DNA of 64,000 nucleotides from NCBI RefSeq assembly GCF_900113545.1, contig NZ_FOPS01000001.1:248001-312000 (forward strand). Reading direction: 5' to 3'. Shown one piece after another: positions 1 through 64,000 of this stretch (its first letter is position 1; every line of letters starts with the position of its first letter). A model generated the notes under the pieces. The model was given only the letters and a program-made list of their open reading frames with translations, was not told the DNA's origin and ran no database searches. This DNA comes from Neisseria elongata subsp. elongata (GTDB lineage Bacteria > Pseudomonadota > Gammaproteobacteria > Burkholderiales > Neisseriaceae). The position numbers and the translations under genes are program-made.

Positions 1-1
1 G

Positions 2-1102
2 TGGATAGGCAAACCGCTGATCCGTTCCAATTATGAAAACGAACACCTCAACGGCGACTACCGCTATTCCCTCGTCCGCATCCGCGACCATTCCGAAAGC
101 ATCGCCTTCTACAACGGCGAATGGCAGGAAGAAAAACAGCTCAAAGAACGCTTCCGCGCCATCGTCCGCAACCGCTGGCGCATAGCGCGGCAAAGCATCG
201 GCCTCAGCGGCTTCAACGACGTCTTCAGCCAAATCATGCAGCTTCTGCCGCTGATGCTGCAGGCTCCGCGCCTGTTTGCCGGACAAATCAAAATCGGCGA
301 CGTCCAACAAACCGTCCAATCCTTTGCCCGCCTGCAAAAATCGATGTCCTTCTTCCGCAATTTCTACAAAGACTTCACCGTCTACCGCGCCCGGCTCGAC
401 CGCTTGAGCGGCTTTATGGACTACCTCGACGCGCCGCAAACCGCCGACCGGCCGCAGGAAGAAGAAATTTCAGACGGCCTGATACTGGAAAACGTCGGCT
501 TGAAGCGCAACAACGGCGACACCCTGCTCTCCGGCATCAGTTTCCGCGCCGAATGCGGCGACTCACTGCTGATCCAAGGCCCCAGCGGCTGCGGCAAAAC
601 CTCCCTGCTGCGCACGCTGGCCGGACTGTGGCCTTTCGGCAGCAGCGGGAAAATCAGCCGCCCGCCGCGCAGCCGCACCCTGTTCGTCCCGCAAAAACCC
701 TATATGCCGCAAGGCACGCTGCTGCAATCCGTCTGCTACCCCGACATCGCCACCGACCCGCAAAACGTCGCCGCCGCCCTGCGCGAATGCCGCCTCGGAC
801 ACCTCGAACCGCTGCTCGATACCGCCGACAACTGGCAGCAACGCCTCTCGCCCGGCGAACTCCAGCGCATCGCCTTCGCCCGCATCCTGCTCGCCGCCCC
901 GCAACTCATCCTGCTCGACGAAGCTACCTCCGCGCTGGACGAACCGACCGAAGCCATGCTCTACACCTTAATCCGCAACCGCCTGCCCGACAGCATCATC
1001 ATCAGCATCGGCCACAGGGGCTCGCTGGCCGCCTTCCACAACCTCAACCTCACCGTCGGCAGCCTGCCCGACCTGCCCTGCGACTCCGCCCAACCCGCCT
1101 GA
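2..1102 (+). CDS. ABC exporter, fused permease/ATPase, SbmA/YddA type (5' end missing)
   Basis: The reading frame is open from base 2, so only the C-terminal part (about 366 residues) of a membrane/ATPase fusion is present. The first ~150 residues look like the end of the SbmA/BacA-like membrane domain, including the cytoplasmic segment with HSESIAFYNGE. The ATPase domain follows: Walker A GPSGCGKTS near base 580, signature LSPGELQRIAFAR near 847, Walker B LILLDEATSALD near 907, and an H-loop IGHRGS. Relatives export or import peptides, cobalamin-like molecules or long acyl compounds; the substrate cannot be told here. An inverted DUS pair follows the stop. Confidence 0.85.
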   Translation, partial: WIGKPLIRSNYENEHLNGDYRYSLVRIRDHSESIAFYNGEWQEEKQLKERFRAIVRNRWRIARQSIGLSGFNDVFSQIMQLLPLMLQAPRLFAGQIKIGDVQQTVQSFARLQKSMSFFRNFYKDFTVYRARLDRLSGFMDYLDAPQTADRPQEEEISDGLILENVGLKRNNGDTLLSGISFRAECGDSLLIQGPSGCGKTSLLRTLAGLWPFGSSGKISRPPRSRTLFVPQKPYMPQGTLLQSVCYPDIATDPQNVAAALRECRLGHLEPLLDTADNWQQRLSPGELQRIAFARILLAAPQLILLDEATSALDEPTEAMLYTLIRNRLPDSIIISIGHRGSLAAFHNLNLTVGSLPDLPCDSAQPA

Positions 1103-1115
1103 GCGCGCACCTTTT

Positions 1116-1167
1116 AAGGCCGTCTGAAAACACCGCATCCGAAGAAATACATGTTTTCAGACGGCCT
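1116..1167 (+). terminator. Inverted DUS pair, likely terminator
   Basis: AAGGCCGTCTGAAAA and its reverse complement lie about 23 bases apart, starting 13 bases after the ABC transporter stop. Such DUS hairpins commonly act as intrinsic terminators in Neisseria. Confidence 0.7.
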
Positions 1168-1234
1168 CCCGATGTTTGCCTATGCTAAAATCCGCACCGT
1201 TTGACGGCACACAAAACCACATAAAGGACGGACA

Positions 1235-2335
1235 ATGGCAGGCAACACTTTCGGACAACTCTTCACCGTTACCACTTTCGGCGAAAGCCACGGCGCAGGT
1301 TTGGGCTGCATCATCGACGGCTGCCCGCCCGGACTGGCATTGAACGAATCAGACATCCAAGCCGACCTCGACCGGCGCAAACCCGGCACCAGCCGCCACG
1401 TTACCCAACGCCGCGAAGCCGACCAAGTCGAAATCCTCTCCGGCGTCTTCGAAGGCAAAACCACCGGCACCCCCATCGCCCTCTTAATCCGCAATACCGA
1501 CCAACGCAGCAAAGACTACGGCAACATCGCCACCAGCTTCCGCCCCGGCCATGCCGACTATACCTACTGGCACAAATACGGCACGCGCGACTACCGCGGC
1601 GGCGGCAGGAGCTCCGCCCGCGAAACAGCCGCCCGCGTTGCCGCCGGAGCCGTTGCCAAAAAATGGCTGAAAGAAAAATTCGGCACGGAAATCACCGCCT
1701 ACGTTACCCAAGTCGGCGAAAAAGAAATTCAGTTTGAAGGCTGCGAACACATTTCCCAAAATCCCTTCTTCGCCGCCAACCAAAGCCAAATCGCCGAACT
1801 GGAAAACTATATGGACAGCGTGCGCAAATCCTTGGATTCCGTCGGCGCGAAGCTGCATATCAAAGCCGCCAACGTCCCCGTCGGCTTGGGCGAACCCGTA
1901 TTCGACCGCCTCGATGCCGAAATCGCCTACGCCATGATGGGCATCAACGCCGTCAAAGGCGTAGAAATCGGCGCGGGCTTCGGCAGCGTTGTCCAACGCG
2001 GCAGCGAACACGGCGACGAACTGACCTCGCAAGGCTTCCTGTCCAACCACGCCGGCGGCATCCTCGGCGGCATCAGCACCGGACAAGACATCCACGTCAA
2101 TATCGCCATCAAACCCACCAGCTCCATCGCCACACCGCGCCGCAGCATCGACATCAACGGTGACCCCGTCGAACTCGCCACCCACGGCAGGCACGACCCC
2201 TGCGTCGGCCTGCGCGCCGCCCCCATCGCCGAAGCCATGCTCGCGCTCGTGCTTATCGACCACGCCCTACGCCACCGCGCGCAAAATGCCGACGTAGCCG
2301 TTGATACGCCCGACATCGCCAAACAGCGCGGATAA
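1235..2335 (+). CDS. aroC: Chorismate synthase
   Basis: Cytoplasmic enzyme of the last shikimate step: it eliminates phosphate from 5-enolpyruvylshikimate-3-phosphate to give chorismate, using reduced FMN as a cofactor without net redox change. The 366-residue length is normal. Family signatures are visible: [18 protein letters not shown] at about residues 16-33, [12 protein letters not shown] near 121-132, and the C-terminal [17 protein letters not shown] near 317. The start is supported by AAGGACGG upstream of ATG. It stands as a single gene between a DUS hairpin and the Nudix gene 46 bases downstream. Nothing is unusual. Confidence 0.97.
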
Positions 2336-2381
2336 AACAGAAAAGGCCGTCTGAAAACCATTTGACAAGGAACAGAGCGAT

Positions 2382-3182
2382 ATGAGCACAACTGATTCCC
2401 GCCCGTTGCTTCACGTCGTTGCCGGCATCATCCTGAACGGCAAAGGCGAATACCTGCTGTCTTCCCGTCCGGCAGGCAAGCCTTATGCCGGCTATTGGGA
2501 ATTTGCCGGCGGCAAGGTCGAGGCCGGCGAGAACGAAACCGCCGCGCTGCAACGCGAATTCGAAGAAGAACTCGGCATCCGCATCCATGCCGCCGTGCCG
2601 TGGCTGTGCCGCGTCCATTCCTACGAACACGCCCGCGTCCGCCTGCGTTTTTACCGCGTGGCGGCAGACCAATGGTCGGGCGATATACAGGCGCGCGAAG
2701 GCCAGGCATGGTCTTGGCAGAAAGCGGGCGACTTCACCGTTTCCCCTATGCTGCCGGCCAACGGCCCGCTGCTCAAAGCCCTCTCCGTGCCGACCGAACT
2801 GGCACTCTCCGCCGACGGCGCGCTTTGCGGCGAAAACGGCATGGGCGCATACCGCGTCGTGCCGTATGCGTCGGCCTTGCCGCAGGAAGCGAATATTTTA
2901 TTGCCCGTCGGCGCACTGCAAACCTCCGGCAGGCCGCCGCAGGCCGAAAGCGTATGGGTAGAGGTGGCGGACGCAAACGAATACCGCGCGGCTGCGGCAC
3001 ATCCGGCAACCGACGTTTTATTGTGGCGCGTGGCGGACGGTTCGGACGCACGGGCCGTGCTCGAAGCTTTGGACGAAGGCTGCTCCGTACCGCTGGCCGT
3101 GGCCGCACCCTCCGAAACGGCGGCTGCCTTCCGCAGCGCATGGCTGGCCGCCGGCGCGCAAGCCGTCGTGATAGGCGGATAA
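2382..3182 (+). CDS. Nudix hydrolase (MutT-like) with a C-terminal ThiE-like extension
   Basis: 266 residues. The N-terminal half is a Nudix domain of MutT type, with a complete Nudix box around residues 42-64 (GGKVEAGENETAA, then REFEEEL). MutT enzymes hydrolyse 8-oxo-dGTP and so prevent A:T to C:G mutation. The C-terminal ~125 residues are hydrophobic alternating alpha/beta with a final AGAQAVVIGG, as in the thiamine-phosphate-synthase-like module fused to Nudix domains in many proteobacteria. The module is short here, so catalysis by that half is doubtful. ATG follows AAGGAACAGAGCGAT. The function of the second half is inferred by resemblance only. Confidence 0.85.
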   Translation: MSTTDSRPLLHVVAGIILNGKGEYLLSSRPAGKPYAGYWEFAGGKVEAGENETAALQREFEEELGIRIHAAVPWLCRVHSYEHARVRLRFYRVAADQWSGDIQAREGQAWSWQKAGDFTVSPMLPANGPLLKALSVPTELALSADGALCGENGMGAYRVVPYASALPQEANILLPVGALQTSGRPPQAESVWVEVADANEYRAAAAHPATDVLLWRVADGSDARAVLEALDEGCSVPLAVAAPSETAAAFRSAWLAAGAQAVVIGG

Positions 3183-3303
3183 GTCCGATAGATGGAAAAA
3201 CAACGTCTTCCCATCCATCCGCCGCCGTTGTCGGGCAAACAAAATTCAGTCATTTTGAAAGTCAAGATATTTCATCTTGACCTGCGTTAAATTTGGTTAG
3301 AAT

Positions 3304-3345
3304 AAGGCCGTCTGAAAAATGCTTTTCATGCTTTTCAGACGGCCT
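3304..3345. terminator. Inverted DUS pair
   Basis: AAGGCCGTCTGAAAA and TTTTCAGACGGCCT flank a short spacer between the Nudix gene and the MFS gene. The pair could be read in frame as an N-terminal extension of the MFS gene, which is why that extension was not accepted. Confidence 0.65.
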
Positions 3346-3379
3346 CTTCTTTATTAACTTCCCATATGCGTCCGTTCCC

Positions 3380-4912
3380 ATGTCCTTCTTAGATAAAGCA
3401 AACACCGTAGCGCCGGCCGACTTCAACCGCTGGCTGGTGCCGCCCGCCGCGCTGGCGGTCCACCTTTCCATCGGGCAGATTTACGCCTATTCCGTTTTCA
3501 ACGCCCCGCTGACGAAAGTCCTCGGCATCACCGAATCCGCACCCGGCGACTGGTCGCTGGCCACCGTGGGCTGGATATTCAGCATCGCGCTGGCGGTGCT
3601 GGGCGCATCGGCCGCGATGTTCGGCAGATGGATGGAGCGCGTCGGCCCGCGCAAAGCGATGTTCGTTGCCGCCGTCTGCTTCGGGTTGGGCTTCCTCGTC
3701 TCCGCGCTGGGCGTGCGGCAGCACAACCTGTGGCTGCTGTATCTGGGCAACGGCGTACTCGGCGGCGTGGGGCTGGGATTGGGCTATATCGGCCCCGTCT
3801 CCACGCTGATGAAATGGTTTCCCGACAAACCGGGCATGGCCACGGGCCTGGCGATTATGGGCTTCGGCGGCGGCGCGATGCTGGCCTCCCCGCTGTCGGT
3901 GGTGCTGATGGACTTCTTTAAAAGCGCGACTTCGGTCGGCGTGGCGGAAACCTTCGTCGTCCTCGGCATCCTCTATTTCTTCTTCATGCTTTTCGGCGTG
4001 CTGACTATCCGCATCCCCGCAGAAGGCTGGAAACCTGCCGGCTTCGTGCCGAAAGCGGGCGGGAAACTGGTCAGCAGCAAGCACGTTACCGCCTCACAGG
4101 CCGTCAAAACGCCGCAGTTTTACCTGCTGTTCTGGATTCTGTGCCTGAACGTTACCGCCGGCATCGGCGTGCTGGGACAGGCTTCGGTCATGATACAGGA
4201 ACTGTTTTCCGAACAATCCGTCGGCGCGGGTGCGGCGGTCGGTGCGGCGGCGGCGGCCGGCTTCGTCGGCCTGTTGAGCCTGTTCAACATGGGCGGCCGC
4301 TTTTTCTGGTCCAGCATCTCCGACCGGTTGGGGCGCAAACCGACCTACAACCTCTTCTTCATCCTCGGCGCACTGCTCTATTTCGCCATCCCCTCGTTGG
4401 GCGAAAGCGGCAGCAAAACGCTGTTCATCATCGGCTTCTGCGTCATCATCTCCATGTACGGCGGAGGGTTTGCCGCCATGCCGGTATACATCAAAGACCT
4501 GTTCGGCACACTGGAAGTCGGCGCCATCCACGGCCGTGTCCTCCTGGCCTGGTCTACCGCCGCCGTGCTCGGTCCCGTGCTGGTGAACTACATCCGGCAG
4601 GGACAAATCGACAGCGGCGTGCCGGCGGCACAGGCATACAGCATCACCATGTACATCATGGCCGGACTTCTGATTCTCGGCCTGATCTGCAACCTGCTGG
4701 TGCGGCCGGTAAACGAAAAACACCATGCCGACGGCAGCTTCCACATCCCGCACCAAGTGCCGGAAGAAAGCGCGTTTGAAGAAGCGGCGCAGGCGGCGGA
4801 AGAAATCGCCCACAGCGGCACGGGCGTGAAACTGCGCTGGCTCGCGGTCGGCATCCCGCTGGCCTACGGCGTGATTATGGTCGCGCTCAAGGTATTGGAT
4901 TTGTTCCGCTAA
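3380..4912 (+). CDS. MFS transporter, OFA (oxalate/formate antiporter-like) family
   Basis: 510 residues with about twelve hydrophobic helices and a hydrophilic C-terminal insertion (charged Glu/Ala stretch around residue 465) before the last helix. The FNRWLVPPAALAVHLSIGQ N-terminus, the RMERVGPRK-like loop (WMERVGPRKAMF) and GRFFWSSISDRLGRK are typical of the OFA family of monocarboxylate or oxalate transporters. The substrate is unknown. I start at ATG 3380 (MSFLDKAN). A longer frame from 3293 would translate the DUS hairpin into protein. The Shine-Dalgarno sequence is weak. The gene is monocistronic. Confidence 0.88.
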   Translation: MSFLDKANTVAPADFNRWLVPPAALAVHLSIGQIYAYSVFNAPLTKVLGITESAPGDWSLATVGWIFSIALAVLGASAAMFGRWMERVGPRKAMFVAAVCFGLGFLVSALGVRQHNLWLLYLGNGVLGGVGLGLGYIGPVSTLMKWFPDKPGMATGLAIMGFGGGAMLASPLSVVLMDFFKSATSVGVAETFVVLGILYFFFMLFGVLTIRIPAEGWKPAGFVPKAGGKLVSSKHVTASQAVKTPQFYLLFWILCLNVTAGIGVLGQASVMIQELFSEQSVGAGAAVGAAAAAGFVGLLSLFNMGGRFFWSSISDRLGRKPTYNLFFILGALLYFAIPSLGESGSKTLFIIGFCVIISMYGGGFAAMPVYIKDLFGTLEVGAIHGRVLLAWSTAAVLGPVLVNYIRQGQIDSGVPAAQAYSITMYIMAGLLILGLICNLLVRPVNEKHHADGSFHIPHQVPEESAFEEAAQAAEEIAHSGTGVKLRWLAVGIPLAYGVIMVALKVLDLFR

Positions 4913-5022
4913 ACCCGCGCTTCCCGACAGACCGCATCTCGTCAAAGGCAAAGCCGAGGCAGGCTTCCGCCCCGACGCGGCAAATATGGCAATCAAGCCG
5001 CGCAGCTTATAAATGCCCATGC

Positions 5023-5125
5023 CGTCATTCCCGCGTAGGCGGGAATCCAGAGGGTTGTTCTGCGGCAGACTTTAGCTACACCCGAAAATCCAAGGCTCGG
5101 ACTCTCCGCCTGCGCGGGAATGACG
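5023..5125. repeat. dRS3-flanked neisserial intergenic mosaic element (NIME)
   Basis: A perfect dRS3 unit lies at 5027-5046: ATTCCC, eight bases, GGGAAT. About 60 bases later a second, half-preserved copy in opposite orientation (GCGGGAATGACG, ending near 5125) closes the element. dRS3 repeats flank RS units in neisserial intergenic regions and are hot spots for recombination and filamentous-phage integration. The rest of the 4913-5257 gap contains only this element and a DUS hairpin. Confidence 0.8.
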
Positions 5126-5192
5126 TTTAACACTCGATTCGACATCTGAAACTCAGTGAATCGTTGATATATATTCCGTCCGTACAACAATC

Positions 5193-5235
5193 AAAGGCCG
5201 TCTGAAAAACCGAAACACGGTTTTCAGACGGCCTC
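5193..5235. terminator. Inverted DUS pair
   Basis: AAAGGCCGTCTGAAAA and TTTTCAGACGGCCT pair across a short loop between the convergent ends of the MFS gene and hemO. It can serve both strands. Confidence 0.7.
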
Positions 5236-5257
5236 CCTGTTTATAGCAGCTTAATGC

Positions 5258-5875
5258 TTAATGGCGGTGCGCCTGCATTCCTTCCGGTGCTTCCGCGCCT
5301 TCGGGCAGGCCGAAGGTTTCGCGCAGCACGACTTTATAGAAGGCGAACGCTTCTTTCGCGCCTTCAATCGCTTCGGCCTGAGCTTCTTCGCTCAAAGGCA
5401 GCGCGTTTAAGAGTTCGACGAAGGCACGCCAGTGTTTGCCGCGGCCGGCGGGATGGGGGGCCAAATGGCGCGCGCCTTTTTCTTCGTTGAATTCGAGCTG
5501 TTTGGCGTGTTTGAACAAGAAAGCCGCGCCCAAGTTCGAGCCTTCGGCGCAGTAGAGCCAGCCGATGGCTTTGTTACCGGTTTCGTGCGGCAGCGGTTTA
5601 TCGTATTCGTAAGGCTGTTCGCCCAAGTCGGCCAAATCTTTGACCACGGCATCGTAACGCGCCATGTATTCCAGTTCGGGAATGGCTTTATTCAATTCGG
5701 GGTCTTTGTAGATGTGGTCCACCGCTTTGTGGAACACGGATTGCAGTTTCAAAAACTTGATGTAGTTCTCGTTGCTGACGAAGGGTTCGACCGACATCAC
5801 CAAGTTGTCCACGCTGTCGTGGACGGTGGTGGTTTTTTCTTTGAGTGTTTTGGCAAATGTGGTTTCGTTGCTCAT
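5258..5875 (-). CDS. hemO: Haem oxygenase (HemO/HmuO type)
   Basis: 205 residues, close to the neisserial HemO length. It opens haem to release iron, biliverdin and CO in the cytoplasm. The proximal haem-ligand candidate is the His in TTTVHDSV (residue 19 here). The distal helix motif is seen in YCAEGSNLGAAFL, which carries the conserved glycines. The start at 5875 (MSNETTF) fits the family; an upstream in-frame extension would translate a DUS hairpin. It lies 77 bases downstream of hmbR on the same strand, so the receptor brings haem in and HemO degrades it. As I recall, meningococcal hemO sits upstream of hmbR, so the order is reversed here. Confidence 0.93.
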   Translation of the reverse strand: MSNETTFAKTLKEKTTTVHDSVDNLVMSVEPFVSNENYIKFLKLQSVFHKAVDHIYKDPELNKAIPELEYMARYDAVVKDLADLGEQPYEYDKPLPHETGNKAIGWLYCAEGSNLGAAFLFKHAKQLEFNEEKGARHLAPHPAGRGKHWRAFVELLNALPLSEEAQAEAIEGAKEAFAFYKVVLRETFGLPEGAEAPEGMQAHRH

Positions 5876-5898
5876 TGTATTTCCTTTCGGGTTGTATG

Positions 5899-5939
5899 CT
5901 TTCAGACGGCCTTTTGCTGCTTCGAAGGCCGTCTGAAAA
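5899..5939 (-). terminator. DUS hairpin between hmbR and hemO
   Basis: TTCAGACGGCCTTTT and AAGGCCGTCTGAAA face each other in the hmbR-hemO gap. It may reduce read-through from hmbR into hemO or simply be an uptake signal. Confidence 0.5.
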
Positions 5940-5952
5940 CGGTTAAACGGGT

Positions 5953-8274
5953 TTAGAACTTCCATTCCAGCGATACGGCGTAGTTGCGGCCGGGCGCATA
6001 ATAACGTTCCAAGCCTTTGCCGTTACGGTCTACGGAGTTGGTAGTACTATTGGCATTGATTCCGCGCAATGCATCCCATGTGTGGTATTTACGGTTGAAT
6101 AAGTTATACACACCCGCGCGCAGGGTCAGGTTTTTCGCCGGACGGTAAAAGCCGTATAAGTCGAATACATAGGCTTTTTTGTTGAGGTATTTGTAAGTGG
6201 CGATTTCTTTATACTGTTCTGTTTTCGTGCATACTTCTTCATCGGTCCAGTAATCGTATTCGTATTCCAGGCAGCGGTCTTTGATTTCTTCTACTTTGGC
6301 ATCACGCGGTTTTTTACCACCCAAATAAGTCAGTCTGGAGAACACGCCCCATTTGCCGTCAGGCCGTTCATAGTCCAAACCAATAACGGCTTTTAACGGT
6401 TGGATGGATAACAAACTTTTCGCATCCGACAATTTCCCGTGGCTGTAGCCCAGTGTGCCGGAAAGTTTCCAACCCTCCGATAGATTCAAGCTGCTTTTGA
6501 TTTCCAAACCTGAAATACGTGCTTTATCGATATTGACCGTTTGCGACATCGGAGTTTGGAAAGTTCGCCCATATTGGGTTTGTTCTATCAGATTGGTTTG
6601 TTCAAATAGGAAATCACGATAACTGCTGTGATATACATTCAGGTCAAACATTCCTCTTTGATGGTTCGCCTGCAATGAAAGCGTATGATTGATGCTTCTT
6701 TCGGGTTTCAAATCCCGATTGGACTTCCATGTGCCATAGGCGTTGGTAAAAGTAAAATACATTTCTGATGCAGTCGGCACACGGTAGCCGCTGGAAAAGT
6801 TGTAACCGATTTTCCAAGTTGGGTTAATCTGTGCATACAGACCAGCAAAACCGCTCCAGTTGGATAAATTGGCACCATCAGGCTTACCTTCCGCCGTACA
6901 GGCTCTGCTGCAAGGTGCATTTAAATCCAATGGTTTAAGCTTTTCGCTATCATAACGCACACCAAATTGCCCTGAAAAAACAGGACTCCACGTTATATTG
7001 TCTTTTATCGATAATCCATACTGCGTGGTTCTGACCGGATATTGGATGGTTTCGCGGACGGTGTCGGGCGGGTTGCCGTATCTAGCGTTGGACGCGATAT
7101 TGATTTGGTCTTCGTTCAGAGTCTCAAAATTTCGTCTGGAGATGAAAGCTTTAAGGCTTAACACATGTTGTCCGGCGGCACGGAAAGGTTGGCTGTCCAT
7201 ACGCAGGGTGAAACGCTGGAAGCGTGTCGTCATACTGCGGTCTTTAATTTCATCCAATTCTTTTTCATCTGTTTGCCGATTTCTGCCGCCGGCATAATTT
7301 ACCGCCCTCAAGTCAGTATATTGATAGTCGTAATCCGCCTTCAACATAGAAAGCCACGGAGACTCCGGCGTATATTCATAATACGTGTTGAAATTGATAC
7401 GCTTGTGCTTGTCATCCGCTTCACGCCATGCCGAACCGTAGGATGTATAGGAACGCTCATCTGTGTAGTTGCCCCCATTCTGACCATTAGCCGCTATACC
7501 AATACGATGTGCCGGAGCAATCTGCCAGTTAATCTTGGCCAAATAGCTGTGATTTCGATGCTTCGCAGGATCAGGATGTTGGCTTTGACTATATCTATAC
7601 TCTGGTCCTTCCCCTCGACTTTTCATCTGATGCCCATAACGTTGAGAATAAAGCAATACGGCATCCACGCTATCTCCCTGAAAACCGAAGCCAACAGTAT
7701 TGGTCCATTCCCGGTTTTTAGTGGCATAACCACTTCTAACCAATGTGCCAAATTTTTTATCAGGCTGAACAATATTCCCTGCATCCAGTGTACGATAATT
7801 GACATTTCCACCCAAAGCACCGCTGCCTGATTGGAATGAATCCGCACCTTTCACAATATCAATATTACCGACCAGTTCAGGATCGATGGACAAACGGGAT
7901 GGATTGAAATTCCCATAACGAGCATAAAGTGTGTTTTCTTCCGAATCAGGCAAACTAACACCATCCACACTGATACCAACACGGTTACCTTCTACTCCGC
8001 GCATGGCAAAACCCTTCAAGTGACGGCCGTTATCCACAATACCGACATCTGGCGAATAACGCACCAAATCACGGGTATCCCGAATCATTTGCTCTTGAAT
8101 GGTTTTGGCATTTACCCGTTCCACGGAGGCCGGCGCGTTGCGGCGGCCTTTTACCGTTACTTGTTTCAGCGCGTCTGATTTTTCTACCGGTTCGACGCTG
8201 TCGGCCGCATGGGCGGCGCAGCAGAACAGAAGCCCTACGGACAAGGCTATTGGCGTCATTTTGTTGTGCTTCAT
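5953..8274 (-). CDS. hmbR: TonB-dependent haemoglobin/haem receptor (HmbR-like)
   Basis: 773-residue outer-membrane receptor. A signal peptide ends at AAHAADS. A TonB-box-like LKQVTVKG follows, then the plug domain with GFAMRGVEGNRVGISVDGVSLPD and SGALGGNV, and a 22-strand barrel ending in aromatic EWKF. The NRPD/FRAP-type haem-receptor segment is represented by FSSGYRVPTASEMYFTF. The extracellular loop near residues 658-685 holds two Cys. Meningococcal HmbR varies by a poly-G tract; no G run of six or more is visible here. Codon composition is AT-richer than flanking genes, especially for bases 7300-7960, suggesting mosaic ancestry. A putative Fur region lies upstream. Confidence 0.9.
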   Translation of the reverse strand: MKHNKMTPIALSVGLLFCCAAHAADSVEPVEKSDALKQVTVKGRRNAPASVERVNAKTIQEQMIRDTRDLVRYSPDVGIVDNGRHLKGFAMRGVEGNRVGISVDGVSLPDSEENTLYARYGNFNPSRLSIDPELVGNIDIVKGADSFQSGSGALGGNVNYRTLDAGNIVQPDKKFGTLVRSGYATKNREWTNTVGFGFQGDSVDAVLLYSQRYGHQMKSRGEGPEYRYSQSQHPDPAKHRNHSYLAKINWQIAPAHRIGIAANGQNGGNYTDERSYTSYGSAWREADDKHKRINFNTYYEYTPESPWLSMLKADYDYQYTDLRAVNYAGGRNRQTDEKELDEIKDRSMTTRFQRFTLRMDSQPFRAAGQHVLSLKAFISRRNFETLNEDQINIASNARYGNPPDTVRETIQYPVRTTQYGLSIKDNITWSPVFSGQFGVRYDSEKLKPLDLNAPCSRACTAEGKPDGANLSNWSGFAGLYAQINPTWKIGYNFSSGYRVPTASEMYFTFTNAYGTWKSNRDLKPERSINHTLSLQANHQRGMFDLNVYHSSYRDFLFEQTNLIEQTQYGRTFQTPMSQTVNIDKARISGLEIKSSLNLSEGWKLSGTLGYSHGKLSDAKSLLSIQPLKAVIGLDYERPDGKWGVFSRLTYLGGKKPRDAKVEEIKDRCLEYEYDYWTDEEVCTKTEQYKEIATYKYLNKKAYVFDLYGFYRPAKNLTLRAGVYNLFNRKYHTWDALRGINANSTTNSVDRNGKGLERYYAPGRNYAVSLEWKF

Positions 8275-8338
8275 TTCATTTCCTCTGAAGTTCGTCTGTA
8301 TCCGTAACCGTTTCTCAATGCGGCTGTTACTTTGCCAT

Positions 8339-8452
8339 AATTGATAATGGTTTTCTATCGATGCGGATTATCCGATATGAAATTTACTCAGGCAAATTTT
8401 TGCTTACATCAAGCGGCGTTAATTTCACACTTCCTTATCATCAAGATAATGT
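8339..8452 (-). promoter_or_regulatory. Candidate Fur-binding region upstream of hmbR
   Basis: Two AT-rich palindromic patches occur in the 367-base gap before hmbR. One is GATAATGGTTTTCTATC at 8343-8359, and the other is TTATCATCAAGATAA at 8436-8450, with inverted TTATC/GATAA arms. Both resemble degenerate Fur boxes, fitting iron repression of a haem receptor. The rest of the gap (8460-8570) shows only AT-rich sequence and no convincing gene. Confidence 0.4.
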
Positions 8453-8572
8453 GATTTATTCTCTATAACTTTGTATTACTTGAATTTATGTTTTCTAATT
8501 AATGAAAATATTTGGAATCGTGCCGGAAGCCCTGTTTTTTTCTGTTGGTATTCGGCAACAATGGCGATAAAA

Positions 8573-8603
8573 AGACGGCATGACTTATTAAGTCATGCCG
8601 TCT
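8573..8603 (-). terminator. Perfect 15-bp inverted repeat, terminator of the acyltransferase gene
   Basis: AGACGGCATGACTTA and TAAGTCATGCCGTCT form a perfect palindrome around one base, 39 bases past the stop of the minus-strand acyltransferase gene. The arms contain an AT-dialect-like ATGCCGTCTG core, unlike the AG dialect elsewhere. Confidence 0.65.
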
Positions 8604-8641
8604 GCATCGATAAAGGAATATCCGTCAGGCTTGCCGCCCGG

Positions 8642-9388
8642 TCAGCCCAATTCGTCCTGCTTCCTACTTAACAAGGCATGGATGGCGCGGGCGGTTTCCT
8701 GTCTGGCTTCGGTGGCGGCAACAGGCTCGAGGAAGTGCAGTTCCACCGTGCTTTGCGGTTGGGAAATAATGGCGCGGATGGATTGCCACAGGCTGATGTC
8801 GCCGTAGTAGGCGGCATGGGGGTTCGGGCTGCTGCCATCGGGGTTGGGGTAACGGCAGAGGACGGGCAGCAGAGGGACGCCTGCTTCATAGGCCGCCTGA
8901 AAAAAGCTGGTTTTAAAGGGGAGGATGCTGCGGCCTTCGGTGCTGGTGCCTTCCGGAAAGAGGGTTACGGTGTCGCCGTTTTGCAGGGCTTCGGTAACGC
9001 GGCGGATTTTTTCGCTGTTGCCTTCGGTGCCTTTGTTGCGGGCGACGTAAACGGTTTGCGCCTGTGTGGCGAGGTAGCCGATAACCGGCCATTTGGCCAC
9101 GTCGTCTTTGGCGACGAAGCGGCCGGGGAAAGCGGCGTTTACGGCCATGATGTCCAGCCATGAGATGTGGTTGCAGATCAGCATTTGGCCGTGTTCTTCG
9201 GAGGGGAGGCTGCCGTAGGTTTTCAGTTTCATGCCGCACGAGGCGAGGACGCGCAAAGACCATATCTGTATCGCGCGCAATTTGCGTTTTTTGCTGTAAA
9301 ACGGAAAGAGGAAGAACATTTCGGCCATGCCGTAAAGCAGGCAGCCGCCTATGCAGACCAGGCGGAATATGAAGCGTATTTGATTCAT
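8642..9388 (-). CDS. Lyso-phospholipid acyltransferase, PlsC/OlsA-like
   Basis: 248 residues. An N-terminal hydrophobic anchor is followed by the acyltransferase motifs NHISWLD (HX4D, catalytic His and Asp) and FPEGTSTEG. Such inner-membrane enzymes transfer a second acyl chain to lysophosphatidate or, in the OlsA group, to lyso-ornithine lipid. The upstream neighbour (9463-10212) is an OlsB-like N-acyltransferase on the same strand, which favours the OlsA role, but neisserial NlaA/NlaB-type PlsC paralogues are also possible. I start at MNQIRF (9388); the longer frame would translate a DUS hairpin. Confidence 0.85.
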   Translation of the reverse strand: MNQIRFIFRLVCIGGCLLYGMAEMFFLFPFYSKKRKLRAIQIWSLRVLASCGMKLKTYGSLPSEEHGQMLICNHISWLDIMAVNAAFPGRFVAKDDVAKWPVIGYLATQAQTVYVARNKGTEGNSEKIRRVTEALQNGDTVTLFPEGTSTEGRSILPFKTSFFQAAYEAGVPLLPVLCRYPNPDGSSPNPHAAYYGDISLWQSIRAIISQPQSTVELHFLEPVAATEARQETARAIHALLSRKQDELG

Positions 9389-9419
9389 GTATCGGGCTTT
9401 TTTATGATTATACGGACAG

Positions 9420-9449
9420 GAGGCCGTCTGAAAGGTTTTCAGACGGCCT
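9420..9449. terminator. DUS hairpin between the two acyltransferase genes
   Basis: AGGCCGTCTGAAA and TTTCAGACGGCCT are separated by only a few bases, between the OlsB-like and OlsA-like genes. Partial transcriptional attenuation is possible. Confidence 0.55.
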
Positions 9450-9462
9450 TTTGTCGGCTGTT

Positions 9463-10212
9463 TCAGACTTTCGGAGCGAATTTTTGCAGATAGCGGTCGC
9501 TCAGTTGCGTGATGTCCATCATGATTAAGACATCCGCGCAGTTGAAGGCTTCGTCTACGCAGGGTTCGCCGCAAAACCACGCGCCGGCTTTCAAATATCC
9601 TTTAATCAAAGGCGGCACGGACGGGTTTTCAGACGGCGTGATTTCGTTCCATTTAAGGGGGTTGAGCGGTTTGACGCACCATTGTTCCGGCGCGAGATAT
9701 TTTTCTTTCAGGCTGTGGTAAAGCGCGGCCGCGTCGCTGCCGCCGTCGTGCATTTCGATGCTGCCGCAGCCTATCATGAAGCGCAGGTTTTCGTCTTTCA
9801 TGAATTTGACCAAGCCCGTCCACAGGAGCATGACGAGGCCGCCGTTGCGGTAGTCGGGGTGGGTGCAGGCGCGGCCGAGTTCGACGGTTTGCGGCAGGAT
9901 GTCTTTCAGCGGCGAGAGGTCGAATTCGTGTTCGCTGTACCAGCCGCCGACTTTTTTGGCGGTTTCTTCGGTAATCAGGCGGTAGCAGCCGATGACTTCG
10001 CCCGTAGCGTCGTCGAAGGCGAGGAGGTGGTGGCAGTGCTCGTCGTAGGGGTCGATGTCGCGCCCGTCGGTGTTCGGGATGTCCGCGCCCAATTCTTCGG
10101 CAAACACGCGGTAGCGCAGGCGTTGCGCGGCTTCGATTTCGGCTTGGGTTTCGGCCAGGCGTACGCTCAGGCCGATTTTGGGACCGGTGGAATTAAAACG
10201 GCTGCTGTTCAT
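9463..10212 (-). CDS. GNAT-fold N-acyltransferase, OlsB-like
   Basis: 249 residues. The protein matches the Acetyltransf_5/OlsB type. RLRYRVFAEELGA is followed by a conserved acidic patch (DIDPYDEHCHHLLAFD), then the acyl-binding core VELGRACTHPDYRNGG, which includes the ELGR signature. OlsB enzymes attach a 3-hydroxyacyl chain to the alpha-amino group of ornithine, the first step of ornithine-lipid synthesis. Paired with the PlsC-like gene downstream, this forms a plausible olsBA unit. The start at MNSSRFN (10212) avoids translating upstream DUS sequence. The older haemolysin label of the family has no support in the sequence. Confidence 0.82.
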   Translation of the reverse strand: MNSSRFNSTGPKIGLSVRLAETQAEIEAAQRLRYRVFAEELGADIPNTDGRDIDPYDEHCHHLLAFDDATGEVIGCYRLITEETAKKVGGWYSEHEFDLSPLKDILPQTVELGRACTHPDYRNGGLVMLLWTGLVKFMKDENLRFMIGCGSIEMHDGGSDAAALYHSLKEKYLAPEQWCVKPLNPLKWNEITPSENPSVPPLIKGYLKAGAWFCGEPCVDEAFNCADVLIMMDITQLSDRYLQKFAPKV

Positions 10213-10339
10213 GTGATTTGTCTGAATCCGGATGTGAAAGGGCGGCATTATAGCCAACATCTCGCCGCGGCGGGAAATCGGGTATGATAGGCCGTCTGAA
10301 AACACACTCCGCCTTTTCAAGGACAATGAAGGAATCACC

Positions 10340-11128
10340 GTGAAAACCATCAGTCAAACCCTCAACCTCGTTTCAGACGGCCTGCCGTTTTTTCAGGCGG
10401 AATGGCCGGCACCCGCCAACGTGAAAACATTGGTCAGCACCCGAAACGGCGGGGTGAGCCAAGCCCCCTATGCTTCCCTGAATGTCGGCGGCCATGTCGG
10501 CGACCGGCCGGAAAACGTCGCGCGCAACCGCGAAATCGTGCAAGCCGCCGTACCTGTGCCGCCCGCCTACCTGAACCAAACCCACAGCAGCATCGTGCTG
10601 CCCGCCGCAGACGTGCTCGGCAGCACGCCCGAAGCCGACGCATCATTCGACCGCACGGGCACGGCAGCTTGCGCGGTGATGACGGCAGACTGCCTGCCCG
10701 TTCTGCTTTGCGACCGCGCGGGCACGGTGGTGGCCGCCGCCCATGCGGGCTGGCGCGGCCTGGCAGGCGGCATCCTGCAAAACACGGTGGCCGCGATGCA
10801 GGCCGATCCCGGCGAAATCATGGCCTACCTCGGCCCCGCCATCGGCCCCGATGCTTTCGAGGTCGGCGAAGACGTGCGCGAAGCCTTCTGCCGCCTGCAT
10901 TCCACCGCCGAAAACGCCTTTGAAGGCATAGGCGGCGGCAAATACCTGGCCGACATCTACGCCCTCGCGCGGCAAACCCTGCGCCGCGAAGGCGTAAACC
11001 TGATTTACGGCGGTACGCACTGCACCGTATTGGAACGCGACACCTTTTTCTCCTACCGCCGCGACGGCCAAACCGGCCGGATGGTCAGCATGATTTGGCT
11101 GGAAAAACCGGCTGGCGAGGCCGTCTGA
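10340..11128 (+). CDS. pgeF: PgeF-family polyphenol oxidase / peptidoglycan editing factor (YfiH)
   Basis: 262 residues of the DUF152 (YfiH) family. Family members bind a metal through His and Cys residues and are reported to act as purine nucleoside-related enzymes and to limit misincorporation of Ser into peptidoglycan precursors. Conserved motifs are NQTHSS, MTADCLPVLL (Cys ligand) and AAHAGWRGLAGGI (His ligand). The start is GTG at 10340 preceded by AAGGAATCACC; the ATG at 10326 hits a stop at once. A TATGAT -10-like box sits near 10280. Divergent from the OlsB-like gene. Confidence 0.9.
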   Translation: MKTISQTLNLVSDGLPFFQAEWPAPANVKTLVSTRNGGVSQAPYASLNVGGHVGDRPENVARNREIVQAAVPVPPAYLNQTHSSIVLPAADVLGSTPEADASFDRTGTAACAVMTADCLPVLLCDRAGTVVAAAHAGWRGLAGGILQNTVAAMQADPGEIMAYLGPAIGPDAFEVGEDVREAFCRLHSTAENAFEGIGGGKYLADIYALARQTLRREGVNLIYGGTHCTVLERDTFFSYRRDGQTGRMVSMIWLEKPAGEAV

Positions 11129-11159
11129 AAACCGCCGTGCAAAGGCCGTCCACAAGCCT

Positions 11160-11740
11160 TGTTTACCGCCCTGTATAGAAAATGTGGATAAGCAGGATAA
11201 ACCCTTCAAACGCCGACCGAAAAACAAAACGCCCAAAAAACAGGCAAACTTAAAACATCCGCACCACAACGGCAAACACCTTTTTCAGACGGCCTGAACA
11301 AACCGTGCGGGCAACAAAACCCACAGCCGCTGTTTGCCGCCCTGTGCAGCAAATGTGGATAAGCGGGGTAAACCCTTCAAACGCCGACCGAAAAACAAAA
11401 TGCCTAAAAAACAGGCAAACTTAAAACATCCGCACCACAACGGCAAACACCTTTTTCAGACGGCCTGAACAAGCAATGCGCGCGACAAAACCCACAGCCG
11501 CTGTTTGCCGCCCTGTGCAGCAAATGTGGATAAGCGGGATAAGCCCTTCAAACGCCGACCGAAAAATAAAATGCCTAAAAAACAGGCAAACTTAAAACAT
11601 CCGCACCACAACGGCAGACACCTTTTTCAGACGGCCTGAACAAACCGTGCGGGCGACAAAACCCACAGCCGCTGTTTGCCGCCCTGTATAGAAAATGTGG
11701 ATAAACCCCCTAAGCCTTTCGGGAGACAGGCAAAAAACAA
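11160..11740. repeat. 171-bp tandem repeat array with four perfect DnaA boxes
   Basis: Three full 171-base units start at 11160, 11331 and 11502, and a partial fourth at 11673 decays after about 45 bases. Each begins TGTTT(A/G)CCGCCCTGT. Each carries TGTGGATAA, the complement of DnaA box TTATCCACA, at 11183-11191, 11354-11362, 11525-11533 and 11696-11704, exactly 171 bases apart. Each full unit ends with TTTTTCAGACGGCCTGAAC, a DUS. Units are nearly identical, so recent amplification is likely. No gene is evident in 11129-11771. Possible roles are DnaA titration, a replication-control site, or chance boxes in a mobile repeat. Confidence 0.9.
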
Positions 11741-11771
11741 ACCGCACAAAAAATAAGCATAAGGAACCGCC

Positions 11772-13091
11772 ATGCAAACCCTTTCCGCCGCCGCACGCAC
11801 CCAAGCCGCACGGCTGCGCCTGAAAAAAAGCCGCCGCCTCGCCACCGCCCTGCTTTTGGCCGCCGCCGCACTGTTCTGCCTTTCCGCAGCCTTCCTGCAC
11901 CGTTACCCCCAACTGGCCTACCTCAAAGCCTTCTCGGAAGCCGCCATGATAGGCGGGCTGGCCGACTGGTTTGCCGTTACCGCCCTTTTCAGACGGCCCC
12001 TCGGACTGCCCGTCCCCCACACCGCCATCCTGCCGCGCAACCAAAACCGCATTGCCGACGAACTCGGCCGCTTCATCGAATACAACTTCCTGCGCGAACG
12101 GCCGGTCGCCCTGCGCGTTTACCGCGCCGCACCGACGGAAAAACTACTGCGCCGCCTGGCCGACCCCGCCGTCCGCCGCATCTGGCTGCCCCCGCTCTGC
12201 GCCCGCCTGCCCGACCTGCTGCAAACCGTGCCGCCCGAACAGGCCGCCCGCTTTGCCGCCAAACTGCTGGCCGAACAATACGACGGCGGCAAAATCGGCA
12301 GCACGCTGGCCGACGGCATGGAACTGCTGAAAAACCGCGACATGCACGAAAGCCTGTTCCTTGCCCTGCTCGGCCACACGCGGACATGGCTGCAAAGCGA
12401 AAGCACCCGCGTGCTGTTGGAACAAAACCTGCGCGAATGGGCGGCCAAAATCGACGGCGGCTCGCCCGGCAGCTGGGACAAACTCAAAGCCTCCCTCAAA
12501 TCCGCCCTCGTCGGCCGCGTGGACGACTGGGTAGCGGCCAAAGTGCTGGATTGGGTGGACGGCTGCCTGGCCGATGCCGCCGCACAGCCCGACCACGCCC
12601 TGCGGCAAATGTTCGACCGCCAATACACCCGCATGATCGGCGAACTGCGCCACTCCGCAAGCTGGCACCGCCGCCTCGAAGCGGGCAAGGCGCAACTCGC
12701 CGCCTCCCCCGCCCTACAGCGCAGCCTCGCGCAACTGTGGCAAAGCCTGACCGAATGGACGCGGCGCGACACGGCGGCGGAAAACTCACGCATACGCGCG
12801 CAAATAGAAAAACTGCTCGACCGCATCCCGGCGCAAATCGAACGCAACCCCCGCCTCATGCGCCGCGCCGACATCCGCCTCGCCCTGCTTGCCCGCGAAC
12901 TGCTGGGCAGCAACAAAGGCCGTGCCGCCGCCTTCGTCGCCGAACAGGTCAAACGCTGGAACGGCGAAGAAATCACCGACAAACTGGAACTCGGCCTCGG
13001 CCGCGACCTGCAATACATCCGCATCAACGGCACCCTCGTCGGCGGCCTGGCCGGCCTCTTGATTTACAGCCTCTCGCAATGGCTGTTTTAA
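11772..13091 (+). CDS. DUF445 family membrane protein (YjiN-like)
   Basis: 439 residues. There is one hydrophobic helix near residues 25-45 (ATALLLAAAALFCL), a conserved GGLADWFAVTALFRRPLGLP segment, a long helical domain and a C-terminal hydrophobic helix GTLVGGLAGLLIYSLSQW. This is the DUF445 pattern of inner-membrane proteins of unknown function. The conserved IPHTAILPRN-type stretch appears as VPHTAILPRNQNRIADELG. ATG 11772 follows AAGGAACCGCC. It lies directly after the DnaA-box array, whose last unit may contain its promoter. A DUS inside the gene (near 11990) encodes part of the conserved ALFRRP. Confidence 0.85.
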   Translation: MQTLSAAARTQAARLRLKKSRRLATALLLAAAALFCLSAAFLHRYPQLAYLKAFSEAAMIGGLADWFAVTALFRRPLGLPVPHTAILPRNQNRIADELGRFIEYNFLRERPVALRVYRAAPTEKLLRRLADPAVRRIWLPPLCARLPDLLQTVPPEQAARFAAKLLAEQYDGGKIGSTLADGMELLKNRDMHESLFLALLGHTRTWLQSESTRVLLEQNLREWAAKIDGGSPGSWDKLKASLKSALVGRVDDWVAAKVLDWVDGCLADAAAQPDHALRQMFDRQYTRMIGELRHSASWHRRLEAGKAQLAASPALQRSLAQLWQSLTEWTRRDTAAENSRIRAQIEKLLDRIPAQIERNPRLMRRADIRLALLARELLGSNKGRAAAFVAEQVKRWNGEEITDKLELGLGRDLQYIRINGTLVGGLAGLLIYSLSQWLF

Positions 13092-13102
13092 AAACAAACT
13101 TT

Positions 13103-13219
13103 AAAGGCCGTCTGAAAAACATTCCGCCGCCGCAAGGCCGCACCTTCGCCCCCCATCGGAGGCCGTCTGAAAAACCGTTGCGGAAAATCCCGGCCGCAGA
13201 CGTTTTTTCAGACGGCCTC
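13103..13219. terminator. Three DUS between DUF445 gene and purC
   Basis: Two direct copies (13103, 13158) and one inverted copy (13203) of the DUS occur within 120 bases. The inverted partner can pair with either direct copy, giving alternative terminator hairpins behind the DUF445 gene. Confidence 0.55.
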
Positions 13220-13292
13220 ATGCTGCAAAACACGCCGTTTGGAGTACAATGCGCCCCTTTCCACACCCTTTCAACCCACAGGAAACCCGGCC

Positions 13293-14153
<861 letters not shown>

Positions 14154-14156
14154 ACC

Positions 14157-14199
14157 GTTTTTCAGACGGCCTCCCTGCCCGGAGAGGCCGTCTGAAAAC
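14157..14199. terminator. Inverted DUS pair after purC
   Basis: GTTTTTCAGACGGCCTC and GAGGCCGTCTGAAAAC face each other three bases after the purC stop. Confidence 0.7.
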
Positions 14200-14244
14200 A
14201 TTTTCCCTCCCCGTTTACACCCGAACCGCACAGAAAAAGCCGAT

Positions 14245-14700
14245 ATGAACAAGAAAACCGCCGCCCTGTTTTCCGCCGCCTTTTTAGTGGCCGCCGCCCT
14301 GCCCGCCGCCGCCATCGCCATGCCCTCCATCTGCGTCAAACCCGACCCCAACGTCGCTGCCCGCTTCGACGGAGTAGGCTGCTACGACAACGTCGTGATG
14401 TTAATTCAGAAAAACGGCCTTTACGGCTATGCCGAATTGGACGGAAAAATTATTATCCCGCCGCAATATCAAGATGCCGCCGACAAACCGGCGGAAAGGT
14501 TTCCGAGAAACCGAGAACTGCTGATACCGGTAAAAAAGGGAAAGCTTTGGGGCTACATCGATTTGTCGGACAAAACCCGCATCCCGTTCCGCTATGAAGA
14601 GGCCGAGCCGTTTATCGAACAATACGGCACGTCCGCCAGAGTGCGGCAAAACGGCCGTGATTTTTCAATCGACCTCAAAGGCCGCGAAGTCAAACAGTAA
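14245..14700 (+). CDS. Secreted WG-repeat protein
   Basis: 151 residues. An N-terminal signal peptide (charged MNKKT, hydrophobic Ala-rich core, cleavage near AIAMPS) precedes three WG-like repeats: GLYGYAELDGKIIIPPQY, GKLWGYIDLSDKTRIPFRY and a degenerate last copy. Two Cys flank the first repeat and may form a disulfide. WG repeats are beta-structured modules of unknown binding role; the protein is probably periplasmic. It has no partner gene: purC lies upstream behind a DUS hairpin and greB is convergent. Function is unknown. Confidence 0.75.
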   Translation: MNKKTAALFSAAFLVAAALPAAAIAMPSICVKPDPNVAARFDGVGCYDNVVMLIQKNGLYGYAELDGKIIIPPQYQDAADKPAERFPRNRELLIPVKKGKLWGYIDLSDKTRIPFRYEEAEPFIEQYGTSARVRQNGRDFSIDLKGREVKQ

Positions 14701-14771
14701 AACCGACAACCGAAACGTAAACAGAGCCGGATATTTTCCGGCTCTGTTTGCTTATCCCGCTACGGGCGGAC

Positions 14772-15260
14772 TCAATCGATTCTGACATAGGCCACTTCGA
14801 GGATTTCGATGTCCTCGCGCCCCTCCGGCGTGTTCAGCGACACTTCGTCGCCCTCCCGCGCCTTAATCAGGCAGCGCGCCAGCGGGGAAATCCAGGAAAT
14901 TTTGTTTTGCGCGGTGTCGATTTCGTCTATGCCGACGATTTTTACCGTCTGCTCGCTGCCGTTGCCGCGCAGCAGGGTTACGGTTGCGCCGAAAAAGATT
15001 TGGTCGGTGGCCTCGCGCGTTTCCGGATCAACGACCTGCGCCGCCTCCAAACGCTTGGTGAGAAAGCGGATGCGGCGGTCGATTTCGCGCATCCGCCGTT
15101 TGCCGTAAAGATAATCGCCGTTTTCGCTGCGGTCGCCGTTGGAAGCCGCCCAGTTCACAATCTGCACGATTTCGGGCCGTTCTTTATTGACCAACTGGTA
15201 CAACTCGTCTTTCAAGCTGAGCCAGCCTGCGGGCGTGATGTAGTTCGGAGTGTCGCTCAT
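14772..15260 (-). CDS. greB: Transcription elongation factor GreB
   Basis: 162 residues. GreB enters the RNA polymerase secondary channel and stimulates cleavage of backtracked RNA. The N-terminal coiled coil carries the acidic tip with conserved DRSENGDYLYGK (Asp and Glu that position Mg2+), followed by RRMREIDRRIRFL. The C-terminal FKBP-like domain includes ISWISPLARCLIKAREGDEV, the usual SP(L/I)ARAL element. The length and the YLYGK sequence favour GreB over GreA. It is convergent with the WG-repeat gene and divergent from recB, 136 bases away. Confidence 0.94.
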   Translation of the reverse strand: MSDTPNYITPAGWLSLKDELYQLVNKERPEIVQIVNWAASNGDRSENGDYLYGKRRMREIDRRIRFLTKRLEAAQVVDPETREATDQIFFGATVTLLRGNGSEQTVKIVGIDEIDTAQNKISWISPLARCLIKAREGDEVSLNTPEGREDIEILEVAYVRID

Positions 15261-15360
15261 AGCAAAGGCCGTCTGAAAAAAAGCGGCATTTTAGCGCGAA
15301 AGGCGGCGGAAAAACCACAAGCACAACCCGCCGCCGCAACGTTTCAGACGGCCGCCTTGC

Positions 15361-15366
15361 TATAAT
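15361..15366 (+). promoter_or_regulatory. -10 box of the recB promoter
   Basis: A consensus TATAAT lies 31 bases before the recB ATG, in GCTATAATGCGC. The -35 region overlaps a DUS and is weak. Confidence 0.55.
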
Positions 15367-15396
15367 GCGCGTTTTCCACACTTCCGACCCGCCGCC

Positions 15397-18300
15397 ATGT
15401 CCCGCAGCATCCTCCCGTTCGACCCGCTGACCGTCCCCGTACAAGGCACCGCCTTAATCGAAGCCTCCGCCGGCACCGGCAAAACCTACGGCATCGCCGC
15501 CCTCTTCGCCCGCCTGATCCTGCTGGAAAAGCTGCCTGTGGACAAAGTGCTGGTGGTTACCTTCACCAAAGCCGCCACCGCCGAACTGAAAACCCGCCTG
15601 CGCGGCCGTTTGGACGAAGCCTTCCGCCGGATACGCGGCGACAAAATGGACGAAGAAGCCGACGATTTCATGCGCGGCCTGCTCGAACAGGCGGCGCGGC
15701 AGGAAACGCCCGAACGGCTGGAACTGCGCCTGAAAGCCGCGCTGTCGCAGTTCGACAACGCCGCCATCTACACCATCCACGGCTTCTGCCAACGCCTGCT
15801 GGGCGACTACGCCTTCCTCTGCCAAGTGCCGTTTGAAACCTCTTCCGCCGACGACAACGACAAACGCGATCTGAACACCTACGCGCAGGATTTCTGGCGG
15901 CAAAACGTGTCGCACGACGCGCAAAACGCCCGCCTCGCCTTTCATGCCGACCTCACGCCCGACCAGGTATTGCAACAGTTTTCCCGCTACCTCGGCCGCC
16001 CCGACCTGCTTTTCAGACGGCCTCAAACCGATTTGGCCGCCGAAACGGAGCGGGCGCAGGCGGTTTGGACGGAACTGCAACAGCGTTTCCCCGAACTGAA
16101 AGACCTGTTCTGGCGTGTGCATCCCATGTTGCATCAGGGTTGGTTTAAACAACCCGATTATGAAGAGAAACTTAATAAATTAACTGAGCTTCTCAAGCAA
16201 GATCAGATACCTACAGAATGGATAGTAAAAAACCTAAAAAATAAGAATAAAAAACGTGTATTCTCTACAGAATACCTTCTCAATGCAGCTAAAAAAAATA
16301 GTCCACTATCTAATGGGGAATTAGCCGAACTTAGCTTTTTTGATCGCACGCTTACTGCGGCAGAAAGCCTGCTCGATGCCGAACAACAGGCACTTATCGC
16401 CCTGCAACTCGACTGCCTGCAATACGTCCGCCGCACCGCCGCCGAACAGCGGGCGACGCGGCAGGAACGCAGTCCCGACGACCTGCTGCTCGACGTTTAC
16501 CACGCCCTCACCGCCGGCGCGCACCGAGACAAACTCGCCGAAGCCGTCTCGCAAAACTGGCGCGTTGCCCTGATAGACGAATTCCAAGACACCGACCCGC
16601 TGCAATACGAAATCTTCCGCCGCACCTTTGCCGCCCACGGCAACCCGCTCTTCCTCGTCGGCGACCCCAAACAGGCGATTTACGGCTTTCGCGGCGCGGA
16701 CATCTACGCCTACCTCCAAGCCGCCGCCGACACCCCCGTCCACTACACCCTCGCGCACAACTACCGCAGCCACAGCCTGCTCATCGACAACATCGGCCGC
16801 CTGTTCCAACAGAAAGAACGCCCCTTCGTCCTCGAACACATCGGCTACCCGGCCGTTACCGCCCCGCGCACGACAAGCCGCCTCACCCCGCCGCAGGCGG
16901 CATTGAAAATCCGCTGGCTGAACGACGGCGGCGAACCCGACCCCAACAAAGAAACCCTCCGCAGCCGCGCAGCCGAATACTGCGCCGACGAAATCGCCGC
17001 CCTGATCAACCAAGCGGCGGAAGGCCGTCTGAATTACAAAAACATTCCGGCGGAAGCCGGCCAAATCGCCGTTTTGGTCCATAGCCACAACCAAGGCGCG
17101 ATGATAAAGCGCACCTTGGCCGCACGCGGCATCCCCAGCGTATCGATAGAGCGCGAATCCGTATTTGCCGGCGAAGAAGCCAAAGCCCTGGCCGCCCTGC
17201 TCGGCTTCTGGCTCGACCCCCGCCGCACCGAACCCCTGCGCTTCATCCTCGCCGGCATCCTGTTCGGTCAAACCGCCGAACAACTCCATGCCCTCAACCG
17301 CGACGAAGCCCTGCTGTCCGGATACATCTCCGCCGCCGAAGATTTCCTGCAAATTTGGCAGCGGCAGGGCATCTACGCCGCCCTGACCGCCTTCGCCCGC
17401 CGCTACGGCCTCGAAGGCAGGCTGCTGGCCGCAGACGGCGGACGCACCCTGACCAACTTCTGGCAGCTGGCCGAACTTTTGGCCGACGAAAACGAAAACA
17501 GCCACACCCCCGCCGCGCTGCACCAATGGCTGCTGGCCCAAATCCAAGACCCGCCCCAAAACGAAAACGCCGTCCTACGGCTGGAAAGCGACGAGGCACT
17601 GGTCAAAATCGTAACCATCCATGCCTCCAAAGGCCTGCAATATCCCTTCGTGTTCTGCCCGTTCTCCTGGGACACCGCCGAAAAGAAAAACGAAGCATGG
17701 CACATCCTCCACCGCGAAAACGGCAGCGAACTGCTTGCCGACAGCCAGCTCGACGAAGCCGACCGCGAACAGCTCGACGACGAAGACCTGGGCGAACGCC
17801 TTCGCCTGCTCTACGTCGCCCTCACCCGCGCCGAAGAACAACTCGTCATCTATGCCGCCCGCTGCAGCAGTACCCCGCGCAACACCTTTGCCTACCTGCT
17901 CGAAGGCCTGCCTTCAGACGGCCGTCTGAAAGCCCGCCAAGCCTACGAAGCCGAGAAAGAAAACCAGACCGAAATGCTGCGCCGCAACTGGCTGCGCTGG
18001 ATAAACGCCGCCCCCGAAAGCATCGAATGGCAGGAAGGCGCACCCCTTTCGGCAGCCGTGCAAACCCGCCGCCGCAGCGGCACCGAATACCGCGCCGCCG
18101 TTTACCCGCCCCGCCGTTTCAGCTTCGTCCGCCACACCAGCTTTACCGGCCTCACCCGCTACCTCGGCCACGGCCCAGCCAAGCCCGATGACGACGACGG
18201 GCTGCAACCCGCGCTCGACCCGGCCGAACTGTCCGCCGACAGCCTTCTGCCGCTTCCCGACACGGACAACGCCCCGCGCGACATCTTCCACTTTCCCCGC

Positions 18301-18966
18301 GGCGCGGCCGCCGGCATCTGCCTGCACGAAATCCTCGAAAAACACGACTTCGCCCACCCCGCCGGACAACAGCGCGAAAACATCGCCGCCATATTGGAAA
18401 AACACGGCATCGAAACCGAATGGCTGGATGCCGTCTGCCTCATGGCCGACCAAACCGCCGCCGCACCACTGCACGGCGGCACCACCCTCTCAGCCCTCCC
18501 CGCCGCCCGCCGCAAAGCGGAAATGGGCTTCGTCATGCACTTCGACCGTTTGGAATTAGGCCGTCTGAAAAACCATCTTGCCGCAGCAGGCCTGCCCGAA
18601 GCCTGCACCGCCGCCGCAGAACGGCTGGACTTCCCCACCCTGCAAGGCTTCCTCAACGGCTTCATCGACCTGACCTGCCTGCTGCCCGACGGCACGGCCT
18701 GCATCATCGACTACAAATCCAACCACCTGGGCATGGACACCGACGGCTACACCCAATCCGCCCTCGACCAAGCCGTCGCCGACCACCACTACTACCTCCA
18801 AGCCTGGATATACGCCCTTGCCGCCGCCCGCCACCTCAAACAGCGCGGACAGATGCCCCGCACCGTCCGCATCCGCTACCTCTTCCTGCGCGGACTCGAT
18901 TCCGGCGGCCGCAACGGCATCTGGTCGTGGGACATCCCCACCGCCTCACTGGCCGAATGGCTGTAG
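15397..18966 (+). CDS. recB: Exodeoxyribonuclease V beta subunit RecB
   Basis: 1189 residues, normal for RecB. It is a 3'-5' SF1 helicase plus nuclease of RecBCD, which processes double-strand breaks and loads RecA. Walker A SAGTGKTY lies at residues 24-31, helicase motif II LIDEFQDTDP near 391, GDPKQAIYGFRGAD near 425, VKIVTIHASKGLQYPFVF near 736, and LLYVALTRAEEQLVIY near 805. The C-terminal nuclease holds IIDYKSNHLG near 1103, followed by QAWIYALA. Four DUS lie inside the gene. Bases about 16135-16350 (residues 246-318) are sharply AT-richer and Lys/Asn-rich compared with the rest, suggesting a replaced segment. recC is 39 kb away. Confidence 0.96.
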   Translation: MSRSILPFDPLTVPVQGTALIEASAGTGKTYGIAALFARLILLEKLPVDKVLVVTFTKAATAELKTRLRGRLDEAFRRIRGDKMDEEADDFMRGLLEQAARQETPERLELRLKAALSQFDNAAIYTIHGFCQRLLGDYAFLCQVPFETSSADDNDKRDLNTYAQDFWRQNVSHDAQNARLAFHADLTPDQVLQQFSRYLGRPDLLFRRPQTDLAAETERAQAVWTELQQRFPELKDLFWRVHPMLHQGWFKQPDYEEKLNKLTELLKQDQIPTEWIVKNLKNKNKKRVFSTEYLLNAAKKNSPLSNGELAELSFFDRTLTAAESLLDAEQQALIALQLDCLQYVRRTAAEQRATRQERSPDDLLLDVYHALTAGAHRDKLAEAVSQNWRVALIDEFQDTDPLQYEIFRRTFAAHGNPLFLVGDPKQAIYGFRGADIYAYLQAAADTPVHYTLAHNYRSHSLLIDNIGRLFQQKERPFVLEHIGYPAVTAPRTTSRLTPPQAALKIRWLNDGGEPDPNKETLRSRAAEYCADEIAALINQAAEGRLNYKNIPAEAGQIAVLVHSHNQGAMIKRTLAARGIPSVSIERESVFAGEEAKALAALLGFWLDPRRTEPLRFILAGILFGQTAEQLHALNRDEALLSGYISAAEDFLQIWQRQGIYAALTAFARRYGLEGRLLAADGGRTLTNFWQLAELLADENENSHTPAALHQWLLAQIQDPPQNENAVLRLESDEALVKIVTIHASKGLQYPFVFCPFSWDTAEKKNEAWHILHRENGSELLADSQLDEADREQLDDEDLGERLRLLYVALTRAEEQLVIYAARCSSTPRNTFAYLLEGLPSDGRLKARQAYEAEKENQTEMLRRNWLRWINAAPESIEWQEGAPLSAAVQTRRRSGTEYRAAVYPPRRFSFVRHTSFTGLTRYLGHGPAKPDDDDGLQPALDPAELSADSLLPLPDTDNAPRDIFHFPRGAAAGICLHEILEKHDFAHPAGQQRENIAAILEKHGIETEWLDAVCLMADQTAAAPLHGGTTLSALPAARRKAEMGFVMHFDRLELGRLKNHLAAAGLPEACTAAAERLDFPTLQGFLNGFIDLTCLLPDGTACIIDYKSNHLGMDTDGYTQSALDQAVADHHYYLQAWIYALAAARHLKQRGQMPRTVRIRYLFLRGLDSGGRNGIWSWDIPTASLAEWL

Positions 18967-19044
18967 CGCAAACTTTTCAGACGGCCTGTTTGCCTATACA
19001 ATGCCGCGTCATCCGCCCTGTTCAGTTTAAAGAAGGAAACAGCC

Positions 19045-19317
19045 ATGTTCGGTTCGAAAATCTTAGAAGAAGTATCCGCCAAAATCGGCGAAACCATCGC
19101 CAACAGCCCGGCCAAAGATATGGAAAAAAACGTCAAAGCCATGCTCGGCAGCGCGTTTAACAAAATGGATCTGGTCACCCGCGAAGAATTCGACATCCAG
19201 CAGCAAGTCCTCATCAAAACCCGTACCAAACTGGCCGAACTCGAAGCCCGGCTGGACAAACTGGAAAACCCGCAGGAAACATCCGGCGGCAGCGAAAACG
19301 GCACAGAGGCCGTCTGA
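19045..19317 (+). CDS. ubiK: Ubiquinone biosynthesis accessory factor UbiK
   Basis: 90 residues of the BMFP (YqiC/UbiK) family. The N-terminal amphipathic helix (SKILEEVSAKIGETIANSP) is followed by KAMLGSAFNKMDLVTREEFDIQQQVL and a C-terminal coiled coil (TRTKLAELEARLDKLE). UbiK forms a trimeric coiled coil with UbiJ that helps aerobic ubiquinone synthesis and binds lipids. ATG 19045 follows AGAAGGAAACAGCC, a strong ribosome-binding site. A TACAAT -10-like box lies near 18997. The last residues are encoded by a DUS that overlaps the stop codon (GAGGCCGTCTGA). Confidence 0.9.
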   Translation: MFGSKILEEVSAKIGETIANSPAKDMEKNVKAMLGSAFNKMDLVTREEFDIQQQVLIKTRTKLAELEARLDKLENPQETSGGSENGTEAV

Positions 19318-19382
19318 AAAGACTCATCCGGCAAACGGCAGGCAAAACGCCTGCCGTCATTACAAAAACATACAAAACCCGC

Positions 19383-19388
19383 TATAAT
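19383..19388 (+). promoter_or_regulatory. -10 box of the ABC importer operon
   Basis: Consensus TATAAT in GCTATAATTTAACCC lies 29 bases before the ATG of the substrate-binding lipoprotein gene. Confidence 0.55.
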
Positions 19389-19417
19389 TTAACCCTTTCA
19401 GCGAAAGAAAACCGACC

Positions 19418-20443
19418 ATGACCCCGCGCACCGCATACACCAGCTCCATATTCGGCATCATTGCCGCCACCATCCTCGCCGCCTGCACACCGGCGGACAA
19501 ACAGGCCGACAACGGCCAAACCGCCCCCGCCCCGGCTGCTTCGGCGGCGGAACAGAAAAAAATCGCCATCACCGCCATCGCCGACCACCCCGCGCTCGAC
19601 ACTATCCGCGCAGGCGTTCTGGACGGCCTGAAAGCCGAAGGCTTTGAAGAAGGCAAAAACCTCACCGTAGACTTCCAAAGCGCGCAAGGCAGCACCGCCA
19701 ACGCCGCCCAAATCGCGAAAAAATTCGCCGGTGCCAACCCCGACGCCATCATCGCCATCACCACCCCCAGCGCACAAGCCGTCGCCGCCACCACTAAAAA
19801 CATCCCCCTCATCTACACCGCCGTAACCGACCCCGTCGGCGCCAAACTCGTGCCCTCGCTCGAACCCTCGCACACCAACATCACCGGCGTATCCGACGAA
19901 CTGCCCGTCGGCCCGCAAATCGACCTGATGAAAAAACTGGTGCCCAATCTGAAAACCATCGGCTACGTTTACAGCCCCGGCGAAGTCAATTCCACCACCG
20001 TGCTCGAACGCCTGAAAGCCAAAGCCGCCGAACAAAACATCGAAGTAGCCGCCGCGCCCGCACAGCGTTCGGCCGACGTATTAACCGCCGCGCGCAGCCT
20101 TGGCGGCAAAGCCGACGTGATTTTCACCTCGCTCGACAACAACGTCGTCTCCTCTTACGAATCCATGTATAAAGCCTCGATGGAACTGAAAATCCCCCTG
20201 GTCGCCTCCGATGCCGACTCGGTAACGCGCGGCGCAGTTGCTGCCTTGGGCATGGACTCCTTCGGCACGGGCCAAAAAGCAGGCAAGCTCGCCGCAGCCG
20301 TTTTGAAAGGCGGCAAACCGGGCGATATGCCGTCTGAAAAACTCGACCAGCTCGACCTCTACCTCAGCAAAAAACACGCCGCCGCACTGGGCATCACCCT
20401 GCCGGAAGAGCTGCTGAAAGAAGCCAAAGAAGTTAAAGAATAA
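19418..20443 (+). CDS. ABC importer substrate-binding lipoprotein (TrpX/YdaM-like, PF04392 type)
   Basis: 341 residues. A lipoprotein signal peptide ends in TILAACTP (lipobox LAAC, lipidated Cys near residue 25). A Pro/Ala/Gln-rich linker follows, then a periplasmic binding fold: KIAITAIADHPALDTIRAGVLDGLKAEGF is the typical opening of the ABC_sub_bind family, and IIAITTPSAQAVAA and YTAVTDPVGAKLVPS follow. Relatives with this three-gene arrangement import tryptophan or other aromatic amino acids, but purines and others are possible. It is the first gene of an operon with a permease and an ATPase; a DUS hairpin separates it from the permease gene. Confidence 0.88.
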   Translation: MTPRTAYTSSIFGIIAATILAACTPADKQADNGQTAPAPAASAAEQKKIAITAIADHPALDTIRAGVLDGLKAEGFEEGKNLTVDFQSAQGSTANAAQIAKKFAGANPDAIIAITTPSAQAVAATTKNIPLIYTAVTDPVGAKLVPSLEPSHTNITGVSDELPVGPQIDLMKKLVPNLKTIGYVYSPGEVNSTTVLERLKAKAAEQNIEVAAAPAQRSADVLTAARSLGGKADVIFTSLDNNVVSSYESMYKASMELKIPLVASDADSVTRGAVAALGMDSFGTGQKAGKLAAAVLKGGKPGDMPSEKLDQLDLYLSKKHAAALGITLPEELLKEAKEVKE

Positions 20444-20471
20444 ACCCTCCTGCAAAATATCCGGCCACACC

Positions 20472-20511
20472 GTTTTCAGACGGCCTCCCGAAAAAAGGCC
20501 GTCTGAAAACG
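20472..20511 (+). terminator. DUS hairpin inside the ABC importer operon
   Basis: CGTTTTCAGACGGCCTC and AGGCCGTCTGAAAACG form an inverted pair in the 209-base gap between binding-protein and permease genes. It may attenuate transcription so that the binding protein is made in excess. Confidence 0.55.
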
Positions 20512-20652
20512 TAAGTGGCCGAATCCGCATAACGGGTAAAACTTAAATCGGGGCAGGGCGGCACAACGCATTCCGTCCCCAATCCAGCCACTGCCAACAG
20601 CCGTCCCGCCATACCGGCACATCGGAAACAACCAGAAAGAAACACCGCAGCA

Positions 20653-21558
20653 ATGACCTTGATCGCCTTTTTCGGCGGCATCGAAACCGGCCTGATTTAC
20701 GCATTAGTCGCCTTGGGCGTTTTGATTTCCTTCCGCATCCTCGACTTCCCCGACCTAACCGCCGACGGCAGCTTCCCGCTCGGCGCAGTCGTTTTCGCCG
20801 TCTCCGTCGGAGCAGGCGTAAATCCTTGGCTGGCCTGCCTGCTTGGCGCATTGGCCGGAGCGGCCGCCGGCACCGTTACCGCCTGGCTGCACGTTTCACT
20901 GAACATCCTGCCCCTTTTGGCCAGCATCCTGGTCATGGTCGCCCTCTATTCGCTCAACCTGCGCATTACCGGCGGCACGCCCAACCTGCCCCTTATCGAC
21001 ACGCCCAGCGTCTTTTCCCCCTTTACCGCACCCGATTTTTCCAACCAATTCTGGGTACAGCCGCTCATTGTCCTGTTTTTCGTCATCGCCGCAAAACTCC
21101 TGCTCGACTGGTTCTTCAACACCAAAACCGGCCTGGCCGTACGCGCCACCGGCATTAACGCCCGCATGGCGCGCGCCCAGGGCGTGCCCACCTCTAAAAT
21201 GATCGTCCTCGGCATGGCCCTCTCCAACGCCCTTATCGCCCTGGGCGGCGCACTCTTCGCCCAAACCAGCGGCAGCGCCGACATGAGCAGCGGCATCGGC
21301 ACCATCGTCATCGGCCTGGCCGCCGTCATCATCGGCGAAAACCTGCTGCCAGCAAAACGCATCTTCCTCATCACCCTGTCCGCCGTCCTCGGCTCTATCG
21401 TCTATCGCCTGATGATTGCCTTCGCACTCGGCAACGAGCAACTGCAAAGCATAGGTGTGCGCCCCACCGACCTGAACCTGATTACCGCCGTACTGGTCGT
21501 ATTCGCCCTGCAACTGCCGGCCGTCAAACGCCGTCTGAAAAGGAAACCGACACCATGA
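20653..21558 (+). CDS. ABC importer permease (BPD_transp_2 family)
   Basis: 301 residues with eight to nine predicted membrane helices. GLIYALVALGVLISFRILDFPDLTADGSFPLG is typical of the permease of the PF04392-linked importers (LivH/RbsC superfamily). The coupling segment is near TGINARMARAQGVPTSKM, a conserved EAA-like loop. The single permease would dimerise in the inner membrane. ATG 20653 follows AGAAAGAAACACCGCAGCA, a modest ribosome site. The stop codon overlaps the ATPase start (ATGA at 21555-21558), indicating translational coupling. Confidence 0.9.
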   Translation: MTLIAFFGGIETGLIYALVALGVLISFRILDFPDLTADGSFPLGAVVFAVSVGAGVNPWLACLLGALAGAAAGTVTAWLHVSLNILPLLASILVMVALYSLNLRITGGTPNLPLIDTPSVFSPFTAPDFSNQFWVQPLIVLFFVIAAKLLLDWFFNTKTGLAVRATGINARMARAQGVPTSKMIVLGMALSNALIALGGALFAQTSGSADMSSGIGTIVIGLAAVIIGENLLPAKRIFLITLSAVLGSIVYRLMIAFALGNEQLQSIGVRPTDLNLITAVLVVFALQLPAVKRRLKRKPTP

Positions 21559-22349
21559 TGCGCGCCGACAACCTGAAAGTAACCTTCAACCCCGGCACGG
21601 CCATCGAAAACCCTGCCATGCGCGGCATGAGCCTGCACATCAGAGACGGCGAATTCGTTACCGTCATCGGCAGCAACGGCGCGGGTAAATCCACCTTCCT
21701 CAACGCCGTCAGCGGCGACCTGATGGTGGACAGCGGCAGCATACATATCGACGGCCGCGACGTTACCCGCCTGCCCGCCCACAAACGCGCCCACCTCGTC
21801 GCCCGCGTCTTCCAAGACCCGCTTGCCGGCACCTGCGAAGCACTCAGCATCGAAGAAAACATGGCGCTGGCCTACTCCCGCGGCCGCAAACGCGGGCTGG
21901 GTTTCGCCCTGAACCGCCAAAACCGCGAACTCTTCCGCGAAAAACTCGCCCTGCTCAAACTCGGCCTCGAAAACCGCCTCACAGACCGCATCGGCCTGCT
22001 CTCCGGCGGCCAACGCCAAGCCGTCAGCCTGCTGATGGCCAGCCTGCAACCAAGCAAAATCCTGCTGCTGGACGAACACACCGCTGCCCTCGACCCCAAA
22101 ACCGCGGCCTTCGTGATGGAGCTGACGGAACAAATCGTCGCCGACAACAAACTGACCGCCATGATGGTTACCCATTCCATGCGTCAGGCACTCGACCACG
22201 GCAGCCGCACCGTCATGCTGCACCAAGGCCGCGTCGTCCTCGATGTCGGCGGGGAAAAACGCGCGGGCATGGACGTTCCCGACCTGCTCGACCTGTTCGA
22301 ACGGACGCGTGGCGAACAAATATCTGACGACTCTTTATTACTAGATTAA
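21555..22349 (+). CDS. ABC importer ATPase
   Basis: 264 residues. Motifs in order: Walker A GSNGAGKST near residue 35, Q-loop FQDPLAGTCEALS, signature LSGGQRQAVSLLMA near 155, Walker B ILLLDEHTAALDP near 173 (with the DEHTAALD variant typical of this subfamily) and the switch His in VTHSMRQAL. It energises the preceding permease. The ATGATG start at 21555 overlaps the permease stop; the second ATG (21558) is an alternative. It ends the operon, followed by a DUS hairpin at 22512. Confidence 0.92.
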   Translation: MMRADNLKVTFNPGTAIENPAMRGMSLHIRDGEFVTVIGSNGAGKSTFLNAVSGDLMVDSGSIHIDGRDVTRLPAHKRAHLVARVFQDPLAGTCEALSIEENMALAYSRGRKRGLGFALNRQNRELFREKLALLKLGLENRLTDRIGLLSGGQRQAVSLLMASLQPSKILLLDEHTAALDPKTAAFVMELTEQIVADNKLTAMMVTHSMRQALDHGSRTVMLHQGRVVLDVGGEKRAGMDVPDLLDLFERTRGEQISDDSLLLD

Positions 22350-22511
22350 CGATAAGGATAAAGTGCCTAACCACTTATCGGAAATGTGTGCGCCTGTCAT
22401 GTCAGACGGCAAACCACTTCCCGTAAACACACGCAATTAAAAATTTATTTACTCGGAAATTCATATAATTAGATAAACATTCTCTGTAAAGTTATTTGCC
22501 GAATCAACGAT

Positions 22512-22556
22512 AGAGGCCGTCTGAAAGCATCCAACCATGTTTTCAGACGGCCTCTC
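22512..22556 (+). terminator. Inverted DUS pair after the ABC importer operon
   Basis: GAGGCCGTCTGAAAG and TTTTCAGACGGCCTC form a hairpin followed by TCTTTTC. The region 22350-22511 before it is AT-rich with no visible gene. Confidence 0.65.
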
Positions 22557-22612
22557 TTTTCATCTGCAGAGAAATATTTTTTACTTCCCTATTAACATTT
22601 TTTTTCGCTAAA

Positions 22613-22627
22613 TGATATAATATAACT
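22613..22627 (+). promoter_or_regulatory. Candidate Zur box upstream of the ZnuD-like receptor
   Basis: TGATATAATATAACT lies 32 bases before the receptor ATG. As I recall, the meningococcal Zur consensus is TGTTATDNHATAACA; this site differs at two of the fixed positions and overlaps a TATAAT-like -10. Zinc repression of the receptor is therefore plausible. Confidence 0.45.
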
Positions 22628-22658
22628 GTTTTTGATAGATTATAGCATTAGGAAAAGT

Positions 22659-25076
22659 ATGAACCCTTCAAATAAAATCAAATTATCCGTACTTCTCACC
22701 ATTGCCGCCTTTCCTGCGCTCTCATATGCCGAAGATGTGCAAACCGGGGAACTTCCCGAAGTAACCGTATCCGGCAAACGGCCGGCGCAAAGCGGCAGCC
22801 GCTTGGACAGCGGAAGCAAAGATTCGCTGGACATTCTGGACGGACAAAAATTGAAATCCGCCCGCAGCACCTCATTGGGGCAGACAGTAGAAAGAATCAG
22901 CGGCGTACAAAACAGCAGCTTCGGTCCGGGCAACGGCACACCGCAAATCCGCAGCCTTGGCGGTACACGGGTGAAACTGATGGAAAACGGCTTGGGCATT
23001 TCGGATACGGCAGCCTTCGGCGGCAACCTGCCTACCGCTGTCCATCCCTTTATGGCCGATAAAATCACCGTACATAAATCATCCACCGCCGTACTTTACG
23101 GCGGCAACGCCATCGGCGGCGCGGTAAACGTAGAAACCGGACAAATCCCGGACGAACTGCCTGAAAAAAACTGGACGGGCAAAGCCGAAGTAAGCGGCGG
23201 TTACAACACACCCCACACCGAGCTGCTGTCTCTAGACGGCAAAATTGGCAAAATAGCCTGGCATGTAGACGGCATCAACAGCAAAATTTCCCACTATCGC
23301 ATACCCGGCAACAGCAAAGCCGATGCCTGCTACAATTCCGTCGGCGAAAGGCACTACTTCCCTCTTGGGAAAGCCTGCCAATTCGACGTACAGTACGACT
23401 TTTTTTTCAATAAAGGCTACTACCGTTATGTCATGCAGAATTACCTTGACCGCGGCGAAGCATGGCGCGACATGATGGGGCTGGATTACGCCGACATTTA
23501 CAGGACAGAACGGCCTCAGTGGGGAAATTGGGCGGAAAACCCGCTGTATGATCCGAGCATCACCAGCGGCAAGGGTCAAACCGTCAAAAGCATCACCCAC
23601 ATCACACCCAACGAACACGGCAAACTTACCAACAGCCACCAACACACCCGTAACTTTTCCGTCGGCGCCAGCTATATCGGCAGCCAAGGTTATGCGGGCA
23701 TCGGCGTCAGCCGTTACCTGACAGACTACGGCATGCCCGGCTATTCCTTCCTCCGCACCCGCAGCCATCTGGACGGCTCATTGCCGACCAACATCTCCGC
23801 CGACCAAACCCGCTGGACGGCCGAGGCCCAATACCGGCCGAACAACAACTGGCTGGATAACGTCAAAACACAACTGGCTTACACCGATGCCGAAAACCGC
23901 GAACTGCTTGCCGACCACTTCGTCAGCAGCATCGACAGCCGCAGTACGCAGTTGCGCGTCGAACTCAACCACAAAATCGGCAGCCTGGTACGGGGTAGTG
24001 CCGGACTGGATTGGAAAAAACGCCGTACCGGTGGCGAAGGAATCGACCGCCTCATGCCTGACACCCAATCACAATCCTACGGCATCTTCGCCTTGGAAAA
24101 ACTCAACTACCGCAACTGGGAAGCCGAAATCGGCAGCCGGATAGGCCGTGTCAGCCATACCCCAAACTTCAACGGCTTCAAACCGATGCGTAACTACGGC
24201 GGTTCGCTTGAGAACAAACAATACCGCTACAGCCTCAACAGCAATCAGGCCGCATTGTCTTGGAAACCCTTTGATGCCTGGCGCATCGGCATCCGCCACA
24301 GCCGCTCGCAGCGCGCACCCGAAATCAACGAGCTGTTTGCCGCCAACCGCCACTTTGCCGTCTTTGCCAACGAAAGCGGTAATACCGACCTGAAAAAAGA
24401 AACCGCGAAAACCTGGGAGCTGTCCAATGAATTCAAATGGAAAAACAGCACCCTGAAAGCCGCCTACTACCACACCGCCTTCGACAACTACATTTACCTC
24501 AACGACAGCGGCGCAGAAGTAGAATGGATGCCGCTGCGCTACTGGCAGCAGGGAGACACCAAAATCCGAGGCTTCGAACTGGAATTCACCCACCTCTTCG
24601 ATCTCAACCGCGCGGGTAATTTGGAAGCACGCCTCTTTGCCGACTTGGTCAAAAACTACCCTGCTGAAAATCACAGCTCTTGCAGCCCGGAAGACTCGAG
24701 AAACCGCGAAAAATGGCTGAAATGCGTCCGCTCCCACAACCAAGGCAAATACATGCCCGCCATGCCTACCTCTCGCTACGGCATCGGCTTGGAATGGAGC
24801 AAAGGCAACTGGCTGCTCGGCAGCAGCCTGACGCGCCACACCGCACAAAAACGTCGCGGCCGCGCCATATATGAAGAGCCCAACCTCGGCGGCTACAACA
24901 TATGGGACGCCTACCTCTCCTACACCCGCAAACTGCCGAAAGACCTCACACTCGAATGGTTTGCCGATGCACGCAACTTAGGCAACGTCGAAGCACGGCC
25001 GCACAACTCCACCCTCAAATATCTTGCCCCGCTTCCCGGACGCTCCCTGCGCACCGGACTGCGACTGAATTTCTAA
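22659..25076 (+). CDS. TonB-dependent outer-membrane receptor, ZnuD-like
   Basis: 805 residues. A signal peptide (cleavage near SYAED) is followed by a TonB box in LPEVTVSGKRP. The plug contains GNGTPQIRSLGGTRVKLMENGLGISDTAAFGG and HKSSTAVLYGGNAIGGAVNVETG, which resembles the ZnuD zinc-receptor group. The barrel ends in LRTGLRLNF with terminal Phe. Two Cys pairs lie in predicted extracellular loops: residues near 225-242 (DACYNS, GKACQF) and near 675-693 (HSSCSP, KCVRS). The putative cargo is zinc or a metal chelate; a haem or siderophore role cannot be excluded. ATG 22659 follows AGGAAAAGT; a Zur-like box sits upstream. Confidence 0.85.
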   Translation: MNPSNKIKLSVLLTIAAFPALSYAEDVQTGELPEVTVSGKRPAQSGSRLDSGSKDSLDILDGQKLKSARSTSLGQTVERISGVQNSSFGPGNGTPQIRSLGGTRVKLMENGLGISDTAAFGGNLPTAVHPFMADKITVHKSSTAVLYGGNAIGGAVNVETGQIPDELPEKNWTGKAEVSGGYNTPHTELLSLDGKIGKIAWHVDGINSKISHYRIPGNSKADACYNSVGERHYFPLGKACQFDVQYDFFFNKGYYRYVMQNYLDRGEAWRDMMGLDYADIYRTERPQWGNWAENPLYDPSITSGKGQTVKSITHITPNEHGKLTNSHQHTRNFSVGASYIGSQGYAGIGVSRYLTDYGMPGYSFLRTRSHLDGSLPTNISADQTRWTAEAQYRPNNNWLDNVKTQLAYTDAENRELLADHFVSSIDSRSTQLRVELNHKIGSLVRGSAGLDWKKRRTGGEGIDRLMPDTQSQSYGIFALEKLNYRNWEAEIGSRIGRVSHTPNFNGFKPMRNYGGSLENKQYRYSLNSNQAALSWKPFDAWRIGIRHSRSQRAPEINELFAANRHFAVFANESGNTDLKKETAKTWELSNEFKWKNSTLKAAYYHTAFDNYIYLNDSGAEVEWMPLRYWQQGDTKIRGFELEFTHLFDLNRAGNLEARLFADLVKNYPAENHSSCSPEDSRNREKWLKCVRSHNQGKYMPAMPTSRYGIGLEWSKGNWLLGSSLTRHTAQKRRGRAIYEEPNLGGYNIWDAYLSYTRKLPKDLTLEWFADARNLGNVEARPHNSTLKYLAPLPGRSLRTGLRLNF

Positions 25077-25090
25077 ACCACAGCCGCACA

Positions 25091-25132
25091 AAAGGCCGTC
25101 TGAAAACCGATTAAGGCTTTTCAGACGGCCTC
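25091..25132 (+). terminator. Inverted DUS pair after the ZnuD-like gene
   Basis: AAAGGCCGTCTGAAAA and TTTTCAGACGGCCTC pair 15 bases after the stop, followed by a TCTTTG run. Confidence 0.7.
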
Positions 25133-25268
25133 TCTTTGGCACATCCGCATACAAATCCGTTACAATACCGCCTTTTCAGACGGCCTCTGATGCCGCAAAC
25201 CGTCCCAATCCTTTTCCGTATTCCTGCCGAGTCTGGAAAAGCATTCGGGCCTCCCGACGGATACCGAA

Positions 25269-25997
25269 ATGAACCCGAAACTGCATACCGCCGCATTGCA
25301 GCACATCCAACAAAAACTGCAATACCGATTCAAACAGCCCGAACTGCTGACCCGCGCCCTCACGCACCGCAGCTACTCCTCCCGCCATAACGAACGCTTC
25401 GAATTTGTCGGCGATGCCATCTTGAACTACACCATAGCCAAAATGCTCTACGACACCTTCCCCGACCTGCCCGAAGGCCGCCTGTCCCGCCTGCGCGCCA
25501 ACCTCGTCAATCAAGACACACTGGCCGAAATCGCAACGGAACTCAAAGTCGGCGACGCCCTGCTGTTGGGCAACGGCGAACTCAAGAGCGGCGGTTTCAG
25601 ACGGCCTTCCATCCTCTCCGACGCCATGGAAGCCATGTTTGCCGCCGTCAGCTTCGACACGGATTTCAACGCTGCCGAACAAGTCGTCCGCCACCTGTTT
25701 GCCCGCCGGGTCGGCAGCATCAACTTCGATAACGAAGGCAAAGATGCCAAAACCATGTTGCAGGAAGCACTGCAGGCACGCCGCCTCGCACTGCCCAAAT
25801 ACCGCATCGAACACCAAGAAGGCGAAGGCTACACCGCCCGCTTTACCGTTTCCTGCGACTTGGGCGAACTCGGCTTCATCACTACCGCAGAAGCGCACAG
25901 CCGCCGTGCCGCCGAACAGCAAACCGCAAAAACGGCGTTCGAATGGCTGGAACAGCACCACCCGCCCGCCAAATCGAAACGCAGGAAAAACAAATAG
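25269..25997 (+). CDS. rnc: Ribonuclease III
   Basis: 242 residues. It cleaves double-stranded RNA in rRNA and mRNA processing. The signature NERFEFVGDAILNY lies at about residues 39-52; the catalytic Glu is in DAMEAMFAAV near 120. The dsRNA-binding domain (about 160-235) includes YRIEHQEGEGYTARFTVSC and AEQQTAKTAFEWLEQ. A TACAAT -10-like box lies at 25161-25166. The usual lepB upstream and era downstream are absent; the downstream neighbour is a convergent nucleotidase. A DUS inside the gene encodes FRRPS just before the catalytic segment. Confidence 0.95.
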   Translation: MNPKLHTAALQHIQQKLQYRFKQPELLTRALTHRSYSSRHNERFEFVGDAILNYTIAKMLYDTFPDLPEGRLSRLRANLVNQDTLAEIATELKVGDALLLGNGELKSGGFRRPSILSDAMEAMFAAVSFDTDFNAAEQVVRHLFARRVGSINFDNEGKDAKTMLQEALQARRLALPKYRIEHQEGEGYTARFTVSCDLGELGFITTAEAHSRRAAEQQTAKTAFEWLEQHHPPAKSKRRKNK

Positions 25998-26010
25998 GCA
26001 GAATGCAGCA

Positions 26011-26043
26011 AGAGGCCATCTGAAACCCTTTCAGACGGCCTCT
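26011..26043. terminator. DUS hairpin with one variant arm after rnc
   Basis: AGAGGCCATCTGAAA (one base off the DUS) pairs with TTTCAGACGGCCTCT, lying between convergent rnc and the nucleotidase gene. Confidence 0.6.
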
Positions 26044-26139
26044 CGGCATATGGGTAATCTTTCAATCGAAACAAAATCTATCAAATACCAACCCAACCCC
26101 GGCGAATCCGCCATATCGGCCATCCGCACAAAAGCGGCA

Positions 26140-26682
26140 TCAACCGGTCAGCAAATCCGCCCAAGTGTCCGGCTGTGCCCATACGATGCGGGGCACATCA
26201 AGATGACGGTTATGCGGTGCATCGTAGAGACGGTGCTGCCATAGGGGCGGCAATGTGCCTTCGATATTGGGTTTGTCATCGATAAGGATGTCGCCGCGTA
26301 CCCAGGTTTTGTCTTTGGTGATGATGACTCGCCGTGTCCATTCCGTGCCCAAATGCTGTTCTACCCAAGCAATTTTTTCGCCGGCACAGTAACGGTATTG
26401 GTTTACCGGCGCGGTACAGATGCGCACGTCGTGCCCGGCAGCCAAGAGCGCGCGTGCGGCTTCCACCGCGCCTGAGACGGGCGGCAGGCTCTCGAAAAAA
26501 CCGACTGTGCCGTAAAGTTCGGCCGCATATGCTTGCAGGTGCTCGGGCAGGCGGTCGCGGATATAAAAGAGATGTTCTTTGCCTTCTATCGGCGCGTCTT
26601 CGCCAAAACGGTTGCGCCAATGCCGGCGGAAGCCGCTTTCAAAATCGGCAAGTACGTTGTCTTGATCAAGCAGGATAAGCAT
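26140..26682 (-). CDS. 5'(3')-deoxyribonucleotidase family HAD phosphatase (NT5C-like)
   Basis: 180 residues. The N-terminal LLDQDNVLADF matches the HAD motif I DxDxV with nucleophile Asp near residue 5 (Asn replaces the more common Gly). Motif II is ICTAPVNQY, and motif III/IV is KTWVRGDILIDDKPN with the two acidic metal ligands. NT5C enzymes dephosphorylate nucleoside monophosphates in the cytoplasm. I start at ATG 26682 (MLILLDQ); a 14-residue upstream extension is not typical. No operon partner is evident. Confidence 0.82.
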   Translation of the reverse strand: MLILLDQDNVLADFESGFRRHWRNRFGEDAPIEGKEHLFYIRDRLPEHLQAYAAELYGTVGFFESLPPVSGAVEAARALLAAGHDVRICTAPVNQYRYCAGEKIAWVEQHLGTEWTRRVIITKDKTWVRGDILIDDKPNIEGTLPPLWQHRLYDAPHNRHLDVPRIVWAQPDTWADLLTG

Positions 26683-26769
26683 ATTGTGGCTTTCAGGTGT
26701 GTGTCGGACAGCGGCAGGCCGCATGAAACGGCCATACCCGGAAATTGGGTATTATAAGTTGGTTGGCCG

Positions 26770-27183
26770 TTATTTGTCTGACGGATGACTGCGGGGCGGA
26801 TGCGGGCTTTCCTTTCCAATCTCCATCCGCACATCCTCTACCGGTTCGGGCAGAAAGGTCGAGATTTTTCTGTATTCGTCGGCAGAACAGTTGATTTTGA
26901 ACAATATTTTTCCGTTTGAACGGTAGTGCGCGACAAGCTGCTGTCCGGTATGGTTCAATATGATGTCATGATGCGGCATCAGGGCTTTGCCTGCGTATCG
27001 GCCGCAAGTAATGATGTAATCCAAGCTCTCCGGCGTCATGTGTATGCTGCCGCATGGCCGATTATTATCCGCCGCAATCCGGATTTGCAGCAAACCACCG
27101 TACTCCGCCGTGTGTCGGATTTCGGCAATTTTAGGTTCTGATGTGGAAAAAAGTGCAACGATGAAGGTTGTCAGTATGCCCAT
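26770..27183 (-). CDS. Hypothetical protein
   Basis: 137 residues and not recognised. The N-terminus MGILTTFIVALFSTSE is a short hydrophobic segment that could be a signal or membrane anchor. The middle holds CGSIHMTPESLDYIITCGRY, with two Cys, and the C-terminus is rich in Pro, Ser and Lys. It is on the minus strand, 61 bases after the EVE-like gene, with which it may be co-transcribed. Base composition is AT-richer than the surrounding core genes. Confidence 0.55.
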   Translation of the reverse strand: MGILTTFIVALFSTSEPKIAEIRHTAEYGGLLQIRIAADNNRPCGSIHMTPESLDYIITCGRYAGKALMPHHDIILNHTGQQLVAHYRSNGKILFKINCSADEYRKISTFLPEPVEDVRMEIGKESPHPPRSHPSDK

Positions 27184-27244
27184 AACAATCCCGCTCCAAC
27201 GGCAAATCGGTTCCCTACCCTACAGGCTACGGCATCAAAATCGG

Positions 27245-27703
27245 TCAGACTTCGATCGGAATTCCGCGTTTTTTCAACGATTCGTTCACGCGCGCGTGCC
27301 AGTTTCGGATAATCTTTGTGGTCTCCGCCTGTTGGCTGGCACAGCGGTTTAACGTGCCCATCCGTTGCGGCAGGGTTTCGCCGTTGATTGCCCAGTCCAA
27401 TACGCGGACAGGGCGGCGGTTTTCCATCCATTGCGTGCGCGGGTCGGCATCGTTTTCGCGCGGGACGAAATAGGCATCGCCGATGACTTGAACCAAAGCC
27501 ACCAGTTTGCCTCCGCGCTTGATGGCAACGATGTCGTTTACCGCCATCTCATTGACAAATGTGTTAATCGTATCGCGCCCACCTTCCCATTCGCCCATGC
27601 CGATAAAGCTCCGGTGTTCCAAAATCCAATCGATATGGCAGCCGAAATCCGCCGGTTCGTCTGTCGGATGCATCTGCATGTGCCAGTAATTATTCACCGC
27701 CAC
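27245..27703 (-). CDS. EVE/PUA-like domain protein
   Basis: 152 residues. The start NNYWHMQMHP, a central VAIKRGGKLVALVQVIGDAYF and the short beta-rich layout resemble EVE/PUA-like modules, which bind modified bases in nucleic acids and occur in McrB-type restriction proteins and stand-alone. I see no catalytic motif. The start is GTG at 27703; ATG at the Met of HMQMHP is an alternative that would remove conserved Trp. No restriction partner is nearby. Assignment is by pattern resemblance only. Confidence 0.55.
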   Translation of the reverse strand: MAVNNYWHMQMHPTDEPADFGCHIDWILEHRSFIGMGEWEGGRDTINTFVNEMAVNDIVAIKRGGKLVALVQVIGDAYFVPRENDADPRTQWMENRRPVRVLDWAINGETLPQRMGTLNRCASQQAETTKIIRNWHARVNESLKKRGIPIEV

Positions 27704-27912
27704 GGTTTGTTTCCTTGTTTACGGATAAGGGTTTGCAGTATAGCCGACTTTCAGGCTGCTTTCAGACTTCTACTGCACGTTGGCTTTTTTGAAACCCGGC
27801 TTTTTGCCGTTTCCCTATTTTCAGACGGCCTCAAACAGGTTTTAACCGCCGTTTACCCTTCCTCACAAAAAAATCGCGCATGATTGCACCTTTTTCACAC
27901 GGGAGTCATTTT

Positions 27913-28479
27913 ATGAATAAAACCGCCAAACTGCTGCTGGCCGCCGCTTTTGCCGTTTCCGGCCTGACCGCCCAAGCCGAAACCTTGGCCGAGATAGACA
28001 CTAACTACGGCACCATCAAACTCAGCCTGGATGAACAGCGCGCGCCGAAAACAGTAGCCAACTTTGTCCGCTATGCCGAAAAAGGCTTTTATAACAATAC
28101 CGTCTTCCACCGCGTGATAGACGGCTTCATGATTCAGGGCGGCGGCTTTACGGCCGACCTGGCACAAAAAAGCACCGATAAAGCCATCAGCAACGAAGCG
28201 GGGAACGGCCTGAAAAACACGGCAGGCACCATCGCCATGGCGCGCACCGGCAACCCGCATTCCGCCACCAGCCAATTCTTTATCAACCTGGCTGACAACG
28301 GATTTTTAAACCATAAAGACCAATCGCCCCAAGGCTACGGCTATGCCGTATTCGGCAAAGTCATCGGCGGTATGGACGTCGTGCGCAATATCGGCAAAGT
28401 TTCCACTACCGATCAGGCCATTCATCAAAATGTCCCGGTCAAACCCGTCATCATCCGCCGTGTCAATATTTTGAAATAG
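27913..28479 (+). CDS. ppiA: Periplasmic cyclophilin-type peptidyl-prolyl isomerase
   Basis: 188 residues. A signal peptide ends at GLTAQAET. The cyclophilin domain follows with [37 protein letters not shown] (catalytic Arg), MARTGNPHSATSQFFINL and YAVFGKVIGGMDVV. It catalyses prolyl isomerisation of exported proteins in the periplasm. ATG 27913 is preceded by GGGAGTCATTTT; an upstream in-frame start would bury the signal peptide. A second, cytoplasmic cyclophilin gene lies at 34300. Confidence 0.92.
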   Translation: MNKTAKLLLAAAFAVSGLTAQAETLAEIDTNYGTIKLSLDEQRAPKTVANFVRYAEKGFYNNTVFHRVIDGFMIQGGGFTADLAQKSTDKAISNEAGNGLKNTAGTIAMARTGNPHSATSQFFINLADNGFLNHKDQSPQGYGYAVFGKVIGGMDVVRNIGKVSTTDQAIHQNVPVKPVIIRRVNILK

Positions 28480-28542
28480 GCCGTCTGAAAAACATGGCGG
28501 CACTTCCGACCGGTTTGCCGCCATCAATACGGCGCACAACGA

Positions 28543-28572
28543 AAAACGGTATGCTTTTAAGCATACCGTTTT
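28543..28572. terminator. Bidirectional hairpin terminator between ppiA and trxA
   Basis: AAAACGGTATGC and GCATACCGTTTT form a perfect 12-bp stem with a six-base loop, flanked by A-rich and T-rich runs between convergent genes. Confidence 0.8.
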
Positions 28573-28595
28573 GTTTCAAATGAATAAAAATCCGC

Positions 28596-28928
28596 TTAGG
28601 CAATGGAGGCATTAACAAAAGCGGTCAATTGGCCTTTGGCCAGCGCGCCCACTTTGGTTGCCACGTTTTGGCCGTTTTTGAACACCATCAAAGTCGGAAT
28701 ACCGCGAACGCCGAATTTGGCGGGGGTTTGCTCATTTTCGTCAATATTGATTTTAACCACTTTCAGACGGCCTTCAAATTCGGCAGCCACTTCGTCCAAA
28801 ATTGGTGCAATCATTTTGCACGGTCCGCACCAAGGTGCCCAAAAGTCCAGCAATACGGGAACGTCAGACTGTAAAACGTCGCGTTCGAAATCGGCATCAC
28901 TGCTGTGTACAATCAATTCGCTGCTCAT
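28596..28928 (-). CDS. trxA: Thioredoxin
   Basis: 110 residues. The active site WCGPCK lies at about residues 32-37 in [34 protein letters not shown] carries the conserved cis-Pro. It reduces protein disulfides in the cytoplasm and is recharged by thioredoxin reductase, encoded at 34870. I start at MSSELIV (28928), preceded by AAAAGGACAAACC. A DUS lies within the gene (near 28765), encoding EGRLKVV. The kinase gene upstream on the same strand ends 126 bases away. Confidence 0.96.
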
Positions 28929-29054
28929 GGTTTGTCCTTTTCTTTCGGTTGTAAGCAATACGGCAGACAGAATATGGGGAATGACCGCCGATTTCAAGCC
29001 CTAGGTGCAAACAATAGTTTTCGCGTATGGCAGCCATACGCTTTATCAACGACG

Positions 29055-30101
29055 TTAATCGCCGAAAAGGGTTTGGTATTCCGTTTCTTTTTCCTTGCTG
29101 CGGTAAGGCAAGCGGATATCGACGCGGTAAATGCCCAATTCGTCCAATGCTTCCAATTTCAGCTGGGCATCATTGTCATACATAATGTCCAAACGCTCTT
29201 TCAGATTTTTCAGGGCCATTGAATTGCTGCGGTGGACTTTTTGCGTATTCTCCATATTTTCATGCGGTGTAAAGGGGTTTTCAATGCGGATATACAGCCA
29301 ATGCCCCTGCAAAGCGGTTTGAACCACAATATTGCCCGGCCTGTGGGTGGTTTCCACGCCGTGGAAAACCGCATTTTCCAGCAACGGCTGCAACAGCAGC
29401 TGCGGAGTTTCCGCATCATCCGGCGCATCGTGATGCCACTCCACCTGAACCCTGCGGTGCCCCATACGGATTTGCTCGATGGCGATATATTCCTGCGCCC
29501 ATTCGATTTCCTGCCCCAACGTGCTGTACTGGCCGCCGTCGCGCAACTGGGCGCGGAACAGGTTGGCCAAGTTTTCCAGCAGGGTTTCGGCATCATAAGG
29601 CCGCAAACGTATCAGGCTGATGGCGGCATTGAGGCTGTTAAACAGAAAATGCGGCCGGATACGCGCTGTTAAGGCCGTTAATCGGGCTTCCGATACTGCA
29701 GGAGACAACGCGCGCAAACGGTTGGCCTCGACATACATCATGAAGAGCAATCCCGTCCCATACAGAACCAAATGCCTGACAAACTCACCCCGCGTACCCA
29801 GAAATATATAATCGACAATAAAAAACTGGGCCATGCAGGCAATGATTTTAATCCACACGCCATGACTGTACCTGACTAAAAAACGGTCTGTAAAACAGCC
29901 GACCAATCCGTTTATCAGAATAACCGGGGCAATCCATTCAAGCTCCTTCAAAACTTTATTGAAATACGAACCGCCGTCGCCGGACACCAAAGGCAGCATC
30001 AATGCTGCAATGATACCGAATGCGACTATCCTGATCGTCGTACCCAAATTGCGCATATCGGGAACTGCAAACCAGCTGCCCATTTGACGTATAATACCCA
30101 T
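29055..30101 (-). CDS. LytS/AlgZ-type sensor histidine kinase
   Basis: 348 residues. Four to five membrane helices (about residues 20-125) precede a His_kinase domain of the LytS family: [20 protein letters not shown] holds the phospho-acceptor His near residue 158, and [16 protein letters not shown] is the N-box of the ATPase domain. Such kinases act with LytTR response regulators (AlgR in Pseudomonas). No regulator gene is adjacent, so the partner is elsewhere. The start is taken at MGIIRQMG (30101), 40 bases from divergent argH; the longer frame would run into the argH coding region. Confidence 0.82.
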
Positions 30102-30141
30102 TTCTTTATTATCATTAACCAATGTAAACTGCGGATTATAT

Positions 30142-31521
30142 ATGAATAGCAACAAAACATGGTCGGGAAGATTCAACGAGCCGGTATCCGAACTGGTAAA
30201 AAAATACACCGGCTCCATCGAATTCGACAAACGTTTGGCACAATGGGACATCCAAGGCTCACTCGCTCATGCCGAGATGTTATGCCAATCCGGCGTGTTG
30301 CCCGCATCCGACTTGGATGCCATCCAACAGGGTATGGCCGAGATTTTGGCAGAAATCGAAGCCGGCAAAATCGAATGGTCGCTGGATTTGGAAGACGTCC
30401 ACATGAACATTGAACGCCGCCTTACCGACAAAATCGGCGATGCCGGCAAACGCCTGCATACCGGCCGCAGCCGCAACGATCAAGTCGCCACCGACATCCG
30501 CCTGTGGCTGCGCGACCAGATTACCGTCATTCAAGACCTGATTCGGAGCCTTCAGACGGCCTTGGTCGATTTGGCGGAACAAAACGCCGAAACCGTCATG
30601 CCCGGTTTCACCCATCTGCAAGTCGCCCAGCCTGTCAGTTTCGGACACCACATGCTCGCCTACGTCGAAATGCTCGGACGCGATTTTGAGCGCATGACAG
30701 ACTGTCGCAAACGTGTCAACCGTATGCCGCTCGGTGCAGCCGCCCTTGCCGGTACGACTTATCCGATTCAGCGCGAAATCACCGCCGAATTGCTGGGTTT
30801 CGAACAAATCTGCCAAAACTCGCTCGATGCCGTATCCGACCGCGATTTTGCCGTCGAGTTCACCGCCGCCGCCTCGCTGGTTATGGTTCACCTGAGTCGT
30901 TTGTCCGAAGAATTGATTTTGTGGATGAGTTCGCGTTTCGGCTTTATCGACATTGCCGACCGTTTCTGTACGGGTTCGTCCATCATGCCGCAGAAGAAAA
31001 ATCCCGACGTGCCCGAACTCGTGCGCGGCAAATCCGGCCGTGTCATCGGACACCTTATCGGCTTGATTACCCTGATGAAATCTCAGCCCTTGGCATACAA
31101 CAAAGACAATCAGGAAGACAAAGAGCCGTTGTTTGACACCGCCGACACGCTCATCGACACGCTGCGGATTTACGCCGATATGATGCGCGGCGTGACCATC
31201 AAACCCGACAATATGCGCGCCGCCGTGATGCAGGGCTTCGCCACCGCCACCGATTTGGCGGATTATTTGGTGAAAAAAGGCATGCCTTTCCGCGACAGCC
31301 ACGAAGTCGTCGCCCAAGCCGTGCGCCATGCCGACCAAGCGGGCGTCGATTTGAGCGAACTGCCGCTTGCAGTCTTGCAAGGTTTCAGCAAGCTGATTTC
31401 AGACGACGTGTACGGCGTGCTGACACCCGAAGGCAGCCTGAACGCGCGTAACCACTTGGGCGGAACCGCACCGGAGCAAGTGCGCTTCCAAGTGAAACGC
31501 TGGCGGCAGTTACTGGCTTGA
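30142..31521 (+). CDS. argH: Argininosuccinate lyase
   Basis: 459 residues. It splits argininosuccinate into arginine and fumarate, the last step of arginine synthesis, in the cytoplasm. The fumarase/lyase signature [12 protein letters not shown] lies at about residues 279-290 and contains the catalytic Ser. [16 protein letters not shown] near 110 and [14 protein letters not shown] near 150 (catalytic His) are also intact. ATG 30142 sits in an AT-rich divergent promoter region shared with the kinase gene. It is followed by a DUS hairpin. Confidence 0.97.
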
Positions 31522-31536
31522 TTCAAGTGATGAAAG

Positions 31537-31566
31537 AGGCCGTCTGAAAACTTTTTTCAGACGGCC
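31537..31566 (+). terminator. Inverted DUS pair after argH
   Basis: AGGCCGTCTGAAAA and TTTTCAGACGGCCT meet with a minimal loop 16 bases after the argH stop, followed by TTTTAT. Confidence 0.75.
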
Positions 31567-31719
31567 TTTTATATTTCCTGAAGGATTTAGACAGGCAATA
31601 TCGGGAAAATCCTGATGATTTATGTGAAAAAGACAGAGGCATCATTTGAACTAATTTTCAGACGGCCTGAATATTTTCATATTTAGATACTCCCTGTTTA
31701 AATCCGTCTGAAAAAAATA

Positions 31720-31748
31720 TTGCCTTCAACAATAAATTTCCCTATAAT
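31720..31748 (+). promoter_or_regulatory. tRNA-Ser promoter
   Basis: A -35 box TTGCCT (31720-31725), a 17-base spacer and a perfect -10 TATAAT (31743-31748) end 15 bases before the tRNA. The GCGCC discriminator after the -10 is typical of stringently controlled stable-RNA promoters. Confidence 0.8.
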
Positions 31749-31763
31749 GCGCCTCTTATTTCA

Positions 31764-31854
31764 GGAAAGGTGGATGAGTGGTTGAAGTCGCACGCCTGGA
31801 AAGCGTGTATACGTGAATAGCGTATCGAGGGTTCGAATCCCTTCCTTTCCGCCA
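31764..31854 (+). tRNA. tRNA-Ser(GGA)
   Basis: Class II tRNA of 91 bases including CCA. The acceptor stem GGAAAGG pairs with CCTTTCC. The anticodon stem CACGC/GCGTG encloses CTGGAAA with anticodon GGA (31798-31800), which reads UCC and UCU. The long variable arm is TATACG/CGTAT(C). The T arm GAGGG-TTCGAAT-CCCTT is intact, and the discriminator G plus encoded CCA end at 31854. Confidence 0.95.
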
Positions 31855-31861
31855 CAAATTT

Positions 31862-31894
31862 AAAAAGCAGACTGTTTTATACAGTCTGCTTTTT
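31862..31894 (+). terminator. Intrinsic terminator of tRNA-Ser
   Basis: AAAAAGCAGACTG and CAGTCTGCTTTTT form a perfect 13-bp stem with a seven-base loop, ending in a T run eight bases after the tRNA. Confidence 0.88.
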
Positions 31895-32040
31895 GTTTAT
31901 CTCCATTTTAATCAACTGCCACAAGGTTCGAACCTCAGACAATCAAAGAATGTAGGTAAGATAAACCGACAATATGGCAGTCAATGAGACTATACATTAA
32001 CTTTAAAATTAAGAATATCCAGCTGTATTGCACACCCCCA

Positions 32041-32100
32041 AAGAAAATCATTTTCTTCATGCACAATGCTGAACAATCAAAGTAGATTGCCCAGCACTGT
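32041..32100. other. Intergenic hairpins in the 31855-32162 gap
   Basis: AAGAAAAT-C-ATTTTCTT (32041-32057) is a near-perfect palindrome. Next to it, GCTGAACAATC and GATTGCCCAGC (32068-32095) form an imperfect stem. They lie downstream of the minus-strand gene ending at 32163 and may be its terminator. Apart from these and the tRNA terminator I see nothing in this 308-base AT-rich gap. Confidence 0.4.
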
Positions 32101-32162
32101 TTAGTTTATGGGTTCAAAGCCTCCTACTGCATCGGCCTGATTAAATCCAGTTTGTGAGCAAG

Positions 32163-32891
32163 TTATTCGCATAACTCTTTTACACTATCGGGAATATTGC
32201 CGCTGCATACCCATGTAATTTTATTGCCTTCCTGCAATGGAAGCATAGCCAAAGCCTGATCGCTGCCAACCGGAATAGCGGTAATCGTGCCCTGCAGGAT
32301 GCTGATACTTTGCCAATACTTATGCTGCGTTTCGTTCAACATCAGTGCCTCTGTAATCTGATTCAACTCCAAACCTTCCGATAGCTTGGACGCAACCAGG
32401 TTTTGCGTAAAAATCAAGGCATCAGCAGCAGAGTCAGGATTAGGGCTGCTTTTCTGTTCGATATTGGGAACGGGACTCCCCGTTACTGGGGAAACAGCCG
32501 TCGGCATTTCCAAACCGGATAGTTCATAAACAGGCTTCAATGCCGTATTAAACTGTGGTGCAAAGCGCTCGATGCCGACACAGGTACCCGCCAACAACAG
32601 GCACGCGATGCCCAGCAACAATCCGATTACGGCCACTCCGCCCCGTCCTTTGAATCCGCACACCACCGCTAAGACTGCCAAAGCGATCGGCAATACATAT
32701 AGCGGCACGCCCAAGTCAGTAACAACGCTGCCTAACTCAAGCGTTTTCAACAGCGGCAAAACGGCAAAGGCAAGAATGGACAACAACAATCCCAACGCAC
32801 CCGCCGTACTGCCCGGCGCGGCACTTTTTTTGTTTTTTTGCTGATCGAAAGGATTGCGCGACTTGGTTAATGAATTAGAAAATTTAGACAT
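32163..32891 (-). CDS. Membrane protein with pilin-like C-terminal disulfide segment
   Basis: 242 residues, not firmly recognised. A charged N-terminus (KSRNPFDQQKNKKS) is followed by about three hydrophobic helices (residues 30-115) resembling DUF4190-like membrane domains. The extracytoplasmic C-terminal half ends KITWVCSGNIPDSVKELCE, with two Cys near the end. ITW-CSG with a second Cys shortly after is the pattern of type IV pilin C-termini, and the preceding segment (QGTITAIPVG) fits the pilin beta-sheet. There is no prepilin signal. The gene is AT-rich relative to its neighbours. Function unknown; start at MSKFSNS (32891). Confidence 0.65.
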   Translation of the reverse strand: MSKFSNSLTKSRNPFDQQKNKKSAAPGSTAGALGLLLSILAFAVLPLLKTLELGSVVTDLGVPLYVLPIALAVLAVVCGFKGRGGVAVIGLLLGIACLLLAGTCVGIERFAPQFNTALKPVYELSGLEMPTAVSPVTGSPVPNIEQKSSPNPDSAADALIFTQNLVASKLSEGLELNQITEALMLNETQHKYWQSISILQGTITAIPVGSDQALAMLPLQEGNKITWVCSGNIPDSVKELCE

Positions 32892-32954
32892 GATTTTAGA
32901 TAAAGTGAGTAATTGACAATATAATATTTGGCGTAATTCTATCAAGTTATGTTA

Positions 32955-32986
32955 AAACAGGCAATTGCCTCTGCAATTGCCTGTTT
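32955..32986 (-). terminator. Hairpin downstream of recA
   Basis: AAACAGGCAATTGC and GCAATTGCCTGTTT form a perfect 14-bp stem with a four-base loop, about 145 bases after the recA stop and before the start of the next minus-strand gene. Confidence 0.7.
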
Positions 32987-33129
32987 GTTTGAACAGCCGT
33001 TTCCGGACTCTGATTCATGCTTTTCAGACGGCCTGTCTGAATTTAAAACAACCGTGTCCATATTGGGGAGAAGGTGTTTTGAATCAGACAGACAGTCGAT
33101 ACTGCTTCTATTCAAGCCGAACCCAAAGT

Positions 33130-34200
33130 TTATTCTTCCGGTTCTTCCCCGTCGGTTTCATCACGCACGCCTTCGGTAATTTCGATATTGGTACCGGCGG
33201 CAGCCCGGATTTTGCTGTCGATTTCGTTTGCAACATCGGGATTTTCTTTCAGCCAAACGCGTACATTATCTTTGCCTTGACCGATTTTCGCACCGTTGTA
33301 GCTGTACCATGCGCCTGATTTTTCAACAATATCGTATTTCACGCCGAGGTCTATCAATTCGCCTTCCCAGCTCACGCCTTCGCCGTAGAGGATATCGAAT
33401 TCGGCCTGGCGGAACGGCGGGGCAACTTTGTTTTTGATGACTTTGACTTTGGTTTCGTTACCGATAACGTCATCGCCTTTTTTAATTTGGCCGGTACGGC
33501 GGATGTCGAGGCGGACGGATGCGTAGAACTTCAGGGCATTACCGCCGGTGGTGGTTTCCGGGCTGCCGAACATGACGCCAATCTTCATGCGGATTTGGTT
33601 GATGAATACCACCAAGGTGTTGGTTTTTTTGATGTGGCCGGTCAGTTTGCGCAGTGCCTGGCTCATCAGACGGGCTTGCAGGCCGACGTGGCTGTCGCCC
33701 ATATCGCCTTCGATTTCCGCTTTCGGTACAAGTGCGGCAACCGAGTCGATAACCACCATGTCTACGCCGCCGGAACGCACCAGCATATCGCAGATTTCCA
33801 ATGCCTGTTCGCCGGTATCCGGCTGGGAAACCATCAATTCTTCCACTTTCACGCCCAGCTTGCGCGCATAAATCGGGTCGAAGGCGTTTTCGGCATCGAT
33901 AAAGGCGCACACACCGCCGTTTTTCTGGCATTGGGCGATGGTTTCCAGACACAGGGTGGTTTTACCGGAAGATTCCGGGCCGAAAATTTCAACAATGCGG
34001 CCGCGCGGCAAACCGCCGACGCCGAGCGCCAAATCGAGGCCGAGCGAGCCGGTAGAGACGACTTCGAGGTCTTCATCCTGATGGCTGCCGTCCATTTTCA
34101 TAATGGAACCTTTGCCGAACTGTTTTTCGATTTGGGCCAAGGCTGCGGCCAAGGCTTTGCTTTTGTCTTCCGATTTGCTGCTTTTTTTCTCGTCTGCCAT
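33130..34200 (-). CDS. recA: Recombinase RecA
   Basis: 356 residues. It forms the nucleoprotein filament for homologous recombination, repair, transformation and LexA-type cleavage. Walker [10 protein letters not shown] lies near residues 71-79, Walker B-like [17 protein letters not shown] near 140-155, the recA signature [14 protein letters not shown] near 215-228, and the acidic C-terminal tail [10 protein letters not shown]. The start [13 protein letters not shown] is normal. It stands alone with no recX directly after it; a DUS hairpin separates it from upstream ppiB on the same strand's 5' side. Confidence 0.98.
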
Positions 34201-34255
34201 GGTGGGTATTCTCGTTGAGGTTTGTCAAATGGGGTGATGATTATCTCATAAGGGG

Positions 34256-34288
34256 AGGCCGTCTGAAACCCAAGTTTTCAGACGGCCT
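34256..34288. terminator. Inverted DUS pair between recA and ppiB
   Basis: AGGCCGTCTGAAA and TTTCAGACGGCCT lie 12 bases past the ppiB stop on the minus strand and 55 bases before recA. Confidence 0.7.
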
Positions 34289-34299
34289 GCATGTGCGGA

Positions 34300-34791
34300 T
34301 TAAACGATTTCCGCTTTCTCGATGATAACGGGTTCTACCGGAACGTCGTCGTGGTAGCCGTGGCGTTTGGTGGTGACGTTTTCAATCGCATCGACCACAT
34401 CGAAACCGTCCGTTACTTTGCCGAATACGGCATAACCCCAACCGTGCAGGCTGGGCGAGGTGTGGTTGAGGAAGTCGTTGTCTTTAGTATTGATAAAGAA
34501 CTGGGCGGATGCGGAATGCGGGGCTTGGGTACGCGCCATGGCGATGGTGTATTTGTCGTTTTTCAAGCCGTTTTGCGCTTCGTTCTGAATGCTGTCGCGG
34601 GTGGCTTTTTCGCCCATGTCCGGGGTCATGCCGCCGCCCTGTATCATGAATCCTTTGATGACGCGGTGGAAAATCACGCCGTCGTAGAAGCCGTCTTTAA
34701 CGTATTGTTCGAAGTTGGCGGCAGTAATCGGGGCTTTTTCGTGATCCAGTTCGAGGGTAATCACGCCTTTGTTGGTGGTCAGTTTAATCAT
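34300..34791 (-). CDS. ppiB: Cytoplasmic cyclophilin-type peptidyl-prolyl isomerase
   Basis: 163 residues without signal peptide. The cyclophilin core is complete: [16 protein letters not shown] at the start, [15 protein letters not shown] with the catalytic Arg, [18 protein letters not shown], and [19 protein letters not shown]. It isomerises prolyl bonds of cytoplasmic proteins. The gene follows trxB on the same strand (79 bases, with a DUS hairpin between) and precedes recA. It is the cytoplasmic counterpart of the secreted cyclophilin at 27913. Confidence 0.94.
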
Positions 34792-34814
34792 TTTGCAATC
34801 CTTTCGGTTGAGGT

Positions 34815-34862
34815 AAAGGCCGTCTGAAAACTTTTTTCGTGTAAAGGTTTTTTTCAGACGGC
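34815..34862 (-). terminator. DUS hairpin between trxB and ppiB
   Basis: AAAGGCCGTCTGAAAA pairs with TTTTTTCAGACGGC; the left arm lies 24 bases upstream of ppiB and the right arm 8 bases after the trxB stop. Confidence 0.6.
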
Positions 34863-34869
34863 GTGGAAA

Positions 34870-35823
<954 letters not shown>

Positions 35824-35858
35824 TTATTCCTTGCTGTATCTAGGGATGCGGTGCAATG

Positions 35859-35899
35859 TTTTTCAGACGGCCTCATTTGTTAAGGGGCCGTCTGAAAAC
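35859..35899 (-). terminator. Inverted DUS pair between the lipoprotein gene and trxB
   Basis: TTTTTCAGACGGCCTC and GGGGCCGTCTGAAAAC face each other just past the lipoprotein gene stop. Confidence 0.65.
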
Positions 35900-35901
35900 G
35901 G

Positions 35902-36483
35902 TTAGCGGCGGCGGCCGAATCCGCTGCGGCGCGGCATGGTGGGACGGCGCGGCTGCTGATAGTTGGATTGGGCGCGGTCGGTCGGCCGGTAGCCGCCGGC
36001 CTGTTGGCCGCGTTGTCCGGCATTTTGCGGGCGCAGGCTGGTCGGCGCGGTGGGGCGTTTGCCTTTGTATTGCTGCTCGTAGCGGCTGCGGACTTGTTGC
36101 ACGGCCGGACTGTTGGCCGGGGCGCGGGCGAATTTGTTGGCCAGGGCGTTGCCGATGAAGGCACCGGCCGCCGCTCCGACCAGGCTTTGCAGGAACCAGC
36201 TTCCTGTTGAGGAATCATACATATATTGCTGGCCGTCTTTGCCGGTTACGATTTCGCCGTTTTTGCCCTGCTGCTGGGCTTCGGGCGACAGGGTTTCATT
36301 AACGGCATCGGGCAGGAGCTGGTAAACGGTTTGGTCGGCGGCCGAGGCAGCTTGCGCCTTCAATTGGGCGATTTGCTCCTGTTGCGCTTTAAGCTGCTGT
36401 TCGAGTTCGGCCTGTTTGTCATTACCGCAGGCAGCCAAGGCGAATGCAGTGAAAACAAGCAGTGTCAGGCGGGATTTTTTCAT
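35902..36483 (-). CDS. Lipoprotein with coiled coil and basic Arg/Gln-rich tail
   Basis: 193 residues. A lipoprotein signal ends at FALAACGN (lipidated Cys near residue 18). A short Gln/Ala coiled coil follows (ELEQQLKAQQEQIAQLKAQ), then a glycine-zipper-like segment FLQSLVGAAAGAFIGNALANKF, and a basic low-complexity C-terminus rich in Arg, Gln and Pro ending GFGRRR. Glycine zippers occur in cell-envelope lipoproteins that insert in membranes. Function is unknown. The start is MKKSRLT (36483), preceded by AAAGGAAAACG; a longer frame would translate a DUS. Confidence 0.75.
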   Translation of the reverse strand: MKKSRLTLLVFTAFALAACGNDKQAELEQQLKAQQEQIAQLKAQAASAADQTVYQLLPDAVNETLSPEAQQQGKNGEIVTGKDGQQYMYDSSTGSWFLQSLVGAAAGAFIGNALANKFARAPANSPAVQQVRSRYEQQYKGKRPTAPTSLRPQNAGQRGQQAGGYRPTDRAQSNYQQPRRPTMPRRSGFGRRR

Positions 36484-36546
36484 CGTTTTCCTTTGTGATG
36501 ACGGATGTGGACGAAGGCCTAATATTAGGCGGGGGGCGGGAAAATC

Positions 36547-36590
36547 AAGGCCGTCTGAAAAATCCGGCATAAGGTATTTTCAGACGGCCT
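36547..36590 (-). terminator. Inverted DUS pair after ppiD
   Basis: AAGGCCGTCTGAAAAA and TATTTTCAGACGGCCT form a hairpin 24 bases beyond the ppiD stop. Confidence 0.7.
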
Positions 36591-36613
36591 TTGAAATGGT
36601 TTCGGCACCATGC

Positions 36614-38431
36614 TTAATGTTTGTCTGAATCCAATTTTTGCGCGCCCTGCTTCAAGGGAATATTGGTTTTCAGATAGGTCAGCAGGCCGGTATACATGCC
36701 GAGCCCGGTACGCTGCGCCAATTCGTTTTTCAGTTTTTTACTTTCATCCGCATCGGCTTTCTGCACTTTTGACGACAAGACTTCCACCAACAGCGGCGCA
36801 GGCTGTCCTTCCAGCAGCGCGTAAGCGGGTTTTCCGTCTGTCGGGTGTGCTTTTGCCAGCGCGGCCAATGCCTGAGGAGACAGGCGCAACCGTGCGTCCG
36901 ACGCGCTCAGGGTTTCTTTTTCCGACCACGCCAGTTCGGGCTTGCCGCCTTTTTGCAGTTCGGCCAACAGTTTTTTCGCCTGCTCCATCGCCGCTTTGGC
37001 CGATTCGCTGTTTACGTAGGCCGTGCGTACCTGTTCTTTTACCTGTTCGAAAGCCGGCGTGCTTTCTTCCCGCGTTTCCGTGGCACGAAGCACCCAAGAA
37101 GTATCGCCAACCGTAATCACGTCGGAATTGTGTTTCTTCTTAAACACTTCGTCGCTGAACAACACCTCCAGCCATTCGGCAGGAATATTTTGCTGCACGG
37201 CATTTTGACGGCTCAACCATTCGTTGTGGCTTTGGATGGGCAGTCCTGTTTTCTCGGCTGCGGCCTTCAGGCTGTCGGGGAAGTCAAACGTGGTTTGCGA
37301 TAGGGTTTGCCGCATCTGCGCCAAGGCCTGCTGCGCTTTTTTCTGCTTCAATTCCGCTTCCAGCGAGGCTTTGGCTTCGTCAAAACTCTGCTGACCCTGC
37401 GTATTGGTGATGCGGACGATATGGAAACCGGCAGTGCTTTCCACCAGGGCGATGTCGCCTTTGTTCAGCTTGGCGATTGCCGCTTTAAACTCTTCCGGCA
37501 GGGCGGAAGATTTATCCACCACACCCAATGCGCCGCCGGACTGGGCCGTGGCGGTATCTTGCGAATATTTTTGCGCCAGGGCGGCAAAATTGTCAGGTGC
37601 AGCTTTTGCTTCTGCCAGCACTTTTTCCGCTTCCGCTTTGATTTTGGCTTTATCGCCGCCCTGAGCCAGGGCAAACATGATGTGCGACACTTCCTGCTTG
37701 GGTTGTGCGGACGACTGCTGTTCGGCGAAGGCTTTTTTTACTTCTTCTTCGCTGACGATCTGCCTGTCGGCCAAAGTTTTTGCCGACAATTCGATATATT
37801 CGAATTTCACCGCTTTCGGGATGAGGTATTTGCTTTTGTCTTTATCGTAATAGGCCTTCAGCGCGGCATCGTCCACTTTGATTCCGGCGGCAAAATTGCG
37901 CGGGTCGACCACGGCGGTGCGGATTTCGCGCTCGGCCTGCATCAGTTTGGCGATACGTTCGAGCTGCTGGCTGCTGACGATGTTGCCGTTGGCGGCAAGG
38001 TTAGCCACGTTCTGCAATTCAAACTGATGGCGCAGCTTTTCAATCAGCTGGTCTTCGGTCAGGCCGCTTTGCGCCAGAAAATTTCGGAATTTCTGCTCGT
38101 TAAAACGGCCGTTTTCGTCTTGAAAGCCTTTGTCGTCCATAATGACCTGCTTCAACTGCTCCAGCGAAACATTGATGCCCATTGCGCGCGCGCCTTCGTA
38201 AAGGTAGGCACGGTCGGTCAGCACGGCCAGCGCGTCCTGATTGGACTCCAAGCCCTCTTCGCGCACGGTGGCCTGCACATTTTGCGTACTGATTTTTTCG
38301 TCTCCCACTTTGACGATGTAGTCCGAACCGGGCGCGGCGACGGTAGATGCGCCGAAACCGATAAAAGTCAGTGCAATCAAACCCAGCATTATCTTGGCCG
38401 GGCCGTTGTATTTCTCTACGGCTGAAAACAT
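36614..38431 (-). CDS. ppiD: Peptidyl-prolyl isomerase PpiD (SurA-like chaperone)
   Basis: 605 residues. One N-terminal membrane helix (IMLGLIALTFIGFGAST) anchors a periplasmic chaperone. A SurA_N-like helical domain (ISTQNVQATVREEG to LRHQFELQNV) is followed by a parvulin domain at about residues 250-350 (VSHIMFALAQ, then GGALGVVDKSSALPEEF and TAGFHIVRI) and a C-terminal helical region. It assists folding of outer-membrane and secreted proteins at the exit of the Sec channel. The start is ATG 38431 with GGAAG upstream; the TTG nine bases before is less likely. Confidence 0.9.
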   Translation of the reverse strand: MFSAVEKYNGPAKIMLGLIALTFIGFGASTVAAPGSDYIVKVGDEKISTQNVQATVREEGLESNQDALAVLTDRAYLYEGARAMGINVSLEQLKQVIMDDKGFQDENGRFNEQKFRNFLAQSGLTEDQLIEKLRHQFELQNVANLAANGNIVSSQQLERIAKLMQAEREIRTAVVDPRNFAAGIKVDDAALKAYYDKDKSKYLIPKAVKFEYIELSAKTLADRQIVSEEEVKKAFAEQQSSAQPKQEVSHIMFALAQGGDKAKIKAEAEKVLAEAKAAPDNFAALAQKYSQDTATAQSGGALGVVDKSSALPEEFKAAIAKLNKGDIALVESTAGFHIVRITNTQGQQSFDEAKASLEAELKQKKAQQALAQMRQTLSQTTFDFPDSLKAAAEKTGLPIQSHNEWLSRQNAVQQNIPAEWLEVLFSDEVFKKKHNSDVITVGDTSWVLRATETREESTPAFEQVKEQVRTAYVNSESAKAAMEQAKKLLAELQKGGKPELAWSEKETLSASDARLRLSPQALAALAKAHPTDGKPAYALLEGQPAPLLVEVLSSKVQKADADESKKLKNELAQRTGLGMYTGLLTYLKTNIPLKQGAQKLDSDKH

Positions 38432-38602
38432 AGCTTCCAAGTAAAATCAAAGAATAAAAAGGCCGTCATTGTAACTGATTTTACCCACGGCAGAAATAGC
38501 GTGAGGCCGTCTGAAATACCGACCACCCGGCCCCTTATGCTTGACAATAGATAAATGATAATGAAATGATTTAAATTCCTTATTTTTACGGAGTGCGTAT
38601 GA

Positions 38603-40399
38603 ATGATGGAAAATATCCCGAACAACCTGTCTGAAAATGCGGAATTTCCGCACTCATCTCCACCCCAATCCGAAACGGCACACGACGGCGGCAGGCCGTC
38701 TGAAAACGGTGTTGAAGGCGTTTCCGACAACCAGCCGGAACATAAGCCCGACGGTGCGGATTCCCAAACAACCCAACCTGCGTCCAAAACGCAACCCTCT
38801 AAAAAAAGCAAACGCAAAAAACGCAATACCAAACGCCGCATCAGCGAAATCGGTACAGGCAAAGGCGTGGAAACCATGTTCCGCAACGCCGTGCGCTCAG
38901 AAATGGAGCTGCTCGCATTGGCGGCAACCAAAGCCAACATTATGATTTCGCTCAACGGCTTCATCGTATCGGCATTGATGATTTCGGGGGCATTTATTTT
39001 CTCGTCGTCGCCCGAATTCCTGATTCCCGCCAGCACATTTATGATTACCGCCGCCGCATCCATCGTGTTCGCGCTGCTTTCCGCCTCGCCCGAACGAATC
39101 GGCAAAGTGCGTGCGGCGCGCGAATGGCTGAAAGACGTGCTGCGCCGACGGGCGAAACTCTCGGACTGGAAAACCCGTGTCAGCCATGCCGAAACGCGCT
39201 TTTTCGGCGGCGGCCAGCCCAATATCCTGATTTATGAAGACCGCGTGAAGGTACAGAAAGAAGAATATTGGGAAATGATGCAAGAAATTATGGGAGACCG
39301 AAAACAAGTGTACGAAAAAATGAGCGACCATCTTTACTGGCTGGGCCTACTGACCGACAAACAGTTTAAATACATCAACTTATCCTACTCAGTATTCCGC
39401 TGGGGGCTGCTTGCATCCCTTTTCGCCTTTATCGGCGTGAAAACCCTGCCCACATTGATGCCTTCATCCGCCGACAATTCGGCAGAGCTGCGCGCACTGG
39501 GTATCGATATGTTTAAAGGCGTGTATGAACCTTCCGCCGTACAACAGCTTCCCGACGGACGGCTGCTGATTGCCGAAGACGAACCGAACCATGCTTTCAG
39601 CATACTGTCCATTGATAAGTCTGAACAACTGATTGAAGACGAATCACTCGACACCCGTATCATCACGGGCTTCAAACGCCGTCTGAACGACTTGGAGGCA
39701 CTCGCCCGCGACGATGAAGGCTTCATCTACGCGCTGACCTCGCACTCGCGCAACAAAAAAGGACAGCGTTCGCCCGACCGGGAACACATGCTGCGTTTCA
39801 AAATCCAAAACGGCGAGGTGTTGGGCCTGACGAGCTACGACGACCTGACGCAGGTGTTGGAAACCGATACCAAGCTGCACGACCTGATCCGCGAACGCAC
39901 CAACGCCGAGGTTTCGTTTGAAGAAATCAATATAGAAGGTATGGCTTTCGATCCGGTGAAAAAACGGCTGGTGCTGGGCTTCCGCGACCCCGAATTCAAC
40001 AACATGGCATTGGTTGCCTTTATCTCCAACCCGAAAGAAGTGTTTGAGCACAAGGCCAAACCCGAGTTTGACGAAGTCGCGGTCATCGACATTGCCGGCG
40101 GCGGTATCCGTTCGCTCAACTACGACCCTATCCTGAAAACCTACATCATCGCCAACGAGGTCAAAGACGAAGCCGGCGAAAGGTTCTCGCAATTATGGAC
40201 CTGGAGCGGCAAACACAGCGACGAGCCGCAGAAAATTACCCTGCCCAACCTGCAGCACATCAAAAACGTGGAAGCCGTCGACTCCATTACCGTAAACGGC
40301 AAGCCGCGTCTGATTGTGATGGGCGACGAAGGCAACGCCTCGAAAAAACTGACCGCCAAATTCATGATGGTCGATTACAGCACGCTGAGCAAGGATTAA
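38603..40399 (+). CDS. Pycsar-effector-like transmembrane domain fused to a DUF3616-like beta-propeller
   Basis: 598 residues. Residues 1-85 are hydrophilic and basic (KKSKRKKRNTKRR). Residues 92-160 match the Pycsar effector transmembrane (PycTM) pattern: RSEMELLALAATKANIMISLNG followed by two hydrophobic helices. A third helix lies near 264-283 (FRWGLLASLFAFIGV). Residues about 305-598 look like a DUF3616/SdiA-regulated-type beta-propeller: LEALARDDEGFIYALTSHSR, INIEGMAFDPVKKRLVLGFRDP and IRSLNYDPILKTYIIANE. No nucleotide cyclase is adjacent. A DUS in the N-terminus encodes RPSEN. Membrane location is clear; function is inferred only from fold resemblance. Confidence 0.75.
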   Translation: MMENIPNNLSENAEFPHSSPPQSETAHDGGRPSENGVEGVSDNQPEHKPDGADSQTTQPASKTQPSKKSKRKKRNTKRRISEIGTGKGVETMFRNAVRSEMELLALAATKANIMISLNGFIVSALMISGAFIFSSSPEFLIPASTFMITAAASIVFALLSASPERIGKVRAAREWLKDVLRRRAKLSDWKTRVSHAETRFFGGGQPNILIYEDRVKVQKEEYWEMMQEIMGDRKQVYEKMSDHLYWLGLLTDKQFKYINLSYSVFRWGLLASLFAFIGVKTLPTLMPSSADNSAELRALGIDMFKGVYEPSAVQQLPDGRLLIAEDEPNHAFSILSIDKSEQLIEDESLDTRIITGFKRRLNDLEALARDDEGFIYALTSHSRNKKGQRSPDREHMLRFKIQNGEVLGLTSYDDLTQVLETDTKLHDLIRERTNAEVSFEEINIEGMAFDPVKKRLVLGFRDPEFNNMALVAFISNPKEVFEHKAKPEFDEVAVIDIAGGGIRSLNYDPILKTYIIANEVKDEAGERFSQLWTWSGKHSDEPQKITLPNLQHIKNVEAVDSITVNGKPRLIVMGDEGNASKKLTAKFMMVDYSTLSKD

Positions 40400-40421
40400 G
40401 CCAAGCAGGCGATGCAGATAC

Positions 40422-40461
40422 AGGCCGTCTGAAAACCATAATATCGGTTTTCAGACGGCCT
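40422..40461 (+). terminator. Inverted DUS pair
   Basis: AGGCCGTCTGAAAACC and GGTTTTCAGACGGCCT form a 16-bp stem 22 bases after the fusion gene stop. The remaining gap to 40647 holds one more DUS (near 40556) and nothing else visible. Confidence 0.75.
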
Positions 40462-40647
40462 TTCGTTCTGCGGACGGAGGATGGCGGCAATGATGCCATC
40501 GGCCATATATGAAAGACGGGACAAACCAGCGGCCAACCGTGCATTTTCAGACAGGAGGCCGTCTGAAAGGCATCATCCGCAAAAATTGACGAATCGTTAC
40601 GGATTCATTTGCCTGGCCGCAGCGTTACCATCTCCTGACACAATCCG

Positions 40648-42114
40648 CTAATCCGCATGAACCGTTTCTTCCCAGCCGCCGCCCAATGCTTTGTACAGGT
40701 TTACCGTCGCCTGCGCCCTGGCCAGTTGCGAACGTATCAGACGTTCTCTGGCTTCTTGTTCGTCCAGCCTCGCACGCAGGGCCTCGTCCAGCGTCAGGCT
40801 GCCGTAACGGAATAATTTTTGCGCCCCGTTGGCACGGCTTTGCGCCTGTTGCAGGGATTGTTGCAGTAGTTTGCTTTGCCGCGTCAGGGCGGTTTGGCTT
40901 TGGTAGGCGGAATCAACTTCGCCCAAAGCGGTCAGCAGGGTGCGGTCGTAATTCAACAGGGCGGTTTTTAAGCGGGCATCGGCGGCATCGATGTTGGCCT
41001 TGATGCGGCCGTTGGTAAACAGCGGGACGCTGATGCCGATTTTAAACAGGCTGTTCCAACCATGCAGGCTGCGATCGCCTTCAAGTTCGAGACGGCCGCC
41101 CTGCCCCAGAAACTGTATGGTGAAACGCGGTAACAGGTCGGCTTTCGCGCCGGCGAGTTTGGCAGCATAAGCGCGGACTTCGGCGGCGCGGGCGCGAAGG
41201 TCGGGACGGCGTTCGATCAATCCCTGCGGGGTCTGCCCGCTTGGTGCTTCAGGCTGGGCGGACAGGATGTCGGCGGGGCTGTCGGGCAGCCGGAAGTGTT
41301 GCGGCACTTGGCCGGTCAATACGGCGATGTTGCGGACGTATGCGCCGTATTCGGCATCAAGTGTGCTTTGTACGGCTTGTGCGGCGGCCAGCGCGCTTTG
41401 CGCCTGTTTGACAGCATGGGCATCAACGTGTCCGGCACGGAAGCGTCCTTCAGCATATTGCAGCATTTTCTGCAGGACGGCGATATTGGCGGCGGCAGTC
41501 TGCTGCCGCGCCTGTACGGCGCGGGCGTTCAGGTAGTTAGCGGCAATTTCGCCCGCCAGCAAAAGTTGCGCGCCGTACAAGGCTTCCTGCTGCCCCAGTG
41601 CGGCATAGTTTGCGGCATCGGCATCGCTGCGCTTGCGGCCGAAAATATCGGGTTCCCATGATGCCTGTATGCCTGCGGCCAACAGGTTTTGGCTGCCGCT
41701 CAAAGTGTCGCGGCCGAGTTTTTCGGTTTGGGGGTTTTGTGCCAGCCGGCCGCGTATGCCGTCATCCAATGGGTTGTTTATTTCGCTGTGCGTGGCGCGG
41801 GCTTCGGCACTGATGCCGCTGTTGATGCCCATGTCGGCAGCGGCCAGCCTTGCCTGTGCGCGGGCTTCGTCCAGACGGCTGCGGGCGATGCGGATGTCGT
41901 GGCCTTGCGCCAAGCCTTGCTCTATCAGGCGGTTTAATACGGGGTCGTGCCAATTCTGCCACCAGCGGGCGGTTTCGGCACTGCCTTGGGCGGCCCGGTT
42001 TTGGCCGTAGGCTTCGGGCAGGTTTATTTCGCTTTTCAGGGGGATTTGCGTGCTTTGGCAGGCAGTCAGGATGCAGACGGCCAAAGCCAAGGCTGTTTTT
42101 TGCGGTCGGAACAT
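40648..42114 (-). CDS. Outer-membrane efflux lipoprotein, NodT/OprM family
   Basis: 488 residues. A lipoprotein signal ends at CILTACQS. The TolC-like fold has two repeats: ARWWQNWHDPVLNRLIEQGL, WEPDIFGRKRSDADAANYAAL and, in the second half, LIERRPDLRARAAEVRAYAAKLAGAKADLLPRF, which is the family's signature. It would form the outer-membrane channel of a tripartite RND, MFS or ABC exporter. No membrane-fusion or pump gene is adjacent. The ABC-2 genes at 44386 and 46824 are the nearest candidates. I start at MFRPQKT (42114), preceded by AAAGGAAAACCC. Confidence 0.9.
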   Translation of the reverse strand: MFRPQKTALALAVCILTACQSTQIPLKSEINLPEAYGQNRAAQGSAETARWWQNWHDPVLNRLIEQGLAQGHDIRIARSRLDEARAQARLAAADMGINSGISAEARATHSEINNPLDDGIRGRLAQNPQTEKLGRDTLSGSQNLLAAGIQASWEPDIFGRKRSDADAANYAALGQQEALYGAQLLLAGEIAANYLNARAVQARQQTAAANIAVLQKMLQYAEGRFRAGHVDAHAVKQAQSALAAAQAVQSTLDAEYGAYVRNIAVLTGQVPQHFRLPDSPADILSAQPEAPSGQTPQGLIERRPDLRARAAEVRAYAAKLAGAKADLLPRFTIQFLGQGGRLELEGDRSLHGWNSLFKIGISVPLFTNGRIKANIDAADARLKTALLNYDRTLLTALGEVDSAYQSQTALTRQSKLLQQSLQQAQSRANGAQKLFRYGSLTLDEALRARLDEQEARERLIRSQLARAQATVNLYKALGGGWEETVHAD

Positions 42115-42288
42115 GGGTTTTCCTTTGTTTGTTGCTTTTGACGGCGGCGGAAGCAAATCGGGCGATGCCGTTGCGATTCGGATTTACGCCGCCATCATCG
42201 GTTTTGACGTTTACCTGCAATTTTTTCAGTTAGTCTGAGCTTATAATGTCTTTACCGTTATCGGTATGTTTTTCAATAGGAGCTTATT

Positions 42289-42615
42289 ATGTTTGCAAGC
42301 AAGCCGCTTTTTTCCGCACTGGCCTTGGTACTGGCTTTGGGAGTGTCCGTACCTGCCGCCGCCGAACCGCCGCACGGCCGTCATGCGGGCAAGGCTCATA
42401 AGGCTGAGAAGCCGAAAAAGCTGCACCCGGCCTGTAAAAAATATCTCGACCGCCGCGCCAAGTGGTATCGTTTGAAGGGCGATAAGGCGGAGCTGCGGGA
42501 AAATGCGAAGGCAAAACAGGCGTTCCGCGAGCTGCCTTACCGCGATCAGGCTGAGCAATGCCGCGCAGCTTATGATGCATTCGACGATTTCGACCACGGC
42601 AAATTCCGCCGTTAA
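42289..42615 (+). CDS. Small secreted basic protein
   Basis: 108 residues. A clear signal peptide (LFSALALVLALGVSVPAAAEP) is followed by a His/Lys-rich stretch (HGRHAGKAHKAEKPKKLH) and a helical segment with two Cys (PACKKYL, AEQCRAAYDAF) that may form a disulfide. It is probably periplasmic. No family recognised. ATG 42289 follows AGGAGCTTATT, a strong ribosome site. The gene is divergent from the efflux lipoprotein gene, and a DUS hairpin follows it. Confidence 0.7.
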   Translation: MFASKPLFSALALVLALGVSVPAAAEPPHGRHAGKAHKAEKPKKLHPACKKYLDRRAKWYRLKGDKAELRENAKAKQAFRELPYRDQAEQCRAAYDAFDDFDHGKFRR

Positions 42616-42631
42616 TCGAACATCGGCTTTA

Positions 42632-42671
42632 CAGGCCGTCTGAAAGGTGTTTTGCCGTTTTCAGACGGCCT
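42632..42671. terminator. Inverted DUS pair between convergent genes
   Basis: AGGCCGTCTGAAAGG and GTTTTCAGACGGCCT lie between the small secreted protein gene and ppk2, able to serve both. Confidence 0.7.
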
Positions 42672-42686
42672 TTAGATTTATTATCC

Positions 42687-43577
42687 CTACCCTTCTAATT
42701 CCGCATTGTCGGCTTTTATCTGTCGTTTTTGTTTTTTGCGTTGTTCTTTATATTCCCTGTCGGCTTGCGCCTGTTTGCCGTACCAGTCTTCCACCATGCG
42801 GCGGCTGCGGTCGGTTTCGCGGTAGCCGTCTGCCTTTTGACGCGGCGGAAATTCGACTTCGGGCACGGGCAGGTGTTCGTAGGGGATTTGGCTCAACAAA
42901 TGGCGGATGATGTTCAGGCGGGCGGTGCGTTTGTCGTTGCTGTCGGCCACGAACCACGGCGCCCACGACGTGTCGGTGGCGGCCATCATTTCGTCGCGGG
43001 CGCGGGAATAGTCGTACCAGCGGCGGTAGGACTCGGTGTCCATGGGCGAAAGTTTCCAGACTTTGCGCGGGTCGGCGATGCGGTTTTTCAGACGGCGTTC
43101 TTGTTCTTCCATATCGATTTCCAGCCAATATTTGAGCAGGATGATGCCGCTGTCGGTGAGTGCCTTTTCAAAAAACGGCATGATGGTCAGGAATTTGAAG
43201 CAGTCTTCTTCGGTGCAGAAACCCATCACGCGCTCCACACCGGCCCTGTTGTACCAGCTTCGGTCGAAGATGACGACTTCACCGGCGGCGGGCAGGTGCG
43301 GGATGTAGCGTTGCAGGTAAATCTGGCTTTTTTCGCGCTCGGTGGGCGTGGGGAGGGCGACGGTGCGGAAGACGCGCGGGCTGACGCGCTCGGTAATCGC
43401 CTTGATTGTGCCGCCCTTTCCCGCGCCGTCCCGCCCTTCGAAGATAATGCAGACTTTCAGGCCTTCGCGTTGTACCCAGCGTTGCAGGGCAACCAGTTCG
43501 CCATGCAGGTATCTCAATTCGCGCAGGTATTTTTTCAGGCTGATTTTGGCGGGTTTGCCTTCGGTTTTCTGGTTCAT
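42687..43577 (-). CDS. ppk2: Polyphosphate kinase 2
   Basis: 296 residues. It transfers phosphate between polyphosphate and nucleotides, regenerating GTP or ATP. Walker A-like FEGRDGAGKGGTIKAI lies near residues 45-60, Walker B region FDRSWYNRAGVERVMGF near 110-126, and the lid with Arg residues (ERRLKNRIADPRKVWKLSP) near 168-186. SWAPWFVADSNDKRTARLNII is the usual C-terminal segment. This is the single-domain class I layout. I start at MNQKTEG (43577), preceded by GGAGACCGAAAA. Confidence 0.94.
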   Translation of the reverse strand: MNQKTEGKPAKISLKKYLRELRYLHGELVALQRWVQREGLKVCIIFEGRDGAGKGGTIKAITERVSPRVFRTVALPTPTEREKSQIYLQRYIPHLPAAGEVVIFDRSWYNRAGVERVMGFCTEEDCFKFLTIMPFFEKALTDSGIILLKYWLEIDMEEQERRLKNRIADPRKVWKLSPMDTESYRRWYDYSRARDEMMAATDTSWAPWFVADSNDKRTARLNIIRHLLSQIPYEHLPVPEVEFPPRQKADGYRETDRSRRMVEDWYGKQAQADREYKEQRKKQKRQIKADNAELEG

Positions 43578-43615
43578 TTTTCGGTCTCCTTTGATTATGC
43601 CGGCCACCCTATCCG

Positions 43616-44296
43616 CTATAACGGTTTTTTCTGCCTGCCTTGTGCATCGAAATTATCGTCGGACAGCCAGTCGAGGAAACGCCGTTTGCGTTCCGGCCAT
43701 TCGCTGTCGATTACCGAATACCAATTGGTGTCGCGGCTGCGGCCACGGTTGATGCGGTCTTGGCGGAAAGTACCTTCGTAAGTGAAACCCAGCCGTTCGG
43801 CGGCGCGGCGGGAAGATGCGTTCAGCGCGTCGCACTTCCATTCATAGCGGCGGTAGTGCAGGGTTTCAAATACATATTGCATCAGCAGGAATTGCGCTTC
43901 GGTAGCCGCGCGGGTGCGTTTCAGTTTCTCGCCGTACACCACCCAGCCGACTTCGATCGTGCGGTTGGAGGTATCGGTACGCATCAGTGCAACCGTGCCG
44001 ACCGCCCGTCCGCTTTCCTGTTCGACAATGGCAAACCAATACGGGTCGGCAGATTGCTCCAGCTTGGCCAAATAAGCCGCCAAGCCGTCTGCATCCGTTA
44101 TCGGGCCTATGGAAAGATAGGTCCAATTTTCCGGCGGCGAAGCATATACTTCCCGCAAACTGCTACCGTGTTTTTCTGCCGACAGTTTCTCCAACCGGCA
44201 GAAACGTCCCTGCAATAATTGCGCCTGCGGCAGGCTGCCCGCACCCAAATTTTCCACGATTTCGCCAACCGGTTGGCCGTATTCGTTTTCAATCAT
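43616..44296 (-). CDS. GNAT acetyltransferase, RimJ/RimL-like
   Basis: 226 residues. The order of elements is that of the RimL-type GNAT group: an N-terminal substrate part (GRFCRLEKLSAEKHGSSL), FAIVEQESGRAVGTVALMR, the beta-strand IEVGWVVYGEKLKRTRAATEAQFLLMQYVFE that binds acetyl-CoA, and ALNASSRRAAERLGFTYEGTFRQD. It probably acetylates an amino group of a protein or small molecule; the target is not known. It is 38 bases upstream of ppk2 on the same strand, so they may be co-transcribed. Confidence 0.85.
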   Translation of the reverse strand: MIENEYGQPVGEIVENLGAGSLPQAQLLQGRFCRLEKLSAEKHGSSLREVYASPPENWTYLSIGPITDADGLAAYLAKLEQSADPYWFAIVEQESGRAVGTVALMRTDTSNRTIEVGWVVYGEKLKRTRAATEAQFLLMQYVFETLHYRRYEWKCDALNASSRRAAERLGFTYEGTFRQDRINRGRSRDTNWYSVIDSEWPERKRRFLDWLSDDNFDAQGRQKKPL

Positions 44297-44385
44297 CTTT
44301 TCAATCTTTCAAGAATAGGTTGTGAAGAAGTTCGCTTTGTAATTTTAGCGAAACTCGCTTCGCTGCTCATTTTCAGACGGCCTAT

Positions 44386-45498
44386 CTAACTCTGCCGTTC
44401 CAGCATCCCTTGAAACCGCAACAATGCCAGCCACAAGAATCCTACGCCGATACAGCCCATGATCAGCATATGCCCCCACACGATTTCAATCCCTGCGCCG
44501 CGGAACAGAATGTCTTGCGAGAATTTGACGAACTGCGTCAGCGGCCAGTATTCGCTGATCAATTGCGCCGCGTGCGGCATGTTGCTGCGCGGGGATGCGC
44601 CGCCGGCAAACAGGTTCATCACGATATACACTGGCAGCATCAGCATACCGAACTGTCCCATCGTCGATGCGAACGTGGCAATCATGATGCCCAGCGACGC
44701 CACCGAAAACAAAAATAACGCCAGCCCTACCGCATAAAGCGGCACCGAGCCGATGAGCGGCACGCCTATGCTCAAATGCACGATAAACCACAGCGACGAC
44801 AACGCCGCCACCCAAATCACGGCGGCATTTGCCAGCACTTTGCCCATCATCAGTTCGAACGCATTGACCGGCATCACCAGCAAATGCTCGATTGTGCCGC
44901 GTTCACGTTCGCGGATAACCGCCGCCCCTGTCAATAAAATCAGCAACATACACGACATCGAGCCGATTTGCGAAGTCGGCATGAACCACGCGCTTTCGCC
45001 GTTGGGATTGTAGAAGGTGTTAACGACAGGCTTGATTAACTCCGGCCGCATCACGCCGGTGAATTCGTAAATTTCGCGGTTGATAATTTGCGAAAGATAC
45101 GACGCGCCCACCCCCGCCTGCGTCATCGACGTCGCATCAACCAAAAGCTGCAAATCAGGATTGCGCCCCGCCGCCATGTCGCGCTGAAAATTGGGCGGTA
45201 CTTCCAAAATAAAGGTGAATTCGCCCTTGTCCATCAATTCGTCCGAATCCTCTCGCCGCACGTCCTCTACCGGTTTGAAAAACGGATGCTGCACGGCATC
45301 GCGGATGCGCATGGACAAGACCGAACGGTCTTGGTCGATGATGCCGACGGTGGCGTTTTTCAAATCCGCCCCGACCTGCGCCATCTGATAAATCGTGGCG
45401 GTGAAGATGTACACAATCAGCACCATCAGCACCGGATCAGTCAGCACGCTGCGGAACTCTTTGAGCATCAGGGTCAGAATGTTTTTCAGGGTACGCAT
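44386..45498 (-). CDS. ABC-2 type permease, YhhJ-like
   Basis: 370 residues. One N-terminal membrane helix (LTDPVLMVLIVYIFTATIY), a large extracytoplasmic loop (about residues 40-165) and a C-terminal bundle of about five helices match the YhhJ/YbhR exporter permease. IRERERGTIEHLLVMPVNAFELMMGKVLANA is the characteristic coupling segment. In Escherichia coli the equivalent gene follows rbbA directly. Here two unrelated genes, a racemase and an MmcQ-family gene, separate it from the RbbA-like gene at 46824. Together they could form a multidrug exporter. Confidence 0.88.
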   Translation of the reverse strand: MRTLKNILTLMLKEFRSVLTDPVLMVLIVYIFTATIYQMAQVGADLKNATVGIIDQDRSVLSMRIRDAVQHPFFKPVEDVRREDSDELMDKGEFTFILEVPPNFQRDMAAGRNPDLQLLVDATSMTQAGVGASYLSQIINREIYEFTGVMRPELIKPVVNTFYNPNGESAWFMPTSQIGSMSCMLLILLTGAAVIRERERGTIEHLLVMPVNAFELMMGKVLANAAVIWVAALSSLWFIVHLSIGVPLIGSVPLYAVGLALFLFSVASLGIMIATFASTMGQFGMLMLPVYIVMNLFAGGASPRSNMPHAAQLISEYWPLTQFVKFSQDILFRGAGIEIVWGHMLIMGCIGVGFLWLALLRFQGMLERQS

Positions 45499-45604
45499 GG
45501 GGATTCCTGTTGGTAACTTGCTTTCTCAAAGGCCGTCTGAAAAATTGTCCGGCTGTTTTTCGGCTTTACAGCCTGCTCCTTTAAACAAAACGGCGTTTGC
45601 CGCG

Positions 45605-46297
45605 TTACTCCGCCAGCGCCTCATCTACTGCCGAGAGCGCATGGATGGCGGTGCTGTCGAACACGGGCAGCGGGCTGTCGGTTTCGTTCACAAGCAGGCA
45701 GATTTCGGTGCAGCCGAGTATCACGCCCTGCGCGCCTTCGTTTTTCAGACGGCCTATCACGTCGTAAAAGTAACGGGCGGATTCGGGGCGGATGCGGTTC
45801 AGGCACAGTTCGTCAAAAATAATGCGGTGGATTTCGTCTTGTTCGGCGGCGGTCGGAGTTATGGTTTGTACGCCCTGCGAACCCATGCGCTCCGTATAAA
45901 AACCGTCGCTCATGGTAAAGCGCGTGCCGAGCAGGCCGACGGCGGACAAGCCCTGCCGTTTGATGGCGGCGGCGGTGGCATCGACGACGTGCAGCAAGGG
46001 AATACCGGCCGCCTGCTCGATAGCGGGGGCGACTTTGTGCATGGTGTTGGTAGCGAGCAGCAAAAAATCCGCACCGCCCGCTTCCAGCTTCCGCGCGCTT
46101 TGCGCCAACACGTTTCCTGCCGCCACCCAGTCGCCACTTTTCTGCAAACGGACGATTTCTTCAAAATCCACGCTGTCGAGCAGGATTTTGGCGCTGCGGT
46201 TGCCGCCCAAACGACGGTTGGTTTCGCGGTTGATGATTTGGTAGTAGAGCACGGTGCTTTCGGGACTCATGCCGCCGATGATGCCTATGGTTTTCAT
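45605..46297 (-). CDS. Aspartate/glutamate racemase family protein, YgeA-like
   Basis: 230 residues. It belongs to the Asp/Glu racemase superfamily: GIIGGMSPESTVLYYQIINRE at the N-terminus, LLLATNTMHKVAP in the middle and VILGCTEICLLV near residue 190. The first catalytic Cys is replaced by Thr (ATNTMHK) while the second Cys is kept, as described for Escherichia coli YgeA, an L/D-aspartate/glutamate racemase. Cofactor-independent and cytoplasmic. It sits between the ABC-2 permease gene and the MmcQ gene on the same strand without obvious functional link. Confidence 0.88.
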   Translation of the reverse strand: MKTIGIIGGMSPESTVLYYQIINRETNRRLGGNRSAKILLDSVDFEEIVRLQKSGDWVAAGNVLAQSARKLEAGGADFLLLATNTMHKVAPAIEQAAGIPLLHVVDATAAAIKRQGLSAVGLLGTRFTMSDGFYTERMGSQGVQTITPTAAEQDEIHRIIFDELCLNRIRPESARYFYDVIGRLKNEGAQGVILGCTEICLLVNETDSPLPVFDSTAIHALSAVDEALAE

Positions 46298-46396
46298 GTT
46301 TTTTCCTGAAATTTAATAAATAAAGTCTGAAAACGGGGATAAGGGTAATGCCAGTCATCATGTCCTCTTGTATCTAATGTGTGAAATTAACCAATT

Positions 46397-46747
46397 CTAG
46401 CGTGTCAGCACGAAGCTGTCGTCTATCAGCCGCCACACGTTTTCTGCGGGCGTTTGCGCCAATACGATACTCAACCAGTGTTCTTTGTTCATGTGGTAGG
46501 CGGGCAGGATGCCTGCCGTTGCGCGCCATGCGCCGATGTGTTCGGGGCGGCATTTGACGTTGACGATTTCCGTCAGACTGCCCTCGCCCATACCCAATTT
46601 TTCAGACGGCATGGGCATATACAAACAGAACCATTTGCGATTGCCCGTGTGGCGGAACACGGCAAAGTCGGGGGATTTCGCCCACGGATATTCCGCCGCC
46701 GCGCCGTAGCGTTCTGCCAGTCCGTCAAACAGGGTTGCTCGGTTCAT
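46397..46747 (-). CDS. MmcQ/YjbR family protein
   Basis: 116 residues of the DUF419 (MmcQ/YjbR) family, with a CyaY-like fold. Typical features are YPWAKSPDFAVFRHTGNRKWFCLYM near the start, VNVKCRPEH in the middle and GILPAYHMNKEHWLSIVL towards the end. Some members bind DNA; the cellular role is unknown. A DUS-like element in the gene encodes MPSEK. A Correia-like repeat end lies 15 bases upstream of the start. Confidence 0.85.
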   Translation of the reverse strand: MNRATLFDGLAERYGAAAEYPWAKSPDFAVFRHTGNRKWFCLYMPMPSEKLGMGEGSLTEIVNVKCRPEHIGAWRATAGILPAYHMNKEHWLSIVLAQTPAENVWRLIDDSFVLTR

Positions 46748-46761
46748 GGCGTTTTTTCCTT

Positions 46762-46788
46762 TATAGTGGGTTAAGGAACAAATCAGGC
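46762..46788. repeat. Degenerate Correia-element-like end
   Basis: TATAGTGGGTTAAGGAAC, then AAATCAGGC, resembles the TATAGTGGATTAA inverted-repeat end of neisserial Correia elements. No second end is visible, so it is at most a remnant, lying exactly at the left edge of the mucDUS block. Confidence 0.4.
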
Positions 46789-46823
46789 ATCAAGACCCGC
46801 CTGCTGAGTTTTCAGACGACCTC

Positions 46824-49800
46824 TCACTTCTCCTGCTTCTTCAACAACAAACACGCCAAAATCAGGCTGGTGGCGGCAAAGGCGGCGATGGCGGCGTATT
46901 CGTGCAGCAGGTCGGCGGTGTGCAGCCCTTTGGTGAAGCTGCCGACGCTGACGGTGTAGTACCACGACGACGGGAAGGTTTTGCCGATAACCAGCGCGCC
47001 GCCTTCCATGGTGGACAGCGGGTAGAGAAAGCCGGAATAGGTTTGCGCGGGAATCATGGTGATGATGGCGGTGGAGAAGATGGCGGCAAGCTGGGAGCGC
47101 ACAAAGCAGGAAATCAAAAGCCCCAGCGCGGTGCTGGCGGACACCATCAAGAGCGTGCCGACGGCGAGTCCGGCAAACGAGCCTTTGAGCGGCACGCCGA
47201 ACAGGTAAATAATCATCAGCATCATGGCGGCGAAATTGACCATGCCGACGGCGATATAGGGAAGCTGTTTGCCGATCAGATATTGCGCCACGGCGGCGGG
47301 CGATGCGTAGAAATTGGCGATGGAACCGATTTCGCGTTCGCGCACCACGCCGACCGCCGACATCATGGCGGGTATCATCATCAACACCAGCATCATCACG
47401 CCCGGGGCGATGGCGTTGATGCTGTCGAAATCCTGATTGTACATAAAGCGCGGTTCGATGCAGGCGGGGGCTTTGAGCGAAACGGGCAGCCCGCTTTCGG
47501 CGATGCGGTCTTTAGTGTAGGCGGTGATCAGGCTGCCGATGTAGCCGCGGATGTTGGTGGCGTTAAACGGCATGGAGCCGTCCACATAAAAACCGACTTC
47601 GGGTTTGAGCCCGCGCGCCAAATCGCGCCCGAAACCGCTCGGAATATCGATGACCAATATGGCGCCGGAGCTTTTGAGCACGGTGTCGATTTCGGCTTCG
47701 GACTGTATCGGTGGCTGTTGGAGGAAGTAGCGCGAACCGTCGAAATATTCGACCAGCTCGCGGCTGGCGGCGGTTTGGTCGCGGTCGTAAACGGCGAATT
47801 TCAGATTCCGCACGTCAAACGAAATCCCCCACGATACCGACGCCATAATAATCAGCGGGCCGAACACGGCAAAAAACAGGCGGATTTTGTCGCGCAAAAG
47901 TTCTTTGGCTTCGCGGCGGGCGAAGGTCCAAATCATGGAGAAGCGGTATTTGAAGGTTTGGATGTTTGGGTTGTCTCGCAGGGTGTGTGAACTTGGTTCA
48001 CGCACGCCGTTTTGGTTTTCAGACGACCCTATATCTTTTCCTTGAAGGTCGTCTGAAAGCTCAGAATGCCTGTCATCCGATGCCACTTCCGCGTGCGTGG
48101 CTTGCGCCACACACCCTACGGCCGGAGTTTCCGCCGGTAGGGTGTGTGAACCTTGTTCACGCACGCCATTTTGGGTTTCAGACGACCCTGTATCTTTTCC
48201 TTGAAGGTCGTCTGAAAATTCAGAATGCCTGTCATCCGTTCCCCCTTCCGCGAGTGTGGTTTGTGCCACACACCCTACGGACGGAGTTTCCGCCGGTAGG
48301 GTGTGTGAACTTTGTTCACGCACGCCGCCTGTATTTTGGAGCAACTCGCGTTGATCACTTTCAGAGTGCGCAGCCTCCTGGCGGGACAACCCTTCCCCAC
48401 CTTCTGCTTCAATCAGATACTGCACAAACGCTTCTTCCAAATCCGGCGCATTCTGCCTTGCCGCCAGTTCGGCGGGCGTACCCACCGCCAACACGCGGCC
48501 TTTGTGCATAAAGGAAATGCGGTCGCAGCGGGCGGCTTCGTTCATAAAGTGGGTGGAAACGAAAATGGTGATTTTGTCTTCGCGGGAGAGTTTCAGAAGA
48601 TGCCGCCAGAACATATCGCGCGCGGCGGGATCGACCCCCGAAGTCGGTTCGTCCAAAATCAATACTTCGGGATGGTGCAGACAGGCGGCGGCAAGTTGCA
48701 GGCGTTGGCGGATGCCCAACGGCAACGATGCGGGCGCAGTGTCGGCAACGTCCGCCAAATCAAACTGTTGCAGGGCTTCCTCCACCGCCGCCGCGCCTTT
48801 AGCGCCCATCTGGTAGAGTCTGGCGTGCAAATCCAGATTGCGGCGCACGCTCAGTTCTTCATACAGCGAAAACGCCTGCGACATATAGCCGACACGCATT
48901 TTCGTATCCAAGCCGCCCGCGTCTATCGGCTTGCCCAACAGCGTGGCGGCGCCTTCGGTCGCTTCCAGCAAGCCGGTCAGCATTTTCATGGTGGTGGACT
49001 TGCCGCAGCCGTTGCTGCCGAGAAAGCCGAAAATCTCGCCTTTTTGAATGGTGAAGCTGACATGGTCCACGGCGGTGAAATCGCCGAAACGCTTGGTCAG
49101 CCCGTGCGCTTCCATCGCGGGCGGCGCAGCGGGATCGGGGACGAACGGAGTAATGTCCAAACCGCCCGAACCCTGCTGTTTCTCCGGCGGCAGCATTTTG
49201 ACGTAGGCCTCTTCCAACACGTCGGTGCCGTAATCCGCCAGCACATCGGCAGTAGGCTTGTTTTCCAACAGCCTGCCCGCATCCATCGCCAGCAGCCGCT
49301 CGAAACGCTGCGCCTCTTCAATATAGGCAGTCGCCACAATCACGGTCATGCCCGCGTGTTCCCGCCGCAAATCGTCCACCAACGCCCAAAACTGTCGGCG
49401 CGACAAAGGGTCCACGCCCGTGGTCGGTTCGTCTAGAATCAACAAATCCGGGCTGTGCACCAGCGCGCAGCACAAACTCAGCTTCTGCTTCATCCCGCCC
49501 GATAGCTTGCCCGCCGCCCTGCCGGAAAACGGCGCAAGGCGGGTCGCCTCCATCAGCCGCGCAATCTGCCGCGTGCGTTCCTGCCCGTCCAAACCAAACA
49601 GCCGCGCATGGAAATCGATATTTTCATACACCGACAACGTAGGATACAGGTTGCGCCCCAAACCCTGCGGCATAAAGGCGATGCGGTGCGACAAGTCCCG
49701 CCGCACGTCCTTGTCCGCCATATCACCGCCCAACACTTCCACCCGTCCGTCCTGAATCACCTTCACCCCCGCCATCAGCGAGAGCAACGTCGATTTGCCC

Positions 49801-49919
49801 ACCCCGTCCGGCCCGATCAAACCGACCGTCGCGCCTTTCGGGATGTCCAGCGACACATCGTCAAGCGCAAGGGTCTTACCGTAGCGGTGGAAAAGGTTTT
49901 GGATGGAAACGGTGTTCAT
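46824..49919 (-). CDS. RbbA-like ABC exporter: two ATPase domains fused to an ABC-2 permease
   Basis: 1031 residues. ATPase 1 (about 1-230): Walker A GPDGVGKST, signature LSGGMKQKL, Walker B LLILDEPTTGVDP. ATPase 2 (about 270-500): GSNGCGKST, LPLGIRQRLQL (weaker signature), LILDEPTSGVDP. Residues about 534-640 are a linker encoded by 159-bp DNA repeats. The permease (about 655-1031) starts FARREAKELLRDKIRLFFAV and has VVREREIGSIANFYASPAAVAQYL. This architecture equals Escherichia coli RbbA, partner of YhhJ and a HlyD protein. The expected HlyD gene upstream is absent; a VOC gene lies there instead. Confidence 0.9.
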   Translation of the reverse strand: MNTVSIQNLFHRYGKTLALDDVSLDIPKGATVGLIGPDGVGKSTLLSLMAGVKVIQDGRVEVLGGDMADKDVRRDLSHRIAFMPQGLGRNLYPTLSVYENIDFHARLFGLDGQERTRQIARLMEATRLAPFSGRAAGKLSGGMKQKLSLCCALVHSPDLLILDEPTTGVDPLSRRQFWALVDDLRREHAGMTVIVATAYIEEAQRFERLLAMDAGRLLENKPTADVLADYGTDVLEEAYVKMLPPEKQQGSGGLDITPFVPDPAAPPAMEAHGLTKRFGDFTAVDHVSFTIQKGEIFGFLGSNGCGKSTTMKMLTGLLEATEGAATLLGKPIDAGGLDTKMRVGYMSQAFSLYEELSVRRNLDLHARLYQMGAKGAAAVEEALQQFDLADVADTAPASLPLGIRQRLQLAAACLHHPEVLILDEPTSGVDPAARDMFWRHLLKLSREDKITIFVSTHFMNEAARCDRISFMHKGRVLAVGTPAELAARQNAPDLEEAFVQYLIEAEGGEGLSRQEAAHSESDQRELLQNTGGVREQSSHTLPAETPSVGCVAQTTLAEGGTDDRHSEFSDDLQGKDTGSSETQNGVREQGSHTLPAETPAVGCVAQATHAEVASDDRHSELSDDLQGKDIGSSENQNGVREPSSHTLRDNPNIQTFKYRFSMIWTFARREAKELLRDKIRLFFAVFGPLIIMASVSWGISFDVRNLKFAVYDRDQTAASRELVEYFDGSRYFLQQPPIQSEAEIDTVLKSSGAILVIDIPSGFGRDLARGLKPEVGFYVDGSMPFNATNIRGYIGSLITAYTKDRIAESGLPVSLKAPACIEPRFMYNQDFDSINAIAPGVMMLVLMMIPAMMSAVGVVREREIGSIANFYASPAAVAQYLIGKQLPYIAVGMVNFAAMMLMIIYLFGVPLKGSFAGLAVGTLLMVSASTALGLLISCFVRSQLAAIFSTAIITMIPAQTYSGFLYPLSTMEGGALVIGKTFPSSWYYTVSVGSFTKGLHTADLLHEYAAIAAFAATSLILACLLLKKQEK
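48000..48317. repeat. Two 159-bp direct repeats inside the RbbA-like gene
   Basis: Two full copies (48000-48158, 48159-48317) plus flanking partial copies. Each holds an outward AGGTCGTCTGAA (48046, 48205), its inverted near-copy (48018 region) and two palindrome-like blocks of the type GGTAGGGTGTGTGAAC...GTTCACGCACGCC. Length 159 is a multiple of three, so the copies stay in frame and encode 53-residue repeats (VREQ...HTLPAETP...DDLQGKD). The blocks look like neisserial intergenic repeats that have become coding. Confidence 0.88.
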
Positions 49920-49958
49920 GATGCAGCCTTTTTTGCAGAAAACAGGATTTCAGACGAC

Positions 49959-50339
49959 CTATTCGTAACGGCTGATTTCCAAAAGATTGCCGTCAGGGTC
50001 GCGCAAATAAACCGACCGTATCGCGCCGACCGCTCCCGTGCGCGTAACAATCCCGCTGATGGCTTCCACACCGTGCGAAGCCAATTCTTCCAAAACCTGC
50101 TCCAACGGCGTCTCCGTCAACAAACACAAATCCGCCGTACCGCAGGCAGCATTTTCAGCATGAGGCACAACTTCCGCCCCGCGCCTGTGCAGATTGATTT
50201 TCTGCCTGCCAAACAACAAAGCCTTACGCCCCTCGCCAAACGTGATTTCTTCCATACCCAAAATACGGGTGTAAAAATCAATGCTGCGGGAAATATCGGC
50301 AACGGTTAAAACCAAATGATCCAGCGAAGTAATCTTCAT
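49959..50339 (-). CDS. VOC family protein (glyoxalase/dioxygenase fold)
   Basis: 126 residues with the vicinal oxygen chelate pattern: KITSLDHLVLTVADISRSIDFYTRILGMEE at the N-terminus (His metal-ligand candidate in DHLVL), FGRQKINLHRRG (second His) and SVYLRDPDGNLLEIS at the C-terminus with Glu ligand. Members include glyoxalases, fosfomycin or bleomycin resistance proteins and virulence-associated VOC proteins; the substrate cannot be told. The stop codon overlaps a mucDUS. It lies 39 bases upstream of the RbbA-like gene on the same strand. Confidence 0.88.
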   Translation of the reverse strand: MKITSLDHLVLTVADISRSIDFYTRILGMEEITFGEGRKALLFGRQKINLHRRGAEVVPHAENAACGTADLCLLTETPLEQVLEELASHGVEAISGIVTRTGAVGAIRSVYLRDPDGNLLEISRYE

Positions 50340-50385
50340 TTTTGTATCTCCTTAGTTTTGTTTTGGTCTGATCGCAAGCAACGAA

Positions 50386-50889
50386 TCAATCAGGCTTCCG
50401 ACTTAAAACTTCTGCCAACGTTTTACCCGCAGGCGTGTATTCGCCTTCTTTTTCTCCGTAAAAACCCGAATCCGCCAACACAATCCGCAAATCGTCAGGC
50501 TGGCGGAAATCATAAGCATAAAATATACCACCGCCGTCAAAGGCAACCGGCAGGAAATGTGGGGCGTAACACCAAAATTCGTAACTAAAATAAAATTCCA
50601 CCACGTCTTTCGGCGAAAAATAGCCGAATTCCCGCCCGTTTCCTTCGATTTCGCCACTTACGGCATAACGCCAAAGCTGTTCCATCTCTTTGGGAATATA
50701 AAAATAATCGGGCAGCCGCAGGCAGGTGGCGGCAAATTTCCCCACCACGCCCGCTTCGGGAAAAGCCTGTGCCAAAGCACGAATACCTTCATCGCCGATA
50801 TACTTGTCCGCCGCCCGAAAAAAACACGACAAATCCTCATCGGATGCGGGAGCTTCGCGGCTGAGAAAGTTAAATTTCTCGTACCACAT
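50386..50889 (-). CDS. SUKH (SMI1/KNR4) family protein, putative immunity protein
   Basis: 167 residues. The C-terminal half shows the SUKH pattern: EFGYFSPKDVVEFYFSYEFW, then FLPVAFDGGGIFYAYDFR, a beta strand IVLADSGF and a final AGKTLAEVLSR. SUKH proteins are common immunity proteins against polymorphic toxins, bound near toxin genes. No toxin gene is adjacent. The start at MWYEKFN (50889) leaves two bases after the stop of the lipoprotein gene upstream; a start at 50919 would overlap it. AT-rich relative to the core. Confidence 0.65.
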   Translation of the reverse strand: MWYEKFNFLSREAPASDEDLSCFFRAADKYIGDEGIRALAQAFPEAGVVGKFAATCLRLPDYFYIPKEMEQLWRYAVSGEIEGNGREFGYFSPKDVVEFYFSYEFWCYAPHFLPVAFDGGGIFYAYDFRQPDDLRIVLADSGFYGEKEGEYTPAGKTLAEVLSRKPD

Positions 50890-50891
50890 CT

Positions 50892-51476
50892 TTAAAAGCT
50901 TGTTCCCGGCCTTGCGCAATAGTTTGCAGTAAGTTTTTTGGTTTGGCGGACACCGTCTTTTTCCTCATGACCGATATGGTAAACCTCAATGTCGCATCCA
51001 TCTTCCTCTGACAGATAGCGGACTTCATAAGCCTCGCCTGCCTTAGGTGTGAAAGAAGCGGCAACTCGGCAACTATAATGGTAATTTCTCGTTTGAGACG
51101 AAAATGCACCGTCCAAAACCACAGGCTGATCCGCCGATACGACCATCTCGCGATAAGAATCACGGAAAACGAATCCGGTGTCTTTTTCCGTTTTACGGCT
51201 CAACTCGGTAGGCGGAATACCTATCGAAATATTCCTAACCTTACGCGGCAATCCGTTGACAAAACGACGGTTTACCGCATTCCGTTTTGTTCCCTCCCAT
51301 TTTGCGCAGTCCGTTTCAGGATATATGCGGATCAAATCCGAACCATATGAACCATATGAGCGGATTTGTGCCTGACTGCCCGGATCAAAAGCAACGTTTT
51401 TCTTTACAACCTGACTCTGCATCGAGCCACACGCCGACAACAGTAAAATCGAACCCAAAAGTAAAACTGATTTCAT
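50892..51476 (-). CDS. Hypothetical lipoprotein
   Basis: 194 residues. A lipoprotein signal is clear: MKSVLLLGSILLLSACGS, with the lipidated Cys near residue 16. The mature part has four Cys (ETDCAKWEG, YSCRVAAS, DGCDIEVY, ANYCARPG), compatible with two disulfides in the periplasm, and a beta-rich look. No family recognised. It is two bases upstream of the SUKH-like gene on the same strand, so they are probably one transcript. AT-rich. Start taken at 51476; an in-frame start nine residues upstream would displace the signal. Confidence 0.65.
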   Translation of the reverse strand: MKSVLLLGSILLLSACGSMQSQVVKKNVAFDPGSQAQIRSYGSYGSDLIRIYPETDCAKWEGTKRNAVNRRFVNGLPRKVRNISIGIPPTELSRKTEKDTGFVFRDSYREMVVSADQPVVLDGAFSSQTRNYHYSCRVAASFTPKAGEAYEVRYLSEEDGCDIEVYHIGHEEKDGVRQTKKLTANYCARPGTSF

Positions 51477-51545
51477 TATTTTCTCCAAATTTTCAAAATA
51501 CAATTGTTGATAAACAAGATTGAAGCGTAGTCGGTTATCCCGAAA

Positions 51546-51586
51546 AGGTCGTCTGAAAAACCGTCCTAACTGTTTTCAGACGGCCT
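51546..51586. terminator. Hybrid hairpin: mucDUS arm paired with AG-DUS arm
   Basis: AGGTCGTCTGAAAAA (mucosa dialect) pairs with TTTTCAGACGGCCT (AG dialect); the single difference gives a G-U pair in RNA. It is 11 bases downstream of the next minus-strand gene. Confidence 0.7.
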
Positions 51587-51596
51587 CAAACCGACA

Positions 51597-52223
51597 TCAT
51601 CCCCAAAACGCTTCTTCAAACCCTGCCGCACATTCAGGCGGCAGTTCTCGGCACAGCAAATCGTGCAATTCCGCACTCAATTCTGCAGCCGTACAACAGC
51701 CTTCTTCATCATAAACCGCTCTGCCCTCTGCCTGCCATTTCTGTTCAAAATCATAAATTGCCAATAAAGTCTGCATCAGAGCAGCCACGGACGGCGCGAC
51801 AAGGCGGCGGTTTTCCACCGTACCGTAACCGGTCATCAGCCAATAAACAGGGCTGTCAGGTGCGACGGTATCGGCAAAAAGAATCGAATCGTCAAACATT
51901 ACGCCAAACACCACCCATTCTTCGCGCCAACCTTCTATCGGCAGATATTGTTTGGCTTTTCCATTCCAGCCAAACGCCCAATCGTTCCAAATATCCGGCA
52001 GCCTTGCATAAGGCAACCATTGCAAAAACAGGGTTTCCATTTCCAGCCAATAATCGGCAAGCGGGTTTTCACTCCGCCACGCGCCGTCCATATTGCGGTA
52101 AAACCCGTCCAACGCGCCCAAACGCAGATGCCGCCCGCCTTCCAACGGCGGCAATTCTTGCCGCGTTTGCATGTAGGGGAAGCCGAAGGTCAGGGAGAAA
52201 GTTTGGATAAGGGCATCGTTCAT
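51597..52223 (-). CDS. SUKH-like putative immunity protein
   Basis: 208 residues. WVVFGVMFDDSILFADTVAPDSPVYWLMTGYGT followed by VAPSVAALMQTLLAIYDFEQKW is the pattern of SMI1/KNR4-like (SUKH) proteins. The N-terminal half is rich in aromatic residues (DIWNDWAFGWNGKAKQYLP). Such proteins often protect against polymorphic toxins; no toxin gene is adjacent. ATG 52223 follows CGGGAGATAATCCG, and the methyltransferase gene upstream ends five bases away, so both are probably co-transcribed. Another SUKH-like gene lies at 50386. Confidence 0.6.
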   Translation of the reverse strand: MNDALIQTFSLTFGFPYMQTRQELPPLEGGRHLRLGALDGFYRNMDGAWRSENPLADYWLEMETLFLQWLPYARLPDIWNDWAFGWNGKAKQYLPIEGWREEWVVFGVMFDDSILFADTVAPDSPVYWLMTGYGTVENRRLVAPSVAALMQTLLAIYDFEQKWQAEGRAVYDEEGCCTAAELSAELHDLLCRELPPECAAGFEEAFWG

Positions 52224-52227
52224 CGGA

Positions 52228-52938
52228 TTATCTCCCGCATTCTGACGGTTTGACAGCGGCGAAAACAACAAAATTATAATGTTGGAAATACAAATCGGCC
52301 TGAAGCCCGGCTTCTCGCAGCCATTGGAACTGGTCGGATAACGTAGCCATGCGGTCGAGTTTGATGCGTTCGAATGCGGCATTTTTCTCGGCTTCGGTCA
52401 GCGCGATGTTATGCATAACATGCTGCCGCCATGCTTCGGTATAGATGCGTTCGGCGGCTGCGGTTTCGCCCAACACTTGGTCGGCGTTGATAAAGCGGCC
52501 GTTTGGCACAAGCAGGCGGGCAACTTGATGAAACAGCGATTGTTTCTGCCCGTTTTCTAAATGATGGATGGCCAAGCCGGACACAATCAGGTCGAAATCG
52601 CCCTCCGACAGGCCTGCGGCTTCGTCCAACCGCGCCAAATCCTGCGCCATATAACGGAAATTCGGCAGGCCTTGGAAACGCTGCCGGGCTTGAGCAAGCA
52701 TCTGCATGGAAATATCGACCAAAGTATATTCGGCGTCAGGACAACGTGCGTGTATAAATGCACTCATCAAACCCGTACCCGCACCCAAATCAAGTACGCG
52801 GCGCACATTCGGCACACCTGCGGCCAAGTCGGCGGCGGTTTGGTAAAACAGGTCGAAACAGGGTATCAGGGCTCGGCGTTGACCATCGTATTGTGCGGAT
52901 ACGGCGTTGAATTGATTTTGTATGGACTGGGTATCCAT
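52228..52938 (-). CDS. Class I SAM-dependent methyltransferase
   Basis: 236 residues. Motif I is VLDLGAGTGLMSAF (residues ~47-60); the acidic end of strand 2 is YTLVDISMQML; motif III-like is FDLIVSGLAIHHLEN (near 117), followed by LLVPNGRFINADQVLG. This matches the small-molecule methyltransferase type (Methyltransf_11/25, related to UbiE or CmoA). The substrate is not known. It precedes the SUKH-like gene by five bases. A mucDUS lies 41 bases upstream of the start. Confidence 0.85.
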   Translation of the reverse strand: MDTQSIQNQFNAVSAQYDGQRRALIPCFDLFYQTAADLAAGVPNVRRVLDLGAGTGLMSAFIHARCPDAEYTLVDISMQMLAQARQRFQGLPNFRYMAQDLARLDEAAGLSEGDFDLIVSGLAIHHLENGQKQSLFHQVARLLVPNGRFINADQVLGETAAAERIYTEAWRQHVMHNIALTEAEKNAAFERIKLDRMATLSDQFQWLREAGLQADLYFQHYNFVVFAAVKPSECGR

Positions 52939-53094
52939 ATTATCCTTTCTTTCAAATCAAACATACGGTTTCCTTGTTTTCAGACGACCTCATACCGTCA
53001 AAACACAACGACAGGCAAAGCAAAGCTACACCGGCTCTAAATCCATCCACTCTATTGGCGGCAAAGCAGATCGAACGGATTGGGCAATATCAAA

Positions 53095-53132
53095 AAGGCC
53101 GTCTGAAGGCAGTTTACACCTTCAGACGGCCT
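53095..53132. terminator. Inverted DUS pair after gshA
   Basis: AAGGCCGTCTGAAGG and CCTTCAGACGGCCTG form a hairpin 29 bases past the gshA stop; the AG dialect resumes here. Confidence 0.7.
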
Positions 53133-53160
53133 GATTCCATAATAAGGGCTGAAGCCCAAA

Positions 53161-54507
53161 TCAGACTGTGCGCTCCAACTCCACTGCCGCTGCCAAGAGC
53201 GACAAGCGCGCCATCACGCCGTAAACGTACAGGCGGTTGCAACCGCAATCAGGATCGGCTGACTTGGTTTGCGGCACGCCCAATTCCTGCCATTGCTCGA
53301 ATACGCGGCGGCCGCATTCGTCGTTTTGGTCGCTTTCGGCCACGGGGATGGCATGGTTGAGCGGCACGAACGACATGCCGGTGGCGTTCAGGTTTTCGTC
53401 CGCGCCGCGCCCTTCGTGCACGCGGAAGAATCCGCCGACGACGAAGCGGTCCATCATATAAACCACAGGCTCGGATACCGCGCCGTGCAGGGTTTCGTAG
53501 GTGTAGATGCCTTCCTGCACGATGACTTCGCTCACTTCCAGGCCTTCTTTGATTTTTGCCATTTTGTTGCGGTTTTTGCGGTTCAGGCCGCGTACTTCGT
53601 CGGCCGATTTCACGCTCATCACGCCCATGCCGTAAGTGCCCGCATCGGCTTTGACAATGACGAAGGGTTGGTCGGTAATGCCTTTTTCATCGTATTTGGC
53701 CTGTATTTTCGCCAGCATCCGCTCCACCGCGTCGGCTAGAGCGTCTTCACCTTCGCGCTCTTGGAAATTCAGGCCGGAAATCTGTTCGAAATACGGGTTG
53801 ATCTGCCATTCGTCCATGCCGACCAAAGCGGCAAATTCGGCGGCCACGTCGTTGTAGGCGGAAAAGTGGGCGGTTTTACGCCTTGTCGTCCAGCCGCCGT
53901 GCAGGGGTGGCAACACGGTTTGGCTGATGTCTTTGAGAATATCGGGTACACCCGCCGACAAGTCGTTGTTGAGCAGTATCAGGCAGGGCGAGAAGCCGTC
54001 AGCCAAATGTACGCGCCCGCGGGTGCGTTGCAGCGGTTCGAGTGTGGCCGTGTCGCCCAAGGCGGTTTCCAGTTCCACCGGTTCGGTGATTTCGGGGTTG
54101 ATGCTGCCCAACCGTACTTCGAAACCCGCGTTGCGCAAGATATTGGACAGGGCATAAACGTTTTGCAGGTAGAAGGTGTTGCGGGTATGGTTTTCCGGCA
54201 CGATCAACACCGATTTGGCCTGCGGGCAGGCACGCTCCACCGCGTCGAGCGCGGCATGGGAGGCCAATTGGATGAAATTCGGATTCAGGTTGTTGAAACC
54301 GCCGGGGAACAGATTCATGTCGATGGAAGCCATTTTGTAGCCCGCGTTGCGGATGTCCACCGAACCGTAAAACGGAGGCTTGTGCTCCTTCCATTTGCTG
54401 CGGAACCAAGCCTCTATTTTGGTTTGGTTCGATAAGATTTGCCGTTCGAATGCCTGCAACTGCGGCAGGTAGGCCGCGTTCATAACGGGTAGGGGCATAA
54501 TATTCAA
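53161..54507 (-). CDS. gshA: Glutamate-cysteine ligase, proteobacterial (type 3-like) GshA
   Basis: 448 residues. It ligates glutamate and cysteine in the first, limiting step of glutathione synthesis. The protein matches the betaproteobacterial GshA family: WFRSKWKEHKPPFYGSVDIRNAGYKMASIDMNLFPGGFNN, IVPENHTRNTFYL, ADAGTYGMGVMSV (ATP-grasp-like nucleotide segment), IVQEGIYTYE and MDRFVVGGFFRVHEGRG. Start MNIMPLPV at 54507; the second Met (54498) is possible, as the ribosome site is weak. It is divergent from leuC across a 210-base AT-rich region. Confidence 0.92.
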   Translation of the reverse strand: MNIMPLPVMNAAYLPQLQAFERQILSNQTKIEAWFRSKWKEHKPPFYGSVDIRNAGYKMASIDMNLFPGGFNNLNPNFIQLASHAALDAVERACPQAKSVLIVPENHTRNTFYLQNVYALSNILRNAGFEVRLGSINPEITEPVELETALGDTATLEPLQRTRGRVHLADGFSPCLILLNNDLSAGVPDILKDISQTVLPPLHGGWTTRRKTAHFSAYNDVAAEFAALVGMDEWQINPYFEQISGLNFQEREGEDALADAVERMLAKIQAKYDEKGITDQPFVIVKADAGTYGMGVMSVKSADEVRGLNRKNRNKMAKIKEGLEVSEVIVQEGIYTYETLHGAVSEPVVYMMDRFVVGGFFRVHEGRGADENLNATGMSFVPLNHAIPVAESDQNDECGRRVFEQWQELGVPQTKSADPDCGCNRLYVYGVMARLSLLAAAVELERTV

Positions 54508-54580
54508 TCCATACGAATCATTTGAAAGGGCGCATCATAAACCGTTTCAGACGGCCCGCACAAGCCTGCCGCTTATTTTA

Positions 54581-54646
54581 TTAGACAAAAAGTCTAAAAT
54601 AAAAATAAAAATCCAAAAGTTTTTACAAAACTCAAATTTTTTAGAC
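54581..54646 (+). promoter_or_regulatory. Candidate operator region upstream of leuC
   Basis: A perfect palindrome TTAGAC-AAAAA-GTCTAA (54581-54597) and a second half-site TTAGAC (54641-54646) occur 60 bases apart in the AT-rich gshA-leuC interval. The spacing, near six helical turns, suggests a regulator binding two sites. The factor is unknown; a LysR- or Lrp-type leucine regulator is a guess. Confidence 0.45.
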
Positions 54647-54717
54647 ATTATCCTTGCGCCGCCGCCTGGTTGAAGCTACCATCACACCTTCTTTCTTTTA
54701 ATATCCACAATAAAAAC

Positions 54718-56124
54718 ATGAAACCGCAAACCCTCTACGACAAACTCTGGAACAGCCACATCGTCCGCGAAGAAGAAGACGGCACGGTGCTGCTGTATAT
54801 CGACCGCCATCTGGTGCACGAAGTCACCAGCCCGCAGGCGTTTGAAGGCTTGAAAATGGCCGGCCGCAAGCTGTGGCGCATCGACAGCGTAGTCTCCACC
54901 GCCGACCACAACACCCCCACCGACCATTGGGACGAAGGCATCAAAGACCCGATTTCCAAGCTGCAAGTGGACACTTTGGACAAAAACATCAAAGAATTCG
55001 GCGCGTTGGCGTATTTCCCATTTAAAGACAAAGGCCAAGGCATCGTGCATGTGATGGGCCCCGAACAGGGCGCGACACTGCCCGGCATGACCGTCGTCTG
55101 CGGCGACTCGCACACCAGCACCCACGGCGCGTTTGGCGCGCTGGCGCACGGCATCGGCACCAGCGAAGTGGAACACACCATGGCCACCCAGTGCATCACC
55201 GCCAAAAAGTCCAAATCCATGCTGATTGAAGTTTCAGGCCGTCTGAAACCGGGTGTTACCGCCAAAGACATCGCGCTGTATATCATCGGCCAAATCGGCA
55301 CGGCGGGCGGCACGGGCTATGCCATCGAATTCGGCGGCGAAGCCATCCGCAGCCTCTCCATGGAAGGCCGCATGACCTTGTGCAACATGGCGATTGAAGC
55401 GGGCGCGCGCAGCGGCTTGGTGGCCGTGGACGACACCACAATCAACTACATCCAAGGCCGCAAATTCGCCCCCAAAGGCGCGGATTGGGACAAAGCCGTG
55501 GCCTACTGGCGCACGCTGGTGTCCGATGACGGCGCAAAATTCGACAAAACGTACAGATTCCGCGCCGAAGACATCGAGCCGCAGGTAACATGGGGCACCT
55601 CGCCTGAAATGGTGCTGGGCGTGGACGGCAAAGTGCCGAACCCCGCCGACGAAGCCGATGCGGTGAAACGCGCGGGCATGGAACGCGCCTTGGAATACAT
55701 GGGCTTGACTGCCGGCACGCCGCTGAACGAAATCCCCGTGGACGTGGTGTTCATCGGCTCGTGCACCAACAGCCGCATCGAAGATTTGCGCGAAGCCGCC
55801 GCCGTGGCCAAAGGCCGCAAAAAGGCCGACAACGTGAACCGCGTGCTGGTCGTGCCCGGCTCCGGCTTGGTGAAAGAGCAGGCGGAAAAAGAAGGCTTGG
55901 ACAAAATCTTCACCGACGCGGGCTTCGAATGGCGCGAACCGGGCTGCTCCATGTGCCTGGCCATGAACGCCGACCGTCTCGCACCGCAAGAACGCTGCGC
56001 CTCCACCTCTAACCGCAATTTTGAAGGTCGGCAAGGCAACGGCGGCAGAACCCACCTCGTCAGCCCAGCGATGGCGGCGGCGGCGGCGGTGGCCGGGCGG
56101 TTTGTAGACGTGCGCGAGTTGTAA
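54718..56124 (+). CDS. leuC: 3-isopropylmalate dehydratase large subunit
   Basis: 468 residues. With LeuD it isomerises 2- to 3-isopropylmalate in leucine synthesis, using a [4Fe-4S] cluster. Cluster Cys are seen in [14 protein letters not shown] (near residue 347) and in [11 protein letters not shown] (near 407-410). [27 protein letters not shown] is the aconitase signature, and [22 protein letters not shown] the C-terminal one. Start at MKPQTLYDK (54718). leuD and leuB are not in the window after it; three small unknown genes follow instead. Confidence 0.97.
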
Positions 56125-56151
56125 AATTTCTAACCACTTAAGGAAATTATA

Positions 56152-56622
56152 ATGAAACCCAAACACCTTCTCACAGCCTGCTGCCTTATACTACCTTTGG
56201 TAACGCAAGCGGCGGCATTGCAATGCAAAAAATTCGAACCCGAAAGCAAAGAAGTTGAAGCAGAGCGCAATCAAAAAGGGAGTGGCAACGGGTTCAATAA
56301 CGAATTGCTGGCTGCCAAACACGTTTGCCAATATCAAGGAACCATAAAAGATGCCTATGCAGCTTTCAGGGCAGACAAAAAAAACGGTTTGGGTGATTCA
56401 AAAGCGGGCTTCCCGCGCAACCTGCCACCCATCCCTAGTAAAAAAACCATCAAATACAGAGAAAGTGGGGAAGAAATTATTGAAACATGGTTATTTAAAA
56501 AAATCGGCGACGATATTTTGATAACGATTGATATTGGGGCAATGTATCCATCCTCAGAATCGGTCAAACTCATCCCGCATGGTTCGCGCGTTACGATTGA
56601 ACACCGCTTTTATTCCCCATAA
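56152..56622 (+). CDS. Hypothetical secreted protein
   Basis: 156 residues. A signal peptide (KHLLTACCLILPLVTQAAA) precedes a mature part with two Cys (LQCKKFEP, KHVCQYQG), a Lys/Asn-rich stretch, and beta-type sequence (ETWLFKKIGDDILITIDIG). No family recognised. ATG 56152 follows AAGGAAATTATA. It begins 27 bases after leuC and is AT-rich compared with it. The next gene encodes another small secreted protein; the pair may share a transcript. Confidence 0.6.
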   Translation: MKPKHLLTACCLILPLVTQAAALQCKKFEPESKEVEAERNQKGSGNGFNNELLAAKHVCQYQGTIKDAYAAFRADKKNGLGDSKAGFPRNLPPIPSKKTIKYRESGEEIIETWLFKKIGDDILITIDIGAMYPSSESVKLIPHGSRVTIEHRFYSP

Positions 56623-56673
56623 AGCAAAACAGGCTATGTTGTTCTAACCATCTCTTTCAATAATTAAGGATTC

Positions 56674-57111
56674 ATGATGAAACGCTTAAAATTATGCCTA
56701 TACGGCCTTTTAATGTTATCCGCCGGCGCATCAGCCGCAGGTAAAGCAGCCTTTGCACACCCTCCAAAAGAAAGCATAGAAACCGGCAGCGGCTTTAGTT
56801 ACAAATACATCACTGAAAAAGTAAAACAATCCGGCAAAGCTGTAACATTCAATGTTCAGGAATTTTCAAACAAACGCGGAAAAAAAGCGGTGCAGTGGCA
56901 AAAGGACGGTAACTATACGGTCGTATGTTCTTACGAAAATCCAACCGTTTCAGACGGCCCGGAAGTCTACGATATGCGCGAACCGCTGACCAATGCCACT
57001 TACAACCAGGGTGAAACCTACCTACGCACCTGCCATTATAAACAGCGGGAAAAATTGAAACATGATCCTGATACGGTGTTGCGCAAACTCGGTTATGCCT
57101 ACAGGGAATAG
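56674..57111 (+). CDS. Hypothetical secreted protein
   Basis: 145 residues. A signal peptide (LCLYGLLMLSAGASAAG) precedes a mature part with two Cys (TVVCSYENP, LRTCHYKQRE) and beta-like sequence. No family recognised. A DUS inside the gene (near 56949) encodes VSDGPE. Start is ATGATG at 56674, preceded by AAGGATTC. It lies between two other small unknown genes on the same strand. AT-rich relative to core genes. Confidence 0.6.
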   Translation: MMKRLKLCLYGLLMLSAGASAAGKAAFAHPPKESIETGSGFSYKYITEKVKQSGKAVTFNVQEFSNKRGKKAVQWQKDGNYTVVCSYENPTVSDGPEVYDMREPLTNATYNQGETYLRTCHYKQREKLKHDPDTVLRKLGYAYRE

Positions 57112-57133
57112 CTGTTATCAAAAGAATAGCGAT

Positions 57134-57448
57134 ATGTCCGGCATTAAACTGAAAAACGACATCATGGCCGACGGCTCGCGCCTGTTCCTGCAACTGCCGC
57201 AAACCTGCCCGCCCTCGCGCCTAATGTGGCGGATTATCCGTTTCGGCGGACTGCCCACCGCCTTTCGCCCCGATTTGGTTACAGATGAAACGTGGATGGA
57301 TTTCCGCTACAAAGGCTGGAAATTCAGTATTCACAATCCATATGGCGAATATTGGTTCTTTGCCGAAAACAGCGAATGCCCCGAAGACATATTGCACCGC
57401 TTGGCAGAATATTTTCTCCGTCTGTCCGGCCAAAACAGCGGCGGTTGA
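57134..57448 (+). CDS. Hypothetical protein, possibly immunity-type
   Basis: 104 residues, cytoplasmic, no signal. It is rich in aromatic residues (MWRIIRFGGLP, WMDFRYKGWKFSIHNPYGEYWFF) and acidic at the end (AENSECPEDILHRLAEYF). I do not recognise the family. Its size, composition and position beside a GAD-like immunity remnant and small AT-rich genes make a toxin-immunity role thinkable, without direct evidence. I start at MSGIKLK (57134), 23 bases after the previous stop; an overlapping upstream start exists at 57062. Confidence 0.55.
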   Translation: MSGIKLKNDIMADGSRLFLQLPQTCPPSRLMWRIIRFGGLPTAFRPDLVTDETWMDFRYKGWKFSIHNPYGEYWFFAENSECPEDILHRLAEYFLRLSGQNSGG

Positions 57449-57548
57449 TACGGCGGCACCCGTTTTAGCTCCCAGAAACTCAGCTTCCTTCGGAAACTTC
57501 GTTTTAGCTTCGCAGAAACTCCGTTTTCAGACGGCCTGCAAACCAAAG

Positions 57549-57591
57549 TGCAGGCTGCTTTGTTGTTCGAAACACGTAAAAGCAGCCTGCA
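57549..57591 (+). terminator. Inverted pair of Kingella-dialect DUS
   Basis: TGCAGGCTGCTT (57549-57560) and AAGCAGCCTGCA (57580-57591) form a hairpin. AAGCAGCCTGCA is, from memory, a Kingella-type DUS dialect and is unlike the AG-DUS used elsewhere in the window. Confidence 0.75.
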
Positions 57592-57603
57592 TACGTTTCA
57601 TAG

Positions 57604-57870
57604 GAACAAAACATAACCTACACCTCTGATAAAGACTTTGCCGATTTTTTGACTAATTTCGGCCAACCGTTTGCCGCTAAGGCCGCAAACGAGGCCGTGT
57701 TGCAAAAGTATCGCGGCATCCTACCCGACCGGCTATGACCTATCGGCGGCAATACGGTTTCTGCGGTTTTGCAGACGGTCTGTTTTGGATAACCAATCCC
57801 GATGACTACGAAGATATCCTGACCGACTGCTGCCCGCCAATCCCAACCTGTTTTCAGACGGCCTCCATCC
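57604..57870 (+). pseudogene. GAD-like domain immunity gene remnant, frameshifted
   Basis: Bases 57604-57738 encode TSDKDFADFLTNFGQPFAA, then VLQKYRGILPDRL and a stop. A frame shift at about 57735 continues as YGFCGFADGLFWITNPDDYEDIL. Joined, this is the GAD-like (DUF1851-associated) pattern of T6SS and polymorphic-toxin immunity proteins. No start codon precedes the first part, and the C-terminal part ends at a DUS near 57850. So the gene is broken at three points. It lies between the Kingella-dialect hairpin and recC. Confidence 0.6.
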
Positions 57871-57913
57871 CCTCGTACCGGCCACCTCATCCTCACAAAA
57901 AACCGGAACCGCC

Positions 57914-60900
57914 ATGCTCCACCTCTACCAATCCAACCGCCTCGAAGACCTTGCCGAACTATTGTGGAAAATACAGGAAAGCAGCCCGCTGTCCGACCCG
58001 TTGCAGGAAGAGGAAATCCTGGTGCAAAGCCAAGGCATGCGCCGCTTTATCGAACACGCGCTGGCCAAAAGCGGCGGCATCGCGGCCAACCTCCGCTTTT
58101 CGCTGCCGGCCGGTTTCAACTGGCGGCTGATGCGCGAACTGCTGCCGGGCATTCCCGAACTCAGCCCGTTCAACACCGAAGTGATGCGCTGGCGGCTGTT
58201 GGAACTGTTTTTTTCAGACGGCCTTTCCGCCCCCGAATATTCCGCCGCGCGGCAGGCGTTGTCGGCCTACCTCTCCGGCGGCAGCGTCGCCGCCTACCAG
58301 CTCGCCGGACAGCTTGCCGATATTTTCGACCAATATCTGGTTTACCGCCCCGACTGGATCGATGCCTGGCAAAACGGCCGCCTGATCGGCCTGGGCGAAG
58401 ACGAAATCTGGCAGGTCGAACTGTGGCGTTTCCTCGACGACGGCAGGCAAATCGCACCGCACCGCGTCGCTCTGTGGCACAAACTGCTCGACGCACTCTC
58501 CGCGCCCGGAGCCAAGCTGCCCGAGCGGTTGTTCGTATTCGGCATCGCCACACTCGCCCCCATGTACCTGCAACTGTTGCAGGCCGTTGCCCAGCACAGC
58601 GAAGTACACATCTTCGCCCTCAACCCGGCGGCCGAATACTGGGGCAACATCATCGAACCGGCGCAAATGCTGCAAAACCCCGACGACACCGATTTAAGCC
58701 AAACCGGCCACCCCCTGCTCGCCTCGCTGGGCAAACAGGGGCGGGACTTCTTCAACGCCCTGACCGAAAGCGAACTGCATACCGACCTGCAAGTGTACGC
58801 CGACGAACCGCTTTCAGACGGCCTCCTCCACCGCCTGCAGCACGACATCCAAACCCTCTCCCTGCCCGACGGCACGGCCGCACCCGACGACAGCATCCGC
58901 ATCGTCTGCGCCCACAGCCCGCTGCGCGAACTGCAAATCCTCAAAGAACACCTGCTCGAACAGTTCGACCGCCATCCCGACCTGCAACCCCACGACATCG
59001 CCGTCCTCACACCCGACATCGAACCCTACGTCCCCTTTATCGAAGCCGTCTTCGGCGAACAAAGCGGACGGCCGCTGCCTTATTCCGTATCCGACGTCAA
59101 ACTCAGCCACCGCCGTCCCCTGCTCCACGCGCTGGAACAAGTGCTGGAACTGTTCGACAGCCGCTTCGAAGCCGACAAAGTAACCGCCCTGCTCGACAGC
59201 GAACCCGTCCTCGCCCGTTTCGGACTGACCCGCGAAGACCTTCCCCTGTTGCACGACACCATCGCAAGCCTCAACATCCACTGGGGGCTGGACGCGGAAA
59301 TGCGCGACGGCACAGACCCCCTGTTCACCTGGCAGCAAGGGCTCGACCGGCTCGCCCTCGGCTGGCTGCTGCCCGGCGGCGGCGGCCTGTGGCAAGGCAT
59401 CAGCCCGTGGCACACCGACCCCGGCCACACCGCCGTCCTCAGCCGTTTCGCCGCCTTCATCCGCCGCCTCGCCCATTGGCGGCAGATATGGATGCAGCCC
59501 GAAAACATCGGCGGCTGGACGGAACGCGTCCGCAAGCTGGCCGGCGAACTCTTCACCCCCACCGAAGACGACGGCCAATCCCTACGGCAGCTCGAACAGG
59601 CACTCGCCCGCTGGCATCAGGAAGCCGAACTGGCCGGATTCGGCGGCAAACTGCCCTACTCCGTCATCAACCTCCACCTCGCCCACTTCCTCGGCAGCCA
59701 AAGCGAAACCGGCTTTTTGCGCGGCGGCATCACCTTCTGCAGCATGGTACCCATGCGCTCCCTGCCCTTCAAAACCATCTGCCTGCTCGGCCTCAACGAC
59801 GGCCTGTTCCCCCGCAACACCCGCGCCGCCGCCTTCGACCTCATCGCCCGCCACCCGGAAAAAGGCGACCGCGCCCGCCGCGACGACGACCGCTACCTCT
59901 TCCTCGAATCCCTCATCAGCGCGCGCGAACACCTCTACCTCTCCTACGTCGGCCGCAGCATCCGCACCAACGAAGCCCTCGCCCCCTCCGCACTGCTGAA
60001 CGAATTGGCCGACTGCATCGCCGACATGACCGGCAAAAGCACCGCCGAACTCTACGCAGGCCAAATCGAACAACACCCCCTGCAAGCCTTCTCCACCCGC
60101 TACTTCGACGGCGGCAGCCTGAGCAGCAGCCGCCAAGACTACGCCGACGCACTCAACAGGCCGTCTGAAAAACGCCCGCCCTTCTACACCAACCCATTAG
60201 AAAAAGGCGAACCGCCGTTGTCCGTCAGCCAAAACGAACTGACCGCCTTCTGGAAAAACCCGGTCAAACACTGGCTGCGGCACACACTCGACTGGCAGAC
60301 CCCCTACCTCGAAGAAGCGGATAGCGCGGGCGAACCTTTCGCCCCGCCCAAAAGCCGCGAAATCTCCGCCGCCTACCTGCAGACCCGGCGCGAACACCGC
60401 GACTTCGCCGACACCGCCGCCGAACTGACCGCGCAATCCATGCTGCCCGCCGGCCAACTCGGCACACTCTGGCGCACCAACTTCGAAACCGCCGCCAAAT
60501 CGCTGGAACAAGAAATCCTCGACAGCCCGAAACTGCCCGCCGCCCCCTACGAATACCTTTCAGACGGCCTCACCCTGCACGGCAGCCTGACCGCGCTGCA
60601 CCTGCACGGCCAAATCCACTTCCTCGACCACCGGCCCAACGCCCCCGAAAAAATCGGCCTCTACCTGCAACACCTGATTTACAACACCGTCCGTCCCGCA
60701 GGCAGCGGCGACCTCTCCAGCCGCTGGGTGCTGCCCGATGAAATCCTCACCCTGCCCCCCGTACCCGCCGGCCAAGCCGCAGAAATCCTCAACGGCTGGC
60801 TGGCCTACTACCTCATCGGCCAAACCCGCCCGCTGCCCTTCTTCCCCAAAACCGGCCTCGCCGCCGCGCAAACCCTGCTGTCCGAAAGCAAAAAAAGCGA

Positions 60901-61102
60901 AGACGAAAAGCTGCAGGCCGCCCGAAAAGCCGCCGCAACCCACTACTTCGGCGGCAAAATGAACGTCGGCCAAGCCGACTACGCCGAAGTCGCCCTCGTC
61001 TTCGGCAACGACGAAACGCCGCCGATAGAAAGCGAACTGTTTTGGCTGCTCGTCGAAAACCTCCTGCTGCCCACCCTGTCCGCATTGCAAGAGGCCGTCT
61101 GA
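57914..61102 (+). CDS. recC: Exodeoxyribonuclease V gamma subunit RecC
   Basis: 1062 residues. RecC recognises Chi-like sites and splits DNA strands in RecBCD. The start LHLYQSNRLEDLAELLW is typical, followed by EEILVQSQGMRRFIEHALA, FVFGIATLAPMYLQLLQAV, ITFCSMVPMRSLPFKTICLLGLNDGLFPR and DRYLFLESLISAREHLYLSYVGR. The first two domains are a helicase-like fold without functional Walker motifs, as expected. Four DUS lie in frame (near 58206, 58812, 60158, 60557), encoding SDGL or RPSEK, and a fifth overlaps the stop. recB is at 15397; recD is not in this window. Confidence 0.95.
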   Translation: MLHLYQSNRLEDLAELLWKIQESSPLSDPLQEEEILVQSQGMRRFIEHALAKSGGIAANLRFSLPAGFNWRLMRELLPGIPELSPFNTEVMRWRLLELFFSDGLSAPEYSAARQALSAYLSGGSVAAYQLAGQLADIFDQYLVYRPDWIDAWQNGRLIGLGEDEIWQVELWRFLDDGRQIAPHRVALWHKLLDALSAPGAKLPERLFVFGIATLAPMYLQLLQAVAQHSEVHIFALNPAAEYWGNIIEPAQMLQNPDDTDLSQTGHPLLASLGKQGRDFFNALTESELHTDLQVYADEPLSDGLLHRLQHDIQTLSLPDGTAAPDDSIRIVCAHSPLRELQILKEHLLEQFDRHPDLQPHDIAVLTPDIEPYVPFIEAVFGEQSGRPLPYSVSDVKLSHRRPLLHALEQVLELFDSRFEADKVTALLDSEPVLARFGLTREDLPLLHDTIASLNIHWGLDAEMRDGTDPLFTWQQGLDRLALGWLLPGGGGLWQGISPWHTDPGHTAVLSRFAAFIRRLAHWRQIWMQPENIGGWTERVRKLAGELFTPTEDDGQSLRQLEQALARWHQEAELAGFGGKLPYSVINLHLAHFLGSQSETGFLRGGITFCSMVPMRSLPFKTICLLGLNDGLFPRNTRAAAFDLIARHPEKGDRARRDDDRYLFLESLISAREHLYLSYVGRSIRTNEALAPSALLNELADCIADMTGKSTAELYAGQIEQHPLQAFSTRYFDGGSLSSSRQDYADALNRPSEKRPPFYTNPLEKGEPPLSVSQNELTAFWKNPVKHWLRHTLDWQTPYLEEADSAGEPFAPPKSREISAAYLQTRREHRDFADTAAELTAQSMLPAGQLGTLWRTNFETAAKSLEQEILDSPKLPAAPYEYLSDGLTLHGSLTALHLHGQIHFLDHRPNAPEKIGLYLQHLIYNTVRPAGSGDLSSRWVLPDEILTLPPVPAGQAAEILNGWLAYYLIGQTRPLPFFPKTGLAAAQTLLSESKKSEDEKLQAARKAAATHYFGGKMNVGQADYAEVALVFGNDETPPIESELFWLLVENLLLPTLSALQEAV

Positions 61103-61132
61103 AAACCCGTTTTCCGGTTTTCAGACGGCCTC
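61091..61132 (+). terminator. Inverted DUS pair at the recC stop
   Basis: GAGGCCGTCTGAAAACC overlaps the recC stop codon and pairs with GGTTTTCAGACGGCCTC. Confidence 0.75.
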
Positions 61133-61266
61133 CTCCTGCAACAATGCAACCCTACACCTTCCCTATCGGCAAATACGGGCGGACTTCAGCCGCCTTTTCA
61201 GCACCTATCGGGGTTTATCGGCCGAAACCCGCCCAATCCAAGCATCCGTTCCTTTTTCCGCTTGTC

Positions 61267-61293
61267 AGGCCGTCTGAACGTTTCAGACGGCCT
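61267..61293 (-). terminator. Inverted DUS pair after the HINT gene
   Basis: AGGCCGTCTGAA and TTCAGACGGCCT face each other with a four-base loop, 19 bases downstream of the minus-strand HINT gene. Confidence 0.7.
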
Positions 61294-61311
61294 CTGTTGC
61301 AAACAGCGGCA

Positions 61312-62392
61312 TTACGGTTGCCCGCCGTCGCGGATTACCGAGCTGTCCACCCGGCTGCGCCGCTCTGCGCCGCAATTCTGGTTGTGTACCAGGATACATT
61401 GATAACCGACGCAATAGGTGTGGTAATCCTCTACCTCGATATTATAAACCGTGGTGCGGTAGCGGCGGTAATGCCGTTGTCCATCCTCGCCCACATACAG
61501 CAGGTTCTCGTCATTCGGCATATCCATCAAATCCCATGTCGGACGATGCCGCGATTCTTCATTTAGCACCATATTATAATTTTCTCCCTGTTCCGACTGC
61601 TCCCAGCCGTAGGCCAGATTGGTCTGCTGTATCCAAGCCTGGTCGGTATCACGGTAGACATACAGCGGGCGATAATCCTCCACCACGTAATAATCGTTTT
61701 CAAAGCCCAGAACTACATCGCCGCGCTCAAGCTGGTCGGCGCGCTTCCACACCGGCTGTTCGTACAGCCCCATTTCATAAGGGGTTTTTTCAAAGGCCGA
61801 CAGGGCGTCGTATTTCTCCCAGCCGTCCGGCCCATTGAACATATCACTGCTGTCGTAATCGCAGCCCTTCCAATAAGCGCCGAGCTTACCGAATTCCGGA
61901 TGCTCAAGAATCAGGTTGGTAACGACGCCGTACACGCAAAACGGGTGGTTCGGAGTAGCGACCAGGGTTCCCGCCCCCCCCGTTCCTTTCGGGGAATCGG
62001 GAGAAATTCAACATCACCACTTCCTTGTCCTCATAACGGAAGGTGTTCACCACCCGCTTGGGCACGGCTTCACCGATGCCGTTTTCAGGGCGAGACATCA
62101 CAAAATCGCCCACCTTCAGTTCGTCTATCGGCGTCCAGCCTTCTTCCGTTTCTACCAAGGTGCCCTTCATAAAGCAGCCCATGCTGGAGGATAGGGCGTT
62201 TTCTTTCGCCTGTTTGCCGTATGGCGGATTCAAGGAAGAAAGACTTCCGCCGTCCTGCCCGCGCAGGCGAGACAGGGCATTGGTTTGCCAAAGTTTATCG
62301 GTATCCCTGAAAATCCGGGGTTCGGCTTCCTGCCTGTGTGCGGATGGTGCTGTCGGGGTTGCCTGATTTGAAGCGGCTGTCGATTCGTGCAT
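61312..62392 (-). pseudogene. Orphan HINT-domain polymorphic toxin fragment, frameshifted at a G8 tract
   Basis: ATG 62392 follows GGGAGACGCA. About 72 low-complexity residues precede a pretoxin HINT domain: CFMKGTLVETEEGWTPIDELKVGDFVMSR (Cys 73). On the coding strand a run of eight G (61974-61981) breaks the frame. With seven or ten G the frame reads on into GTLVATPNHPFCVYG and ends YHTYCVGYQCILVHNQNC plus about 20 residues. HINT modules self-cleave to release C-terminal toxins; here almost no toxin follows. As it stands translation ends about 40 bases after the tract. It may be phase-variable, a decayed cassette, or a sequencing error. Confidence 0.78.
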
Positions 62393-62459
62393 TGCGTCTC
62401 CCAAAGGTTGGAGGGTTGAGGTTTCTAAATTGTATAAATGCCTTGCTGTGCTTTACTGA

Positions 62460-63233
62460 TCAGAAAGCCAATAATCCGTCCACATTCCGTTCGGTCGCGG
62501 CGGAGAGTTCGGGCAAACCGATGCCGCGCAAGCCGCAGACGATTTCAGCTATGCGGGATATGTCGGCAGGCGTGCTGCCTTCCGACATATACGGGCTGTC
62601 GGTTTCCAATACGATGTGTTCCAAAGGCAGTTCGGCGGCGGCGCGGCGGACTTTTTTTGCCTGCGGGTTCAGCAGCAGCGAGCCGATGCCGATTTTCAAT
62701 CCGAGTTTGCAAAATGCCGCTGCCTCTTCCAAGCTGCCGGAAAAGGCATGGACGATGCCGCCGCAAGGATTCCGATATTGCTTCAACAACGCCAACAAAT
62801 CCGCACTTGCACGGACATTGTGCAAAACGAACGGCCGGCGGTAATCGCCGGCCAGTTGCAGTTGGGCCGCAAGCAAACCGCGTTGCCGCTGCCGCTGTGC
62901 ATCATCGGAAGCACGCAGATAATCCAATCCGATTTCGCCCACCCATGCTTGCGGATGTCCGGCAAGGTAATCGGCAAGGCTGTCCAAATCCTGCCGTTCG
63001 GCCGTTCCTCCAACCCACCAGGGATGGATGCCGAAAGCGGGGACGATGTTGTCTGCCGCCAAATCCGATACGGCCTTCCAGTCGCCACGGTTGGCGGACG
63101 GAACGATAAAGCGGCGCACACCTGCCCCATCGGCCTGCCGTATGACCTCTGCCGCCCGTACGGCCAGCAGAGGATCGGCAAGGTGGGTGTGGGTGTCGGT
63201 GAATACCGCCGGCTTGTCGGTTGTATCATTCAT
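62460..63233 (-). CDS. TatD family metal-dependent DNase
   Basis: 257 residues. The TatD signatures are visible: TDTHTHLAD (metal His pair) at residues ~12-20, FGIHPWWV with VGEIGLDYL (Glu ligand) near 95, FVLHNVRAS (His), IVHAFSGSLEEA (His) and ETDSPYMSEG (Asp ligand) near 205. Members are 3'-5' DNases and D-aminoacyl-tRNA deacylase-like enzymes in the cytoplasm. This copy has the shorter YjjV-like motif set. It starts 28 bases downstream of the autotransporter stop on the same strand and has no operon partner downstream except the HINT fragment. Confidence 0.9.
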   Translation of the reverse strand: MNDTTDKPAVFTDTHTHLADPLLAVRAAEVIRQADGAGVRRFIVPSANRGDWKAVSDLAADNIVPAFGIHPWWVGGTAERQDLDSLADYLAGHPQAWVGEIGLDYLRASDDAQRQRQRGLLAAQLQLAGDYRRPFVLHNVRASADLLALLKQYRNPCGGIVHAFSGSLEEAAAFCKLGLKIGIGSLLLNPQAKKVRRAAAELPLEHIVLETDSPYMSEGSTPADISRIAEIVCGLRGIGLPELSAATERNVDGLLAF

Positions 63234-63261
63234 GACGGTCAGATGATGCTTTCAGACGGCC

Positions 63262-64000
63262 TTACCATTGATACAAAGCACCTGCACCAACACCGACGTG
63301 TCCGCCGGTATTAGCCGAGAAATTGCCTTTGATGATCCAGTTGCCGCCGTCACTCATGGCAGATACGCCGATGGCCATAGCGGATTGGCCGCCGTAATAA
63401 CCGCTGCCGACGCCGATGCCGGTTGCTCCCGGGCGGGTAACCTGAGGAATCGAACCTTGGGCAATCGCTCCGGCCACACCTGAATAAGCTTTCTTACCGA
63501 CTCGGTCAATGTTGTTTTGTAGGGCATTACCCAAACCGGCAAGTTGGTTTAGGTTAACGGCATCCGTACCTACTCTGCCGGGCGCAACGTTGGAAATGCG
63601 CCGCCCGCCGTTATTCAGGCCGTCCGGGCTGAGGCTGACGGCATTTTCCGGATCGTGGACAGTGGGCAGGGCAATGCTGATACCGCGGTCGTTCACGGTT
63701 GTCGCTCCTGCTTTTACGCTGCCGACAGTCAAATTGTCGGATGTGGCAACTTGATAAACAGATTGGCCGTTTGCACCTTGGCTTTCGGTAACGACTATGT
63801 TTTTACCTGCAACGACTTCTGTTTTCGCCGCCCTGGCCGCCTGATTGGCTGCATAAAGCTGGCCGCCGTTGACAGCATCGGTACTGCCTGCTGCCACCAC
63901 GCCCGGGGCGACACGGGTGATTTTGTTGCCGCCTGCATCAATGCCACTTGCGCTTACATTGACGTTACCCGCCTTAAGTCCGTTTTGAGTCAGCGTAACG
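63262..64000 (-). CDS. Trimeric autotransporter adhesin, C-terminal part (5' end beyond window)
   Basis: About 245 C-terminal residues; the frame is open to the window edge. The stalk has YadA-type head/neck repeats: GGNKITRVAPG, STDAVNGGQLYAANQ, GGRRISNVAPGRVGTDAVNLNQL. The C-terminal YadA anchor follows: KKAYSGVAGAIAQGSIPQV, then MAIGVSAMSDGGNWIIKGNFSANTGGHVGVGAGALYQW with a terminal Trp. Three such chains form a 12-strand barrel and project an adhesin from the cell surface. The DUS TTCAGACGGCCT sits immediately after the stop. Identity of the head domain lies outside the window. Confidence 0.93.
   Translation of the reverse strand, partial: VTLTQNGLKAGNVNVSASGIDAGGNKITRVAPGVVAAGSTDAVNGGQLYAANQAARAAKTEVVAGKNIVVTESQGANGQSVYQVATSDNLTVGSVKAGATTVNDRGISIALPTVHDPENAVSLSPDGLNNGGRRISNVAPGRVGTDAVNLNQLAGLGNALQNNIDRVGKKAYSGVAGAIAQGSIPQVTRPGATGIGVGSGYYGGQSAMAIGVSAMSDGGNWIIKGNFSANTGGHVGVGAGALYQW

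Follow-up and report, generated by a model that had tools for sequence, protein, structure and literature searches.

To our knowledge, how DnaA is recharged in bacteria beyond E. coli and its kin is an open question. The closest described systems are the E. coli loci DARS1 and DARS2; the sources given here by PMC number are cited from excerpts. In E. coli, Hda makes ADP-DnaA (PMC4245941), so that a recharging route would be useful, and DnaA residues D269 and L290 are needed on both DARS1 and DARS2 (PMC5742627). DARS2 has been described in E. coli-related gamma-proteobacteria (PMC4245941; PMC8682772), among which its core is conserved (PMC4245941); a review also mentions beta, in a passage without details (PMC5742627). 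In the cores of DARS1 and DARS2 of E. coli MG1655 (NC_000913), box II starts 14 bp after box I and box III 12 bp after box II, corresponding to spacers of 5 and 3 bp.

The locus considered here is a repeat array in a Neisseria genome (the source genome), in a stretch of 64,000 nt which was analysed as a whole and is called the window. With a confidence only slightly better than even, and on the strength of comparative anatomy, we read this array as a compact DARS2-like module for DnaA control, present in four tandem copies. Among the titles listed from an open-access library, none deals with DARS, or with DnaA arrays, in Neisseria or the beta-proteobacteria; such a search is no proof of absence, and for datA it was blunt.

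The repeat array

A tandem repeat with a period of 171 bp occupies positions 11160-11704 of the window (3.2 copies, 93% matches; Tandem Repeats Finder), between a pgeF-like gene upstream (10340..11128, + strand; Pfam PF02578, Cu-oxidase_4) and a DUF445 gene (11772..13091, + strand; Pfam PF04286, 291 bits). Exact copies of TTATCCACA lie on the minus strand at 11183, 11354, 11525, and 11696: four boxes, each 171 bp from the next, just as in the preliminary description of repeats carrying this box in one orientation between these two genes. With up to one mismatch allowed, the window has 21 such sites against 7.55 expected, a number reached in none of 100 shuffles.

Inside each repeat is a module of about 106 bp, which aligns gap-free upstream of DUF445 across the genus. 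It has an inverted DnaA box I, followed by three co-oriented boxes, II starting 14 bp on, III 12 bp further, and IV 11 bp further again; an IHF-consensus site starts 15 bp, and a 15-bp Fis-consensus palindrome 48 bp, after the start of box IV. All four modules are on the + strand; scores are those of R1, a sequence-only model made from the training modules described below. Module 1 (11149..11251; 56.5 bits) has box I at 11146-11154 (CCGTCCACA, inverted), degenerate boxes II at 11160-11168 (TGTTTACCG) and III at 11172-11180 (TGTATAGAA), and box IV at 11183-11191 (TGTGGATAA), with a predicted IHF-type site at 11198-11210 and a predicted Fis-type site at 11231-11245. Module 2 (11315..11422; 66.8 bits) has its boxes at 11317-11325, 11331-11339, 11343-11351, and 11354-11362, and predicted IHF-type and Fis-type sites at 11369-11381 (TAAACCCTTCAAA) and 11402-11416 (GCCTAAAAAACAGGC). 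In module 3 (11487..11593; 68.6 bits) the boxes are at 11488-11496, 11502-11510, 11514-11522, and 11525-11533, and the corresponding predicted sites at 11540-11552 and 11573-11587.

The preliminary description had counted three full units and one partial one. The three stand; the fourth proves to be a full-length, diverged module (11658..11762; 43.5 bits, although it was not in the training set), ending 9 bp before the DUF445 ATG. Its boxes are at 11659-11667, 11673-11681, 11685-11693, and 11696-11704, with a weak predicted IHF-type site at 11711-11723 and a predicted Fis-type site at 11744-11758 (GCACAAAAAATAAGC, a full match to the 15-mer). Across the window modules the strong box is IV; box II is TGTTTGCCG or TGTTTACCG, and box III TGTGCAGCA or TGTATAGAA, both degenerate. 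The IHF-type site has two mismatches of nine in modules 1-3 and four in module 4, while the Fis 15-mer has one and none, respectively.

The linkers between modules carry the word AGGCCGTCTGAA, which we take to be the Neisseria DNA uptake sequence: at 11284..11295 (minus strand) in linker 1, outside the module and absent from its consensus; linker 2 has it at 11455-11466 and linker 3 at 11626-11637. There are 77 exact copies in the 64,000-nt window against 0.01 expected, many in close inverted pairs. This density, together with the pgeF relatives, of which the nearest with a name are from Neisseria and at most 73% identical, makes the organism most probably a species of Neisseria. A second tandem repeat (47980-48326; period 159, 2.2 copies, 91% matches) has a variant word, GGTCGTCTGAA, and contains no TTATCCACA with up to one mismatch.

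The middle 171-bp copy shares 92% and 95% identity with the others, and DNA similarity searches found the full unit neither elsewhere in the source genome nor, outside it, in the 46 genus genomes, where there were short matches only, mostly to the uptake-word part. From this, a recent duplication of the full 171-bp unit is very likely, and since the four window boxes share this one duplication history, their identity within the array says little. Weight attaches instead to the module, because other species keep it while the linkers differ. The recent amplification proposed in the preliminary description agrees with the 171-bp copies, but not with the module inside them, which is old.

Anatomy of the module

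Fifty-three box-anchored modules, from the source genome and other species, align without gaps over 114 columns; six candidate elements, window module 4 among them, were dropped by eye from this training alignment. Relative to the first base of TGTGGATAA (position 0), the consensus has an inverted box at -37, TGTG at -11 (49 of 53), a conserved T and TTGAA within +15..+27, an A-rich stretch at +36..+40, and a G...C palindrome at +48..+62. The stretches at +15 and +48 fit the IHF and Fis consensuses given for DARS2 (PMC4245941).

Three sets of modules were compared: the 53 of the training set, 35 from other Neisseriaceae loci, and 42 from other families. The 35 derive from 38 R1 matches (E ≤ 1e-4) outside the training loci, less L276:6944, L275:6497, and L266:7192 (L169 and L271 denote one place), and the 42 were picked by eye from 88 order-level matches as spanning most of the model; having been chosen by R1 and by eye, neither set has scores independent of R1. 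Earlier module scans used assumed Fis and IHF patterns. For the offset scan reported here the Fis 15-mer was taken from PMC4245941; the patterns for IHF (YAANNNNYTGATW) and DnaA (TGTGNAYAA) were loosened by the analyst.

Mean mismatches to the Fis 15-mer are 0.32, 0.89, and 0.95 at the site in the sets of 53, 35, and 42, against 4.01 over all offsets in each set; for IHF they are 2.47, 2.29, and 1.62, against 5.59, 5.60, and 5.96. A perfect Fis 15-mer is present in 37 of 53 training modules, 19 of 35 from other Neisseriaceae loci, and 22 of 42 from other families, and an IHF site with at most two mismatches in 30/53, 20/35, and 38/42. On the 53 training modules alone, the IHF pattern does about equally well at +15 and at -5 (2.53), where it overlaps the DnaA box, and the two offsets are told apart only by the sets of 35 and 42. 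The putative IHF site is nearer to consensus in the other families than in the training modules, and choosing modules by R1 would not in itself be expected to bring this about. In Neisseria a further box, at -23, is weak, with 16/53 and 12/35 within two mismatches of TGTGGA; it is clearer in other families (20/42).

As a control, exact boxes in the loci retrieved from genus and family were sorted into two groups, 48 that lie in catalogued modules and 68 others. The module boxes average 0.50 Fis and 2.48 IHF mismatches, with TGTG at -11 in 43 of 48; the others average 3.93 and 5.65, with TGTG at -11 in none of 68. Two control boxes do have a perfect Fis site, and these are window module 4 and a partial module in L276. 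Consensus IHF and Fis matches at a fixed offset in all three sets, set against the 68 control boxes, point to the order core, IHF-binding site (IBS), Fis-binding site (FBS).

Distribution

DUF445 orthologues were found in 28 of 46 genus genomes, with no match in the other 18; in the species that supplied modules they are 54-61% identical to that of the window. Four same-oriented boxes just upstream of DUF445 in G003 (among the matches listed) were the reason for retrieving DNA upstream of this gene across the genus. A conserved pgeF-DUF445 junction was considered and rejected: within flanks of up to 1.5 kb, pgeF is present at 1 of 29 DUF445 loci, in the source genome only, and the comparison was therefore anchored on DUF445 alone. 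Searched with R1, 67 of the 80 retrieved pgeF loci (675 kb in all) gave no match at E ≤ 0.01.

R1 matches upstream of DUF445 in all 27 genus genomes that have the gene together with upstream sequence, though 26 of these, all but G002, fed the R1 training; G010, where DUF445 is at a contig end with no upstream sequence, was left out. At least 800 bp of upstream DNA was available for 27 genomes (source included); in this stretch 19 of them have one or more exact boxes, and 9 at least two. Boxes are thus kept where the repeat diverges; their loss there would, by the preliminary description, have refuted it. The expectation is 0.015 exact boxes per 800 bp at an assumed 45 per 2.4 Mb (the number per genome ranges from 20 to 55, among the matches listed). 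Seven of the 8 genomes with no exact box at this distance have one-mismatch boxes in the window orientation; the eighth, G002, has two modules 1.2-1.4 kb upstream. The exact box upstream of DUF445 in G021 stands outside any module. Chance boxes were considered and rejected, on these counts (whose binomial value ignores kinship and uses the assumed 45) and on the comparison of module with control boxes.

Searches with R1 were extended from genus to family to order under the stricter filter settings of the search tool. Among the matches listed, all 46 genus genomes have 1-9 each at E ≤ 0.01 (G031 only at 0.0072); at E ≤ 0.001 there are matches in 79 of 83 family genomes (missing G031, G048, G055, and G060); and at E ≤ 1e-4 there are matches in 68 of the 399 genomes drawn from the order, spread over 33 of 158 genera. 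In 300 kb sampled from G045, the best R1 match had an E-value of only 0.48. Twenty order-level loci contain the 88 matches (E ≤ 0.01) mentioned above, with up to seven per array (L310, L311, L324). Loci with a single match also exist (e.g., G001, G028, G040).

Other Neisseriaceae copies adjoin genes for a dnaQ-type exonuclease (G019), holB (G035), a trmA-type gene (G017), recG, nrdR, and earP. For at least 12 of the 20 order-level loci, the gene immediately adjacent (asparaginase, RluA-type pseudouridine synthase, RNase R, U32 peptidase) also adjoins another locus in the same family, and this neighbour changes between families. The matches as a whole establish a fixed-spacing module, with DnaA boxes and predicted IHF-type and Fis-type sites, that is old, low-copy, and often tandem.

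Box spacing and a second locus

Boxes I, II, and III of the module are separated by 5 and 3 bp, equal to both DARS1 and DARS2. A scan for inverted box, spacer, box, spacer, TGTG, over 64 spacer pairs in 188 loci (1.76 Mb), gave matches at 5/3 only, six of them distinct: DARS1 and DARS2, which fit by construction, the pattern being written from them, and four Neisseria loci with strong boxes, at C4:58240 of the source genome and in G021, G040, and G044. Three of these four had been retrieved by way of R1, so the distance from box I to box III is not independent of it; the source-genome locus was first found through its two exact boxes. The strong box II at the position it has in DARS depends less on R1, since R1 is weak there.

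The source-genome match belongs to a second module (C4:58238-58346, equivalent to L271:7239-7346), upstream of earP, with a DARS1-like core in which box I is TTGCCCACA, box II TGTGGATAA, and box III TGTGGATAC. One more exact box follows 188 bp after its box II. Ten of 12 second-locus modules have TGTGGATAA at box II, three of these being near-identical. There are thus two types, a box-II type, comprising the second-locus set, and a box-IV type, represented by the DUF445 array of the window, whose three-box core holds the DARS positions and orientations with boxes II and III degenerate.

Alternative explanations

Titration of DnaA, or a datA-like (DDAH) function, is the best of the other explanations, although we consider it rather unlikely. 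The array would bind DnaA after replication and so lower the free or ATP-bound form, with an IHF bend letting DnaA pack. Arrays of up to seven R1 matches in other families, most of whose modules in L310, L311, and L324 have a strong box, are consistent with this, as is datA itself, which likewise pairs DnaA boxes with an IHF site in an intergenic core (PMC5742627). R1, whose matches to E. coli loci are weak and include neither DARS1 nor oriC, scores datA at 11.2 bits (E 0.0029 in 13.4 kb) and DARS2 at 10.4 bits. However, in minimal datA the IHF site stands between boxes, the order being box 7, box 2, IHF site, box 3 (PMC5742627). In the arrays the next box I does come after the IHF-type site, but single-match loci exist, with no such second-side box. 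The fixed Fis site is a DARS2 feature lying outside the datA minimum as given in the excerpted review (PMC5742627), and the inverted box I with 5/3 spacers is that of a DARS core.

DnaA-dependent control of the DUF445 promoter, with the boxes mediating cell-cycle repression or activation, would account for a module upstream of all 27 DUF445 genes with upstream sequence, and for the prevalence of one orientation (29 exact boxes within 800 bp as in the window, 5 opposite). It is improbable nonetheless: the nearest box or module is anywhere from 76 bp to more than 1.2 kb from the DUF445 start, module orientation is reversed in G006, G025, G029, and G040, and R1 matches every genus genome (among the matches listed), including the 18 with no DUF445 match.

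Still less probable is a neutral tandem repeat or small mobile element that carries a DnaA box by chance. The near-identity of the 171-bp copies and the confinement of the full unit to one genome would suit it, as would the shift of module location between families; against it, the positions of box, Fis site, and IHF site are fixed across families while linkers are not, and copy number is low (1-9 per genus genome, among the matches listed). Correia/NEMIS elements offer a partial likeness, being neisserial repeats of about 107 and about 155 bp, the latter containing a site to which IHF binds in vitro, but they have 24-bp terminal inverted repeats (PMC2229807). Apart from uptake-word pairs, no inverted repeats (seed 9, length at least 10) were found in 11100-11800. 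A mobile repeat was rejected on this ground and because the unit is not scattered in the source genome, a point on which the preliminary description is borne out.

That the array is oriC or a remnant of it is scarcely credible: E. coli oriC, too, has DnaA boxes together with a single IHF site and an AT-rich element (PMC5742627), and the module has an A/T tract, but most genus genomes have several copies (among the matches listed), and GC skew in G045, which turns from minus to plus between 255 and 383 kb with the array at 1.186 Mb, argues against it.

Skew was sampled in two genomes. In G045 it turns negative between the samples at 1404 and 1531 kb (twenty 15-kb samples), and in G011 it is noisy, with a minimum near 2.34-2.48 Mb and the array at 0.02 Mb of 2.76 Mb. 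The dnaA gene of G045 begins at base 7 of the record, and seems to lie apart from the origin, given where the skew switches sign. Elsewhere in the source genome, five exact DnaA boxes lie within 4.5 kb at C13:34896-39314 (L168; best R1 score 14.8 bits), which may be its oriC region. At least 13 exact boxes lie within 31 kb at G001:C1:69992-100397.

The preliminary description had left three options: titration of the datA kind, a DARS, or part of a replication-control locus. These are supported in part: comparative anatomy speaks for a DnaA-control element, with DARS2 as the likely model.

Proposed mechanism and significance

The source genome encodes DnaA, Hda, and Fis. Its DnaA is 40% identical to that of E. 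coli, with K178, D269, R281, R285, L290, and R334 kept; its Hda scores above the curated cut-off; and its Fis (79 residues, beside a dusB-like gene) is above the NF002517 cut-off, with 92 against 99 bits for NF001659. We infer that DnaA would bind the DARS2-like module, with assistance by IHF and Fis and release of ADP, as on DARS2. ADP-DnaA left from Hda-driven hydrolysis might collect on boxes I-IV, with DnaA molecules bound head to head at box I and box II; bending of the flank by IHF and Fis could then alter the DnaA assembly so that ADP leaves, and the freed DnaA would reload ATP and be able to fire oriC. Tandem copies would give higher capacity, plus some titration of DnaA. Since their strong site is box IV, the DUF445 copies may hold DnaA more, and exchange its nucleotide less, than modules of the box-II type. 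The weakest steps in this scheme are the outcome (release, hydrolysis, or mere holding) and the working of the degenerate boxes II and III of the window.

A wider proposal, which we advance tentatively and think somewhat less likely to be right than wrong, is that the Neisseriaceae and many others of the order may control replication through tandem arrays of compact DARS2-type modules that recharge and titrate DnaA, their strength set by module number and strong box, and that these move between intergenic sites. DARS would thus be older and wider than the gamma-proteobacteria. A minimal module of about 106 bp, with all its sites at fixed places, would be a compact object on which to test the DARS mechanism, and with the arrays one could address whether the cell cycle is tuned by copy number.

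Comparison with DARS1 and DARS2

DARS1 has the same 5/3 core as the C4:58238 module, but the 200 bp of it that were scanned lack a perfect Fis 15-mer and have a single IHF-like site, with two mismatches.

The spacing and locus of E. coli DARS2 are not matched by the module, which has shorter distances and other neighbour genes. In DARS2, IBS1 (TAAAATATTCATT) lies 67 bp, and the single perfect Fis 15-mer in the scan (at L229:1781; PMC4245941 names several Fis sites) 119 bp, after the start of box III, as against 26 and 59 bp in the module; from IBS1 to the Fis 15-mer is 52 bp in the former and 33 bp in the latter. DARS2 is 455 bp long (PMC5742627), the module about 106 bp. DARS2 has a second IHF site, in reverse orientation; only the module has an additional box IV, 2 bp after box III, and tandem copies; and box II is weak in the DUF445 type. 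What the two have in common is their overall plan: both are intergenic, with an inverted box I and co-oriented boxes II and III separated by 5 and 3 bp, the core being followed by an IHF site (IBS1 in DARS2, a predicted site in the module) in the TAAnnnnTTGATW orientation, and then by a match to the Fis 15-mer.
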